The notes below the pieces were generated by a model. That model made no database searches. It saw nothing but the letters and a program-made list of their open reading frames with translations, and was not told the DNA's origin. Positions 1-64,000 of a stretch of 64,000 bases of DNA are shown here, one piece after another. The DNA is from Loxodes magnus. Its lineage: Eukaryota > Ciliophora > Karyorelictea > Loxodida > Loxodidae. Numbering within the stretch: the stretch's first letter is position 1; each line of letters starts with the position of its first letter. The stretch covers positions 434,001-498,000 of the forward strand of contig CAMPDV010000134.1 in the NCBI GenBank assembly GCA_946699065.1, read 5' to 3'. The position numbers were made by a program, and so were the translations under genes.

Positions 1-1998
1 GATGCATCTAAAGTTTCCCTATCGAATGTGGTAGAGTTCATCGTTATTTCAGTAGTTAGGTTTTCAAAGTTGTTGGTTTCCGCATCAAGCGCTTTCAGCA
101 GTTTCTAATGAGAGATCTGTTTCTTTTTCTTAGGTTCATTATATTATCTATAGTCGATAAACTTTAATTTTGGTGATTGCATTTTTTATTATACGTATTA
201 GTTTAAATTTCATTCCTGACTTTATATCTCACTTAAAGGTAATAAATATGGTTTCTACTATATCCTTATGTTATTATATACACTCCATTAATTGAAACTA
301 CCATACCATGTATTATGTTTTCGAAGTCTACATAGGATAATTTATTGGTCACTGTTAGTTTTGCCTTATATACGATCACATGTCATTAAGCATTCCACTC
401 ATCTCTTTGTTCTCTCTTTCATTACCTATTTATAAGACCCTTCTAACTATCTTTTTACCTGTATAAATTAGCCCAACTTCTAGATATTTTTGCCTCTTAT
501 ATATTATCACGTAAGAAGGCTCTATAAATATATCTGATGCATAAGTATAAAGCCTATTATCGCATCGTATTACTAACCTTCAACGTTAATTTTATATCTT
601 CAATTCTCTATAAAAGAAAGATCGAGAGACAAGAATGGACTTCTACGAGTCTATTGATTAATTATATATTTATTAGCCAGAATTGAGTAAGATAGGGATA
701 CAACATATGCAAACTAAAATGACTAGAAGTAAGTTAAGTGACTGATCGAGACACTCAAGTGGTGTATACATAAACTTGATCAATCATTAGATTAAAATAT
801 GAACGATAGTAAGAATTATAGATACTAAGTGTAACGAAACTATAGTTTGTATCTTTGTTTGGCTTACTAAAGTATAATAATAGTGTATATGGTTACTGGA
901 ACATCTGATATGCTATTTTCGTTTACTGGTTGAATCTTTAGGTTGTATAACTCGTTAGATACCTAGTATCATTAGCAGTTAATCCTAGAATGCTGAAGTT
1001 GTCAGTTAATATCTACAAGAAGAATTTATTCCTTGTGAGGATATCAGACAAGCAGTAATGACTAAGTCTTTCAAAGTAATGGCCACTATGAATATTCTTA
1101 GACAAGCATAAGGAATTAGATAGTTCTTATGAGTTTCTTCACTCAGAATGTTAGATATGTGAACAAGGGTAATTACTTAGTATGCTAAAGATACTAGATA
1201 TGGAATTTTTAAAGCATAAACTATATTATTTTGTTATGCCTCTAGTTGATATGAAAAGAGCTGATTTAAGTAAACTTCTTAAGGATTTTATCTGTAGGTC
1301 TGACTTAAAACTAAGAGATCGCTTAAACTCTAGGTTATAGTTACAAACTTTAAAAATACTTCAAACCATTTCTCTCCAAGTGGTTTTTCATTTCGAAAGC
1401 ACCAGCATCCTACAAAGAGAATCGGTGTCATTATTAATGTATAGTTATATCAAGCATTATGAAGTCAAGCAGTCAGAAGGCAAATTGATGTTATATGCTT
1501 ACTGACTTGAAACTTGTTCAAGGTTTTTATTCTTAAGAGTCTAACTGTCAGTTTCTAACTTCATAACTATGGGTTGTATATAAACCTGTAGTGCTTTGCC
1601 AAAAAATAAAGAGCATCTTTATGCCAATTAATGTAGTGAAGTTATTTTTAATACCTAACAAGCTTAGATAATGGAAAGAATACTGAAAGGTGTTTATCTA
1701 GAGCAAATTTGGTGAAACCTATAGGTAAAAGGAGAAGTTAGGATTTGTGATGATGAAAAGGAACGTGAAATAAAGGGAAAATATAAAGAGAAAGTGAGTA
1801 ACTAGTTTATACGGAGCCTTTAACCAGTTACTAAAATATATTTTCAGTCTTACTATGAAAATGTAATTTTAGAGGATCACCAAGGAATAATGTGAGTGTA
1901 AAGATCTAGCTAGTGGGTAAAGATTGAGCATATAAAATAATCATGATGATAAGCAGGATGGAGGTTCAATAATAGGATACTACAATTTAATCTTTATT
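1..1998. other. AT-rich region, no gene recognised
   Basis: About 2 kb with no stretch I can match to a protein family in any frame when read with TAA/TAG as Gln and TGA as Trp. Every frame is nominally open under this code, so openness is not evidence. I saw no long tandem repeat, tRNA-like cloverleaf or telomeric repeat. The right end abuts the 3' end of an EF2-like gene. Confidence 0.5.
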
Positions 1999-4446
1999 TC
2001 AAAGTTTGTCAAGATAATCATCTAAGGTTGGAAATTCTGATTTCAATCCTTTCATTACTCTTATAGTCTCTACAATGCGATATGCTTTGCTATCGACTTC
2101 TAAAGGATTTTCAGGAATAATTTCCCAATGATCAAAATAACTCTAGACAAATACTAATCCTTGCGATCGAAATTTCAAGTTATCTTCAAAGCTTAATGAG
2201 TCATTTACTGATATTACAGCTTGTATCTTAATCATTTAAATACTCTGGTAATCTTATTAGCTAGCAATGCTACCGTTAAACTAGCTGACACTCTCAATTA
2301 CAACCTCTAATAATTAAGTAGGAGTTCAGATTTCATATTTCATAACAGGTTTCATTAGTCTAGCTTCTGAACTAAGCTAGCATGCATAAAAGCATCTACG
2401 TGCTGTTGGTATCAATTAACCTCCTCCTCTATGGGTTAAATTTACATAGGTTTACATATCAACTATGTTCATTTTAATGTTCCTACAGCTTTCTTAGCAT
2501 AAAATTCCATATCTACATCCTCATTAAAATCCAGAAACTATATAATTCTTTATTTCATTAGTATCTTTCATTCCATTTGTCTAACCACATAGTACATTAG
2601 GGTATTACGAGGTCATACCAAAGCTTCAAATTCTTGATGCAGATATTCTGTCTCATCCAAAGTCTTTAACCAGTCTTTGCTCGTTTACAGCTTTGTCTTA
2701 TGACTCTCCTATCTCACAATTTTCAATCGCTTAAGCTACTTCTAATTACAAAGGTTCAGCTCTTCACCAAAGTCTATTATGTTTATTTGGACTCTTAGTT
2801 AAGCAAATAATTTTAGAAGCTTCGCTGATAGTTTCATTATAAATCACGAAAGGCTCAGACTAGATTACTTCACATTAGCATATTTCTTCAACTAACTTAG
2901 TGTAACTTCTTTAAAGGTGAGATTCACTGCATCCTGTTATATAATTTTATCCAGTTTCTTCTTAATCCACTTAAATTAGAGGATCAATTTAGCTTAAATT
3001 ATTAATACTTTTCATTAGCTATTTTAAATCTTTACTCATTTTTGGCTATAGATACAGTTTTAAAACTGGTAGGTTATCGAATTTTATATCTCTAATTTTA
3101 CTACTTTTAGTAAGATTAGTCACTGTTCCTTACTTATATAAGAGGATATCTATATTTTTCAGGTACACTATAGTACCACATGGTATCTATTATAAACGTA
3201 CAGCTTTGCTTTTACTCACTAATGCGACTGAAGTTAACTAATTTTCCTTTTCATTTTCCCTAGAACTTCTTTAAGAATCTATTATATACACTTTTTGACC
3301 TTCTACAGCTGTTCCTGAGTAAACTCTTCCTAATGCAATTAGTTCAGATTGGTTCTTACTTCAAACCATAGTAGATACAAATATCATGAGAGGTCCCTTA
3401 GGATCACAGTTTTTCATAGCTTATGCTATTTCATCATTTTAATCTCCTTCATATAAATGAGAAGTTCTATATTACTAAGCTACTTTAGGAGATGGAAGGT
3501 TAGATACTATTATATTAAGTATTTGACCAGGGAGATTTAGTCATTTTTCCATTACTAGCTTCAGTAGTTTGTGCCTTTCCAATTACTTCTATTCTAACGT
3601 TAATTAAATGCCTAATCTTTCAATCATCTTTTATCCCTTTAATTAATCTCCATCAACTATTTCCTTTATGAGCTTCTGTATTGGCATTATGATAAACTCT
3701 ACGAATCCTCTATTTAAAGCTTTCCCATCCTAACTTACTAGTTATTTGCTTCACTTGTTCGAGTTTTTGTTGAAGTATCAGTTGCCTCATAGATTTTATT
3801 GAAACTTTTGCTTTATAACCTTGAACTACGATGCATATATCTAAGCGAATTTTTCGATCGTAAAGCACCAATTCTGAGTCACTGACCCAAAGGCGATATT
3901 TCCTTATTGTGGAAGTATTTAGAAGTCTAAAGCGCTTGCTTATCCTTAGAATAATCTAATGTAGCTATTGATGCTTTCTATCTACTTAGATAGTCACTAA
4001 TATATATCTTCACCTCCTAGATTCTATTTCGTTAAGAGAGAATCTAAGTTATTAAATAGGAAGATTGGTTTTACTCTCTCTATTAGAGCATACTTAAGTG
4101 ATATCTCTGATTATGTGCAGAATCCTTTAACACTGTCAATTATAACTACCATACCATCTGACAGTCTTAGTGATGCCTACAAATTCAGACCGTTATAGTT
4201 ACTCCCAGAACTGAGTAGGTTTATCAAATACCGTTCTGATTACTCTTCTTAGCTAACTTATTCATACATAAGTACCCTACTAGAGGTATCCACTTTCATA
4301 GATACTTCTGGTGAATCTTATTCTCAGTCAGTCTCTTCAACAATATCAAATTCATGATCTTAGACGAGAGAGCTCAAAATAGCATTTTACTCCTAACTCT
4401 CTACCCCAGCTATAGTAACATTCCTGATTCTATCTTGTCTACTCAT
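1999..4446 (-). CDS. Divergent eEF2-like protein lacking GTPase motifs (copy 1)
   Basis: 815 codons plus a TGA stop, one uninterrupted frame, against about 840-860 residues for eukaryotic elongation factor 2. Domains II to V align by eye: [15 protein letters not shown], a [14 protein letters not shown] stretch, [26 protein letters not shown], and near residue 670 [15 protein letters not shown], which keeps the His that is diphthamide-modified in real eEF2. The G domain is present but degenerate: the P-loop position of HVDHGKS reads GVESQEQ, the DSPGH motif is absent, and NKMD reads NNLD. It starts [14 protein letters not shown], matching the eEF2 IRNMSVIAH strand. Known: eEF2 drives ribosomal translocation by GTP hydrolysis. 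Inferred: this paralogue cannot hydrolyse GTP and may be regulatory or ribosome-binding. A second copy lies at 44464-46941. Confidence 0.85.
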
Positions 4447-6113
4447 TAGCTAAGTCACCTATTCAAGTGATAAACTAACCATTTCACTGAGTTTGATTAT
4501 AGATTAATTGGGAATTCGCTGTTTAATTCAATAAGTAGATTCAGAGTTTTTGATCAGTTTTCTTGAATCTGTTTAGATCGCTGAGGTTAAAGAGGATAAT
4601 ACTGATGAGACTTTAATTTGATTGGTGGAGGAGGGATCAATGGAAGTATGTAGAAGCGTGTGAGTAAATGGGTTATAGATAACCTTTAAAGAGCATGATT
4701 CTAGACTTCTAAGATAACTAGTCTTTAAGATATGATTTAGCTCTAAACTCTGAAAACATAAGATTAGGATAGCAATATGGATGCTATAGTGATGCTTTAT
4801 AGTAGAGTGATTGAGAACACTTAATAGTCGTAAAACGAGAATAGCCTTAAAAGGCTAAAGTGAATGAACTACATATATATAAGTCCTACACATATGTGAG
4901 AAGGAGATAACTGGGATTTCAGGCAGTTTAATTAGTCAAAATTACAAGAATTCAATCTGGTGTCTTTATTATTTCATCGAATTTAGGGCTTAAGAAGTAA
5001 CGAAAAATAACCTTTTTTGAGGATAAAAAAGGAGAGGGTAAAACTATAAAATAAGGTTAGATTTTAGGCTTCAAAACTGATAAAAATACAGATAAGTCTC
5101 TCCTTCATATTAATATCACAATAAAATATTACTGATACTGTTACTTCGCTATTCCATGTTTGGCTTTTTAAGATCTTCCTTTAGTTTTATTAGCACAGTT
5201 TTAAGTGTTTCCTAATTACTTTCTAAGTCTTACTTTATCTTCGAAGGTTTATCAATTCGGATAAAAACTCCGTTTCTCTTTCTGTCTCTTTAGTCATTTA
5301 AATTATCAACATTAAGATCTTCCTTTAAGATATTAAATATTACATTTTTCGTTTGACTGCAGTAGATCTTAAGGTAGAGGCTTATTATCTTTACTCTTCT
5401 CTTAAAATTTCAAAGGAATTTGTGTAGTCTTTAATCAGTGACTTTGATTATTGAACTCTTAAGCTTTCTTAGATACCCAGGAGTATCTAAATTCATGTTA
5501 TCCTTTCATTACTGATGTAGGTATTATTGCAGTCAGATTTTCTCTTATCAAAGCATATTGAGGTAATCTAACGCTGTGTGAGAGCGTTTCATTCAGTACC
5601 TTTCTATCTCTTCATACAATCGTATCTTTATAATTCCCTTTTAGCTCCCCCTTTACCTTACTTTCGGATAAACTCTCATACTCTCTAGCGATACTACCTT
5701 AATATGTTCAATTGCTCAAAAATTAAGTCAAGAGAGCAATTTTCAATCAGACTGAAGTTAGAAATAATGAGTCAATATAAGAGCAAGAAGCCTAAAGAGC
5801 TTTAGAATGATATCTTAATGAGACTAAAAGGAAATTTATGTTGCAGGCTAAGAGATAAAGTCTTTGCAAAAAGGATCAAAAGAAGAAGAAGGAACCAAGT
5901 AAGAATAAGGTTGAACCTAAGAGTAAGTGAATCGTACAACCGTTTTAGTGGTTAGCCAAGTAAAAGCTACAATATAATCAAGAAAGCTGTTAATAACCAT
6001 TTTTTTAATTAGTCTTAATTGATATAGTTTTAAACCATAAATGAGTATAAAAGAGTTAAAGAATGGAGAGCGAAATTTGAAACATAATTAATAAAATAGC
6101 AAGAGATATACTG
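4447..6113. other. Intergenic, with weak coding-like stretches
   Basis: No homology recognised. Two stretches look protein-like but lack a secure start or stop. On the minus strand around 5100-5730 one frame gives a polar sequence containing KGELKGNYKDTIVWRDRK and LRENLTAIIP-type residues. On the plus strand around 5760-5930 one frame gives a helical, lysine-rich tail ending KKKKEPSKNKVEPKSK before a TGA. With Gln/Trp replacing the usual stops these could be chance, so I do not call them as genes. Confidence 0.35.
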
Positions 6114-7829
6114 TCAACTATATAACTCCCCATCTTTAAACTTAGGAGTATCATTATTTAATACATTAAACCCTTCACTCTCTTTAATATCCAGATTTAT
6201 CTAATTGAGGTTAAGTTTACTCTCCAACTTTCCAGGAGACTATAAACCAGGAAAGGTGGGAGTTCCTGATTGTATTTTAGGTAGGTCCAATATTTCAATA
6301 CCTTACATATCGAGATCTGAAAGTCTCATGTTATTACTCAGAATGAGTTTCTTTGATGATCTTGCACTAAGGTTTCCGGTAGTTACTTTATAAGGGTTCT
6401 TAGCGAGGATAAAATCAATGTCTTCCTTTTTTATTATCAGTAATAAGAGTATTCCGAGCATTGTCAACGCTCCTATATAAATTCTGTCCATACTCTACAT
6501 ACCAGGGTAATCTGTAGATAGCGCATAGTAGCTTGCGAAAAATATCCAAGAAACTACTCCAAATGAGGGGAATATAAATGAAATGATCTGAACGTTAAAA
6601 ATCTCGAGACAAAAGAGCGTCAAGTTAGCGATAACAACCATGAAGCCAAAAATGGCTAAACATAGCAAAATAACTATGAACACTTGCTCTATGCAAGTGT
6701 CACATATATCTGGCTTTTGAACGAAGCAAGAAATAATAGAGTTAAGTGATGAAAGCACCATGCCATAAGCAATGTTCACTTTACGTTCTAACTTATTAAT
6801 AGTCATCTAAACAAAAAAAATTGAGGCTATAATGCTAAATCCAATAACGAACCCACACTTCTCTTAACTTTCTAACTCTTAAAAAATTTCCTTGTACACT
6901 ACATAGCTTTACAGCATCAGGACGATTCAAATATAGCATACGATTAGAATCACTTTAATGAACTATTTGTCCTTAAAAAGTGGTACTAAAACCTAGTTCT
7001 TAGCTTCTTCTTATATCATGCTGTTATTGAGGGAGCTATTAACGCTAAAATCGAGAGAAATATCTTGGAGTTCCTTCTAGTCTTGTTTGATAGTCATATC
7101 ATTGAGTATCTTTTTAGCGCTGTCTATTTCATTTTTTACATAGACCAGGTATTTCGGACTCTCTTTAGAAAAAATAAAGAAGGTAAAAAAAGTGATCAAG
7201 GACAGAATAATTTCCATACCCACCTGTAATCGCCAATGTTACATGGATAGGTATATTAAAGAAGCAAAGATGCAACCAACTCCCCAACCTATGATACTGA
7301 ACTACATGTAGTGAGATTTTCTGCTAGGCAGTATTTCGAACAGATGAATGAATGACATATAAAGAACTCCTCCAATAGCAATACCTTGCAATATCATACC
7401 TATTATAAAGAGTGACAAATGAGGAGCACTAGTAATTACAATATTGGATATAAGCTGAAGGCCTAGCATAGTGGTGATTGCATACTTCCTTCCTTTTTTA
7501 TTGCTTAAAAAGCAAGATAATACACATCCTACGCAAATTAAAAAGAGCAGTACATAAGTACTTGCATGTATCTACCCTTTACACTCTAAATTTCTATAAT
7601 CTAGTAAAAGTTACCATTCAGTAATGGGGGTCGTTGCACTATCCTTCACTTCACAATTAGACTTATTATCGCAATAATCATCACACTTCTTAACATAATT
7701 TGGCTATTTAATTATGAAAAATTGAGAGGTTAAAGTGTAGCTAATAGAGCAGTTAATGAGACTATTAATAGAGAGTAAGTATTTCTGATATTTCCCCCAG
7801 TTAATATATTTATCTATATTACTTTCCAT
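6114..7829 (-). CDS. MFS transporter, organic cation/sugar-transporter-like
   Basis: 571 codons plus TGA in one frame. After a short N-terminal helix there is a Cys-rich extracellular loop (CDDYCDNKSNC, ECKG), as in SLC22-type carriers, then the loop 2-3 motif NKKGRKYAI (major facilitator motif A, G-R-K/R), then multiple hydrophobic helices, and after the sixth helix SKESPKYLV, the counterpart of the PESPRWL motif of sugar and organic-ion porters. A second half with six hydrophobic segments follows and ends in a long polar cytoplasmic tail rich in Ser/Asn/Asp. Known: this superfamily moves small organic solutes by alternating access. The substrate cannot be told from the sequence. The start is the first Met before a hydrophilic leader (MESNIDKYINWGKYQKYLLS). 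Confidence 0.8.
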
Positions 7830-9279
7830 TTTTTAAGAAAAATAACTATATCATTATTAAGACTTTCCATCTTACTGAAAAAGACACCAACAATTTATTT
7901 GAAAAACTTCGTTCATTTTCAGCTTTAAATTGAAACTCTCTTTTATACTCTAAGATTCTTAACTTTAATACCCTCTTTTTTATCCCTTTCAGCTGTGCCT
8001 ATAATCTACTGTATTTTGCTTTTATCGTCTTAGATATAGTTTGTAAACTAGTGCTGAGGATAGAAGAGAATAAAATATAGCGATATCATTAGACTTACGA
8101 TCCTTATTTTTCACTTCATCAGGTGAATAACATTAGAGATATCCGTTTCTGGGTATATCTTTAGTAGTATTAAATAGTCTTATTAAGCTTTAAAACTACA
8201 TCCTTTGATTTAATATACAAAACTTATACAATATAGATTGATATTTGATTCCCTTTATTAACTATTTGCCAATCATATTGCTTTATTACTTATTTTAACT
8301 TCAAAATAAATTAAAGCAGAAGTATTTACTCTTTTGTTTAGCTAGCTTCTATTCTTAATCTGCACACTGTCAGAATAGTTAAATACTACTTTCGCCTTAT
8401 AGCTTCTCTGTTATCGAAGATCTTCTAGATTTTTTCTTTAAGATGCAAAGTCTCAGGTTGTTTGGTTTCGTTACTGATTGGTAAAAAACCTTGTAAGTCT
8501 CCTACTCAGTCTGGCTCACTTACTTCATCTTCTAATCTTGCACTATCTTAATTTACCTAAATTAGATGCTACTTTGATGTTAATTCCATAAAAAGAGCTC
8601 TTATTTAAAAATTGAGTAGCAACACTTTTTCCTTTAAGAATACTAATCTTCTCAATTATAAATCCTTCTAGCTTTTTACCTTTTATTCACTAACCATTAG
8701 TTCTATTTCATACATACTAAGAAGATCAAAACGATTGACTAATTCATGTTACTACCATTGCATAACTATTCTAGCAATCAACTAAGTGATGATTATCTTT
8801 ATATCCTAAACTTTCTTTTACCGAATGCTTATACTATGAAACACCAGGTCTTTCCTTTCCTTACTATCATTCAAATCCTTCTAACGTTTCTTTCTGGTTT
8901 AATTTTGATTTATCAGTTTCTATTTCTGACACTTTCCTTCTTATCCATTACTAATTTATCTCCAACAACCTTCTTAAGAAAGTGAAGCTAAATCCTTATC
9001 TTATGCTTCATTAATTAGACCAGATCTCCATTATTTAGTCAAGCTAATCAAACATTCAATAGCACGAATTAGCTCCCTTTTCTACCTCCAACCTCTTCCA
9101 CATTTTCCTCACTCCACACATCCCCATTTTTTATCCTCTCAGCCCCAACCTTTTTTAACCCTGAGTAGTTATCCTGGGAGCATTAAAAAAAAATTCTATT
9201 AAAATAGAGATTAGAATTAAAAAAGCATATTTAAAGCTAATTTAATGATATAGTCGTAATTAGCAGTTCTAACACTAAA
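7830..9279 (-). other. Coding-like minus-strand region, structure unresolved
   Basis: Between the MFS gene and the polycystin start, the minus strand is purine-rich and gives polar, helical translations from about 9145 down to a TGA at 8119-8121. Parts include LEDEVSEPDWVGDLQGFLP and KEKIQKIFDNREAIRRKQYL. Two different frames look equally plausible over 8550-9100. A 16-nt GT-AG segment inside (reading GTAGCATCTAATTTAG on the minus strand) would join one frame to the other. No family is recognised and no start is secure. If real, it is a hypothetical protein of roughly 330 residues transcribed divergently from the polycystin gene. Confidence 0.3.
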
Positions 9280-12200
9280 ATGTCTGAAGATAACAAAGTA
9301 GACTTATCTTAAATAAACCTACAAGAGAATAAGATCTAAGACCAGATCAAAAGCTTAGACCAACCCTAAAGTCAAGACCAACCTTAGAAGGATAAGCAAA
9401 ATGAAGATGAGAAACTACTCAAGCCTAACCAGTTCGTATGGAAAACATTTGTCAGATACCTGATTTTTAGCATTTTGCTTCTGGTGATTGTGTATAAGTA
9501 GCTTTGGATCGGTACCAGCTTCTAGATAAACAACTTGATATTAGAGTCGTTTGATAAGAACGAGGATTATATGCTATCAGATGTGAAGACTCCAAATGAG
9601 CTGTACAAATGATTGGAGATATATGCTTATGGGATATACTAGTATCGAAAGGGATACGATAACCTTACTTTTAACCTCTTCGATGAAGAAGAATACAATC
9701 TAGATCCAGTCAATGGATGACTGGAAGCTTTCAACAGAATCATTACCGATATTAGACTCACTTAGAGGAGAATTAAACTAATGAAAAACCCTTCTAGCAG
9801 CTATGAAAACTTCGTTAAAGAGGTTTGGTCTTCAGACTAACTAGATATAAATGAGGGGAAATCCAGTGATGAATCTGATAAAACTTTCAATGAGTTTAAG
9901 TACTAAAAAGGAAAAGGATATGGCAAAAACGGAGGCTTTGTGGAGACCTTTCCTATCTAAAACTACAACTACACTAATTTTTATTTACATTTGACCTAAT
10001 TGAAGAACAAAAAGTGGATAGATGATGAAACAGCAGCAATAATAATGGAGTTTGTGAGCTATAATAGTAACTCAGAAATGTTTAGCTACGTACGAATTTA
10101 CTTCAAATTTGAAGCCACTGGGCTTATAACAGCGAATGCAAATGTTAACTCCATTAGAATTAATTTGTATATAAAAGAGAGAAAGGATGACATAGGAAGG
10201 CTCGTGTGTGAATTCATATACGCTCTTCTGACTCTCATTTATATACTAATCGAAATCTCCGAAATTAAGAGTGCTATTAGCAAGAGCAAAAACGAAATGA
10301 AGACTTCATAATCTAACTAGGATAAAGACAAAAAAGGACAATCAAAGTGTACTTGGTTAGTCTACTTCTGGAAAGGAATAAAGATTCATTTCCAAGAAGT
10401 ATGGAATTGGTTCGATGCCGCAAGTCTTATTCTATCTGTAATTACATGTGCGATATGGATAAATTTCATAACAAATGATTTCCGAAAAAATTTGAGTAAA
10501 GACGAAGACTTGATATGAGATGAAAATAACATTGACGAGTTTTATAGTCTAACTAGCTTGATGAGAATATATATCAGACTAAACGCCTTTAATCTACTTC
10601 TAGTTTTCATCAGAATACTTAAATACTTATCTGCCATCGACAGAATTCAGGTCCTACACTCAACTTTATGGGAGGCAAAGGATGATATCATCTCTTACTT
10701 CGTACTGCTTCTTTGCATCTTTATGGGATTCGTTCTGCTAGCAAATTTCAACTTCGGTCATGCAATTTACGAGTTGTCAAGCATTCCACGAGCGATGAAG
10801 GAATGTATTTTCACGATGTTGGGATAAGTAGATACAGTGGAAAAAATGCTAAAGGAGGACAGAGCTTTAGCGATAGTATTCTATGTACCACTGATGATAA
10901 TCATCACCTTCATACTTCTAAAGATGTTCGTAGCTATTCTATGCTTGAGTTACTTCACATGTGATTAGAAGTTCATGGAGTCATAGAAAAAACTGAAGAA
11001 GGATGATCCTACGGATCTAAACGAAAAAGACGTCCATATCTTAGTTAAGTTCAAGGAAAAACTGCTGTATTATAAAAAGCAGTGCGCTAAGTGCCTCAAG
11101 TGCTGTAAGAAACAATCGGGAGAGGAAGAATAGAAAGATGAGGCTAATTAGCAAGCTGTGGATAATGAAAACTGGAGTAGAGCGTATACGTCTTGGGACG
11201 CTGTTTTTAAAAAGTAGAAACAAAGGCTAGAAATAGACGAAAATATAATGTCTGAGCAAGAGATTTTGGAAATCAAGCATAAGAAGTAAAGAAAATGTGG
11301 GAAAGAGATTAGGAACACTCTCATATTCATAGGCTTCGTACTCGTGTTTATATTCACTCTCCTTGCCTAACTAGAAAGTAACTTAAACCATAGACTGACA
11401 TTTGGAATTAAAGACTCATTGGATGATTTACCAATAGAATCAGATTCTACAAAAGATCCTGAGGAAATTAAAAGACTAAGAGACATGAGGTTCATTACAG
11501 AAATGAAAGATTCCCTGCAAAATGTCTTTTTAAATATACTAGAAGTTAGACCTGAAAGCAATGGTACACATACATTAGATCTGCTCTTCTTTGATAAAGA
11601 AAACTACATTTTAGGGCAATTTTTAAACTCCTCAGATGCTGGGCTATTCCGTCTAACTCTTAGATTAATTGAAATAAAAGAATCTAAAAGTTCAACTGAA
11701 CTTTGAAGGAAAAATTATGACTTTATGACAAGAGAAGTTATAGGGTTTAGTCCGTATTCTTCAGATCAAAATCATGAGCTAAAATAAGATATAGTGGGAA
11801 GATATACTGGAAAAGTATATAAGCACTCGAAAGATGGAGGATTCAACGATGCAGGAGGCTATATAATCTATTTGCATGGAAATGGTATAGATTAGATATA
11901 TAACCAGGAGATTAAAGAGTTTATATAAGATTAAGTATTCAACAAACTGACTAACTCAGTTGTCATCGACTTCGTATTATACAACGCTGACTCAAACTAT
12001 TTTATATATTGCGCTTTCATTTTTTAGTTCACATTCAGTGGAATGATAGAAGCGGAGACTTTGGTCCAAACGGTAAAAATAAAAAACTACATTCGAACCA
12101 AAGACTGAGTAAGATGTGCTTTCGAAATCATCTATGTTATCTACATCTTAGTTCTGTTTGTTAGAACGATAATAGTGATAAGGAAAAAATACGCAGTCTA

Positions 12201-13575
12201 TTAAGAGTGGTATCATAAACTTATCACTCCCTTACCTTCTTATTTCAAAACACTGAGATAGAGAAAAGAACCAGAATGGATCAGAATTACTAAGTACCTG
12301 TTTGAAAAAAAGAGATTCTTAGATATGCTGACCTGTATACTTTCAATGATAGCAATAGCATTCTGGATTTGGTATATCTCATATGATGCAAACAGAATCA
12401 TTCTTCCTCTAGATCATACTCGCTATTACCAGGATATATATTAGCAAGCTTATATCAAAAAGATCTACACATGGATTGCAGCTATGATTACTTTTGTTCT
12501 AGCAGTTAGACTACTTAAGCAATTAGAGGCTAGTAGATCTATGAAGTTGTTATAAGATGTCCTAGCAGCTGCTTTTAAGGATACTCAGTACTTGATAATC
12601 ATGCTAATTTGCTTGTTCTTAGGCTTTAATAGTATGGCTTTCTTATGTTTCGGTCATATGAGTGCTAAATTTCACGATTTTGGACTCTCAGCTCTAACAT
12701 GCTTTGAAATGATAATAGGAGAGTTCGATTACAAGCTACTAGATAAGGCTGACCCTGTAATGGCTCCAATCTTCTTCTTCCCTTTTATAATCATCTTCGT
12801 ATTCATCCTGATCAACATCTTTTTAGCAATCTTGTACAAAGCATACAAGCAAGTTAAGGAGAATGCACCACCTGAAGAGCCAGTAGAGATAATCCAGTCT
12901 ATAATCTAGTATGTATGTAGGAAGAAGTTTGAGAAAGGTAGTAAGGAAAATGCTAAGAAGGAGGAATACATAGAGGCAAACACTCAACCTAGAGAAAGAT
13001 ACGAAGAAGCGGAAGAACATGCTAAGAAGATATTCTGCAAAATTCCTTTGGGAATCAACGAAAAGAACAACATATAAGCTTGGGCTCAGTAAGCAGCTGA
13101 TGCTATTTTATACGAGATGGATGAGAGAAACAAGTTCTATAGACCTGTTCAGGAGACTTTAAATAAGAAGAAATAGGAATATACTGAATCAGAGCTTTAA
13201 GCACCATAGCCGAAATATCTAGAAGAGAAAGAGCTCAAAGAAAGGTTGAATTTTTGGGACTATGTGAGGGTAGGCTATCAGTATATATAAAAGCAAACTA
13301 GACAGATTGAAATAAACGCCGATGATCTGGACATTGCTATAAAGAAGAGCTAAGAAAACTTCAATGAAAAACAGCAGCAGAGATAAGAAGTTTTGAAGAA
13401 CATCAAAAAGTTAGAATTAGAACTGAATAAAGTAATGGAGAAGAACTCTAACCTTGCTAAATTCTTAGAAGATGAAAAGAAAAAAGAAAAAGGAAATCAG
13501 GAAGAGGAAGAATAAGAATAAGAAGATGGAAGTGAGATATAAGAATAGGAGGAAGAGAATGGAGAAAATAACTGA
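9280..13575 (+). CDS. Double-unit polycystin-type (TRPP) cation channel
   Basis: 1431 codons plus TGA with no frame change. A Gln/Asp-rich N-terminus is followed by a first transmembrane helix (residues about 55-75), a luminal domain with the polycystin LYKWLE motif (W is TGA) and further helices, ending in a pore-like segment near residue 510 (CIFTMLGQ) and a last helix FILLKMFVAILCLSY. A second complete unit then begins: a helix near residue 677, another luminal domain, five helices, a pore near residue 1140 (CFEMIIGEFDY, compare IILGD in PKD2) and IFFFPFIIIFVFILINIFLAIL. The tail is a coiled coil plus a Glu-rich end. Known: PKD2 subunits have six helices and form tetramers; two linked units would assemble as dimers. 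The unit A filter lacks the acidic residue. Ion selectivity is unknown. Confidence 0.85.
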
Positions 13576-13854
13576 GATCCCTTGATTTTATATACATACA
13601 TTATATATTTTCTGTTATAAAGCTAGTTTTCTTAGAACTAAATGAGTAGTAATACGAATTAAATACCAAATAAGTCTAATAGAACTGGTTGAATATGAAA
13701 GTCTCATATTCATCTCAATTAAATACCTGTTTAGATATTAAAAATATTTATATATCTCAGTAGATTTATAGTTTCAATAGTTTATAGACAGTAGTAAAAG
13801 CATAATCAATTGTAGGTACCAATATGATAAATTTAGCTAATTCAGACTCTTTTA

Positions 13855-14352
13855 TCACTTTTCTTTATTAAATTCTAAATTTCTTCGGTAGAAAAGATCG
13901 AAAATTTTAGTAGTCTCAACCAAGAAACTTACTTCTGACTTGGGTAAGCTTAATCGATCACCTTCAATAGCATTCTCTATCTAATATCGACTAACTTATG
14001 TTTTAGCAATCTTTAGTCCTTTAATATTGAACACCTTATTTTTATATTCCCTTGTCAAACAAAATGATTTCAGCTTTTCTAGTTAAGAAAAACAGGAATT
14101 TACTAAGGTGATCTACATGCAATCTCCTTAATTATCTTTCTACAAATATCTACCTTAAACCTATTTCCTAGCTATATTTTTGAGAAGCTAACTCTCCTAA
14201 CTGTATAGTGTGTTAGTTCTCTTCTTGTTTTTCTTCCGCTTGATGCTATGGTGATTTGATCCCCTCTTATATTCATCAAAGTCACTAATTTTTTGTTGGC
14301 ATACCTTCAATGCTACAGTTATGCCTATTTCTCTTTCCATAGTCAGTTTCAT
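13855..14352 (-). CDS. Hypothetical basic protein
   Basis: 165 codons plus TGA. It starts MKLTMEREIGITVALKVCQQ; a second Met at residue 5 is equally possible. A basic patch (HHSIKRKKNKKRTN) follows, then a mixed polar region, and a compact, probably helical C-terminus ending SEVSFLVETTKIFDLFYRRN. I recognise no family. The composition is clearly protein-like, and it ends at a TGA just after a coherent acidic/basic tail. It is divergently arranged with the gene at 14369, only 16 bp apart start to start. Its 3' end converges on the polycystin gene, with 279 bp between them. Confidence 0.6.
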
Positions 14353-14368
14353 CTTATCTTAGAGTATA
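14353..14368. promoter_or_regulatory. 16-bp gap between two divergent start codons
   Basis: The ATG of the minus-strand gene (14352) and the ATG of the plus-strand gene (14369) are separated by only 16 bp of AT-rich DNA. Both 5' untranslated regions must therefore be minimal or overlap the opposing coding sequence, and promoter elements must lie inside one or both genes. The spacing is direct observation; shared regulation is inference. Confidence 0.4.
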
Positions 14369-14695
14369 ATGAGAGAACCTTAAGCAATAGGATTTGACAT
14401 TGAAGCATTAAGAGGAATTACTATGATTCCTCAAGGCAATAAAGCAAGAAGTAAAATGTTCTCTTTACCTTGCTATACCCAGAAACTTAAGATTACATCA
14501 CCTTATAGAGAACTTTACTCCAACTGGGATTATTACTAAGTCCAGTTTCATACCATAAGAGTGCTCGAAAAAGGATACAAGAAGGCGATTCTAAAATATA
14601 GAAAGTGATGATTGAGATTTTGAAGATAGAAGGATGACGAAGAACTGTATGAGATTTAGTTGAGTGATGTTAGTATGATGACCGACTGGTTATGA
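14369..14695 (+). CDS. Small hypothetical protein
   Basis: 108 codons plus TGA. The translation (MREPQAIGFDIEALRGITMI, then a KITSPYRELYSNWDYYQVQF segment, then a basic Trp-rich helix KYRKWWLRFWRQKDDEELYE) is strongly protein-like and ends DVSMMTDWL before TGA. Two adjacent TGA codons are read as WW. The PYRELYSNWDYYQ segment suggests a small globular or structural role, but I recognise no family. Its stop is only 34 bp from the convergent dynein stop, which shows how short the 3' untranslated regions are. It is divergent with the gene at 13855-14352. Confidence 0.55.
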
Positions 14696-14729
14696 TAAAG
14701 ATGATTAATAAAAGGAGTTTAAAATAAGA

Positions 14730-17700
14730 TCAGTTTCTCAAAGCTAAGAAGGCAGCCACACCAGCTCTTATCCAGATATCTTGAATTTCTCTTATAGGCA
14801 ACTCGATGAACAGAACGAAGTTTGTACTATGGCCAGTTGTACTCAAAGTACCAGCTCTACTAAGGGCCTTGTACACAGGACAGTTATACACACCTAGTTT
14901 AGGAGGCTCACGATCTTGAACGGGGATTAGATGCAATATTGGTAGTTCTGTGTATAGTTCTTTTGGAATTGACTAGTCTAAAAAGTGAATTTAGGAGTTT
15001 CATCTAGCTCCTTCAAGCCAAATTCCATAAACATAACATCCAGAATCAGGTTTTTTGCTAACATCTGTAACTTTCAAATTATCCAAGACCTAAAAATTAA
15101 AACTTAGTTAATCAATAGCAATTACCTTAGCTCTCGCATGGTTCTAAAGAGTACCTGTTATGAATGCTTATGGGAAGAAAAATCCACTGATCCAATATAT
15201 CATAGGGGTACCTCTTTAAATCCATTGCCTTAAGAAATCTATTCTGTCGTTCAGATCTTTTATCCATGATCCGAGCGGCTTCAAACTTAAAAATCCAACA
15301 TCAGCCCACATATTTGGGACTTAATTATCAAACAAAGAATTAGCCATTTTTTCAAGCTCATCAGACATAACCACCAATCCTTTAACTGCTTTTTATATAT
15401 CTCCCAGACTTTCTTTAACGACACTAATTAACTTATCATAACGTACACACTCCTAGAAAAGTACAGTATTCATGCTTTCGTTATAATTAGTCGGATAACT
15501 TTTACCTATTTACTCCAAATCGAAGTTCAAAGGCACATTCTTTTCTAGATGCTAAGCAATAATCATAATTTACTCTTCTCTCGATATTCCACCTCCACCT
15601 GAAGTTCTAGGTTAGCAAGACAAAATAGTTTCTAGAAGTGAACGAGTTTCAGTTTGAGCAGTTGTAATCTCAGCATTATCATGTAATCCAAAGACTTCTG
15701 GCTTTGGGTTTAAAGGTAGTTTTTTAATGTAGTCTATATATTCATCTCGACTACCAGGGGTAATAGCATAATAGATACCCGAATTGGAAAACTTGTAGTT
15801 AGTCTCGCTTATAATCTAAGAGGCAATATATCTCTTCAAGATGGTATTTATTAATCTGATGTCTTTATCGTCTGTTACTCTTCCTCCATAGTTGATATCA
15901 GCAACTATAATCTGAATTACTTTATATGGAACATCTTTTTCTCTATCTAAAAAGGTTTTTAGTTGCTTTTTACTAACAGCTAAGTCATCATTTGTGAACT
16001 CATATTGAATATTCCATCCAATAGGTCCGAATTTTCTTCTATCTTGTACAATTGCATGGAAGAAGCAAAGTGCGAAGAGCATTGTTTTAAACTCATTTGG
16101 TTTTTCGCACTCTTCCATCTGTTTATCGCTGATTTGAGCGTAACTTCTTAGTAAGTTCATTTTTAGTCCTTGAGGAGGTTCGATTGTCATTTTTATTCCG
16201 TTTTGTAATACTGAAACTGGGAATTTAGGTGCTGGCATACTTGTGAGTCAAAGTCTGAACTCTCGATGACAACTTTCATCTATTTCCTCGCAAATTTTTT
16301 CAAGTTCAGGCATCCAAGACTCTGCCAGATGGCAATTCTAGAGTAGAATCCACATTCCTCTTCCCTTTCCATCCTCTATATATTTTATAGCTTTAGGTCC
16401 TTATCCCTAACCAAGAGAAATGGATTCATATTTTTTTAGCATACCTTGCTCTTCAGCAAACTTTTTGAAGTCAGCAACTGGATCAGAACCAGTTGATAGG
16501 ATGAAAATTAGTGGAGTATGAGGTCTACTATCTTAATATGATTTTGATAAGTTAAAGGTGGGAGGCTCTATAAACTACTAGCCTATTTATTCAGCTACAT
16601 AGTTCTAAATAGCTGGGATAACTTTATCAGGCCTGATAGCCTTTAAGACTATAATTTTCTAAAAAGAGTTGAGCTTATTATTCCATTCAGGTGGCAGTGG
16701 CTCTTCATGAGCTTCTTCACTATCGAATATTGTCTTAAAACTGTCCGGGTTTTATAAGAAGAACTTATCGATTCCATTGAAAGTTGAGATTTGAGCTATT
16801 CCACACATTTCTAGGTACATCTACTACCACTAGATTTCATTTAGCCATGTAGCGGGATTAGGAGGGAACTTGATATCAACGGTATTTCCAGCTAATAGTA
16901 GTCTTCATTCTTCTTGATTTAGCTTCTTGTAACCAAATAAAATTCTAGCCGCAAGCATAAAAGAGTACAGAAGCTTGTGTCTTTCAAACAGACTTCTGCA
17001 TACGTTTTCATAGACTAGCACAGTTATGTAGTTATTCAAATTCTCAAGTCTCTGCTTTATATCATTATCTGGTGGTGACTACTCTAAACCCATACCAAAT
17101 AGATCAGAATATCATTATAAGGAGTATTAGTACATTGGATCAATATTCGAAAGATCCATGAGAGTGAAAAATAGAATAGATCCTCTGAAAGCAACTGGAC
17201 GGTAGTTCATTCTGTCATTATCAATTTCTTATTCTGCTTGTTTTGCTTCTGCTACTTTTTGCTAGATATCTATAGCCATTTTTTTACTGTCTGACAAGGC
17301 ATTAATCAAGGTTTCATTGTCAAGTATATTTCCTTCTTATTGAGATAGATTCTCCAGAATTTCGTTCTCTAAACGCTCCAACTCATTCCTTTGATGGTAC
17401 ATTTGCATGACCAAGTTAGATTTCATTTCTTCAAGATGAGGCTTTTCAGATTAGACAACTTTACCTAACATTTGCTCCTCCAGACCTTCAGGAGTAATTG
17501 CAAAGTTTAGTATTGTTACCTTGACTTAAGTTTCGGGTGGGTAATGAGGGTTAGGTAGTGTCGTTGTCATGAAGAACCTGAACTGTTAATCATAATCGAT
17601 TATTTTGTCTCCTAGCTGAATAACATACGATGATCCTTCTTTTTATATCTATTAAGTCAATAGTGGCTCTAGCATTGCATCTAATTCTTAACCCACGTTT

Positions 17701-20700
17701 TGAAGCAAAAACCATTTTCCTATAGGTATTGCATTCGCCAGATTTCTAATCAAGTTTGAATCTGACAATTTTCCACATTCAATACCAGCATCATTAGTTT
17801 CTCTTCCAAGCTGCTTGATAAAAATGTTAGCTATATTTTGAGGGTCTATCATAAGAGCCCAACGTCTTGCTTTATCAAGGATGATACCATTTTCTACTGA
17901 AACCGAATCATTAGGTAGTTTGCACATATTCCAAGTTCTTATTTTTACAGCATCTCCTAGTAGCTTTAGCATGGAAATTTCGCCAGTATGAGGTATCTAT
18001 TTCTACTTAAGTTGAGATCTCCAGTTTAACTCAAATTTCTGCCTATATCCTGATGTAAATGGTCCAGAATATGCAAGCATTCCAGATGCTATCAAACTAT
18101 CTCCAGGCAATAAAATCAGACTTTCAGTAAATCCATCTACCTCTTTGTTCCATCTGATTTACTCTCCACCTAATCCTCCCAGTAACTTATGAGCTCTTTC
18201 TAGTTTGATCTCACAGTCTTATAGCTGCGCTTGCAAGTTTTCCTCTTTTTTAACCATTTCATCGTAGTTTGCTTATAGACCTGCTATTCTATCATTAACC
18301 TCTTTCAGCTTAGCTTATGCAATTTTTAGTACACCCATAGATTTCTCCAATTAGGCATTTACAATCTTCAATTTCTCTCTAAGCGGCTCGACTTACCTAT
18401 TGACATGGTAAAAGTTGTACATAGCATGAGCCCACATGCAAATAGCTTCACAAGCCTAAGAAGTAGCTCTGATACTTTCTGGAGTGAAGTCTGGTGATTA
18501 GATATACTTCTCAACCTTTTTGATCAACTCTTCAGTGATTTCTTCTTTCTTGTATCCTATTAGGTTTGCTAAGAAGCTTTTAGGATCATTTAAAACTTAT
18601 TTCTATAGTATAGTTAATATCAATTCAGTTGAAAGAAATAGCTATCATTCCACATTGTGGATATGATAGCGCGCAAATTAAACTTACCTATGCTGTTTCC
18701 CAATAATCATCGTATTTTTTCATTGTCTACTAGTCAGTCTTTCTGACTGGCTTTTTTTCAAAGTAGATGCACACGACTTCCATTGTCAGCTTGACTTTTT
18801 CAGGTGGTGTTGTAAACGTCTTTACTTCTACTAGTTATTTAATCTGTAGTTTTTTGACTGAATCTAAAGCTCTGTCTAGAGCAGGAAGAGCTTCGTCGAG
18901 TTAACCTTAAGCTTGTTTCTGAATAGATTCAACTTCTGCTGCTTGCTTAGAAGCAACTGCTTCTTCCTATGCCACTTCCTTCTGAGTTTCTTCCGCGCTT
19001 ATTTACTCAACTGCTATTTTTTCCTTAGCATTTTTGGCTTTCTCCTTAGCATCTGCCAATTCAGGTCTCATAACTTCAATTTTTTTCTTCATATCGATAA
19101 CTTCCTATTCAGCTGATTGAAGTTTATCCAGACCATTCTAGAGTCTGCTTCTTAACCTATTGAGTTCTATTCTTTTATCCTTTAGCACAGCTTTGAATAA
19201 GTTCAGCAACTCTAAATAACTAGTTGGTGTAACGTAGTTTATTCTCCTCAGCTCATTTTTGAAGTTGATACTTTCATGCTCTACTGTCTTGTGTATTATA
19301 CTAAACATATTTATTATCTTGGCCTGATTCTCCTCTAAATTCAAATCCTCTTCATTCAATGCTCCATAAGCTACACTAATAAGAGCCTCTTCTGGCCAAT
19401 CTGTAAACCAATCGATAGTACAGCAGTTTATGAGAGATGGGTACATTCTTAGTCTAGTTCTAAATGTGTTTCCAACTGGTGACATCGCAATCATTATATG
19501 AATATTCTTTTTTACCCTTTTCACGTATTATTGGAACATGTTCAGCTCATTTAACTATAATGATTTCCTTTAGCATTCTGGTCTTCCAATTGCTATTATG
19601 TCTTCTTAGTCCTCAGTCTTATATATGTTAGGTACATCTCCAGAGTTAAGCACATTGTTCAGATCTTCCAGCATTTATTCATTAATGATTTGCGTATCAC
19701 AAAACAGAAAGACATAAGGCTCATTTGTCTTAGCTGCATGCTTCAAGCAGCCTTTGAGATCATCTCTCCAGCTTTTCATTGAGTAATTCTTAATAACTTC
19801 AATCTAGAAGCAATCGCATTCAGAGATATACGCCGCAAGTCTACTTAAGCTTTATCTGCCAGATCCTCCAACACCTAGTAAAAGAGCATGACCTTATGGC
19901 TATCTCAGAACTCTACATATTCTAGAAACATGCTCACAGGCATCTAAAAACATAACTAGTTTCATTTGTTTCTTGATGAACTTTCCGTTATACTACTCTA
20001 GATATTCCTCAATCATACTAAGCATTTTTTTCATGTCATTTACCTCTCCGTAAGGCTTATCCAAAGATTAGCTCATAAAATCTCCAAAGATAAGTCTTTC
20101 ATGCTAAAATACAGCCTCAGGTGAGACCTTGAAGAACTACTTAGATTTTTCATCCAACAGCTTTTATAGCCAATCCCTATCCTCCTGGGAAATAAGTCTG
20201 TCACCGAATACTCTTTTTATCTCATGACACCAAAGTCTGACTAACAAGATTTTTGTGTTAAGTACTTTTGAGTGGCTTGAAGTAACACCCTAGAACACTT
20301 TAGCGATATCTCTCAAGTTGAAAGTATAATGAGATTTGGTAGGAGTAGGTAGCAGCTCTTGACTAATGACGTTATATATATCAATGGTAGATTCAATTAT
20401 GCATCCGATTTCATTCTTGACTTCATCTGTGAAATCCTTAAGGAAAGTGTTTAAGATCCTAATAAATATCTTTTTGATGTCATCTTCTTCCATAGTAGTA
20501 TACCTATATATTAGTTAGTATTTGTTCAAAAATGTGATATTCATAGTGAAAATATACTTACGATATTATGTTAAAGTGTCGCACTATTCTGTTTGTTATT
20601 TACTATCTTCCTCCTCCTGGTGGTCCCATTGCTGATATCATAACTATGTCCGTTAGTTTTCTAAACTACTTTGTTTTACGGTCGTACCATCCATCGTGGT

Positions 20701-23700
20701 CTAACCATTATCTGAGAAGCTCTATTGGAGGTTAAGCTCCGAATTCTTCTTTTTTTGGCATATTCAAATCATCCACAAACAGTATAAAGTATTTTCCTGA
20801 TGGTGGTCCAAATACATCTCTGGATCTCTTTGTCACTTTGCCATCAATTAGATCCTACGTTTAGTTAGCGCTAGTTTATGCACTAAAGGTCAAGCCAATA
20901 CTAGCGTAGTTTTCAGGCATTTATGTACCAAGCAAAGTTTCAGTATTAACAGATTTTCCTGTACCTGTTGGTCCTGGTTACAGAATATGCTTTTTGTTCA
21001 GCAAAAGCATCTTCATTATAAAATTGAGTCTGATTGAATCCTAAGTAGCTACTACAATCTCATTAAAGGTGAAAGATAAATCAATTTCCTAGGCGTTAAC
21101 AGTGTCTATTCATTGCTAATAGCCTTTGTTATTTATCGAAAAACTCCAATCGTATACAGAAGAACCAGCTGGGAAAGGATATTTAAGCTGTTGCTAATCA
21201 ATGATGATCCTCAGTTACTCTGTAAACTTCTTTCTGCCTACTCCATCAGTAGTTATACCAATTGACCAAGTAACTGCATAAATGAAAACATTTTCAAGCA
21301 TTTCTTCAAACTCTGATACTTATTCAGGAGTTTTGACTGAGAGTTCTGAATCTCTAAACTCGTTAAAGAAGCAATCTAAGATTTTCATTAGTGAAGCTAT
21401 TAGATTTGAATCACCTGCTGAAACTATTTCCTTAAAATTCCTTCTCACGTAGTCTATTAAAGGATAAGCATATGTCTCAAATAGTTTTGTTAGTGTTGGC
21501 ACGAAAGTCTTTTTCTCGTGGAACTTTTCAGGGATAAAGTTGATCCAGCTTTAAACCATAGGCTATACTCCTATATTTGATGGTTCCATATAAACCATAC
21601 CACATCTACTCACGGTAGCTGGACTGGCTACTTCTAAATCTTCGACTTCAAACATCATAGTCATGTGTGGAGTTAGAGGTATAATTTGACCTGAGTTAAG
21701 GCATAGTTTTTTATTATCATCCAAGACTGTGTTCATGTTTTCAATCCAAAGCGCATCAACTGGGCCATCAAACATCACCCAATGCTTATTTGATCCTGGT
21801 GGATTTTCCATATCTTTCACACATGCCAATATTATATAAGCAAGTATGCCTTCAGCCCATTCTCCTGTCAAAAGGTCTAAAGCACCATAAAGTTATTCCA
21901 TTGTAATAGATTTTGGATTAAGAATATGAACGAACACTTTGTCATATCCTTCTTAGTCCTTCAACGATGATATAGCTCTTTGCAGAACTTTGTAGTTAGA
22001 AGTTTTGCCACCTCCAGTAGCTCCTACCAACATAAGACCATGTCTTACTTAGATCGTATCATAGAGTTGGTAAATCTTCTCGATGAATTTAGGAGTTGGT
22101 TACTTATTTTCCTTCTCACATGCTTTCAATATAGCTCCATTTAGCAGTCCATATTCAACTTCAGGTTTCTCAATTCCTGGGAAAAGATCCTTTATGATGT
22201 TAGCAAAAAGTGGCAAGTCATCCTTTAAAAATTTAGGTACATTGACATCTCTCAGTGCTTTTAGAAGCAACTTCTGTTCATCCATATCTGGGTTTTCTCT
22301 TTTGATTAAACCAGCTGCATTGATAACAGATCTAACTGCTCTCATACCATAATCGTAATGCTTTTAATATGATAATTGCTCACTGCAAAGCTTGAATGTG
22401 GTAACCATTTTCTAGGCTAATTTTCTCGCAGTTGAGAAACCAAAGGAATAAAGCATAATTTCTCCTATTAACGCGTAATCGGGAACCATCATAGCGACTG
22501 GTCTGAATAAGGCTTTAAGATTATCAGGTAGTTCTGTTCTTCCTGCATAACCAGGATTCATAGTGATAAAAACGCAAAACGTAGGTTTAAGTACTATATC
22601 AGATCCTTCGAAAGCAATGTCAGGCTCTTTGTTTGCTTTAGCAGTGAACAATACTAATAGCTACTGCGCAATGACACTTAGCACTTCAATGTTAATTCTA
22701 TTAAACTCGTCAAAACAGCACCAAGCTCCACATGAAGCTAATCCCTTGAAGAATTTACCAACCATAATGTAGTCCATTTTATCTGAGCAGTTGAAGACAA
22801 CGCACTATTTAGCCAGAGCTTTTGCTAAGTCTTTTGTTGATTCTGTTTTACCTGTTCCTGCTGGACCAGCTGGAGCACCACCTAAATTTAAATCTAAAGC
22901 TCCCATCAAGGTCATATAGCATTTATCTGTCAAAGGAGTAATAACCAGTCTAAGTGTATTTCCTAGGTATTCATATCCATAAGGGAATTCTGTTTAGATA
23001 CATTTCACTATGCAATCATCTTCCCAATAGTATCTAAGTTAGGATATCCATTCAAAAGCTGAGATTTCTTCAATATTCAGTTTCATTAGATTTTCCACAA
23101 CATCTTTCGCATGCACATCAATGACAATCAAAGCACCTAGAGTGATACTCTATAAGCTAGTTAGTTTCTTTCTTACAAGAGCAACCATTTTTAAAAGTTA
23201 CTCATCTAACTTCTGGAAGTAGTCCTGTATGGTATGATTAATGATTGCATTTTCAACTTCTTTCGTCCAATGTACCTAAGATCCGTTTAGAACACATTAT
23301 CCAGGCCAATTAAGTACCCAAGCAGCTCTGTCTATAGTTCCATATTCTTCAATACTCTCCTTCAATTTCTATCTGACACTTCTCCTCATCATATCTTCCA
23401 CTTCACCCATCCAGTATTCTACTTACTTATTGTTAGGATCAACTATAAATACAAATTAAACTCTCTCGTTTTCCATGGATTTCATACCGTGTATTCTATT
23501 ATCCTCTGCAAACTCAATCTCCTTTATATTTTCGAAGACTTTTTTCAGATGTGGCTAAACTCTTCGAGGTTCTTTTGTCTCAGATAGAATTTCCAAAAGA
23601 TCATCGTTGGATAGGAAATAAAACCTAGTAAATGCCTATCTTTTGGTCTCCAGATAGTGGTTCAATCTATTCTGAATAATGTCCAGGTTTTTGTTACATT

Positions 23701-26700
23701 CTTGTAGTGTTTCCAATCTTCCTTATTTAGCACATGCTGGTAGAACCTTTGGATTCGCTTTTACTTGAGACATTATTTGTCTCCAGTTAGAATCAACCTG
23801 TTTAAACCTTTTACTTTCAGCTGGCAAATGCTTATTGATATCCCTTGAATCAAAGATAGGCTATAAGTACATCCATTCCTTTTAGCATTTACCCCATTCT
23901 TCTAAGGTATCGCATACACGAAGCAATTTATTGCACCACTCTTCTATTCTTTCTTCGAAGCATTTTTTATAAGGACTGAACTAGAAACTTTGAGAGTTGA
24001 GAACTTGCTCATCTAGGATTATCCAAATATCGTCAAATCCTCCCAAAATAAAGGTATCAGTTGCCTTATAAGGCTTTATTAAAAAGTCCAATGCATCCCA
24101 AGCTTCTTCCATTTTATTCAAACTTACTTCTATTTGGTACTCTTTACCTGCTCTTTCTCCTATATCGACACATATCTGAGTATGCTATTGCAATCCCATT
24201 TCTAAAACCTTTGTTAACGTGAAATCCTCAGTTGGTTTTACTTCAAATCCTACTTTTTCAGAAATTTACTCCCAATGTCTGTCAACCATTCCTTTCTTTG
24301 TCAATGCAACTACTAAAGGTACAAAAGGTCGAAACTCATCTACCTCTTTTTTAATGTGCTCAGCGATCTTGAGTATATTAGGCATTTCCTTCGTTTTGAA
24401 GTATCTCACACAACTAGCCATAGTCTTATTAGCTTGATCTACGAACTCTTCGATAAAAACTCCATCAAGATGTGCCCACGTTTCAGTAAGCCATTCATTA
24501 TGATACTTGAACCAGTTAGCAGTTGTGAGCCATAGATCACTATACCACTTAAATTCCTTTACACTCTACGAAAGCAGGGAATAGTCTGTTATTTTTTCCA
24601 TTCCAAATAGTTCCTCTCTTTAGTTATAAAGCTTAGCTTTTCTAACAGCTTCAGATAGTTTCTCATTCATTGACTCTACATATCTCGCTACCTCCTCGTA
24701 TGCATTTATATCCTAATAAGAGTCAAATGAATGCACTGTTTAATCTAGCTCATCAATAGTCTCTGAGAAGTCGTTTTACTCTTAAATCATTTAGTCTCTG
24801 AAAATCAACTTTTGCTTTTCTAAGTCTTCCGTTCTTTTTTCTATCAACTGATATGTCTTCTTAGGCTATCCAAATAGGTCTCATTTCCTATCTAGGTCTT
24901 CTTTACTGAATCTGTACAATAAACTTTCAAGCAAATTATAAATCTGCATATTTGATTATATCTGCTCAGTCATCTTTTCGATTTCCTTTGGAGTCTGCTC
25001 CATTATTTTTTTCACTGCTACTAGTTCTTCGATGTTTTATGATGTCTTTGCTATTTCTTTCTATGTATTTCTGAATCCATCCGACTTTACATTAACTGTA
25101 TTTCTTGCTCTTTTTGCTAGCAGCTCTATCAAAAGTTATACTGCCTATCCGTATTTCCCTGCTAATTGGCTTCTAACCTCTTTGCAGTGTACCTAGAAGC
25201 AAGAAACTCGTATAATTTCAGGAATCTCATTCAGAATCTTTTTTTCCAGTTCTTAGTGCTTCGTTATTTCTTGTTAGATTTCCGCAACAGACTTTTAGCT
25301 ATCTTCCTCTGCATTTTCAATAGACTCTACAAATGTCTCTGGTGAAAACTTCACAACACTATCAAAAGCATGGAATGTCTTTAAGAAATCGTTTAGTGGC
25401 TAGATTGCCTTCTCCATTATTTCCTATATTTATACTTTCAGATTCCAAACCCACGCATTCTCATCTAAAAGTTTCCCTCTGCTCCTTTCTTCATTTGTAG
25501 GTGGTAATGGTTACTCTTCTGGAATTTTAGCAGCTTTCAAGTGAGTTTCATATCCTTGCGTTTTGAATAGATGTGGAAGAATAAGTTCCTCCAACTGCTA
25601 GATATCCTATAACTTCCTAATTCCATCTTCAAATACTTAAAGCGTTCTCGTCACAAACAGCTAAGGATCGTTTGAGAAATAGAATTCAGGACCTTTAATA
25701 GCCTTAAGTACGTCTATAATGAAAAGTTCAATTGGTTCTTTAGGTTTATCGTCTTCATGTTCATAATGCATCTCAGGCCATGTATTTTACACTTCGCTAC
25801 TCGAAATAACTTTCACTCCTAATGGCACATGTTTCTTCAAACTGTCAACAAACTTATTGCAACTTTTTTACGTCAAGGTGAGTAAACTATCTTGCATCTA
25901 AAGCTTCACACAAGTTAGGAATCGTTTTAGCTTTCCAAATTCGTATGTCTCCTTGCTAGTTTCATGCATATTAAACCATCCTTTGCTTACTCCTGAGAAT
26001 GAAGAGGTGATTATTTAGTTCAACGTGTTGACCCATGATTTTAGGTTAAAATGAGCTTAGGAGATTGCTGAGATTTGCACTTATTTGAACTCTTCCAATT
26101 TCATTGTTTTACCGAACTCCGTCAGGAAAATTGACTTTGTTTCAGTTTCCATGCACTGTTGCTTTACCTTTTCTAGAACCTGAACTACTTCCTCCTTAAT
26201 GTACAAACTGTGGAAGCAAAACTATGAGAATTAATCAGGAAAATCATGTTCAGGGATTTGCAGAATTCCTTACTTAGGTGCTGCTTATTCTTGCTTAGGA
26301 GTAGGTAGCGTCAGATTTTTGCTAATGAGCTCTCTACCCGCTTCTACATAATACTTGTCAAATATAATTTTGTTCATTGTCCTTGCAAAGTCAACATCAG
26401 CTTCAACTAAAACAGCACATTTATCAGGATTACTAAACTGGGACAGTTTTTAGGTGTGAGTTGCTAGAGCGTGAAGTTTGTATTTTTGCTCTTAGCTTAG
26501 TGATGTAATATCCTCAGTTGGCATGTTATCCACATAGAACTTATACCTTATCATTGACTCAGCATACTTTCTTTATTAGTACGCATGAGTTATTCTTGCT
26601 GCCTATTTCCTTGGATCTTCAGCTTCAAATAGAATGTAAATTTTCGATAGGGAAAACTTCTCATTATTGTCCTAGAATTCTCCAATAAACTACCTTAGAT

Positions 26701-27145
26701 CATTGTCATATCCAGTTACATACGCTGGCTTTCAATTCCCCAGCTCTTTATCATCCAACTTTAGCACCTAGCACTTTATCTTTCTACCTCCAGCCTCCTT
26801 CATTCAATCTTCTGGAGTTCTCTCATCAAACATAGAATCATCAAACGGTTCTATAGGTAACCAAGCTTATGATGGAACAGAATGATCGATTCCTTTTGTT
26901 TTGAGTAGTTCTTCAATCTTATAATGCTTGAACTGTTTCTTCTTTCGTATTATAACAGACGCTCTAGGGATTCTACCAGGAACTTATTTAAAAGGTTCAA
27001 ATGCTTTTGGTTCAATATTCGCAATATCCTCTTATAGGTTCGCTTCAGTGTCCAGAATGACAGAGTCCTCATCCATAGTATCTTGAATCCTACTTTTCTT
27101 AGTTCTTTCTTTACTGTAATGGCCAGAACGGTAGCTGTTGTCCAT
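14730..27145 (-). CDS. Axonemal dynein heavy chain, inner-arm single-headed type (DNAH1-like)
   Basis: Three exons (27145-20562, 20503-18688, 18602-14730) give 4090 codons plus TGA. Known role: ATP-driven motor of ciliary inner dynein arms. Visible: the tail domain with [10 protein letters not shown] and [12 protein letters not shown]1 P-loop GPAGTGKT near residue 1427 followed by [23 protein letters not shown]2 GATGGGKT near 1705; AAA3 GPTGTGKS near 2055; AAA4 GVGGSGRQS near 2400; the coiled-coil stalk; and the C-terminal [14 protein letters not shown]. Overall length and the AAA4 context ([12 protein letters not shown]) resemble DNAH1 more than DNAH6 or DNAH7. Tryptophan is often TGA (GARW). 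The N-terminus is uncertain: an upstream ORF (27422-27165) could be joined in frame through a 25-nt GT-AG segment. Confidence 0.93.
18603..18687 (-). other. 85-nt spliceosomal intron with internal hairpin
   Basis: Begins GTAAGTTTAAT and ends ACTATAG on the minus strand. Removing 85 nt (3n+1) restores the dynein frame and joins DDYWETAQ to [11 protein letters not shown], matching the conserved DYWEPGKGLLQDP region. A TATTAAC branchpoint-like sequence lies 8-14 nt before the acceptor. Inside is a perfect 8-bp stem GCTATCAT/ATGATAGC extended by TCCAC/GTGGA around a 3-nt loop. Confidence 0.85.
20504..20561 (-). other. 58-nt spliceosomal intron
   Basis: GTAAGTATAT at the 5' end, TATATAG at the 3' end, and a perfect TACTAAC branchpoint about 12 nt upstream of the acceptor. 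Removing 58 nt (3n+1) restores frame and joins IVRHFNIIS to [13 protein letters not shown], the conserved RHFN region following AAA3. Confidence 0.9.
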
Positions 27146-27164
27146 TTTTTATAAGTTACGCATT

Positions 27165-27422
27165 CTAACCACTAAAATGGCTGTTTTGCGAAAGAAAAAA
27201 TAGATCCTCAACATCAATCTTTTCGAGCTCGCTCTGGAATAAGATTTTAAAGACCTTCAAATCACCAGCTTTTAGTATGAGGAAGTCCTTGGTTTTATAC
27301 CCTATTAGCTTGGAACCAAGATACAGATTTTTAAGGTTCAGAGAGAAGTTTGCAAGATTCCTACCTTTGAGGAACTGGAGAAGTAGAGAAGTTTTGTGAG
27401 TTAGAAAGGAAAAAGTTTGCAT
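27165..27422 (-). CDS. Uncertain ORF directly upstream of dynein
   Basis: 85 residues in a frame free of TAA, TAG and TGA, unusual in this window: MQTFSFLTHKTSLLLQFLKG, then LANFSLNLKNLYLGSKLIG, ending DVEDLFFLSQNSHFSG. It reads on without TGA until it overlaps the dynein start out of frame, so it is unlikely to be a free-standing gene. A 25-nt GT...AG segment across the dynein ATG (GTAACTTAT to GGACAACAG) would splice it in frame to dynein at SYR/AYR. It may be a 5' exon of dynein, untranslated leader, or chance. Confidence 0.3.
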   Translation of the reverse strand: MQTFSFLTHKTSLLLQFLKGRNLANFSLNLKNLYLGSKLIGYKTKDFLILKAGDLKVFKILFQSELEKIDVEDLFFLSQNSHFSG

Positions 27423-27560
27423 AATTTGAGCTTAGAAGGGTAAAAGAGCAGCAGGGAGTGAAGTGTTATTAAGGCAGATTAGAGAATTAAAAGCTCTTAG
27501 AGGTATAAAAGGGGGAGGCAAGAGAAGACTTTAAGATAGAACTCTAACAATCTATTTGAT

Positions 27561-29279
27561 ATGACAAGCTTGACGATTTATAAGGAAAAAGCTCTTCAGA
27601 TGTAAAGGATACTCCCTGAAATAAAAGGCAAGATGTAGAAGGTTAGTTACAAAGTGAAGTCTGGGTATGAAGGATTCAAAATAGCTTCTAAGACAGATCC
27701 AAATGTAAAATTTAGAGAGGGATAAGGGATTATGCGATACCCCTCAGGTGAAATGTATAAAGGGTCTTGGAAATAAGATAAGCCTGATGGATATGGAGAG
27801 TTCTATTATTAGCAATGCACTTATATAGGCAACTGAGAAGACGGAAAACGAAATGGTTAGGGAGAGCTAGTTTGAGAAAACGGTTTGAAGGTAAACGCTT
27901 GGTGGGTTTAAGACTAACTAGACAATTCCAAAGTACTTCAGATTTATTACTAAAACGGAGATTCATATGAAGGCTCATCAAAGAATGGGTTTAGACATGG
28001 AAGAGGAACTTTTTACTTCCACGCGTAAAGAGCTCAGTACATAGGAGATTACAAGTTAGACTTAAGGTAAGGAAAGGGTAAATTAATTTTTGAAGGAGGA
28101 GAGTTTGATGGAGAGTGAAAAGAAGATGAAATATAATCTGGATACCTTTCGATGACTAATAGGGTTCAGGAAAATCATATGAGGTATCTAATTTTACTAT
28201 GATTAAGGAAAAAAACCAAACTTCAGTAAATTTACGGAATAGCTAAAGACTAGTCTCAGGTATTAAATATAGACTAAGTGATTAGTCAGGTTTGAAGAAA
28301 CTACATTATAGCTAAATACTTATAAGACCCAGAGATGCAAGAAAGATTCTTAAGGTCTAAATACTTAAGCCATAAGGATACTACCTTTATATTAATTAAC
28401 AAGCAGCTTTTCACAAAACTTACGGGTAAAGAGGGAGAAGAAATGCCAGATGGATTCTGGGAAAGCAATACCTTAAATGGGTAAGTTTTGTAAGTTAGTG
28501 CCTGCATAGCTTTTTATGGGATATTTGGGGTTTATATTGGTAGGTTCAAGCAAGGAAAGAGGTGTGGAGTTGGATTAATGAAGTACAGTCCTCTTAACCA
28601 AATTTGGAAGGAAGAATAGTATTTGAAAGGATGAAGCTATTACTATGGAAAATGGAGTAATAATGAAAAGTAAGTTCTTAATGTTCCATTTAGGTATGGG
28701 TATGGGAAATGATGAAATAAGGAAATCTCCGTAGAAGGAAAATTCAAGAACGACCAGTTTATTGAAGGTAGTTTGAAGGAAGTAAAGACAGGAAACGAAA
28801 TGATAGGAACATTTTCAAACTTCAAGCTAAATGGAAAAGAAATTTATAAAAAGGCTAAAAAAGGACTGACAATAGAATCCTTTTGAGTAGATGGAACGCC
28901 TGATTTCTAGAATTCTACGGTTATTTATCCAGATGGTAGGGTATATTAAGGATCAATTTCAGAAAAATTGATTCCAAATGGCTAAGGCAAACTGGTATAT
29001 CCAGACAAATCTGTATTGTAGGGATCGTTTACAAGAGGTGAATTGCATGGTTTATGTACAGTCGTAAAGCCAATTAACGAAAAAAACGTCATAAAGCAAT
29101 TCGGAATATACAATCGAGGATATAAGCACGGCAAGTGAAACACAGTAGATCTGATGAAAGGTAAAGAGTACAAAGAAGAGTGGGAGATGAACAGATGCAA
29201 ATTGCAAGAAGTGAAAAAGGGCCAAATTGCGTATAAGAAGGTATTTAACGAGAGTACTACCTACAAGGAATTCCTTTGA
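27561..29279 (+). CDS. MORN-repeat protein
   Basis: 572 codons plus TGA if unspliced. It holds repeated MORN-type units (Y-x-G-x-W/F-x-x-x-x-x-x-G-x-G): MRYPSGEMYKGSWKQDKPDG, CTYIGNWEDGKRNGQGELVW, DSYEGSSKNGFRHGRGTFYF, YIGDYKLDLRQGKGKLIF, VYIGRFKQGKRCGVGLMKY, YYGKWSNNEK, and VYQGSISEKLIPNGQGKLVY. Known: MORN arrays bind membranes or act as scaffolds and are common in ciliary and cortical proteins of protists. The part between residues 190 and 250 is not MORN-like and its frame is uncertain. Two in-frame short introns are likely: 28670-28693 (24 nt, GTAAGTTC to CATTTAG, giving NNEK-YGYGKW) and 28481-28498 (18 nt). It is divergent from dynein. Confidence 0.8.
28670..28693 (+). other. Probable 24-nt intron in the MORN gene
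   Basis: Starts GTAAGTTC and ends CATTTAG. The length is a multiple of three, so the frame is kept either way. Removing it turns NNEKQVLNVPFRYGYGKW into NNEKYGYGKW, which fits the MORN repeat spacing. The two dynein introns and the 20-nt introns in neighbouring genes also begin GTAAG. Confidence 0.45.
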
Positions 29280-29584
29280 TGTTCATTAATTTAATTAATT
29301 TTGATCCTGAAAGTTTAAGGATAAATCACTTTATATCTTTTTATATCTTAAAGAAGGAAAGCTATTAGATCAAAAAAAGGCTTAACTGTTATATAAGTAG
29401 AATTAAGTTCATATAAAAGGGTAATCTTCTCAACAGGAGATTCTAACTCTGATAGAAATGCAAATTTTGGGGTATTAAAGTGATATGAGATTGACTTAAA
29501 TAGGGATGATTATAGTACCATATTAAAATAGATACTGAAGGCTTAAATTTGATATATTGTTCAAAAGGAATCTAAGAAAAGTGA

Positions 29585-30533
29585 ATGTATCCTTTAAATG
29601 CCTTAAATTTTAAATAGGAAAGACACTATAAAATTAAGAAAGAATCGCTAGAAAGAATGCTACTCGTTTCATGTTGAAATAAGACCAGTTCTCAATAATT
29701 AAAAGGGATCCTCAAGCATCGTAATAATTCAGTCATTATGATATTATCAAAAAAAGTAAAATCATCATATTAAGCATCAATAAGGTTTGGGAGTTACTAC
29801 TTAAATGCTTCAACAATAGAAAAGAAGAAAAGTTAGTTTAAAGAAGAGAAATATAGACTGCTAAATATACAAATAACCTAAATATAGTCATAAAACTATA
29901 ATTATACCTTACTTATAGTTAAACACTGTAAAATTATTAAATTGTCTGGCTGGAAGTTTAAGGAAAGAAAAGTGTCGAAGCATTTGGCGATAAGTAAGAA
30001 GATATTAAGACAAAAGTAACTTTCATGAGGCAGTGATAATAAATATCCTGAGTAGTTAGATACAGTGAAGAGAAATGACGGAATAGTTAATTTAGTTGAA
30101 GTCATTTTAGGAGCAAGTAGTCTAGTGATAGGATTAATCAGCTGCATAATACTTGAAAATAGTTAATTTTAGCAAGGAGTTACATTGAAAGACAAGTAGT
30201 TTGAATATTTCATTTCGTTTAGACTTTAAGATTGATGGCAATAAGTATCAAGAAGTGGCTGAAATTATTCAGAAGAAAGACAAGTGATATCTATTAATCA
30301 GGGTTACTAACAGATGATTCCATATTGGGGAAAATTTGGAAAAAACTTTTTAGATTTTGAAAGAGATGGAAAATAAGCATTCAAAAAGTGATCCATTGAT
30401 ACAATTTTAATAGGATGGGTGTAACAACTAAGTCTACTAATTAATCGCTGAAAAAGGATGATCGATAGAATATTAGGTTCACTTCAAGGAAACACAAGCA
30501 ATGGATTCTATTTTGTTTTTATCTATTAATTGA
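29585..30533 (+). CDS. Hypothetical one-TM protein, two exons
   Basis: The model has 295 codons plus TGA, with exons 29585-30161 and 30223-30533 separated by a proposed 61-nt GT-AG intron. Exon 1 is basic and ends in a clear transmembrane segment (VNLVEVILGASSLVIGLISC). Exon 2 gives a well-formed soluble domain (YLLIRVTNRWFHIGENLEK, then IQFQQDGCNNQVYQLIAEKG) ending SILFLSIN before TGA. The basic run before the TM segment faintly recalls PEX11-type peroxisomal proteins, but I would not assign that. The Met start is a guess, because the frame is coherent back to about 29420. It lies downstream of, and in the same direction as, the MORN gene, and converges on 14-3-3. Confidence 0.45.
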
Positions 30534-30983
30534 TAACCTACATTCTCTCTTCTCAAATTAAACTAAGACAGTAAATATTCGGATTTACTTAGTTAGTGAA
30601 CTTCAGTCAATTAATTTCATTTTTAAAACATGTCAGACAACTAGTTTCAGTCATCTAGCAATCTAAGAAAAATATTAGAGAAGGTATTTCCTTACTTTCC
30701 CTAGATCTTAACTTGCTAATATCATGTCTAGATTCTGTATTCTATACCATGCTCTATCATCTACCTTATAGTCATAAATTCTATCTCTCAGACATTTTTA
30801 AGGGCAGTTAGTCATTCTTAAAACTATAAAAATGGATTTCATTTTTTTCAAAGAAGTCATATTTACAATAGTCAATCATATGACATGAGAGGTAGGTTAG
30901 AGTATAAAGGATGTAAATGTTATTAGGTTAATGAGGTTAGATTTAAGGTTAAATGTAAATTTATAACATAAAAAAGATAGGTT
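30534..30983. other. Convergent intergenic stretch
   Basis: 450 bp between the 3' ends of the one-TM protein gene (+) and 14-3-3 (-). A plus-strand frame from ATG 30631 (MSDNQFQSSSNLRKILEKVF) looks somewhat protein-like, but it has no TGA before running antisense into 14-3-3, so I do not call it. Confidence 0.4.
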
Positions 30984-31694
30984 TCAGTTTTCTTCTGCGT
31001 CAGCAGACCACATAATAAGATTATCCCTCAATAGCTATAGAATATTACTAGATTCCTAGTAAAGATCTTCAGAGAGAGACTCGGCTTCTGCCAAACCTTC
31101 GTCATATGCAACTTTAGCCATGCTACATGCTTTTTCGGGATCAGACATAACTTCGAAGTGGAACACGGAAAAATTGAGAGCAAGACCTAATCTTAGAGGA
31201 TGAGCTGGAGTTAATTCCTGAGTAGCTACTTTTGTTGCTTCATTGTATGCCTCTAGTGCCTTTTCTGCTACCTAAGAATGCTTTTCTCCTTTAGCGTACT
31301 CTGCAACATATCTATAATAATCGCCTTTCATTTTGTAGTAGAAAATCTTTTCATCTGTCTCTTTGGCTGCAGGTATCAACTTTGAATCCAAAAGTTTCAT
31401 CACGTCATTGCAGATTTTATCCAATTCAGCTTCAACACTCTTTTACATTAATTCAATCAATCTAATAGATTGCTCTTCTCCCTTTCTTTCAGCACGGTGA
31501 TGAACGGAGTGGAGTGCGCGCCAAGATGCTCTTCTAGTTCCAATGCTGTTTTTGAAAGCAGAACTTAGCCATGATCTTTCCTCGGCGGATAATGGTCCTT
31601 AATCTGCGAACTTTTTCATGAAGTCAACCATGTCATCATAGCGCTCTGCGTGTAAAGCTACTTTAGCTAGCAACAATAGTGCGTCTCGCTCCAT
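30984..31694 (-). CDS. 14-3-3 protein
   Basis: 236 codons plus TGA, the usual family length (about 240-250). All nine helices are recognisable: the N-terminal [19 protein letters not shown], the phosphopeptide-binding residues in [15 protein letters not shown] (Lys and Arg of the basic pocket), [11 protein letters not shown] (the Arg-Tyr pair), [20 protein letters not shown] and the terminal [13 protein letters not shown]. Known: 14-3-3 dimers bind phosphoserine/threonine motifs and act in signalling. Four Gln codons are TAA or TAG (two also elsewhere as CAA/CAG), supporting the reassigned code, and TGA is the stop. No introns are seen. The frame upstream of the ATG stays open, as expected here, but the conserved helix A fixes the start. 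Confidence 0.97.
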
Positions 31695-32360
31695 TTAAAA
31701 TATTTTATTTATGAACCTAAATTTTGGCTTTTAAATGTGAATGCAATTTTATATTATAAAACTACCTCAATTTTATCCTAGAAATAACTTAACCCATTTA
31801 ACTTATTTTAAACTTTCCTTTCACCTTTCTCTATCAAATTATATTACCTTATCTCCTGACTGTATCTTACACTCTTCTCTTTATATTTTGTTATGTATCT
31901 ACTTTGTTCTTACCTTCTTTACCTGTTATTCTGCTATTATCTTAAAAGCTTCCTCTTACTATTTTAAGCTAATTTAGTGAGAATAACGGTAACTTTAGTT
32001 AGTTTTTTAGTATTTAGAAGCTTTAAAAACCAAAAATAATTTAAAATGAATTTGGCGTTTATTTATTACCCCTCTCCATAGATCTGTTGGTTACTCTTTC
32101 TGCTTCTACTCTACATAATCCTCTCATCTACCACTACCTACATACCACATGATCTCTACACACATAACAGTTATTATACAATAAGCTCTTTTACCATCCT
32201 TAGCAATTCCTTTCTTTCAACTCTCCCTCAAAAGTGCTTTCACACTCTCTTCTTACTCCATTAAACAGCTATAAACTCTTTATCCCTACCAGTCAAGCAC
32301 CTTATAATATAACAGGATCTGCTTCTATCTAAAGTATAATTTGACATCTTCAATAATAAA
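31695..32360. other. Divergent promoter region of 14-3-3 and UBC-like genes
   Basis: About 660 bp between divergent starts. The plus strand is strongly pyrimidine-rich over 31740-32340. The minus strand accordingly gives protein-like fragments (for example MSNYTLDRSRSCYIIRCLTG near 32340 and IAKDGKRAYCIITVMCVEI near 32190), but in different frames with no shared model. It may hide a small intron-containing minus-strand gene; I cannot define one. Confidence 0.35.
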
Positions 32361-33665
32361 ATGAATACCGAAATACTAGTGAAGCGAATAGAAAAAGAGC
32401 TGCAATTACTGCAGAGCAGCAAAATACCTGAAGGTATAATTTATGCTTAAATTTAAATCCCTTAAGGCTTGATTCTGTAGGTGATAGTAGGGAAATTAGT
32501 CTACTAAGATGCTATTAACTTAGAGTTTAATAGCATCGATCTTGATATATATCTTGATGGGAATTTCCCATATAGTCCACCTAAGATCATACTGAAGACA
32601 CATTATACTGTACCCTCACTTGCTGATGGAAGAGATGTGATAGGGGATGTTTTGAAGAGGTAATGAACTGCTTAGACCACTTTACTTGATATCATCAACC
32701 TAATCCCTGCGTTTCTTAAGCAAACTTTTGACTTTAACTCAGAGCAGCTACAATAGACTGGTGTCTTCCATTTAGGAATGTCAATGTCTTATTGTCTTTG
32801 AACTGAACATCCTAATTTCGGGATTTTTGATGTGCTTGAGAATGAAAAAGTTAGCAGGAAGATTGCGGTGACTGAAGGAGCTGTTATACTGCTGGAACCT
32901 AGTTAGAATATAAAGGATGTTGGGTATGTCATTTCATGGGTTACCCTGTAGAGACTAGAGAACATTAGAAGGAAGACTAAGAACCCACATCTACTGACGT
33001 TGAACTGGAAGGAAATGGGTAATTTACCTGCTTTTTCGTGAGTAGTTAAGTGTGAAGAGGCTCAGAAGTTGGTGAATTTGGTATCGTCTAACATGAATAA
33101 GCTTGGAGTTGCAGTTAAGAATGAAGGAAAGAAGTGCTCAATACCAATCCCAGAGGCAGAAGTTAAAGCTTAGTCATTAAAGAAGGTTCCAATCGAAAAA
33201 ATCTTCCAGGGAATCGTGATTTATGAGTCAATTTTGAATGAGAACTTGAATCTGGAGTGTGTTGAGAGTTTGATGTCCTACTATTAGTAAGCCATTGAAT
33301 TTTTCTCAGCTTTGAATGACAAAAGATATGAAGAGTTCTTACAAAAACTCCATTAGCTTCTACAAAGGGAAGACATATAGGTCGTCTTAATGAGCAAGCA
33401 GCCTCAATAGCAAACAAGTGGATAATAAACTACTTAAGAAGAGGTAAAGCACTAGGAATAGCACCAAACTGAAAAAAAAGTCAAAGAGGAAAAAGAGAAA
33501 AAAGAGGACAAATAGGACAAATAGGAAAAAGAGGAAAAAGAGGAGAAAGCGGAAAAAGCGGAAAGTAAATAAAGTGAAAGCCAATAGCAATAGAAGGACA
33601 ATTAAGGAGAAAGTATTAAATAGTAGGAAGAGGTGCCTATTGAAGTATTGGACAAATAAACTTGA
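32361..33665 (+). CDS. UBC/RWD-like and PH-like domain protein, unrecognised
   Basis: 434 codons plus TGA. Residues 1-130 look like a ubiquitin-conjugating-enzyme fold (NFPYSPPKI, an RQWTAQTTLLDIINLIPAFL helix), but no catalytic Cys is evident in the expected place, as in UEV/RWD variants. Residues about 140-260 resemble a PH-type sandwich (KIAVTEGAVILLEPSQ, VGYVISWVTLQRLENIRRKT). Residues 300-350 are helical (MSYYQQAIEFFSALNDKRYE), and the tail is a Lys/Glu/Gln-rich coiled coil. I know of no named family with exactly this order. Three internal TGA codons fall where Trp fits (CLWTEHPNF, FSWVVKC, RQWTAQ). The stop is ambiguous: the same frame stays protein-like beyond 33665 to about 34199. Confidence 0.7.
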
Positions 33666-34249
33666 CGATTTTCGTTTAATAGAGCATTATTAAATTTTCT
33701 TTCTTCTATTCTAGATAACATCCTTTAAATCTATCAAAGTATAAGCATATCTCAAGCAATCAGTTAATTAACGCTCACAAGAGTATTTAACAATAAATCT
33801 AGTCTTTTTTAAATCTAAGTCAAAGGGATAGACTATATTTAAGAATATATTGCGTTTCATTAACTTGTTAATGAGCCTTTTTCAAGTCAGACTAATTTGA
33901 ACTATTAAACCTAAAAGAAGTAACTTAAATACCATAAATTAGCTGAAATCAAAGCTGAGATAGAAGATAAATTAGATGCTGGTACTTAGTTGCAAAAGAA
34001 AGGCAAACTTTAGAATTTCTAGCTCTAAATTAGCTAAGATTTAGAATTAAAATTGCAGGATAAAGAAATTTATTTTGCTTGAGACAACTTTCAAATATAG
34101 TGACATATGAATCTTAAAAGGATATACTTTGAGAACTAACTGTGGTTTGAAGCATCAATATAGAATTTTGCGAATTGATAAGTTAATAAGGCTTATTGAA
34201 CCATCAGAATTGATAGTTTGAAGCATAGAAATCAACTAAAAAAACCAAA
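33666..34249 (+). other. Possible C-terminal extension or separate ORF
   Basis: Downstream of the TGA at 33663 the same frame continues AT-rich to about 33880. It then becomes clearly helical and polar (KLAEIKAEIEDKLDAGTQLQ, LELKLQDKEIYFAWDNFQI, IYFENQLWFEASIQNFANW), with TGA codons at 34173 and 34197 as candidate ends. This is either a long C-terminus of the UBC-like protein, with 33663 read as Trp, or an unannotated gene, or chance. It runs convergently into the phosphatase gene. Confidence 0.3.
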
Positions 34250-34798
34250 TCAATTTTCCAGGTATTTTGTGAAGTAACTTTTGATGTAGTCTTCTTGCTT
34301 TCTAGACTCGACACACCTTTTATCTCTCTTCTTCCTTACATATGTAATAGCTTACTTAGGAGTAAGCTTTAAGTATATCATACAAGCTATAGAAGCAACT
34401 GTTCCAGCTCTTCCTATACCTCCTCTACAATGAACCAATGTCTTTTTATCCTGAACTATATTATTGATAACTAACTCTTGGAATAGGGCATCATCTTCTG
34501 GTATGCTCATTTCTATTATAGGATATTGAATAAAAGTAATTTCACTGGACTGACAAGCAGCAACGTAGCTTTTTATATCCACTCCTATACTCCTCAACTC
34601 ATAATCATTTAGCAAGCATATAATCTAATCAATCCTCTACGCTTTATAGCTTTACACATCCTTTTTAATATTCCTCTTATGCGTCTTTCCATCTCTTCCT
34701 TTCGCTATATTTTTCCCAGGACAGTGAGATAAAGCTAGTCAGTCTAATATCCATGTAACTTTAATAGTGTCACTCTAAGTCTTAATCTTAGGCTCCAT
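34250..34798 (-). CDS. Dual-specificity phosphatase, CDKN3/KAP-like
   Basis: 182 codons plus TGA, close to human CDKN3 (about 212). It shows the CDKN3-type N-terminus (TWILDWLALSHCPGKN, then the KRNIKKDVQSYK segment), the central strand ITFIQYPIIEMSIPED, and the Cys-based active site VHCRGGIGRAGTVAS (HCx5R) near residue 124. A C-terminal helix pair (PKQAITYVRKKRDKRCVES) ends in SYFTKYLEN. Known: family members dephosphorylate Ser/Thr/Tyr, and KAP acts on CDK2. The substrate here is inferred only by family. The next in-frame TGA lies eight codons past the chosen stop, so a short extension (WFGFFS) is possible. Confidence 0.88.
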
Positions 34799-34907
34799 TT
34801 AGTTCTAGACTCTTAAATTAAAAGCTAAAAGTTAAAGTAGGTTAATCTTATTAGATCTGATATTAATGGCTTAGAAGTAAATTAATAATCATAAATTTGC
34901 TAATCTA

Positions 34908-36358
34908 TCACTTGGCTTTCTCCTCACTTTCAATATTGTACTCATAACCTTTTGCCTAGCAAAACTCTTCCCAGTCTACCGTATCTTTGAAGTTATAGGT
35001 TAAGGATAAGGAAATTAACGTCATGACGAAGAATATCCAGAGGATGATTTCATATCCCGTTCACTGATTATAAAATAGCTTACTGATAGAAGGATCTTTA
35101 CATAGAAGATCCCTGCTAAACTGGCTAGGCCGAAGCTGTAGAATACGAATCCGTAGATCTTGTGGCTAACTTTTAAGCCAAAGATTTTGGTTGTAATAGT
35201 TGGGAATAGGGAGTAATGACCTCCCATGCATGATAGACTTAAACATATTAAGGTTGCATAAAGGAACTTATAGTATGAGACATAGTAAAGCAATCCAGCA
35301 CATACGAGTTGGATTAAAAGGATAATTCTATATACGAAAATAAATCCAACATAATCGCTCCAGCTTGACCACATCAAACGCGAAAATCCATTTGCTATTC
35401 CAGTTAATGCTCCTACAGTCGAAAGGAACTGATCATCAAATTCGTAAGATTACCCAAAGCTTTTAAAAATAGCTGCTATGTAAATTCCATAAGACACTGA
35501 ACAAAAATTCATTACAATCAAAACCCAGAATTTGCTATGCATTAGTCCAGCTTTAACAGAAGGACAAACAGTATCTTTTTTATTTATCAGCTAAACTTCA
35601 ATTGACTTCTTTTAGCTCTACAACTTAGCTACGAAGAGCTATCTTCTTTCTTCTATTTCAGGTTTCTCCCATTTTTCAGGGAACCTTACTAGAATTACAG
35701 CTAAGATAGCGCATATTCCATAGCATATAACAAACGTGATATACATTTATGGTACATGCTATGCTATATCATTGGTAAAGTAGTAGTAAGAAACTACACC
35801 TACCTCTACCTTCTAATCTGGCTTCACATTGTCAGGATTAACTACCAATGTACCTATCAGTGAGAATACTGAAGCTCCTAAGCCAAAAAAGCAGAGGATT
35901 ATTCCATTCACTCTACCTTTGATATGTGGATAATACTCCCATCCACATTATAGTACTGGGATATATCCAACTCCAACAGCAATCGCTATAAAGATGATTA
36001 AGATAAGGAGAAAAGCTACCCAGTTAGTAGTGAAGGATAGAAAGGAGAGTCCTACTAGTACAAGTCCACAAGCTAAACCGATGGACTTTTTATGTCCTCA
36101 ATAATCAACCAATCCAGCTCCAAAAGGCATAATAATAGTACAGGTAGCGATGATAGAAGGTATAGCAATATACATATCATGGCTTGTGACTTCTTAGCCA
36201 TTTACTCTCAGTCAAGAAGTTATATAAACTTCAATGGTGGAGATGACCCATTAATGACCAAGCACGAAATGAGCTAAAATTCCTCCCAGAACTGACAAAA
36301 AGCCTCTTTAGGATAAAGTAAGTTTAGATTTCTAGCTTTTTTAATCTTCCTCCTGCAT
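34908..36358 (-). CDS. MFS transporter, oxalate/formate-antiporter-like
   Basis: Two exons (36358-35084 and 35063-34908) give 476 codons plus TGA, a normal MFS size. A basic leader (MQEEDQKSQKSKLTLSQRG) precedes helix 1 (FLSVLGGILAHFVLGHQWV), typical of the OFA/monocarboxylate branch. Loop 2-3 carries DYWGHKKSIG (MFS motif A, W encoded by TGA). Helix 5 is GVGYIPVLQCGWEYYP, and the second half holds CMGGHYSLFPTITTKIFG, another OFA-family signature. Twelve hydrophobic segments can be traced; the last (IILWIFFVMTLISLSLTYNF) appears only after a 20-nt intron is removed. Known: relatives exchange carboxylates or act in monocarboxylate transport. The substrate is unknown. Confidence 0.85.
35064..35083 (-). 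other. 20-nt intron in the MFS gene
   Basis: GTAAGCTATTTTATAATCAG on the minus strand. Removing exactly 20 nt (3n+2) brings the final transmembrane helix and a sensible C-terminus (DTVDWEEFCQAKGYEYNIES) into frame. Unspliced, the reading gives a Ser-rich non-hydrophobic end. Confidence 0.85.
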
Positions 36359-36438
36359 TAAATTATCTAATTTCAATAGTAAATAGAATCAATAAGACCC
36401 TTAATCTGCTATATAGAAGGCAGCTATACCTAATTATC

Positions 36439-36762
36439 ATGACTACAAGATATGTCAGAACTAGACTAAGAGGAAAATGAGATTAGCCTATCTTAGATGG
36501 ACCTAAGATTGATCAAAGGAACTATGAGATGAGGGATTTACTAATTGATATAGAAAAGAGCTATATATAGCTATCGGTAGCTTTTATAATGATGCAAACT
36601 GTTAAGTAACAAAGTAACATTCAAAGTGATAAAGAGCTGTTCTAAGTATTCTAAAAGATAGCAGAAGTTAAAGGGTAAATCTTTAGAGTGAAGTTAAAGA
36701 GTGTAAAAGTAGCAAAAGCTATGTCTTTGGTCTTAATAGTAGTTATCAAAATTTAAGCTTGA
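36439..36762 (+). CDS. Small hypothetical protein
   Basis: 107 codons plus TGA. MTTRYVRTRLRGKWDQPILD, then amphipathic helices (RNYEMRDLLIDIEKSYIQLS, DKELFQVFQKIAEVKGQIFR) and a hydrophobic end (AMSLVLIVVIKIQA). No family is recognised. Support is composition, a plausible Met start 80 bp from the divergent MFS start, and a TGA end. It could be a chance ORF, since Gln/Trp reassignment removes most stops. Confidence 0.4.
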
Positions 36763-37640
36763 ATATGACTGTAAGGAATTAATATCTTTTTGGAGGGAAT
36801 AAGAAAAGTTCCCTTTTTAACAAAATTTGGATCAATAAAACTTAAAGTCAAGACTTGTAATCTAGATCACTTGAGTGAATAATCTTGGTAGTTTAAAAAA
36901 TCCCTTAAGATCGTAAAGACTGATAGGCAATTCTTAATATATATGTATGTTATATCTATGCTCTCTAAAGTAAGATAAAGGATATCATGTTAAATAGCTT
37001 TGATGTAAAGATTAATCTATAAATATGACAATCAAGCATAGAAATTTTTCACATAAGGATGCCAAAAATCTTAGTAGTATTAAAGAAAAATCCAAAAATA
37101 GTAAAAAGTGGTTAAAAAGTATTATATAATAGTGAAAAAGATAGGAAGCTTTATTAATTTACTTCCCTTTGTCTAAATCTTAGAAAATACATTATCAAGC
37201 TACAAAATTACTTCTCTTAAATAAATTAAGAAAGAATCACTTCTGAGTAAATAGAGTGGCATCATTATTAAGCGATCTATTTAAATTAGCTTTTCTAAAA
37301 TAAATCAGTCATATGTAGTGCGAATGCATCTATCTATATATTTGATAGGTCTAAATGAAAAGCGTATATCTGTCATGTCGAAAGCAGATACTTAAGTAAA
37401 GAAAGCATCTTTATGGTATAGATAGATTTATATTTAAGCTCGGTAAAAGAAACTTCATCACAGTTCCATTCAAAAACTAGTAAAATCACTAACACCTTTA
37501 TGTAGCCTTGATAGATACAATATCATTTGTATATAGATCCATTTATATCGCTGATCTGATTAGCAATAGATATAAGATATCAGTCTAAAGAATTAATTGA
37601 CTTATCAATTTTAAAACTAAAAGTAAAGATCCCAAAATAC
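36763..37640. other. AT-rich intergenic, nothing recognised
   Basis: About 880 bp of low-complexity AT-rich sequence between two convergent small genes. I see no homology, repeat array or RNA-like structure in it. Confidence 0.5.
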
Positions 37641-38075
37641 TCACTCTATCTATTCCACCTTCTCAGGAGGTTCAATCTAAATCGGCTCAGCCTTCTACAG
37701 CTCCTCAATCTCCTCTTTATACTTATAATACATTTTTTTCTAAAACTTGAACTACCTCAGTATCATTAGTTATGTTAAGCTCACCCTATAAAACGCATAA
37801 CAAGACCCAAAGAGCATAATCTAGTAGGCAATGCCGATATCTGAAAACGAGACTTAAATCAATGGAAGAATCTATAAGGGAGTGAAGATAGCCAATGCAA
37901 AGCTAACAGGTCCTTTAAGAACAGACGTCATGAAGTTACTCAGTATCTAAGAATTTTCTACTCTCTTAATATCCTTTTCAGTGAAGCATTTATAGAAGGT
38001 ATTGACAAAGTCATTGTATTTTTTATAGTTGTACTACAATTAATTAGGCACGAATTTTAAATGCCAAGGTTTCAT
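37641..38075 (-). CDS. Small two-helix membrane protein, hypothetical
   Basis: 144 codons plus TGA. It starts MKPWHLKFVPNQLQYNYKKY, with a helical soluble region (DFVNTFYKCFTEKDIKRVEN), then a hydrophobic hairpin (GPVSFALAIFTPLQILPLIQ and IGIAYQIMLFGSCYAFYRVS) and a charged tail (KYKEEIEELQKAEP, ending PPEKVEQIE). The arrangement suggests a mitochondrial or endomembrane hairpin protein, but I recognise no family. It is divergent from the gene at 38460. Confidence 0.6.
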
Positions 38076-38459
38076 TTACAGACTTGATAGTTAAATGGAA
38101 AACATGAACGATAAAAATTTGAATGATGAATTATAAATTTTAACTAGAAGCTACTCTAACTTAAGGAGAGGGAATAATAAGTGGAGGTTTATGGAACGAT
38201 AATTAAGTGAGGGGTAGGAATCGTAGATATCTGTGGAATGAGCGAAGGGATAGGTGAGTATTTAAGTGTCGTAGTAGTCTTGGATATATAATCTGTCTGA
38301 TGTAGTGAAGAGGATGGAACTTAAAAGGAGTATCATGTTGTTTGATTAGCTTCATAGTTTGTGAAAAATCCTTGGGATCAAAGTGATGACTAAAGTAAGC
38401 TTTAATTTTAGGAGGCGTATGCTTAGTTCAACACGGTGATATGTAGTGAAGTATGTAAA
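38076..38459. promoter_or_regulatory. Shared upstream region of two divergent genes
   Basis: 384 bp separate the start codons of the minus-strand membrane protein (38075) and the plus-strand basic protein (38460). It must hold both promoters. No specific element is recognised. Confidence 0.4.
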
Positions 38460-39446
38460 ATGGAAGAAAAGAAAATTAAGAGCTGCGTCGAATAGGATTT
38501 GAGAATAGACTTTAGCGGCAGGATGTTGTTAACATTTTGCGAGTGGTATGACTCAGTTTTTGAATTGCTGGATAATCTTACTAAGTCAAAACAAGCTAAG
38601 GAGTATGTTAAATTACTTAACATTATAGCTTCTAAACTAGTTGTGCTTGAATTTGAGGATGTTCTGTAGTAGAGTAAACAGGATAAGGAAAGATAATAAT
38701 ACTCAAAGTGAATGGTTGAATTGATGAGAGCTAAGGCTTCGAGGTCTGTTATTAAACAAAGACCAAGTACTTAGCATGTCTATGAAAGAGCTCAGTCGTA
38801 AATAAAGGGAAGAGTCATAAGATAGGAAGATGCTTTTAAGAGTCCATTAAGATCAGGCAGAGAATCATAGGCTCCAATTGAAAGGAAAAAAAGAGAGATC
38901 GAAAATGAGAAAAAAAGCTCCTTAATTTTTAATCCACCTGGAAGCATCAGAATAAGTAAGCCAAAGACTAACATCAAGATAAAGATATAAAAACCAGAGT
39001 AAGAGCCCGTAGCAAAAGCTAATAATATAGAGAAGGAAGACAGACCGAGATAAATGTAAGTACATCCAGATATAAAAAAGCACATAGAGATCACTAGCCC
39101 GACATAAACAAAAACTTAGAGAAAACTTCTCATTCAATAGAAGAACAAAAATTGAGCATAAAAACTGAATCTCAATATAAAGTAAAAAGCCATAGTAGAA
39201 CAGAAAAACACCGAAATCCTACCTAATAACCTAATAAATTCATGCGCAAACTTAATAATCACGAAGGATAAGGCCAAGAAGGAGTAATAGAGTGTTCAAT
39301 CAAAAGCGTGAAATGAAATGGCAATGCAGATTCCTCAAAAGCTAGATTAAAAAACCCCAATAAGGATTCGACCGCTAGTAAATGCTCCTTTCGCTTTGGT
39401 TAATAAAAACAGCTAAATAAATGAGAAGAGAAATAACTAGCAGTGA
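38460..39446 (+). CDS. Hypothetical basic, partly disordered protein
   Basis: 328 codons plus TGA. Residues 1-110 are helical and compact (FSGRMLLTFCEWYDSVFELL, then KQAKEYVKLLNIIASKLVVL). The rest is Lys/Arg/Gln-rich and probably disordered (QRPSTQHVYERAQSQIKG, DAFKSPLRSGRES, PTQTKTQRKLLIQQKNKN). Three internal TGA codons read as Trp. A hydrophobic minus-strand ORF at 38792-39094 is its antisense shadow. No family is recognised; a cytoskeletal or centrosomal role would be a guess. Confidence 0.55.
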
Positions 39447-39882
39447 TTTGCTATTTAACTAACATTTTAATGAGATACTAAAATTTTAATATTACAGCTC
39501 TAAAGTCTACCTAAGCTTGTCATAAGCTTGTGATTACATTATCACATCAATATTTCAGCGCTAAAGTATATCAAATCAAATCTTCTACGACTAAAGTTAG
39601 ATTTGACTACATAAGAAGTCAACATAACACTATAAAACGGACTTTTATACTTAATCCATAGATCTAGTTCAATATTTACTTCACATACTCTTATATAAGC
39701 CAATTAAAGCCACAAAAGTATAAAGGATACGATTTAATTTAGACTCCTAGTAGTATATACAAGCGAGTAGATTAGTTTGAGGTATTAGGAGTAAAAGTTT
39801 CCCTTTAAAGAGGTGAAGAGATTAAAGGAGAGAGATAGTCATATAAATCTGATCAATTTTATTAAATAAATTATCAATAAAG

Positions 39883-40449
39883 ATGTAAGAGGTTTAGTAA
39901 GCTATAGATGCATAAGATTTTATAAAGGCTAGCTAGCTTTATTTAGATCTAGAAGTAAGGTAATAACTTTAAATCAAAGACTTCTCAAACTATTTGATTA
40001 CTCTTTTAATAACCTAGCAACTACCTGAAGCCAAATTTCTCATGAAAAGGTGTCCCAAAGATCTTAAAACTGATTAGCACTTTCTTTTGACAAGAGAGGT
40101 GTTCAAAACCCTGTGAACTAAGAACTATAGAGCTTGTTACTCTAATATATAAAAGTGTATCGAAGCAAACGTGCCTCTTGCTTAGCACTTACTAACCTTC
40201 GTTAGAGATAAGGTTCTAAATTTAATGGAGAAATCGTTTAAAACAATCAATAAGTAAGAAGCAGGCTAACTGTTAGGCTTAGATCATAACGAGCTAATGG
40301 AACTTATTTAAAAAAGAGGATGGACCTCAGATGGAGCATGACTCATTCCTAAGCAATAGGCTTCCCAATAGGAAAATGTTAATGTAGAAGAGAAGTTGCA
40401 AAAACTTAATGAAATGATGATATTCATTGAGATGTAGGGACTCAAATGA
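39883..40449 (+). CDS. PCI-domain protein, COP9 signalosome subunit 8-like
   Basis: 188 codons plus TGA (human CSN8 is about 209). The N-terminal helices MQEVQQAIDAQDFIKASQLY and SNYLITLLITQQLPEAKFLM lead to KRCPKDLKTDQHFL, matching the ARFLWKRIP segment of CSN8. The winged-helix part shows NKQEAGQLLGLDHNELMELI followed by KRGWTSDGAWLIPKQ, the counterpart of LEQGWQADSTTRMVLPRKP. The C-terminal helix is KLQKLNEMMIFIEM, as in LARLTDYVAFLE. Known: CSN8 is the smallest PCI subunit of the signalosome, which removes Nedd8 from cullins. The related eIF3k and Rpn12 are alternatives, but the C-terminal helix favours CSN8. It converges on the selenophosphate synthetase gene. Confidence 0.7.
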
Positions 40450-40747
40450 ACAAATTAAAAATCTTAAATTACATCATAACTCTCTTTTAGCTCTACCCAT
40501 CAATCAGCTTACTCATTATCATTCTATCTTTCTACTAGTGTTCTTTACTGTCTTTTAATCAGTAGCAGAAGATTGAACATACAATGTTCCTTTTACCTTT
40601 TCAACTAGTATTGTATATAATTATTTCACTTTTGTGATACTAATAAAAACTAGTGTTAAGCTAGCTTATGAACATAATATAGGACTTTTTTACTTAAGAT
40701 ATCATCTAGATTGATGCTAATCAATATACTTAAAAAATTGTATATAC

Positions 40748-40811
40748 AATCAGTGAATTTCATATACATACCTTGCTAAGATTTATATGTATACTTCAAT
40801 TTTCACTGATT
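40748..40811 (-). promoter_or_regulatory. SECIS element in the 3' UTR of selenophosphate synthetase
   Basis: On the minus strand, 11 nt after the stop, a 10-bp perfect helix AATCAGTGAA/TTCACTGATT encloses the SECIS core. The 5' quartet UGAA is at 40798-40795 and the 3' UGAA is at 40762-40759 (tandem G-A pairs). Helix II is TATACATA/TATGTATA. The apical loop starts UAAAUCUUAGCAAGG, with an unpaired AAA 11 nt after the 5' UGA and a small CUU/AAG stem beyond it (form II-like). Known: eukaryotic SECIS elements recruit SBP2 and redirect UGA to selenocysteine. The fold was found by eye; no energy calculation was made. Confidence 0.75.
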
Positions 40812-40822
40812 TTAGATCCTTC

Positions 40823-42010
40823 TCAAACTTCAATAATATTTGCATCTTGCAAAATTTCAGCTGTTGGATTCTCTGGATTCTCACAGTTCTCGACGCTTCC
40901 TATTATCCAAGCAGGGAAATTTTCTATCTCTTCTATCTCCTTAACAAATTTTTCTGCATTTGACTTTTCGCATATTATTAGTAATCCTCCAGAAGTTTCA
41001 GCTGAATAGCCTTCGACTAGCTTAAAGTTATACACTTGCTTATCCATTTTTACCATGTTTTTTATAATTGGTAAGGAATGAATTTTCATGTCCTTTTTTA
41101 CTGTCTTGGCTAGATTTATAGCATGACCTTTAATTCCGAATCCTGTTACATCAGTAGCTCCCTTAGCCTCATATTTGTGCATTAACTCCGCAGCTTTTTT
41201 ATTTAATCTCGTCATTTGATTGACAGCTGTTGCATAAGCAGTTAATACCTCAAGCTCTGTAATAGGTTCTTAGAACTTCTTCCATAATTCCTTCTTAGTG
41301 TACAGCATTTCGTACAAATTAACTACCACTTATGTTCCTAATGGCTTAGTTAAAATGAGCACATCGCCTTATTCAACCTTCTAAGGATCTGGTACTATGA
41401 ATTTATCTTAGGTTAGTGAGGAGCTTGCAACTCCTCCTGTTAAATACCACGGATTTTTGACAGTTTAACCTCCTGAGATCTTAACACCTGCCTAGTTGCA
41501 TATATAGGTAAACCCTTATATTACCTACTAAGTACTTATCTCCATCTCCTAAGCACTCATAGTTGTGCATATTCCCAGAAGCATAAGAAAGTTGTCAATT
41601 TTGGTTACTCCTAAAGCATATAAATCAGAAAGAACGTTAGCCGCTGCAATTTGCCCTTATAAGAAAGGATCAGGAACTAAGGGGTAAAAAAAGTCTGTCG
41701 TTGAAATTAGGAAGTTCTAGCCATCTTCTAGTTTGGTAATGCTGACGTCTGGAGATTCGCTCTACATGATGTCTTTGTTAATAAGTCGCAAATATTATTA
41801 AAGCTCTACTTAAGGAACTTTACATCCTCAACCCTTCATTCCACAAAAATTAGTCATTGAGAAGTTTTCACTCAAGCCAATTTCCTAAGGTCTGAACTTA
41901 TACTACTAAATATACCGGTTCTTAAGCTCGACGCTTTAGTCGATAAAGTTATTAGATAAATTCTTTCAAAATCAAGGAACCTTTCAACTTTAGTTTTGGT
42001 CCGATTTCAT
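40823..42010 (-). CDS. SEPHS2: Selenophosphate synthetase with in-frame TGA at the Sec position
   Basis: 395 codons plus TGA (human SEPHS about 392-448). Known: makes selenophosphate from selenide and ATP for selenocysteine synthesis. It shows [19 protein letters not shown], then CGMKG-TGA-GCKVPQ with the TGA at 41828-41830 as residue 61, exactly the Sec of animal SEPHS2. Then [96 protein letters not shown], and the conserved end ANIIEV before TGA. Three upstream TGA codons read as Trp if the Met at 42010 is the start. No intron is seen. A SECIS lies just downstream. Alternatives at residue 61 are Trp or Cys decoding. Confidence 0.93.
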
Positions 42011-44463
42011 CAATCTGCTCTAAGCTAAAATTATAAAATATGGGGAAAAATGACTACTACAAATAAGCCTGAAAGTCTAGTATGACTTATTTCATTAACC
42101 TTATACACTAAGTATTCTATGCTTTACCATGCTAATGATGTCCACTTATCTAAATGAAGCTAGATAAGGTCTATAATTAGTCTCTTCAGTAGGTTAAAGA
42201 GATTAGGTTGCATTTAAGATTCTTCTTAACTACTAAGTTTGGTGATGTTGATTCAAGTGAGTTACTATGAAAATGGTTATGAAAAACTAGGTGATATTGA
42301 CTTTATCATTTCTAAGCCTTAGTTGTGATGGTGATTTTGGTCTATTTGACTAGCTTTCATATTAAGCTTGTTTTTAATACTTAAAATATTGAGACTATAT
42401 AAGCGTATGACTTATTTAGTAAGTCCTTAATAGAGTTGTGATATAAAATGTAAGACTACTAAACTCAGCTATTTATTCAATACCTTTCAAATTAAAAACC
42501 TTGACTGCTGGTTAATAACTTGATGGTCAGTATAACTTAGAACTTTATCATCTTCAGTGATCCTTAGTAGTCATGCTTTATCTCGATTCTTTTTTAGCTT
42601 AAAAGGTAATCTGATTTATATCTCCACCATAAATATGTTTATACCCTCGCTATATAAAGCTAATATCTGTATTATGGTCTTATATACTGATTACCTTTTA
42701 TAGTTCTTATAAAGTAAAAGCGTAATGAGGTTCTATAGAAGAAGCTCCATTTTTGACCTTTTTAATTGATACTCTTAGCTCAAGTCATTTCAATAACAGG
42801 AGATGCGTAGTTATTGCCCAACTTTATACCTAACAGATTCATCATAGTTATGATGCTTATTTTCCAATCACTAGTGATTAGTAGCATCCATTTCTATTAG
42901 ATACTTAGACAAGGTTTTATGTATATATCACTAAGAATGTCTTATTTGACTTTCTAGTTAAGGAAGTATTTATCAGTAATTAATAAGGATATTCTGCCCT
43001 ATTTACGCTAAAGTTACAAATTAATATATCACAGAAATAAGCAGTTTCAGAAAATATTCCCTTATAGCAATTATCTGTGAGAAGTAAAGTTTACATATTG
43101 TAACTTACTTATATAAAGAGCTTAAATATGAAGCATTTAGGTATAATCAACTAATGCATATTTAAAATCTATACCTTTAGGTTAGTTATTTACAAGAGTA
43201 TTCAACAAGAAAAAGCTTAGAAAGGCAAAGATAGATTTTGGAATTATTTAGAGCTAAAGGAAAATTTGTTTCAAATTTCCAGTTTTAAGCGGAAATGAAT
43301 TGGCTTTTCTTTTTTAAGGCTTTTTAATTAGACAAATTGCCTTACGAAACTTCCGCGTTCTTTAATCCTTTCTCGTGTTACATCTTAATAGCACATCTTT
43401 ATATATATGACTTGAGAGCGGCAGTCTCTTTTTTAAATCTCATAATTAGTTAATGCCTATTCAATTTTTAACCATTGGAGTCTATCGACTAATCTTGTAA
43501 ATCAATTTTAGTGTTCACTTAAGCGGATTTATTGACATTAGTACGAACATAGCAAAGTAATATTACTTAACTTCTAGATTCGTTTATCCAAATAAAATTA
43601 CTAGAGTTAGATCTCTTCATTCTTCTTCCAAAAGATGACTAAGTCCTTCTTATTTAGTAATGTGGAAGCCTTTTAATTTCCTTTCTTTTATACCTTCTTA
43701 AATCTTTTTAATCTATCATATCTTACTTCGCTACTTAATATAAAAGAACTAGACTCTTGGATAAAGGCAGTATGATTAAGATTGATTGAAGAGTAAATTA
43801 AGTCGAAGTTTATTTTACAGTCTCAACTTTTTTGAATATATCTATTCCTTTCTAGACTTAGAAATGAAATATATCTTATTGAAGTTTTAGATTTTTACTC
43901 CTATTTGAGGACTAATTTTTTGAATTTACCTTACTGAAAACTCTTAATTCTCTAGCTAGTCTTACAACCCCTTATTGTTACTTTTTACAAAGTTATCCTA
44001 TATCCATATATATATCCAGCAAAGCCTCCTGAAACTTGAATTTAGCTTATAGTATATAAGACAGTAATCTTACTTAGACCATTACACTTAGTCATCAAGA
44101 CTGTTGAAGATAAGATTCTTAGATATCCTTAAAGACCTTATCTACCAGATATTTTTACCTTTGGTTAGTTAACCAATGTAGCATAAAACTGACTTAGAAA
44201 TGACTTTGCCATAAAAAATCTAACTTCAACCTTATCTGCCTACTATAGACCAAAAAAAACTGGTCAATCATATACACTCAAAAATGATGAAAAAGCGCTA
44301 TATCTTATGAACGACTGGAAGAAAGTAACTGTACAAAGGAGATTATAATATAACAGATATATAGCCTCATGAGAAAGAAAGTATTGCTTTAGATAGAAGC
44401 AAACCAACTTATAGAATAGTTAACTAATCAAGGGTATTCAAGTTAATTAATATAATAGTGTAA
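42011..44463. other. AT-rich intergenic, nothing recognised
   Basis: About 2.45 kb between selenophosphate synthetase and EF2-like copy 2. I could not match any frame to a known family and saw no tandem array or structured RNA. The sequence is uniformly AT-rich with runs of T and A. Confidence 0.5.
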
Positions 44464-46941
44464 TCAAAGTCTATCAAGATATTGATCTATTTCTGGAATT
44501 TCTAGCTTCATTCCTTTTATTCCTCTTATAGTTCCTATTATTTGATTTGTTTTGCTGTTAGCTTCTAAAGGATTTTCAGGCATTATTTCTCAGTGATCAA
44601 GTCTGCTCTAAATTAATATTTAGTTTTATGCTTGAAATTTCAAATTTTCTTCAAAGCCTAAAGAATCATTCAATGAGATTACTGCTTCTATCTTTATCAT
44701 TTAAGTGCCAAGCAAACTCTATTAGTTTATTATGCTTCCAGTATACTAACTGATGCATTAAGTAATCTGATCTATAAACTTATCAGAAGTTCAAATTTCG
44801 TATCTCATTACAGGTTCCATTAGTCTTGTTTCTGAAATTAGTTAGCATGCATAATAACATCTTCGAGATGCTGGAATAATCTAACCTGGTCCCCTATGAA
44901 TACAATCTACATGAATTATCATATCAACCAAGTTTATTTTTATATTCCTTCAGCTTTCAGAGCATAAAACTCCTTCTTTGCATACCCATTAAAAACTTGC
45001 TAGAGCTGAATCTTTTACTTCATTAATACGATGTATACCCCTAGTTAAGTCACACAGCATATTAGGATGCTAAGAATTATTTCCGTAACTTCATACTCTT
45101 TAAACTTTTCACTATTCTCAGTTAAACTATTGAATTAGCTTCTTCTAATTTACTTTTTAGTCTTATTAATTTCCTATTTCATTACTTTAGATTGCTTAAG
45201 CTATTTCTATTTATAAAGGCTCAGCGGTACAAAATATTCTGTTTGCTTTATTTGGAGCTTTTGCTAAACAAGTCATTTTAGAAACTTCAGTAATGGTTTC
45301 ATTATAAATAACGTAAGGTTCAGATTATTTGATTTCTTACTTAAATAGTTCTTCTACTAAATAGCTATAATTGCTTTAAATATGAGCTTAGCTGCATCCT
45401 GTCATATAATACTATCCTGTTTCTTATATGGATACTTACACTAAAGGATCTATTTAGCTCAGAATATTAAGACTTTATATCAAGCATGGTAAGTCTTTAC
45501 TCATTTTAGGTTATAAATACAGCTTTAAAACAGAAGTATCACTATAGTTTATATCTCTTATTTTTCCACCCTTAGTATGACTAGTTATTGTTCCTTGCTT
45601 ATATAATTGCTTATATACTCCTTTTAAGTATATTATATTACCACATGGTATCTACTATACACATTCCCCTTAGCATTTACTTACTACTAAGATAGAATTT
45701 AACTCATTTTCCTTTTCATTTTCCCTAGAACTTCTTTAAGAATCTATTATATACACCTTTTAACCTTCTACAGCTGTTCCTGAGTAAACTCTTCCTAATC
45801 CAATTAGTTCAGATTGGTTCTTACTTAAAACCATAGTAGATACAAATATCATGAGAGGTCCCTAAGGATCACAGTTTTTCATAGCTTATGCTATTTCATC
45901 ATTTTAGTCTCCTTCATATAAATGAGAAGTTCTATACTACTAAGCTACTTTAGGAGATGGAAGATTAAATACCATCATATTAAGTATTTGATCAGGTAGG
46001 TTTAGTCATTTTTCCATTACTAGCTTCAGTAGTTTGTGTCTTTCTAATTACTACTATTCTTAAGTTAATTAAATACCTAATCTTTCAATCATCTTTTATC
46101 CCTTTAATTAGTCTCCATCGACTATTTCCTTTATAAGCTTCTGTATTGGTATTATGATAAACTTTACGAATCCTCTATTTAAAACTTATCCTTCTTCATT
46201 TGTTTGCTATTTGCTTCACTTTTTAGAGGATTAATCGAAGAATAAGTTTCCTCATAGTTTTGTAATAAATTTAAGTTTAGGAGTTTCGACTTAAGAAGCA
46301 TAGATATCAGCAAACTTATCTAGAGTAAAGCATCAATTCTAAGTTACTGAGCCAAAGGCTATATTTCCTGATAGTGGATTAATCTAGAAGTCTTAATAAT
46401 TAGATTATCCTTAGAATAGTCTAATGAAGCTATTAATGCTTTCTATTTACTTTAATAGTGCTTAGTAGATCTCTTCACCTCCTAAGTTAGTTAACAGAGT
46501 TTCTAGATTACTAAAAAGGAAAATAGGCTTTACTTTCTCTATAAGAGCATGCTTAAGGGATATTTCAGGTGAGGTGGTAAATCCTCTAGCACAGTCTATG
46601 ATTATAAGTATTCCATCAGTTAATCTCAGCGAAGATTACAAGTTAACGCTACCAAAGGTATTATTAGAAGCACTTAAGTTAATCAAATAGGGTAGTTATT
46701 ATAGGTTCTAGCTTACTTGCTAGTAATAAAGGAAATGAGTAGCATTACGAATGCTGATAGGCCTCTTTTATGGCTCTTCATTTTGGTTTTATTCCTTGAC
46801 TATATCTATCTCCTTATCTTTGATCAGCTTATCTAGCACTTTATCCTATTCTTTGTCCTCTATATCCCATATACTTATATTCCTTACTCTCTCTTCATTG
46901 CTCATTAACTATAGCATCTCCTAAAGTGTCATACTAGCCAT
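44464..46941 (-). CDS. Divergent eEF2-like protein lacking GTPase motifs (copy 2)
   Basis: 825 codons plus TGA in one frame; a second Met three codons downstream could also start it. The N-terminus has MTLQEMLQLMSNEERVRNIS, matching eEF2 KANIRNMSV, but HVDHGKS is replaced by WDIEDKE, the DSPGH motif is missing and NKMD reads SNLE. Domain II onward is conserved: [42 protein letters not shown], and the tip loop IHRGPGQIIPASRRCYYAC, with the diphthamide His present. It ends EIDQYLDRL. Like copy 1, it appears to be a GTPase-dead paralogue. A central block of about 500 bp is much closer to copy 1 at the DNA level than the flanks. A decayed inverted copy lies at 52.2-53.5 kb. Confidence 0.85.
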
Positions 46942-47981
46942 TTTAGTTATATCTAAGGAGTTATTAATGGAATTTTTCAAGTAGCTAAGCGATATAAATA
47001 AGAGTCTTTAGCGAACTCATATTATCAAGCAAGATAAGAGATCGATCTATCAGTTATTCTACTAAGAAAGAAGATGCTTAAGTAAATAGCTGAAGAGACT
47101 CAATAGTCTAATACTATAGACTAATACTTAAACTAGTAATCATCTAACTTATTTAATAGCCAAGAGTTTTAATAGCTAGCCATAAAAATTTAGTTTTATG
47201 CTCGGTAATTAAATTAAATCCTAGAAGCAGAAATTAGTGCATTAAAATAGAGAATTCAGGCCACCTTTTTAGATCTTAGTATATAGAGTTGAAATTAACC
47301 TAAGAGTAGACTACATTAACGTCTCTCATTTTATGTTAAGGTTTTCACTGAAAAGGAGTAAAGTTTTACATATAAAACTTGTAATATTCAAAGTCTTAAG
47401 ATTAGAGAATATATATTTGATATAGAGGGATTTAAAGCTAAATGCTTATTTAATAGACTGTATAAAATATATGATAGTTTGCTATAGAATTAAACTAAGT
47501 CCGAAATATATAGGTAGCTACAATATATTGGATTTAATCTACTTCGATATTTATATCTAAGAAATTGCTCTAGGATAATCAAGTTCTTATTGAGATACGA
47601 TCTCTTCTTATCTAAGCGACTAATAAAGTATTAGAGCTATCAATAACATGCTACTTGATTAGCTACACGAAGCTATTTATGAAGTATCTTGGTTCGAATA
47701 TTTCCTCATAAGCATTAAGCTAAGCAATTAGCCAAAACTATCTTTATTGATACTTTATACTAGATACTCACATTTCATCACTAAGTAATGTATCTAGTTT
47801 TCTTTAGTTAATACAATAGATCATTTTAACTAATACCTAAAAGAATAGGATTTAGAGTTGCACTATAACATAAAGTGAGTTAATGAGTATGCTAGTTAAG
47901 ATAATACCTTAGATATAAAGAGAAAAGGGTTAAGATAAAAATAGCAAAGTTGAGTATTAATTAGTTTATCTTTCTACTTTT
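46942..47981. other. AT-rich intergenic, nothing recognised
   Basis: About 1 kb upstream of EF2-like copy 2 and downstream of the HAD-like gene. No homology, repeat or RNA structure is seen. It presumably holds the copy 2 promoter. Confidence 0.5.
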
Positions 47982-50434
47982 TCAGCATAAAACTGCATTT
48001 TTAGCTGTAATATTCGCTTTATTCTCGTTTATGGTTAATGTCCTTGTTTGTCTCATTCTAATTCCCTCTAAAAATTCTGGCTCTCCTGTTGCGTTTGTTT
48101 CTTCGTAAATATAGCAGGGAAATATGACGAAGTGATTTGTGGGTATATCGAAAATTGAGTTATCTATAGGGATATCGTGCATTGGACATTAGTTGATGTT
48201 TTAAATTTATAGATCGTCTTGATCTTAATTTAGTTACCTTTAAGGGCTTTTCTTTCTTCAGAGTCTGCTTCTTTCCTCTTCCTTAATTTTAACGAATTCA
48301 GGATTTAAATTTTGTATATCTATTGGATGAACTATAGGGCTCATAATAGCAAATGCATGCTCATGAAAAACAGATGATTGTATCAATTTCACAGCTCATA
48401 GATAATTCGACTCTCTAGAGTTTAGATTTGGATGGATACTATTTTAGAGTTTTCTTCAGTTCTTGAATGAATCACTTCACGAAGAATGGTTTCCTGCTTT
48501 TGAAAAATCATCGAAAATGTTTTTCATTTCTTCAAGAGTTAAAGCCTAAGATGACTATAATAACGATTTTGGATGGTTAATTAGCATTGTAATAGGTACC
48601 TCTTTATACTCTTAGTTCGCTATAGGTACTCTCATACTATATAATTAGACACTTACACATTGAATTTTAAAGTAGTTGAACTAGTATCATTTATAAGCAG
48701 CTTTTCAGAATCAAAGTCACTTGTATCCTAATTTTCTAGACATAAAGGACATACCACTAGCATCTTCTAAATAACCTAACCTTTTAATTAAAAATCTTCT
48801 ACAATCTTGCTATAATCACAGAAGTATTTCAGCTTAGTATCATTAGCATCTTCGTTTTCCTGTTAGCGTAGTTTAGTAACTTAGTAGACTGCTGTGAATT
48901 GCACTCCTTTTTGGTTGAAAAAGGTTAATAACTTGAACATTCTGGTTATACTAATTCCACTCACTAGAACTACCTAGAATTTTTGCTGCATCTATTTTAG
49001 TATCTGTATTGCTCCTTTTCTCATTATCAGCTACTTTTATTTCGACTTGAAATTTTCGAGAAAATCACCTAGAATTCCTTCAAAGTTCAGAACTATCAAT
49101 TTCGCGTTTGCTGTCTAAGGTTTTGGCTTCCTGAAAATAGTGTTTAAATAATAGCATTTTCTTTTAATCAGGTCTTCATTTGGGAGCGAACAACCTTTGA
49201 GTGTAAATATTTTTCTGTTTCTTGACTTTAACAATCACTTGTAGTTTTTAGAGCTGCCACAGCTACATTTCGTATAATTCTAAGGTTATTTTCATCTCTA
49301 AGCGTAGCTTTAAAGTCCATTATGTGGTTTATCAAGGTAACTTTCAAACTGACTTAGCATTTGTATATTTTGCTTCAGTTTCTTGGAGATCTTAGTGCTA
49401 GTTTATAAACAATGCTGATCATACTTATGTGCATACCAATAGTTAATAGGATTTAATTTTTCTTCACCGAGATCTATTATTTACTCGAATGGGGTCACTT
49501 TCTACCTAGTCAGATTAACGAAGTAGTAAGGGTCTTTATTATGCTTAATAACATAGTTAATTTGAATCGCTAACTACTAGGTTCTAGTTTCGGGCAAAGT
49601 ATCTAATTAATCACTCTGAGTAGTTATTTGATTATCCTTATAATCCTCTTTAGTCTCAGTTTTAGAAGTAGTTTGCTGTTCTTAAAAATTAGTTCCCTTT
49701 TTCTTCCTCTTCTTGACAGAGGAATATTATCTAGATAGAGTGTTGCTTGATTGAATCTCTTTGCAAGCTTACAGTGTCTATTTCACAGCGAAAGGTTGGC
49801 ATTCCTTTTGTTCTATAAATGGATGCTGGACTAGATTAGTTCCAGGTGCTAGAGGAATCAGTTTTTAGTTAATCACCTTTTCTTTTATTTTCTACTCAAA
49901 ATTTGGCTTTTTCAGACTCCCTTACTTTTTACCTCTCTTTTGCATTTATCTTCAGTAAGTAGCATAATCAAAGGAGTTGTTAATAGCTTCATTCTTAGTC
50001 TGGTCTAAGATTAAAGTATTGGGAGTATTAATTTATGGGATGTTGATTTGATTTTTAGAGAATGAACTGCTAAAGCTAATATTCGAGGACTGCGTAACTA
50101 TATAAGAGGAATTATTGTCAATATCGAAGGTTTTAGTTTCCTTTATATTCGGTAAGCTTCTTTTGATTTTTTTCTTACTCTTCTAAGCGACAGAATTCTT
50201 GTCCTACTTTATAATGCTACAGATTAACGAGCTTTCAAGGTTTTTTACATTCTTACTAATCTTATAAATGTGCACTAAGCTCTTAATATAGCTTGCTATT
50301 TATTTATCAGTTAGGTGCTTTTTATTATCCTATTTGATCTGAGGCATTTAGATTTATTGTCATCTCATGGCTTTTAACTTTAGGTCTTTAATTGTTTATT
50401 TGCCTTCGATTTTTAGACAAATAGCATTATCCAT
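47982..50434 (-). CDS. Large protein with degenerate HAD/FCP1-like domain
   Basis: Two exons (50434-48657 and 48636-47982) give 810 codons plus TGA. The first 350 residues are Ser/Asn/Lys-rich and probably disordered (KKKIKRSLPNIKETKTF, SVKKRKKKGTNFQEQ). A Cys/Lys-rich stretch (KCSCGSSKNYKWLLKSRNRK) precedes a Rossmann-like core: AKLIVLNFEGILGDFLENF, IMRKGAIQILKQMQQKFQVV, LVSGISITRMFKLLTFFNQ, then YFCDYSKIVEDF. This order (strand, cap, R-x-G helix, strand, CDYSK) resembles FCP1/NIF HAD phosphatases, but the DxDxT nucleophile motif reads NFEGI, so catalysis is doubtful. The C-terminus is unrecognised (NHFVIFPCYIYEETN, ending TAKNAVLC). Confidence 0.65.
48637..48656 (-). other. 20-nt intron in the HAD-like gene
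   Basis: GTAAGTGTCTAATTATATAG on the minus strand. Removal (3n+2) joins TTLKFNV to MRVPIANQEYKEV in one frame. Both flanks are strongly protein-like in different frames, so the intron is needed. It is the same size as the MFS intron at 35064. Confidence 0.8.
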
Positions 50435-52239
50435 TTTACAATTAACTTATTTTTGACTTTTATATTTAAACACTACTTCTCTTATATAAGTTACCTTTAT
50501 CAAATGGCTAGAAAAATTACTTAAACTTACACCTTTAGACTAATGGCTAATTGCTAACTTCTTATGTCTGATAAGCCTTATACTCGCCAAATTCACTTTC
50601 AGCCCTTTTTTATAGAGTATGTTCCAGTTTCTATGAAGAATAGACTGATATGATAAAGAGCTCTTTACTCTACCATACTTCTTATTCATTCCTTTGACTG
50701 CTTTTATAGCTTTTAAAGTATAATCAAGTAACTAATTTTATCTCTTATTCCTATCGCTTTTCCAGTGCTCTACCCTGCTAACTAAGCATTCTACCTTAGT
50801 TAAAGTAGCTAATATAAATATATCTTAGATGCTCTATTAAGCTAGTATACCTAAAGCAGCTTTAAGAGTAAAGTGGATTGTTTTTGATAAGAGAGATGGT
50901 GCTTATCTCAAGCTATTAGAGTCTAATAAAAGTTGATTGAACTAACTCAATCAAACTAAAAATAGACTAGCAAACAAGATTTTTAGCCATCAAAAATTAA
51001 TTAAGCTAAGCAGATACAAAAAGGCTACTAAACTCTCATCACATAAAAGAGCAAAACACTCTAGTACTTTCAAACCTTAAAGCATTAGTAGAAAAGGAAG
51101 AGAAGCATTGTAAACCTATAAGCATATAAAGGCTAATAAGTAAGGCTAAGTGTGCTAATTAACTTTCACTGAAGACTAGATAGTATTGAGTCTTAAGCTA
51201 AACTAAGAATATTATTATCTCTGCTTTAGTAAGCTAGGTGCATGTCTCTTTAATATAAGCTTACTAAGGATTATATTAATAAAGCTCTAGATCAAATAGC
51301 AGTGCTAGTGCTATAAGTTAATAAGGAGCGATAAAAATCTAATTTGATATCAAGAAAGGAAACAGCAAATAACGTAACTTAAAGAATGGACTTGAGAAAA
51401 ATGATACACACACTGAATAAAAAAACAATTAACAGATAAAGTACTTTAAATCTAAGGCTAATTAGCTTTTAACAAGATAAGGGAAATAATGTCTAACAAG
51501 AATCCCCAAAGATAAGCTAAATAGTAATAAGAGAAGTAAAAATATATGTATAAGTCTATAAAGCTAATGAAGAAGGCTTTTTATTAAAGAGGGAGTTTAG
51601 ATCTAATGTTGACATACTATAAAAGGAAAGTGGTTGATAGTGAAATGTTTAGGTGCTTTTTGAGATTTCAAAAATGATAATTTTAGAGAGGCCAGTTAAT
51701 GGATAGAAGTTATAGAACTATATATATTGTATGGTTAATGCTTAATATAGTACATCAGTTTTTAAATATATTTAAAGCTTTAAAATCCTTTTAGTTTCAC
51801 TAATAAAGTTACTTTAAGAACACTTTGATTAAAAGCACTCAATCAATATAAAAGCAAAATGTATTATAAAAATTATATTAGCAAATAAAATAAAACTCTA
51901 TACTTAGAAGCCTTAAATAACTAGGCTTAATGACTTCATAGATAGGATCAAAAAGCATAAAAGAAAACAAAAGGATAGTAATCACAATACTTAAATATCA
52001 TAAAATGAAGTAATACCAAATATGCTAGTAGATACAAGACAATATAGAATAGATATGATCAAACGCTTTAACTAAGAGTTAGATTATAGATTTTATTAGC
52101 TTAATCTATTGAAAGTTTTATCATTTGAACGTTAACTAACTTAAGGAATATAAAAAATATAAATATAAATGATGGTAATTAATAAGTATAAAAATGTAAC
52201 TATTAAAAGATACCAATAATAAGGTTAATATCTATTGCT
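50435..52239. other. AT-rich intergenic, nothing recognised
   Basis: About 1.8 kb upstream of the HAD-like gene. It is low in G+C, with many TAA/TAG runs in all frames. No family match, no array. Confidence 0.5.
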
Positions 52240-53523
52240 ACAATTACTATTGGCTCAGTAACTTAGAATTGATGCTTTACTCTAGATAAGTTTGCTGATA
52301 TCTATGCTTCTTAAGTCGAAACTCCTAAACTTAAATTTATTACAAAACTATGAGGAAACTTATTCTTCGATTAATCCTCTAAAAAGTGAAGCAAATAGCA
52401 AACAAATGAAGAAGGATAAGTTTTAAATAGAGGATTCGTAAAGTTTATCATAATACCAATACAGAAGCTTATAAAGGAAATAGTCGATGGAGACTAATTA
52501 AAGGGATAAAAGATGATTGAAAGATTAGGTATTTAATTAACTTAAGAATAGTAGTAATTAGAAAGACACAAACTACTGAAGCTAGTAATGGAAAAATGAC
52601 TAAACCTACCTGATCAAATACTTAATATGATGGTATTTAATCTTCCATCTCCTAAAGTAGCTTGAACTTTTCATTTATATGAAGGAGACTAAAATGATGA
52701 AATAGCATAAGCTATGAAAAACTGTGATCCTTAGGGACCTCTCATGATATTTGAAATGAGTTAAATTCTATCTTATAGTAAATAAATGCTAAGGGGAATG
52801 TGTATAGTAGATACCATGTGGTAATATAGTTTACTTAAAAAGAGTATATAAGCACTTATATAAGCAAGGAACAATAACTAGTCATACTAAGGGTGGAAAA
52901 ATAAGAGATATAAACAAAAATGATTCAAGACTTACCATGCTTGATATAAAGTCTTAATATTCTGAGCTAAATAGATCCTTTAGTGTAAGTATCCACATAA
53001 GAAACAGGATAGTATTATATGACAGGATGCAGCTAAGCTTATCTTCATTAGATTGATACAGAAGTCCATGTAGATTGTATTCATAGGGGACCAGGTTAGA
53101 TTATTCCAGCATCTCGAAGATGTTATTATGCATGCTAACTAATTTCAGAAACAAGACTAATGGAGCCTGTAATGAGATACGAAATTTGAACTTCTGATAA
53201 GTTTATAGATCAGATTACTTAATGCATCAGTTAGTATACTGGAAGCATAATAAACTAATAGAGTTTGCTTGGCCCTTAAATGATAAAGATAGAAGCAGTA
53301 ATCTCATTGAATGATTCTTTAGGCTTTGAAGAAAATTTGAAATTTCAAGCATAAAACTAAATATTGATTTAGAGCAGACTTGATCACTGAGAAATAATGC
53401 CTGAAAATCCTTTAGAAGCTAACAGCAAAACAAATCAAATAATAGGAACCATAAGAGGAATAAAAGGAATAAAAGGAATGAAGCTAGAAATTCCAGAAAT
53501 AGATCAATATCTTGATAGACTTT
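52240..53523 (+). pseudogene. Decayed inverted copy of the EF2-like gene (copy 3)
   Basis: Homologous to the part of copy 2 that runs from the [20 protein letters not shown] segment to the C-terminal YLDRL, but on the opposite strand. Long blocks (for example 52460-52640) are essentially identical to copy 2. It lacks the N-terminal third. It has a deletion of about 9-10 nt near 52665, a deletion of roughly 135 nt near 52760 that removes the [14 protein letters not shown] region, further frame-disrupting changes in the second half, and TAA instead of the terminal TGA. It is therefore a recent, truncated, non-functional duplicate. With copy 2 it forms inverted arms of about 1.3 kb separated by about 6 kb. 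Confidence 0.85.
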
Positions 53524-55058
53524 AAGTAAAAATGATTAAAGGAGATAGAGATAATAAATAAAGTACCATTATATAAAAGAATGGTTAAATTAGTTAAAAG
53601 AGAGCTAAATCTTAAGTATATCATTTTGTTTAAATTTTAGATAATAAACGAGAGTCCATTTCGTAAAAGTCTTGAGTTTATTAAAACACTCTATGTATAA
53701 CTTGATAGGCAAGAGGTTTTTGATATTATTTTAAGGTAAAAGGATTTTACTTGTAAAACTATAAGGAAAGTAGTTTAATTAGAGTCTTATAGTCAAAATA
53801 AGTATACAGTATATATACCTAAAACTTGTAAAAGGATTTTACCAAAACTACTCATTTAAGACTGGACTAGCTTAAAAGCTTTATTACTTAAGACTCTAAA
53901 GGTTAACTATAAGTATTAAAATTAAATCACTAAAGAAAGCCAAATTTAGTCATAAGAAGCTAAAAGTTGGATTCGTTTAAATGACTACTCAGAAGGTAGC
54001 TATTTAGTATTGAGTTTCTTTTTTCAGTTCAAACTAAATAAAATAGCAGTCTCAGAGAGACTTTTACTTTAGAGGATAATTACCATAAAAAGTCAAATAT
54101 CAAAATACCCTAAGTTTGGCTTTATACTATCAACTATATATAAGGAAAAATATAGTTTAAAGGTAAATTAGTTAGATTTAGTCAGTTAGTGCAATACTAA
54201 TTTAGTGTAGAAAAAATGTCGTATAAGCGATATGAAAACCTAAAGTGAGATAAGCATAAAATAGATTAGGAGAGTTTAGGCATTAAACTAGAATTGAATA
54301 TTCATAATAGAATGCAAATTTGTCTACGGTTAATAATATTAAAGGCTAAAAGAGTATTAATGATAATCAAATGAGGTATTTAAGTAAAAAGGTAAATATG
54401 AGACTGCTTAAACTTAGCTTTTTAGGCATTTTTACTATTTTAAGTCTGTTATTTGAATTCTACGATTAATATAGTAAATAGAATCTTGAGAAGGGAATTA
54501 TTTTTTACCTAGAAGACTAAACTCAACCTAAGAAGAATTAGCTATAATACTAGTGTTAAATAACTAGTAAAAGCGAAATTACTTAGAAGACATGATGCTA
54601 AAGTCGAAGTAAAAGAACATTTTCAAAGGAAAGATAATCAAATGAGTAGCATAAAAAGAGAACAATTATTGGTGATAATCTAGATTATAGTATTGAGCAG
54701 AAACATTGAAAAGAGAGCAAAGGTAGAGGTATTACTATTGAATAATAATTGGATGTTATATACACAACTTTTTAAAATATAGATATCAAATTTGATTAAA
54801 TGGTTAAGAAATTCTCTCTTATTCCCTAATAAGCTATGAGTGCTATCTCTAAGATAGATATATTTTATATATAATAGCAAAGCCAGCAAATGTAAGCATC
54901 TCTAGTCTTTCAATAGGATAATAATTATTATAATTGGCAATCAAAAGCCTTGCTGAAAAAGCCACAATGATACCGCAGATCCTTTAAGCTAGCTTTAGGA
55001 GTTAGAAATGTTATAGACTAAACAAAGTTAAATTAAACATTTTTTCTTAATTAGTAAA
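53524..55058. other. AT-rich intergenic, nothing recognised
   Basis: About 1.5 kb between the EF2-like pseudogene and DEPDC5. No convincing frame, repeat or RNA structure. The last few hundred bases presumably contain the DEPDC5 promoter. Confidence 0.5.
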
Positions 55059-58000
55059 ATGAACTTCAAAGCTACTTAGGTTTAAAAGAAAATTAACAAT
55101 CGCTACTAGAACTTTCTTCAGACACCTAATTCATCCTAGTAAACTTCTTTTTACTGAGACTTTACCCAGAAATTCGACCTTAGCGTTCATGATAGTAAAA
55201 TTAGTTAATCCGATATACTAGTTAACCCCTAGATTTTCAAAGGATTATAAGTATCAGATTTCATCGAAATTTCAGAAGATGGAAATGAGAATAACAAGCT
55301 GATTTGCTTAATTACAGAAGAGTCAATGAATCTGTAAAATGCCAATTAATTAGTTCAAATATCAGTAGATGAAAACCTCTATAACTTCTACAGATCGAAC
55401 TCAGATAATATAAAGTAAACTGTTAAGGTTAGAAGAGTTCAGCAAAGTGAAAAAGAGTTAAGCTTCGTGAAAGTATCCTTGCCTAAGGATCTTCATCTGA
55501 ATCGAAGGGATTTTTATTATGCTAAACTAAAACTAACTAATTAGCCAGTTCACTGACTTCAGACTATCAATATTAATGGTATATAATACTAAATAAAAGA
55601 GCTGTGGAAGTAAAAGAAGAAAAAGCAGGAACTTAAGACGGTGATAACGGGAGTTATTTCTAAGAACACGAAGATCATTTTCAATTCAAAGAACATGAGA
55701 CTATTTTTGTTAATTGAAATATGCAAAGAGATGTATGATGTTTGCAACTGACCCTTAACATTCTATGGCAAAGCTACCTACTTCATAAGAAATTTTTTGG
55801 AGAGATGCTAAGGTACTAACCATTTAATAACGACCGTTTTCTTTGCTACTGTTATCTATGCTAATGGAGAAACTGATTAAGTGATATGAAAAGTATGTGA
55901 CATTGAAGACATCAAAAACCTGGACTAGGTAATCATAGCTATAAAGAAGCTACTTAACGAAATCCCTTCGTTTTTGAACTGAACTTACAACCTAAACGAA
56001 GTGGTGGAGAATCTTAAAAAAGACTGGCCTTATAAAACCTAATTAAAACCTTGCGAATTATCGTATTCTAAATAGAGTTGTTTCTTAGAAACAATCAACC
56101 TTTGTCTGAATGAATTTGAAGACATTCAAAAAGACTTTCAGAATACAGGAAATGCAATAAATATCATATCAGCAGGCTAGGGTGTTTATGAAGTGGATTA
56201 GCAATTATCCTCATTGACCAAATATAGAGTTTCAGAACAAGGCTGCATAATTAACTTGATTCTAGTTAGAGAGCCAAGCTTACACGTTGTTCCTTTGTTT
56301 ATATTTACTAAGACTTAGATTTATCTACAGTGAAAAGAAGTATCATTAGATAACATATCATTACGGCAGACTTTTCAAACGGAAAATACAATTGAAAGTC
56401 CAAAGGAACGAAAGCAGCAGTCCTATATTTACTGGATTACAGTCTAGCATTTTTATAATTTTTTCCAAATCAAAGGCATTGAAAGCTAAAGACATGCAAT
56501 ACATATGATAATGTGAGACCGACTGAGTAATGAGTTTTAAACTCTAACTTAGTTCAAGTTTCTAGAGAAGTATAAGAATTAAGGGTAGATAGTTAACTTC
56601 AGAGATGACTGAAAGAGATAGTCAACATAACAAAGTCTGTAGTACCTTGATACAAACTTACCTTTTTACAAGGCGGCGTAATGCTCAAATACGTCAACTT
56701 TTCTTTAAGACTATAACTTCATAGAAAAAATTTCCTCAGCTAGTAAGGAGGAAGAGAAGTCGTTTCAAAACTAACCTCAAAATCTAATTCATTAGCATTA
56801 GTTTAGCCATAGTTAGATAAGATCTAAAAATCAAATGATTCTGCATGATAAATCAAGAAGCAGCTAAATCAAAATCCTTCAAAAGCAGAATGAATAGGTA
56901 ACTTAAGAGAGTTAAATAGACTATGTAAAGCTGACTTAGCTTCATGACGATAGTATTTTTAGGATTCATTTTAATTATTCTTCCAGTAACCTCAACGAAG
57001 AATAGGGCTAAAGGAAAAATAGCGAAATAGTTCTTGGTAAAAAGTTAGATGAAAAGAACTAAATCAGCTCTTATGAAAAGAAGAACTCGTTTTCGTAGTT
57101 CAGTAACTCCTAGAATTAGAGTGAAAAGGGTAAAAACAAGCGACATTTCCCGTCTATCTAAAACCTTAAGATTGACTCCACTTTTATTAATGCGAGCTAA
57201 TAAATTTTCCAAGGCATGACTACTTCACGGGATGAGCTTTATTCTCCTTAAGAAAGTTACGTAGATTTTCGATATATAATGACCAGAATGTAAAACTGAG
57301 AAGAAGCAAACAAAATAACTAGTCCTAGTCACTAGAGATCACAACATTAGTCTAAATTGAATTCGAAAGGAGAAAAATCAGCCTCTCCCTAGTACAGTAA
57401 TAATATGCTTCCTTATTTCTAGGATTAAAATGCTTTTTACTAAAACTGCAAATTAAAAGAAAATTCATTGACCAGTTGCTGAGCCTTCAATAGAATATGC
57501 ACTTAGGAATAGCTAAAGTAGGAATTGTTCTAAGTTAGTAAGTAAAGGAATATTAGTCTAGAAGTACAGTTGGAATAGCCTTATCTAGAATAGATCGAAT
57601 AGATTTGAAATAGCTTAACTGAGCCTGAACTATTACCGTTATAATAAAGCTATACAAAGGAAAATAAAAGTAAGTTCAGATACTTTAACTGACAATTAAA
57701 TCCAAACGTCTAAATGAAATGCTAGAGTGTTTCAGGGATTATATAAGAAATGATAGCATGCAGAATGCAACATGGATGGTAGTTGATATAAGAAAAGGAA
57801 GAAGATCTGATAAACCAATTAAAAGGGAATTTCGAGCAAGTTAGCTTTAAAATGATTTTACCTGCGAATCATGAATATCATACCATATTGCCAGATCCTA
57901 ATAACTAAGACAACTTCGAAGTTGAAGTTTATGAAAGGAACAATAAAAAAGACTTGGAAATAAGAAAGGCTAAGTATAGTTTTAAGTATAAACTATATCA

Positions 58001-59312
58001 ACACACATAAAAAGAGTGAGTACCTATGGAAGCATGCTTCTCAATGTAGCCTAAGAAGAATTGAAACTAACTAGATCATACAATATCTGGATATCATAAA
58101 TAAGATCCAGACCTTTATATGGACAACGTTGAAATTGTACTCATATTTGAAAAATATTAGAGCAAAGTGGTCTCAAAATCAAGCTATTGAAGTTCATAGT
58201 CTTATAAAATGCCAAGGAGATAGTCAGAAGAATCTCGAAAAAGATTCCCTAAATTTAAACTCAATCAAAACTAACGAAAAAATCATCTTACCAAGAATGT
58301 TCCATTACTAAAAGAATCCCATACTCTTAAGAACTATTCAAATAAGTAATAATTAACTAGGTCACATGCAAATGCGATATGCATAGAAGACGATCAAAAG
58401 AAGATATTTACGTAAACAATTACTAATTTTTCAAATCAAATCGATATCTCAAATAATTTGGTTGAATCTTTCGCTACATCAGAACTAAATAAAAGCGAAA
58501 TAGACGATATAAGTTTACTGAATTCCTGCTCATTAAACAACGATACTGAAGAAGATTTTTACAATGATAAATTTCAGTGCTTTATCGAATAACTGCAGCT
58601 TAGTCTGTAGTAAAAATTTAAAAAAGACTAGAAGGAATCCAAAAAATGCATCCACCCAGGGGTTTAAATTTTAAGCTAAAATTCAATAAAAGTTAACTAA
58701 AATTTATATCACCCTAATGAGTTCGTGATTATAGAGTGGAAGAATTAAATTTTGCAACCAAATGCACTGCATTTATCTATCTAATGATGCTAATGTAGTC
58801 CAGTAAGTATCAAAAATCTTATTTAAACTATCCAAAAGGAAGCTAAACTTTTTGGATTGCTTTCTATAATCCCTCCTAAATCTATACACTAGGTTTAGTT
58901 TATTCCTATCAAATTACTAAACCTAAACTATGATCTATCTTAACTCTACATCAATCATTTGATCCACAAGTTTGACTTTTTCATGCTATATACCGAACAG
59001 AAAGATGTAATCCGTTTAATGAAAAAGCCAGGGGAATTTAACTATACTACAGTAATCGAATTCGACTTAGAAAAAAGGAAGATCAGATTGATAGGAAATG
59101 ACGAGTATGGGTTTGAAGGATATTTAATGGCCTTAGACGTTATCTACACAATTATAGAACTAAAAATCAATTAAACTTAATTTCATTTCATCGTTCTCTT
59201 TTTATATCCCATGGCTTTCTCACTTCACTTAATCATTAAAGCAGAACATTTTTATTTTCAACCTTAATTAGTCTAAAGCAATCTAACTACTTAGCTTTCT
59301 ATCTTAGCTTGA
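55059..59312 (+). CDS. DEPDC5/Iml1-like GATOR1 subunit
   Basis: One frame of 1417 codons if it ends at TGA 59310-59312 (Iml1/DEPDC5 about 1580-1600). Known: the GATOR1 complex is a GTPase-activating complex for Rag GTPases that inhibits TORC1 when amino acids are scarce. N-terminal part: DLHLNRRDFYYAKLKLTNQP, VITGVISKNTKIIFNSKNMR, LFLLIEICKEMYDVCN, HLITTVFFATVIYANG. Near residue 375 is the hallmark ISAGQGVYEVDQQLSSLTKY, followed by EPSLHVVPLFIF. The middle is Ser/Asn/Gln-rich. The C-terminal domain shows EFVIIEWKNQILQPNALHLS, KEAKLFGLLSI and GFEGYLMALDVIYTIIELKI. Homology ends at about 59171, where TAA ACT TAA follows; the true stop is uncertain. A recognisable DEP domain was not pinned down. 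Confidence 0.85.
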
Positions 59313-62300
59313 GTTATAGATTCTTATTGAAGTATTGGATAGCTAGATTATGATTTCCACTTTCATCACACGAGTAAACTTTCTCCTCTTTAATCTTCTT
59401 TATTAGTTCCGAGTTGTTTCTTCATTGAATCTTAAATTGCCAGCATAACTTGAAAAAGTAGAAGAACTAGAATTCTAATATTAGTATAGTTAACATTTAA
59501 GTTAATAAGAGCATTTATTCAGTATTAATCAATCTAAAAAGAGAATACTTAGACAGGAACTGAGATAATGTATAGACTAACTTTATATATAAAATAAGGA
59601 AGAGCATACTATTAATTAAAGAAGGATTTAAAAGACTAGATTTACAATTTAGTCCATAAATCCTTAGTTAAACCTAAGAAATCTGGATTGCTTAGTTTAG
59701 GTGATAAATAAGAATTTAGATGCATAAAGCTTGATATAAGGTTTCTGAAATAGAGGTATATTAGAAGATAATAAATATGGATATAAGTTATGTCTTCATT
59801 TTAGGAGTTATAAATATACTTATAGTACCATAAGCAAAAACCTTTATAAAATAAGAACTTAAATTACTGTTTTGTAATATAAGGATAGTTATAGGTATAT
59901 TTAGAATGAGAGATATAGAAAAATATGTATTTAATGTTTAGAATAGTAAATAAGTTAATTAAAATAGCATAAAAAACCGTATTTTAAAGAATGAAAGGGT
60001 ATGATTATAATAATGGAAAGCAGAACTTGACTTTAAAATAGTTTTGTCTTCTTACAATTCTAAAGTTTAAAGAATTTAGATAAATCAACTGATAAAAATT
60101 GAAAATAATTGAATATTGTAAAGAGATAGAAGATATTAGATCATTAATATTTAACTTAGAAATATAATTAAAGATAAACCATGTAATACTAAGGATATAA
60201 TACTAATCAAACTTGAGTATTATAAATAACATTTGATCCTATATTTGCTATAACAAAAAATCTAGACTAAGATAGTAATTAGGCTCTACCATAATGTTAG
60301 TTTCTTAAAAGCTAATAACATCTTTTTTCTTAATGGTACATAATATCTATTTTCACAGCAATGTATATACAAATGATGAGTTTTAGGTTTCGATATGTTA
60401 ATGAAATCTTCAAACTTATATAAAAATATTCGAATACACACTAAAAGCATATTTCTTAATATCAGATAACCTAATCATTTCATATCTAATAGTTTATAAT
60501 AGATAACTGTTTTTTAATTCGACTATTTTCAATCTATCAAATCTGAGTTTTTTCTCCTTTTGATCATAAAATACATTGATAAAAATCCTATCTCAGCGAT
60601 GTTCAAAACGAGCGATAATTTTTATATATTTTTGGTTTGAAGAGATAATTTAAATTAGTTGTAATGCAACTATTTTCTATTATATCTATCTTTATATTTA
60701 GATTTCTTATTATGATGAATATTTTAGTTATACTTTAAATGAGTATTTCACTATTTAAATTTTATTTATGTCCTTTTAGTTTTTGTTTCATAAACCTATT
60801 AAGTTATTTAAAGTAAATACTTTGATTTTTTTATACATTGCTGATTTAAAGTGATTATAACTAACATATTGGTATGTATATTCTTACTCTACTATTATAA
60901 TAGTTCATCATCTCTTACTTTCCATCATTTTGCTTTGTTGTGAATCGTTTTTATTCTGGAAAAAATCTAACTAGTTATACCTCTTAATAAATATCCTTTT
61001 ACTTTTATTTATTTAAGTTACATTTTGATGATTCTAAATATCTTTTTAATGAAGAATCAACAAAGCCAGCTTCGATTTTCTACTAACCATAAGATTTTAT
61101 ACCTAGAGCTTTCTCAATAAATGGCGAACCATTCTCTATAATATCAAATACCTTGCAAACTTTAGGCTTCTATATTTACTCTTTCTTTTAACTTTGAAAA
61201 AAAGTAATATTTTCATATCTTTAGTCAATCTGATGATTACAAACTACTAATTATATCAAATCAATTTGAAAAACACACTTCATCATGTCCTTAGAACTAA
61301 TTCTAGACTCACAATACAATAATATCTGAAGAAATAAAAGCAAAAATATAGATGAAACTGAAGAATTTAGAAGAATAGCCTGATCTTATGCTATTACCTA
61401 CCATATTTAATTAAATCAATCTAAAGGTATCATGAATGCTTAGTTGCAAGTAAATTTAAGATAAATCGAATTATAATAAGATATTCACTTTACAAATGTA
61501 TCCTCCTTTTTCATTTTCTGCTTTTAAGTCTTTATCATGATCAATTACACAATTATAGTACTAATAGAATTTGATATCTATAGTCTATATAATACTTATA
61601 TAATTTTAGGTTTCTGGTATTTTTTCATTCAGATATATAAGAAATTTCCGATTTTTTATATGAGGTAAATCTAAAAAGAATTAGCTTAAATTCTCAAAAG
61701 AAGCTTCTTTGTTTGAAATTTCTCATTTCTAACTTCTCAAATTTCTACCTTTTTTCATTTGATCCAGTACAATAGTGATTCCATAAAAATTAAGCTTTCA
61801 TATAGCAAACTAGTTCATTTTCATTATTTTCTTTAATAGTACTAGAATTTTATTAACCTCACTCCTCTTTGCCTAACTTGATTTTTCTTCATTACATTAT
61901 TCAAGTTCATTAGTATTATATAATCCCCAGAATGTGTATTTAATATCTTAATAATGATTATATTATTATTTTTCCTTTTATGGCTCATTTTAAAGCCTTA
62001 GTTTTCATCTTAATACATTAACTAACTTATCCTTATCATACTGTCTAACAACTTAATTCATTTGTGATCTCTATATATCTGCTTAAAACTAAGTTAGTCC
62101 ATTCCAATAAAGTTAAGTCTAGATACAATTTCAATTCTTTTCTACTATACTACATCCACAAGGGATAATTATAACTATGCTTTTGCTGCTGATTCTTCTA
62201 CATTTACTTTAATCAACTATTGATTTATTCTTTAGTTAGTATTACTTGGTTTACTCTAATTCACTAGTTTAAATATTTAAGATCTTTTCTGTTATTTACA

Positions 62301-64000
62301 GCTATACTCAAGAATAATTCCAGGAAATCTTTTCTCGTTTTGTATTGATGAAGAAATTTAGATCTTAACTTTGATACGAAAAGCCCGTATAAAATGCTCT
62401 TTAATTGATCTTTTATCTAAAGTTCCTAGCTTCTTATTATAATTTCTTAATCCTTTTATATGAATCTCTTTTGTATTATTTTGCAGGATAAAAAAACTAA
62501 AAGAAGGCTATTAAAACTTTTCCCCCTCGTTTTAGTTTCTTGCCATTTTAATATTTTCATTCCTGCTCTTTCATAAAAACTTTAATTCGTTTGAGCTTTT
62601 AGTATTGACATCTTACCAATTATATTATCAAAACTATAAAAAGCAGCTTAAAAGGTCAGAAGCAAACATATCTTTAATTAAAATATTATTTATCAATATT
62701 TTTTGATCTTCTCATTGATATAAATCTCGTTTTTCATTTTAAACTAGATTTAGAATTGTTCTGGTATAGAAAATTATAAATAGCATTTCTTAAAATCTAG
62801 ATGATCATCAGCCTCTCTTACTTATTGATACTAGATAATCTTTGTTCTTTGATCTATAGCCATATTACAGCCTCTAGACCCCATTTATCTCAAATATACT
62901 ATTTAACTTCTTTCGATTGTAGCTACTTTATACCATTTTTCTTTATTTAGAGCTCATATATCAAGACGGTGGACTAGGAATAGAGAATATGAAGCTCATT
63001 TTCTATAGCATTAAATGCTTTTATCTTAAACTGATTATGACAACACGCCAAGAACCATTATAAGTTTAAATTTATATCTTTAGGTTATACCAATAATATG
63101 TAATAAGGCTTTGTGTGAGTATTTTAGATGATAGTTTAATTGTCTTATCTTCATAAAACTAAAGCATTTAATAATATCTTGGGTATTTCCATTTTCCCTT
63201 GCTTTTCATCTTTATAATTGATTATCAAGAGACTTGTAAGCATTCTTACTTATCTCCCTTTATTACTATGACTTTTATAATTTCTAGTCATCGATTTTTC
63301 TACAACTTCTGTTTATTTCCTTCTTATTTAAAATCACAACACTACAAGCATTTTTCAGATAATCGATTAAATTATAAGCTTTTTGTAAAAAACATCTACT
63401 AGAAACAAGGCAGAGTACTAGAATAACTAGACTAGAGAATAGTAGTATCATCAGATATAAGGAAGATTAAGAAATCAAAGGCAAGTGAAGTTTAGGTATA
63501 ATGAAGATAAAAAAGAGTAACAAAGGACTATTTAAATGTATTGAAAGTAAATGATTCAATTCAAAAGAAAATGTATGATAATTTAAGTTGACTAGCATAA
63601 GAGATCAATCAGATAAATAGCTTTCTTTAATAAATCACTACTTTTGAGTAAATCCTTCAATAAATGAATTTGAACATTAATAAGCTTTCCATTAATTTAG
63701 AACGTCTTCTATATATTTTCAAGCTGGAATTAAGATTAGGGTACAATGTTGTGATTTCAAATGTAGTACTAGTAGCGATTTTCCTTTATTAAATTGATAG
63801 AAGTGAGATTATTAAAAATTATTTTAATAAGTAACTCCTTTAGCTCTAATTATCTTACGCTTACATATAATTTAGTATTAGGAGAGAAGAAGTGAGCTCT
63901 TTTAAGAGCGATAGATATTTAATTTTGTGTCCTGCAAATATGGAAGAGTATATACAGTCTAGCAATCACTCTATAAACCTTTTTAGCTTATTAGGTAAAG
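59313..64000. other. Long AT-rich region, no gene supported
   Basis: About 4.7 kb, the most AT-rich part of the window. One plus-strand frame from ATG 61284 (MSLELILDSQYNNIWRNKSK) is mildly protein-like, but no end or homology supports it. No tandem repeat, tRNA or telomeric repeat is seen. Confidence 0.45.

Follow-up and report, generated by a model that had tools for sequence, protein, structure and literature searches.

UGA codon 61 of a Loxodes magnus selenophosphate synthetase gene as a probable selenocysteine codon in a genome where UGA also stands at tryptophan and stop sites

The 64,000 nt stretch of the Loxodes magnus genome analysed here (the whole of it is called the window) contains an SPS2-type selenophosphate synthetase (SelD) gene in which UGA codon 61 is very probably read as selenocysteine (Sec), through a SECIS element and a Sec machinery that together would outcompete the Trp-tRNA. 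Sec at this codon is well supported by sequence evidence, namely the homologous site, a SECIS-like hairpin, a paralogue, the genes for tRNA-Sec, SecS and eEFSec, and the ends of thioredoxin reductase (TrxR) genes in the same genome. Inference from the same kind of data supports the view that UGA serves at Trp, Sec and stop sites within this one Loxodes genome, which is a clean new example of a published three-way use of the codon and not a discovery.

Results

The selenophosphate synthetase gene and its codon 61

The features discussed are collected in Table 1. As the preliminary description of the window had stated, a selenophosphate synthetase gene has TGA at residue 61 and ends in TGA after ANIIEV; both codons were confirmed in the translation of the minus-strand frame (41830-41828, in the context GMKG-TGA-GCKVPQ, and 40825-40823). 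With UGA read as Trp, query residues 38-395 give E=7e-82 against a solved chain of SEPHS1, Pfam finds both the AIRS N and the AIRS C domain, with homology over the full length, and the frame contains in-frame TAA and TAG, standing for Gln. Opposite UGA 61, SEPHS1 has Thr and the other solved chain, 5l16, has Cys. When 13 database proteins, picked from the best 120 of 7994, were aligned, the column of codon 61 held six Trp, five Cys (Blepharisma stoltei, P0003, and the sponge Amphimedon among them), one Arg and one gap. The Trp rows may be translations that render a Sec TGA as W. For Blepharisma UGA is recorded as Trp, and the loss of Sec from its SelD may accompany that reassignment.

Table 1. 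Positions in the window of the SelD gene, its UGA codons and hairpin, and the dynein frame
Feature	Position	Strand	Remarks
Selenophosphate synthetase (SelD/SPS2-type) CDS	40823..42010	-	395 codons plus stop; from translation, Pfam, structure match and paralogue (L001:889-2076, minus)
UGA codon 9	41984..41986	-	In frame; would encode Trp in a translated N-terminal extension; kept in paralogue; coding status uncertain
UGA codon 13	41972..41974	-	In frame; would encode Trp in a translated N-terminal extension; kept in paralogue; coding status uncertain
UGA codon 15	41966..41968	-	In frame; would encode Trp in a translated N-terminal extension; kept in paralogue; coding status uncertain
UGA codon 61, predicted Sec	41828..41830	-	Homologous site; kept in paralogue
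UGA stop after ANIIEV	40823..40825	-	C-terminus aligns with SEPHS1; kept in paralogue
SECIS-like hairpin	40749..40810	-	Helix I, UGA/GA core (UGA at 40798), helix II, AA in apical loop
Dynein heavy chain (DNAH1-like) frame	21110..26731	-	Pfam DHC_N2, AAA_6 and others
UGA at dynein Trp site	24881..24883	-	Three DNAH1 chains have Trp there; the fourth alignment shown has Phe

A SelD paralogue and the N-terminal UGA codons

A second SelD gene (L001, on contig C15; 74% identity over 395 residues by tblastn, 75% in the multiple alignment) retains the Sec UGA, the UGA stop and the hairpin, together with UGAs at codons 9, 13 and 15. Between the paralogues, dN is 0.13 and dS 1.7 over codons 61-395, which points to strong constraint on the two copies and argues against their being pseudogenes. 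The longest identical run, of 36 nt (window 41813-41848), spans the Sec codon, and in both genes a small hairpin begins at the Sec UGA; a local recoding signal is not claimed (P=0.26 for the longest run, P=0.013 for a run across the Sec codon). A tRNA-Arg (CCG) gene is located near the second SelD gene, at L001:173-245.

The in-frame TGAs at codons 9, 13 and 15 do not figure in the preliminary description. If codons 9-15 are translated, SelD too would hold all three UGA meanings. The ATG and all three UGAs are common to both paralogues, there are zero indels over 37 codons, and conservative amino-acid changes make up 12 of 21 in the SelD frame vs 4 of 22 in an alternative, UGA-free frame of the N-terminal region, all of which argues for translation. 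The competing view is that the SelD mRNA has two meanings only (Sec and stop), these three UGAs being untranslated and the start lying elsewhere or a short intron intervening; it draws on the three UGAs within seven codons, far in excess of the one in 50 Trp codons of the dynein frames, on codons 1-37, where third-position bias was not seen, on the existence of the UGA-free frame, and on the failure of pS and pN to separate that frame from the SelD frame. We regard this as a serious possibility, though the less probable one, and it is compatible with Sec at codon 61, the two not being mutually exclusive. A splice reading of the N-terminus (frame 3 to frame 1 via a tiny intron) has the conserved frame of the paralogue against it but stays among the rivals.

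A SECIS-like hairpin behind the stop codon

Beginning 12 nt past the stop UGA, the predicted element has the structural features of a SECIS (a stem-loop whose core is UGA/GA, whose helix II runs to about 9-11 bp and whose apical loop has AA), and in both SelD genes helix II measures 9-10 bp, AA starts the apical loop and the UGA/GA core is present. The core of the hairpin reads UUGA and the 3' core of the paralogue GGA; the usual SECIS core is A/GUGA. The low coordinate of the gene in the preliminary description, 40748, falls at the hairpin's end (40749).

Compared with shuffled sequences, the hairpins of the two SelD genes fold with z of -2.81 and -2.62, with 2 of 200 and 3 of 200 shuffles, respectively, being equally stable. 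All 20 pairs are kept in both paralogues, with two two-sided changes and one one-sided, and slid controls of the alignment were 25-55% paired; the observed covariation was reached by 125 of 500 shuffles, in a two-sequence alignment that has little power. A SECIS descriptor composed after the element had been seen gave one match in the 64 kb (both strands), at the SelD hairpin, and one in L001, at the matching place, and no match in 20 first-order Markov versions of the window. With a looser descriptor the elements of both SelD genes (SelD A and SelD B) and of the TrxR genes L016 and L017 were found, that of L018 was missed and that of L020 misplaced, and three further matches, with lower scores, appeared in the window. 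The Rfam SECIS families gave no match at either the SelD or the TrxR tails; since they are silent also at the otherwise clear TrxR ends, this suggests that the model misses the elements of this lineage. An alignment of six elements proved too poor for a SECIS covariance model.

Selenocysteine machinery in the genome

The preliminary description had looked to the assembly for tRNA-Sec, EFSec, SecS, SBP2 and PSTK, and held that a genome lacking tRNA-Sec, EFSec and SBP2 would speak against its reading. In the 705.73 Mb searched (7843 contigs), tRNA-Sec, eEFSec and SecS are all present, SBP2 is represented by a moderate candidate, and PSTK was not found with TIGR03575 or PF08433. The three tRNA-Sec(UCA) genes score 73.9, 70.5 and 63.5 bits vs the Rfam cut-off of 47, and ARAGORN calls the same three loci tRNA-Sec; the other 49 of the 52 listed matches fall under the cut-off. 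As all 14 control genomes give matches at E<=0.001, only 5 of them above the cut-off, weak tRNA-Sec matches are meaningless. The three genes (L003, L004 and L005) are near-identical, and two of them share a contig, about 640 kb apart.

SecS was found as a single match (E=1.9e-104). The eEFSec domain likewise gave a single match (domain positions 4-75 of 119), with none in the 14 controls, and the best solved matches of this locus are eEFSec structures (7zjw and 5izk, about 1e-126). Among 14 L7Ae-domain matches, one, L042, matches SBP2 best among solved structures (E=5e-7), ahead of L7a (E=1.6e-5), and is our SBP2 candidate; the remaining 13 were assessed by eye only. Two candidates for PSTK were rejected: L026, a TIGR03575 match, was judged to be KTI12 by a sequence motif and by its 194.8 bits to PF08433, and L028 was judged a generic P-loop ATPase. 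PF10262 (Rdx family) gave two partial matches, L043 and L044, in which Cys-x-x-UGA could not be placed; L044 looks, by its features, like the C-terminal part of SelT.

UGA at tryptophan sites and at the ends of thioredoxin reductase genes

The L. magnus MAC assembly (706 Mbp) is described under table 27, with UGA as the sole stop and also Trp, a median 3' UTR of 41 bp and an intron mode of 17 bp (PMC11441545). The earlier remark that other genes of the window have TGA where homologues have Trp holds for its dynein, in three of the four alignments shown. In SecS the two internal UGAs fall opposite Trp residues of solved chain 3bc8, and UGG is absent from the counted frame. The window also contains polycystin-type channel frames (10519-13575, plus strand) and an MFS transporter frame (35021-36097, minus strand).

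Five of the 13 Pyr_redox_dim loci (L016-L020) end in Gly-Cys-UGA-Gly-UGA and, with L018 and L019 counted once (they are 99.7% identical), represent four distinct TrxR genes. Each has two to four UGAs at Trp sites, one UGA at the putative Sec site and, six bases further on, a UGA as stop, and we infer that each of the four reading frames holds Trp, Sec and stop UGAs. Codons 77 and 87 (numbered from EYDLF) are UGA in all four, and align with Trp of solved TrxR in L016 and L020, and via the paralogue alignment in the others. L020 has four UGAs at Trp sites (codons 42, 77, 87 and 396), which face Trp at all four in the TrxR1 chain shown and at three in the TrxR2 chain (the fourth being Phe), and zero UGG from EYDLF on. 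Counted from EYDLF on, UGA accounts for 10 of 19 Trp codons of the four TrxR genes, at sites common by descent and hence not an independent count; four dynein frames, once three UGAs at frame ends are set aside, have it at 1 of 50. The SECIS-bearing TrxR genes thus do not avoid UGA-Trp.

The TrxR tails fold with z of -5.1 (L016), -8.0 (L017), -3.1 (L018) and -2.1 (L020), and shuffles folding as well numbered 0 of 200 for each of the first three and 8 of 200 for L020, the weakest; for L018 and L020 the predicted SECIS core was located by eye, on the basis of folding. The motif GG.TGYTGAGG. found in L012 lies upstream, away from the protein end, and was taken as chance. A second in-frame UGA stands three codons past the stop (1903-1905) in L016, L017, L018 and L020, as if a tandem stop had been kept. 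A further locus, L021 (C46:859355-859666), is a TrxR-like frame that contains two UGAs, one of them at a Trp site of its relatives, and lacks the Gly-Cys-UGA-Gly end; it is perhaps a diverged Sec-free copy.

These data bear on whether UGA 61 of SelD might simply be Trp, like other internal UGAs of the genome. We consider this improbable: UGA does occupy Trp sites in the dynein, SecS and TrxR genes, and Trp is found at the site in six of the 13 aligned SelD proteins, but Cys stands there in other homologues, including Blepharisma and a solved chain, a SECIS-like hairpin and a Sec machinery are present, and the TrxR genes of the same genome end in Gly-Cys-UGA-Gly. A premature stop in a pseudogene, or a SECIS-independent readthrough of the kind described for the hymenopteran SPS1-UGA gene (PMC4561486), is more improbable still, considering the excess of dS over dN between the paralogues and the presence of hairpin and machinery.

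What may decide the meaning of UGA

In the TrxR genes the presumed Sec UGA lies 44-46 nt from the SECIS core and the stop 38-40 nt, with UGAs at Trp sites at 309 nt (in L020) and at 1235-1371 nt. In SelD the corresponding distances are 1032 nt for Sec and 27 nt for the stop, codons 9-15 lying at 1170-1188 nt. The context UGAGGA accompanies the Sec codon of SelD and also codon 42 of L020, which is Trp by homology. As a UGA 309 nt away stands for Trp in one gene and one 1032 nt away for Sec in another, and UGAGGA occurs with either meaning, neither distance nor the next triplet suffices between genes. In all six genes examined, no other in-frame UGA lies between the Sec UGA and the stop.

In the mechanism that we favour, an SBP2-like protein and eEFSec carrying Sec-tRNA(UCA) would be drawn to the putative SECIS hairpin close downstream of the stop, a complex that may beat the UGA-reading Trp-tRNA inside SelD. 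UGA elsewhere in coding regions would give Trp, and the last UGA, close to the poly(A) tail, would be read by eRF1 as stop (the role of poly(A) is taken from the literature). It seems likely that single mRNAs carry all three UGA meanings, namely those of the four TrxR genes, one of them having UGA four times for Trp and once each for Sec and stop, and that each SECIS has its own reach or local signals redefine UGA against a competing sense tRNA, since meaning between genes follows neither of the two simple rules.

With three outcomes on one mRNA, one can ask what tips the balance between Sec, the release factor and a sense tRNA. In organisms with the standard code the choice is between Sec and termination only; for Sec at SelD codon 61, a Trp-tRNA is the likely rival. 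The TrxR genes, where the Sec and stop UGAs are six bases apart, and the other genes named here constitute a ready test set.

Discussion

The overall interpretation that accompanied the preliminary description survives in two of its parts, Sec at residue 61 and, by inference, three-way use of UGA in the genome, and falls in the third, novelty. It took a UGA read as Trp, stop and Sec to be, as far as its author knew, undescribed for karyorelict-type codes. Swart et al. (2016) contradict this: they reported such a 'codon triality' of UGA, with Trp, stop and Sec, in Condylostoma magnum and in a karyorelict, Parduczia (PMC4967479). There, triality is stated in a figure legend, and TrxR alignments and a C. 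magnum tRNA-Sec are mentioned. That the general fact is already in print limits the surprise, and what remains of use is the puzzle of how UGA gets its meaning from gene to gene. Among the matches listed in our literature searches (including the best 25 of 37 and the best 15 of 3,096) we recognised no publication on Loxodes selenoproteins, and the main text of the 2024 Loxodes genome paper has zero words starting with 'seleno' (PMC11441545). No statement of three UGA meanings in one reading frame was found in the portions of the literature examined, which is weak evidence of absence.

Several known systems are close to the one proposed here. Like Condylostoma and Parduczia, Loxodes has an ambiguous ciliate code and a TrxR Sec codon near the end of the gene, close to the SECIS (PMC4967479); it adds another karyorelict, SelD besides TrxR, and reading frames that appear to hold all three meanings. 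The SelTryp gene of Blastocrithidia (mBio 2025) resembles the Loxodes genes in that UGA means Trp and Sec within one selenoprotein gene, but UAA terminates there, so that UGA has two meanings and not three (PMC12153298). In Euplotes crassus TR1 and TR2, several in-frame UGAs likewise occur, one for Sec and the rest sense, with position deciding (Turanov 2013, PMC3737529), whereas the sense amino acid is Cys and UGA is never a stop. Sec is inserted only in the last 20 codons of Euplotes TR1 (PMC3737529), a rule that the SelD Sec codon, 1032 nt from its SECIS core, would break. Finally, the Loxodes gene has in common with eukaryotic SPS2 its two AIRS domains, the placing of UGA at the Sec site and a SECIS-like hairpin past the stop, and differs from it in its ciliate code, in the very short spacing between stop and hairpin, and in the presence of two UGA-bearing paralogues.
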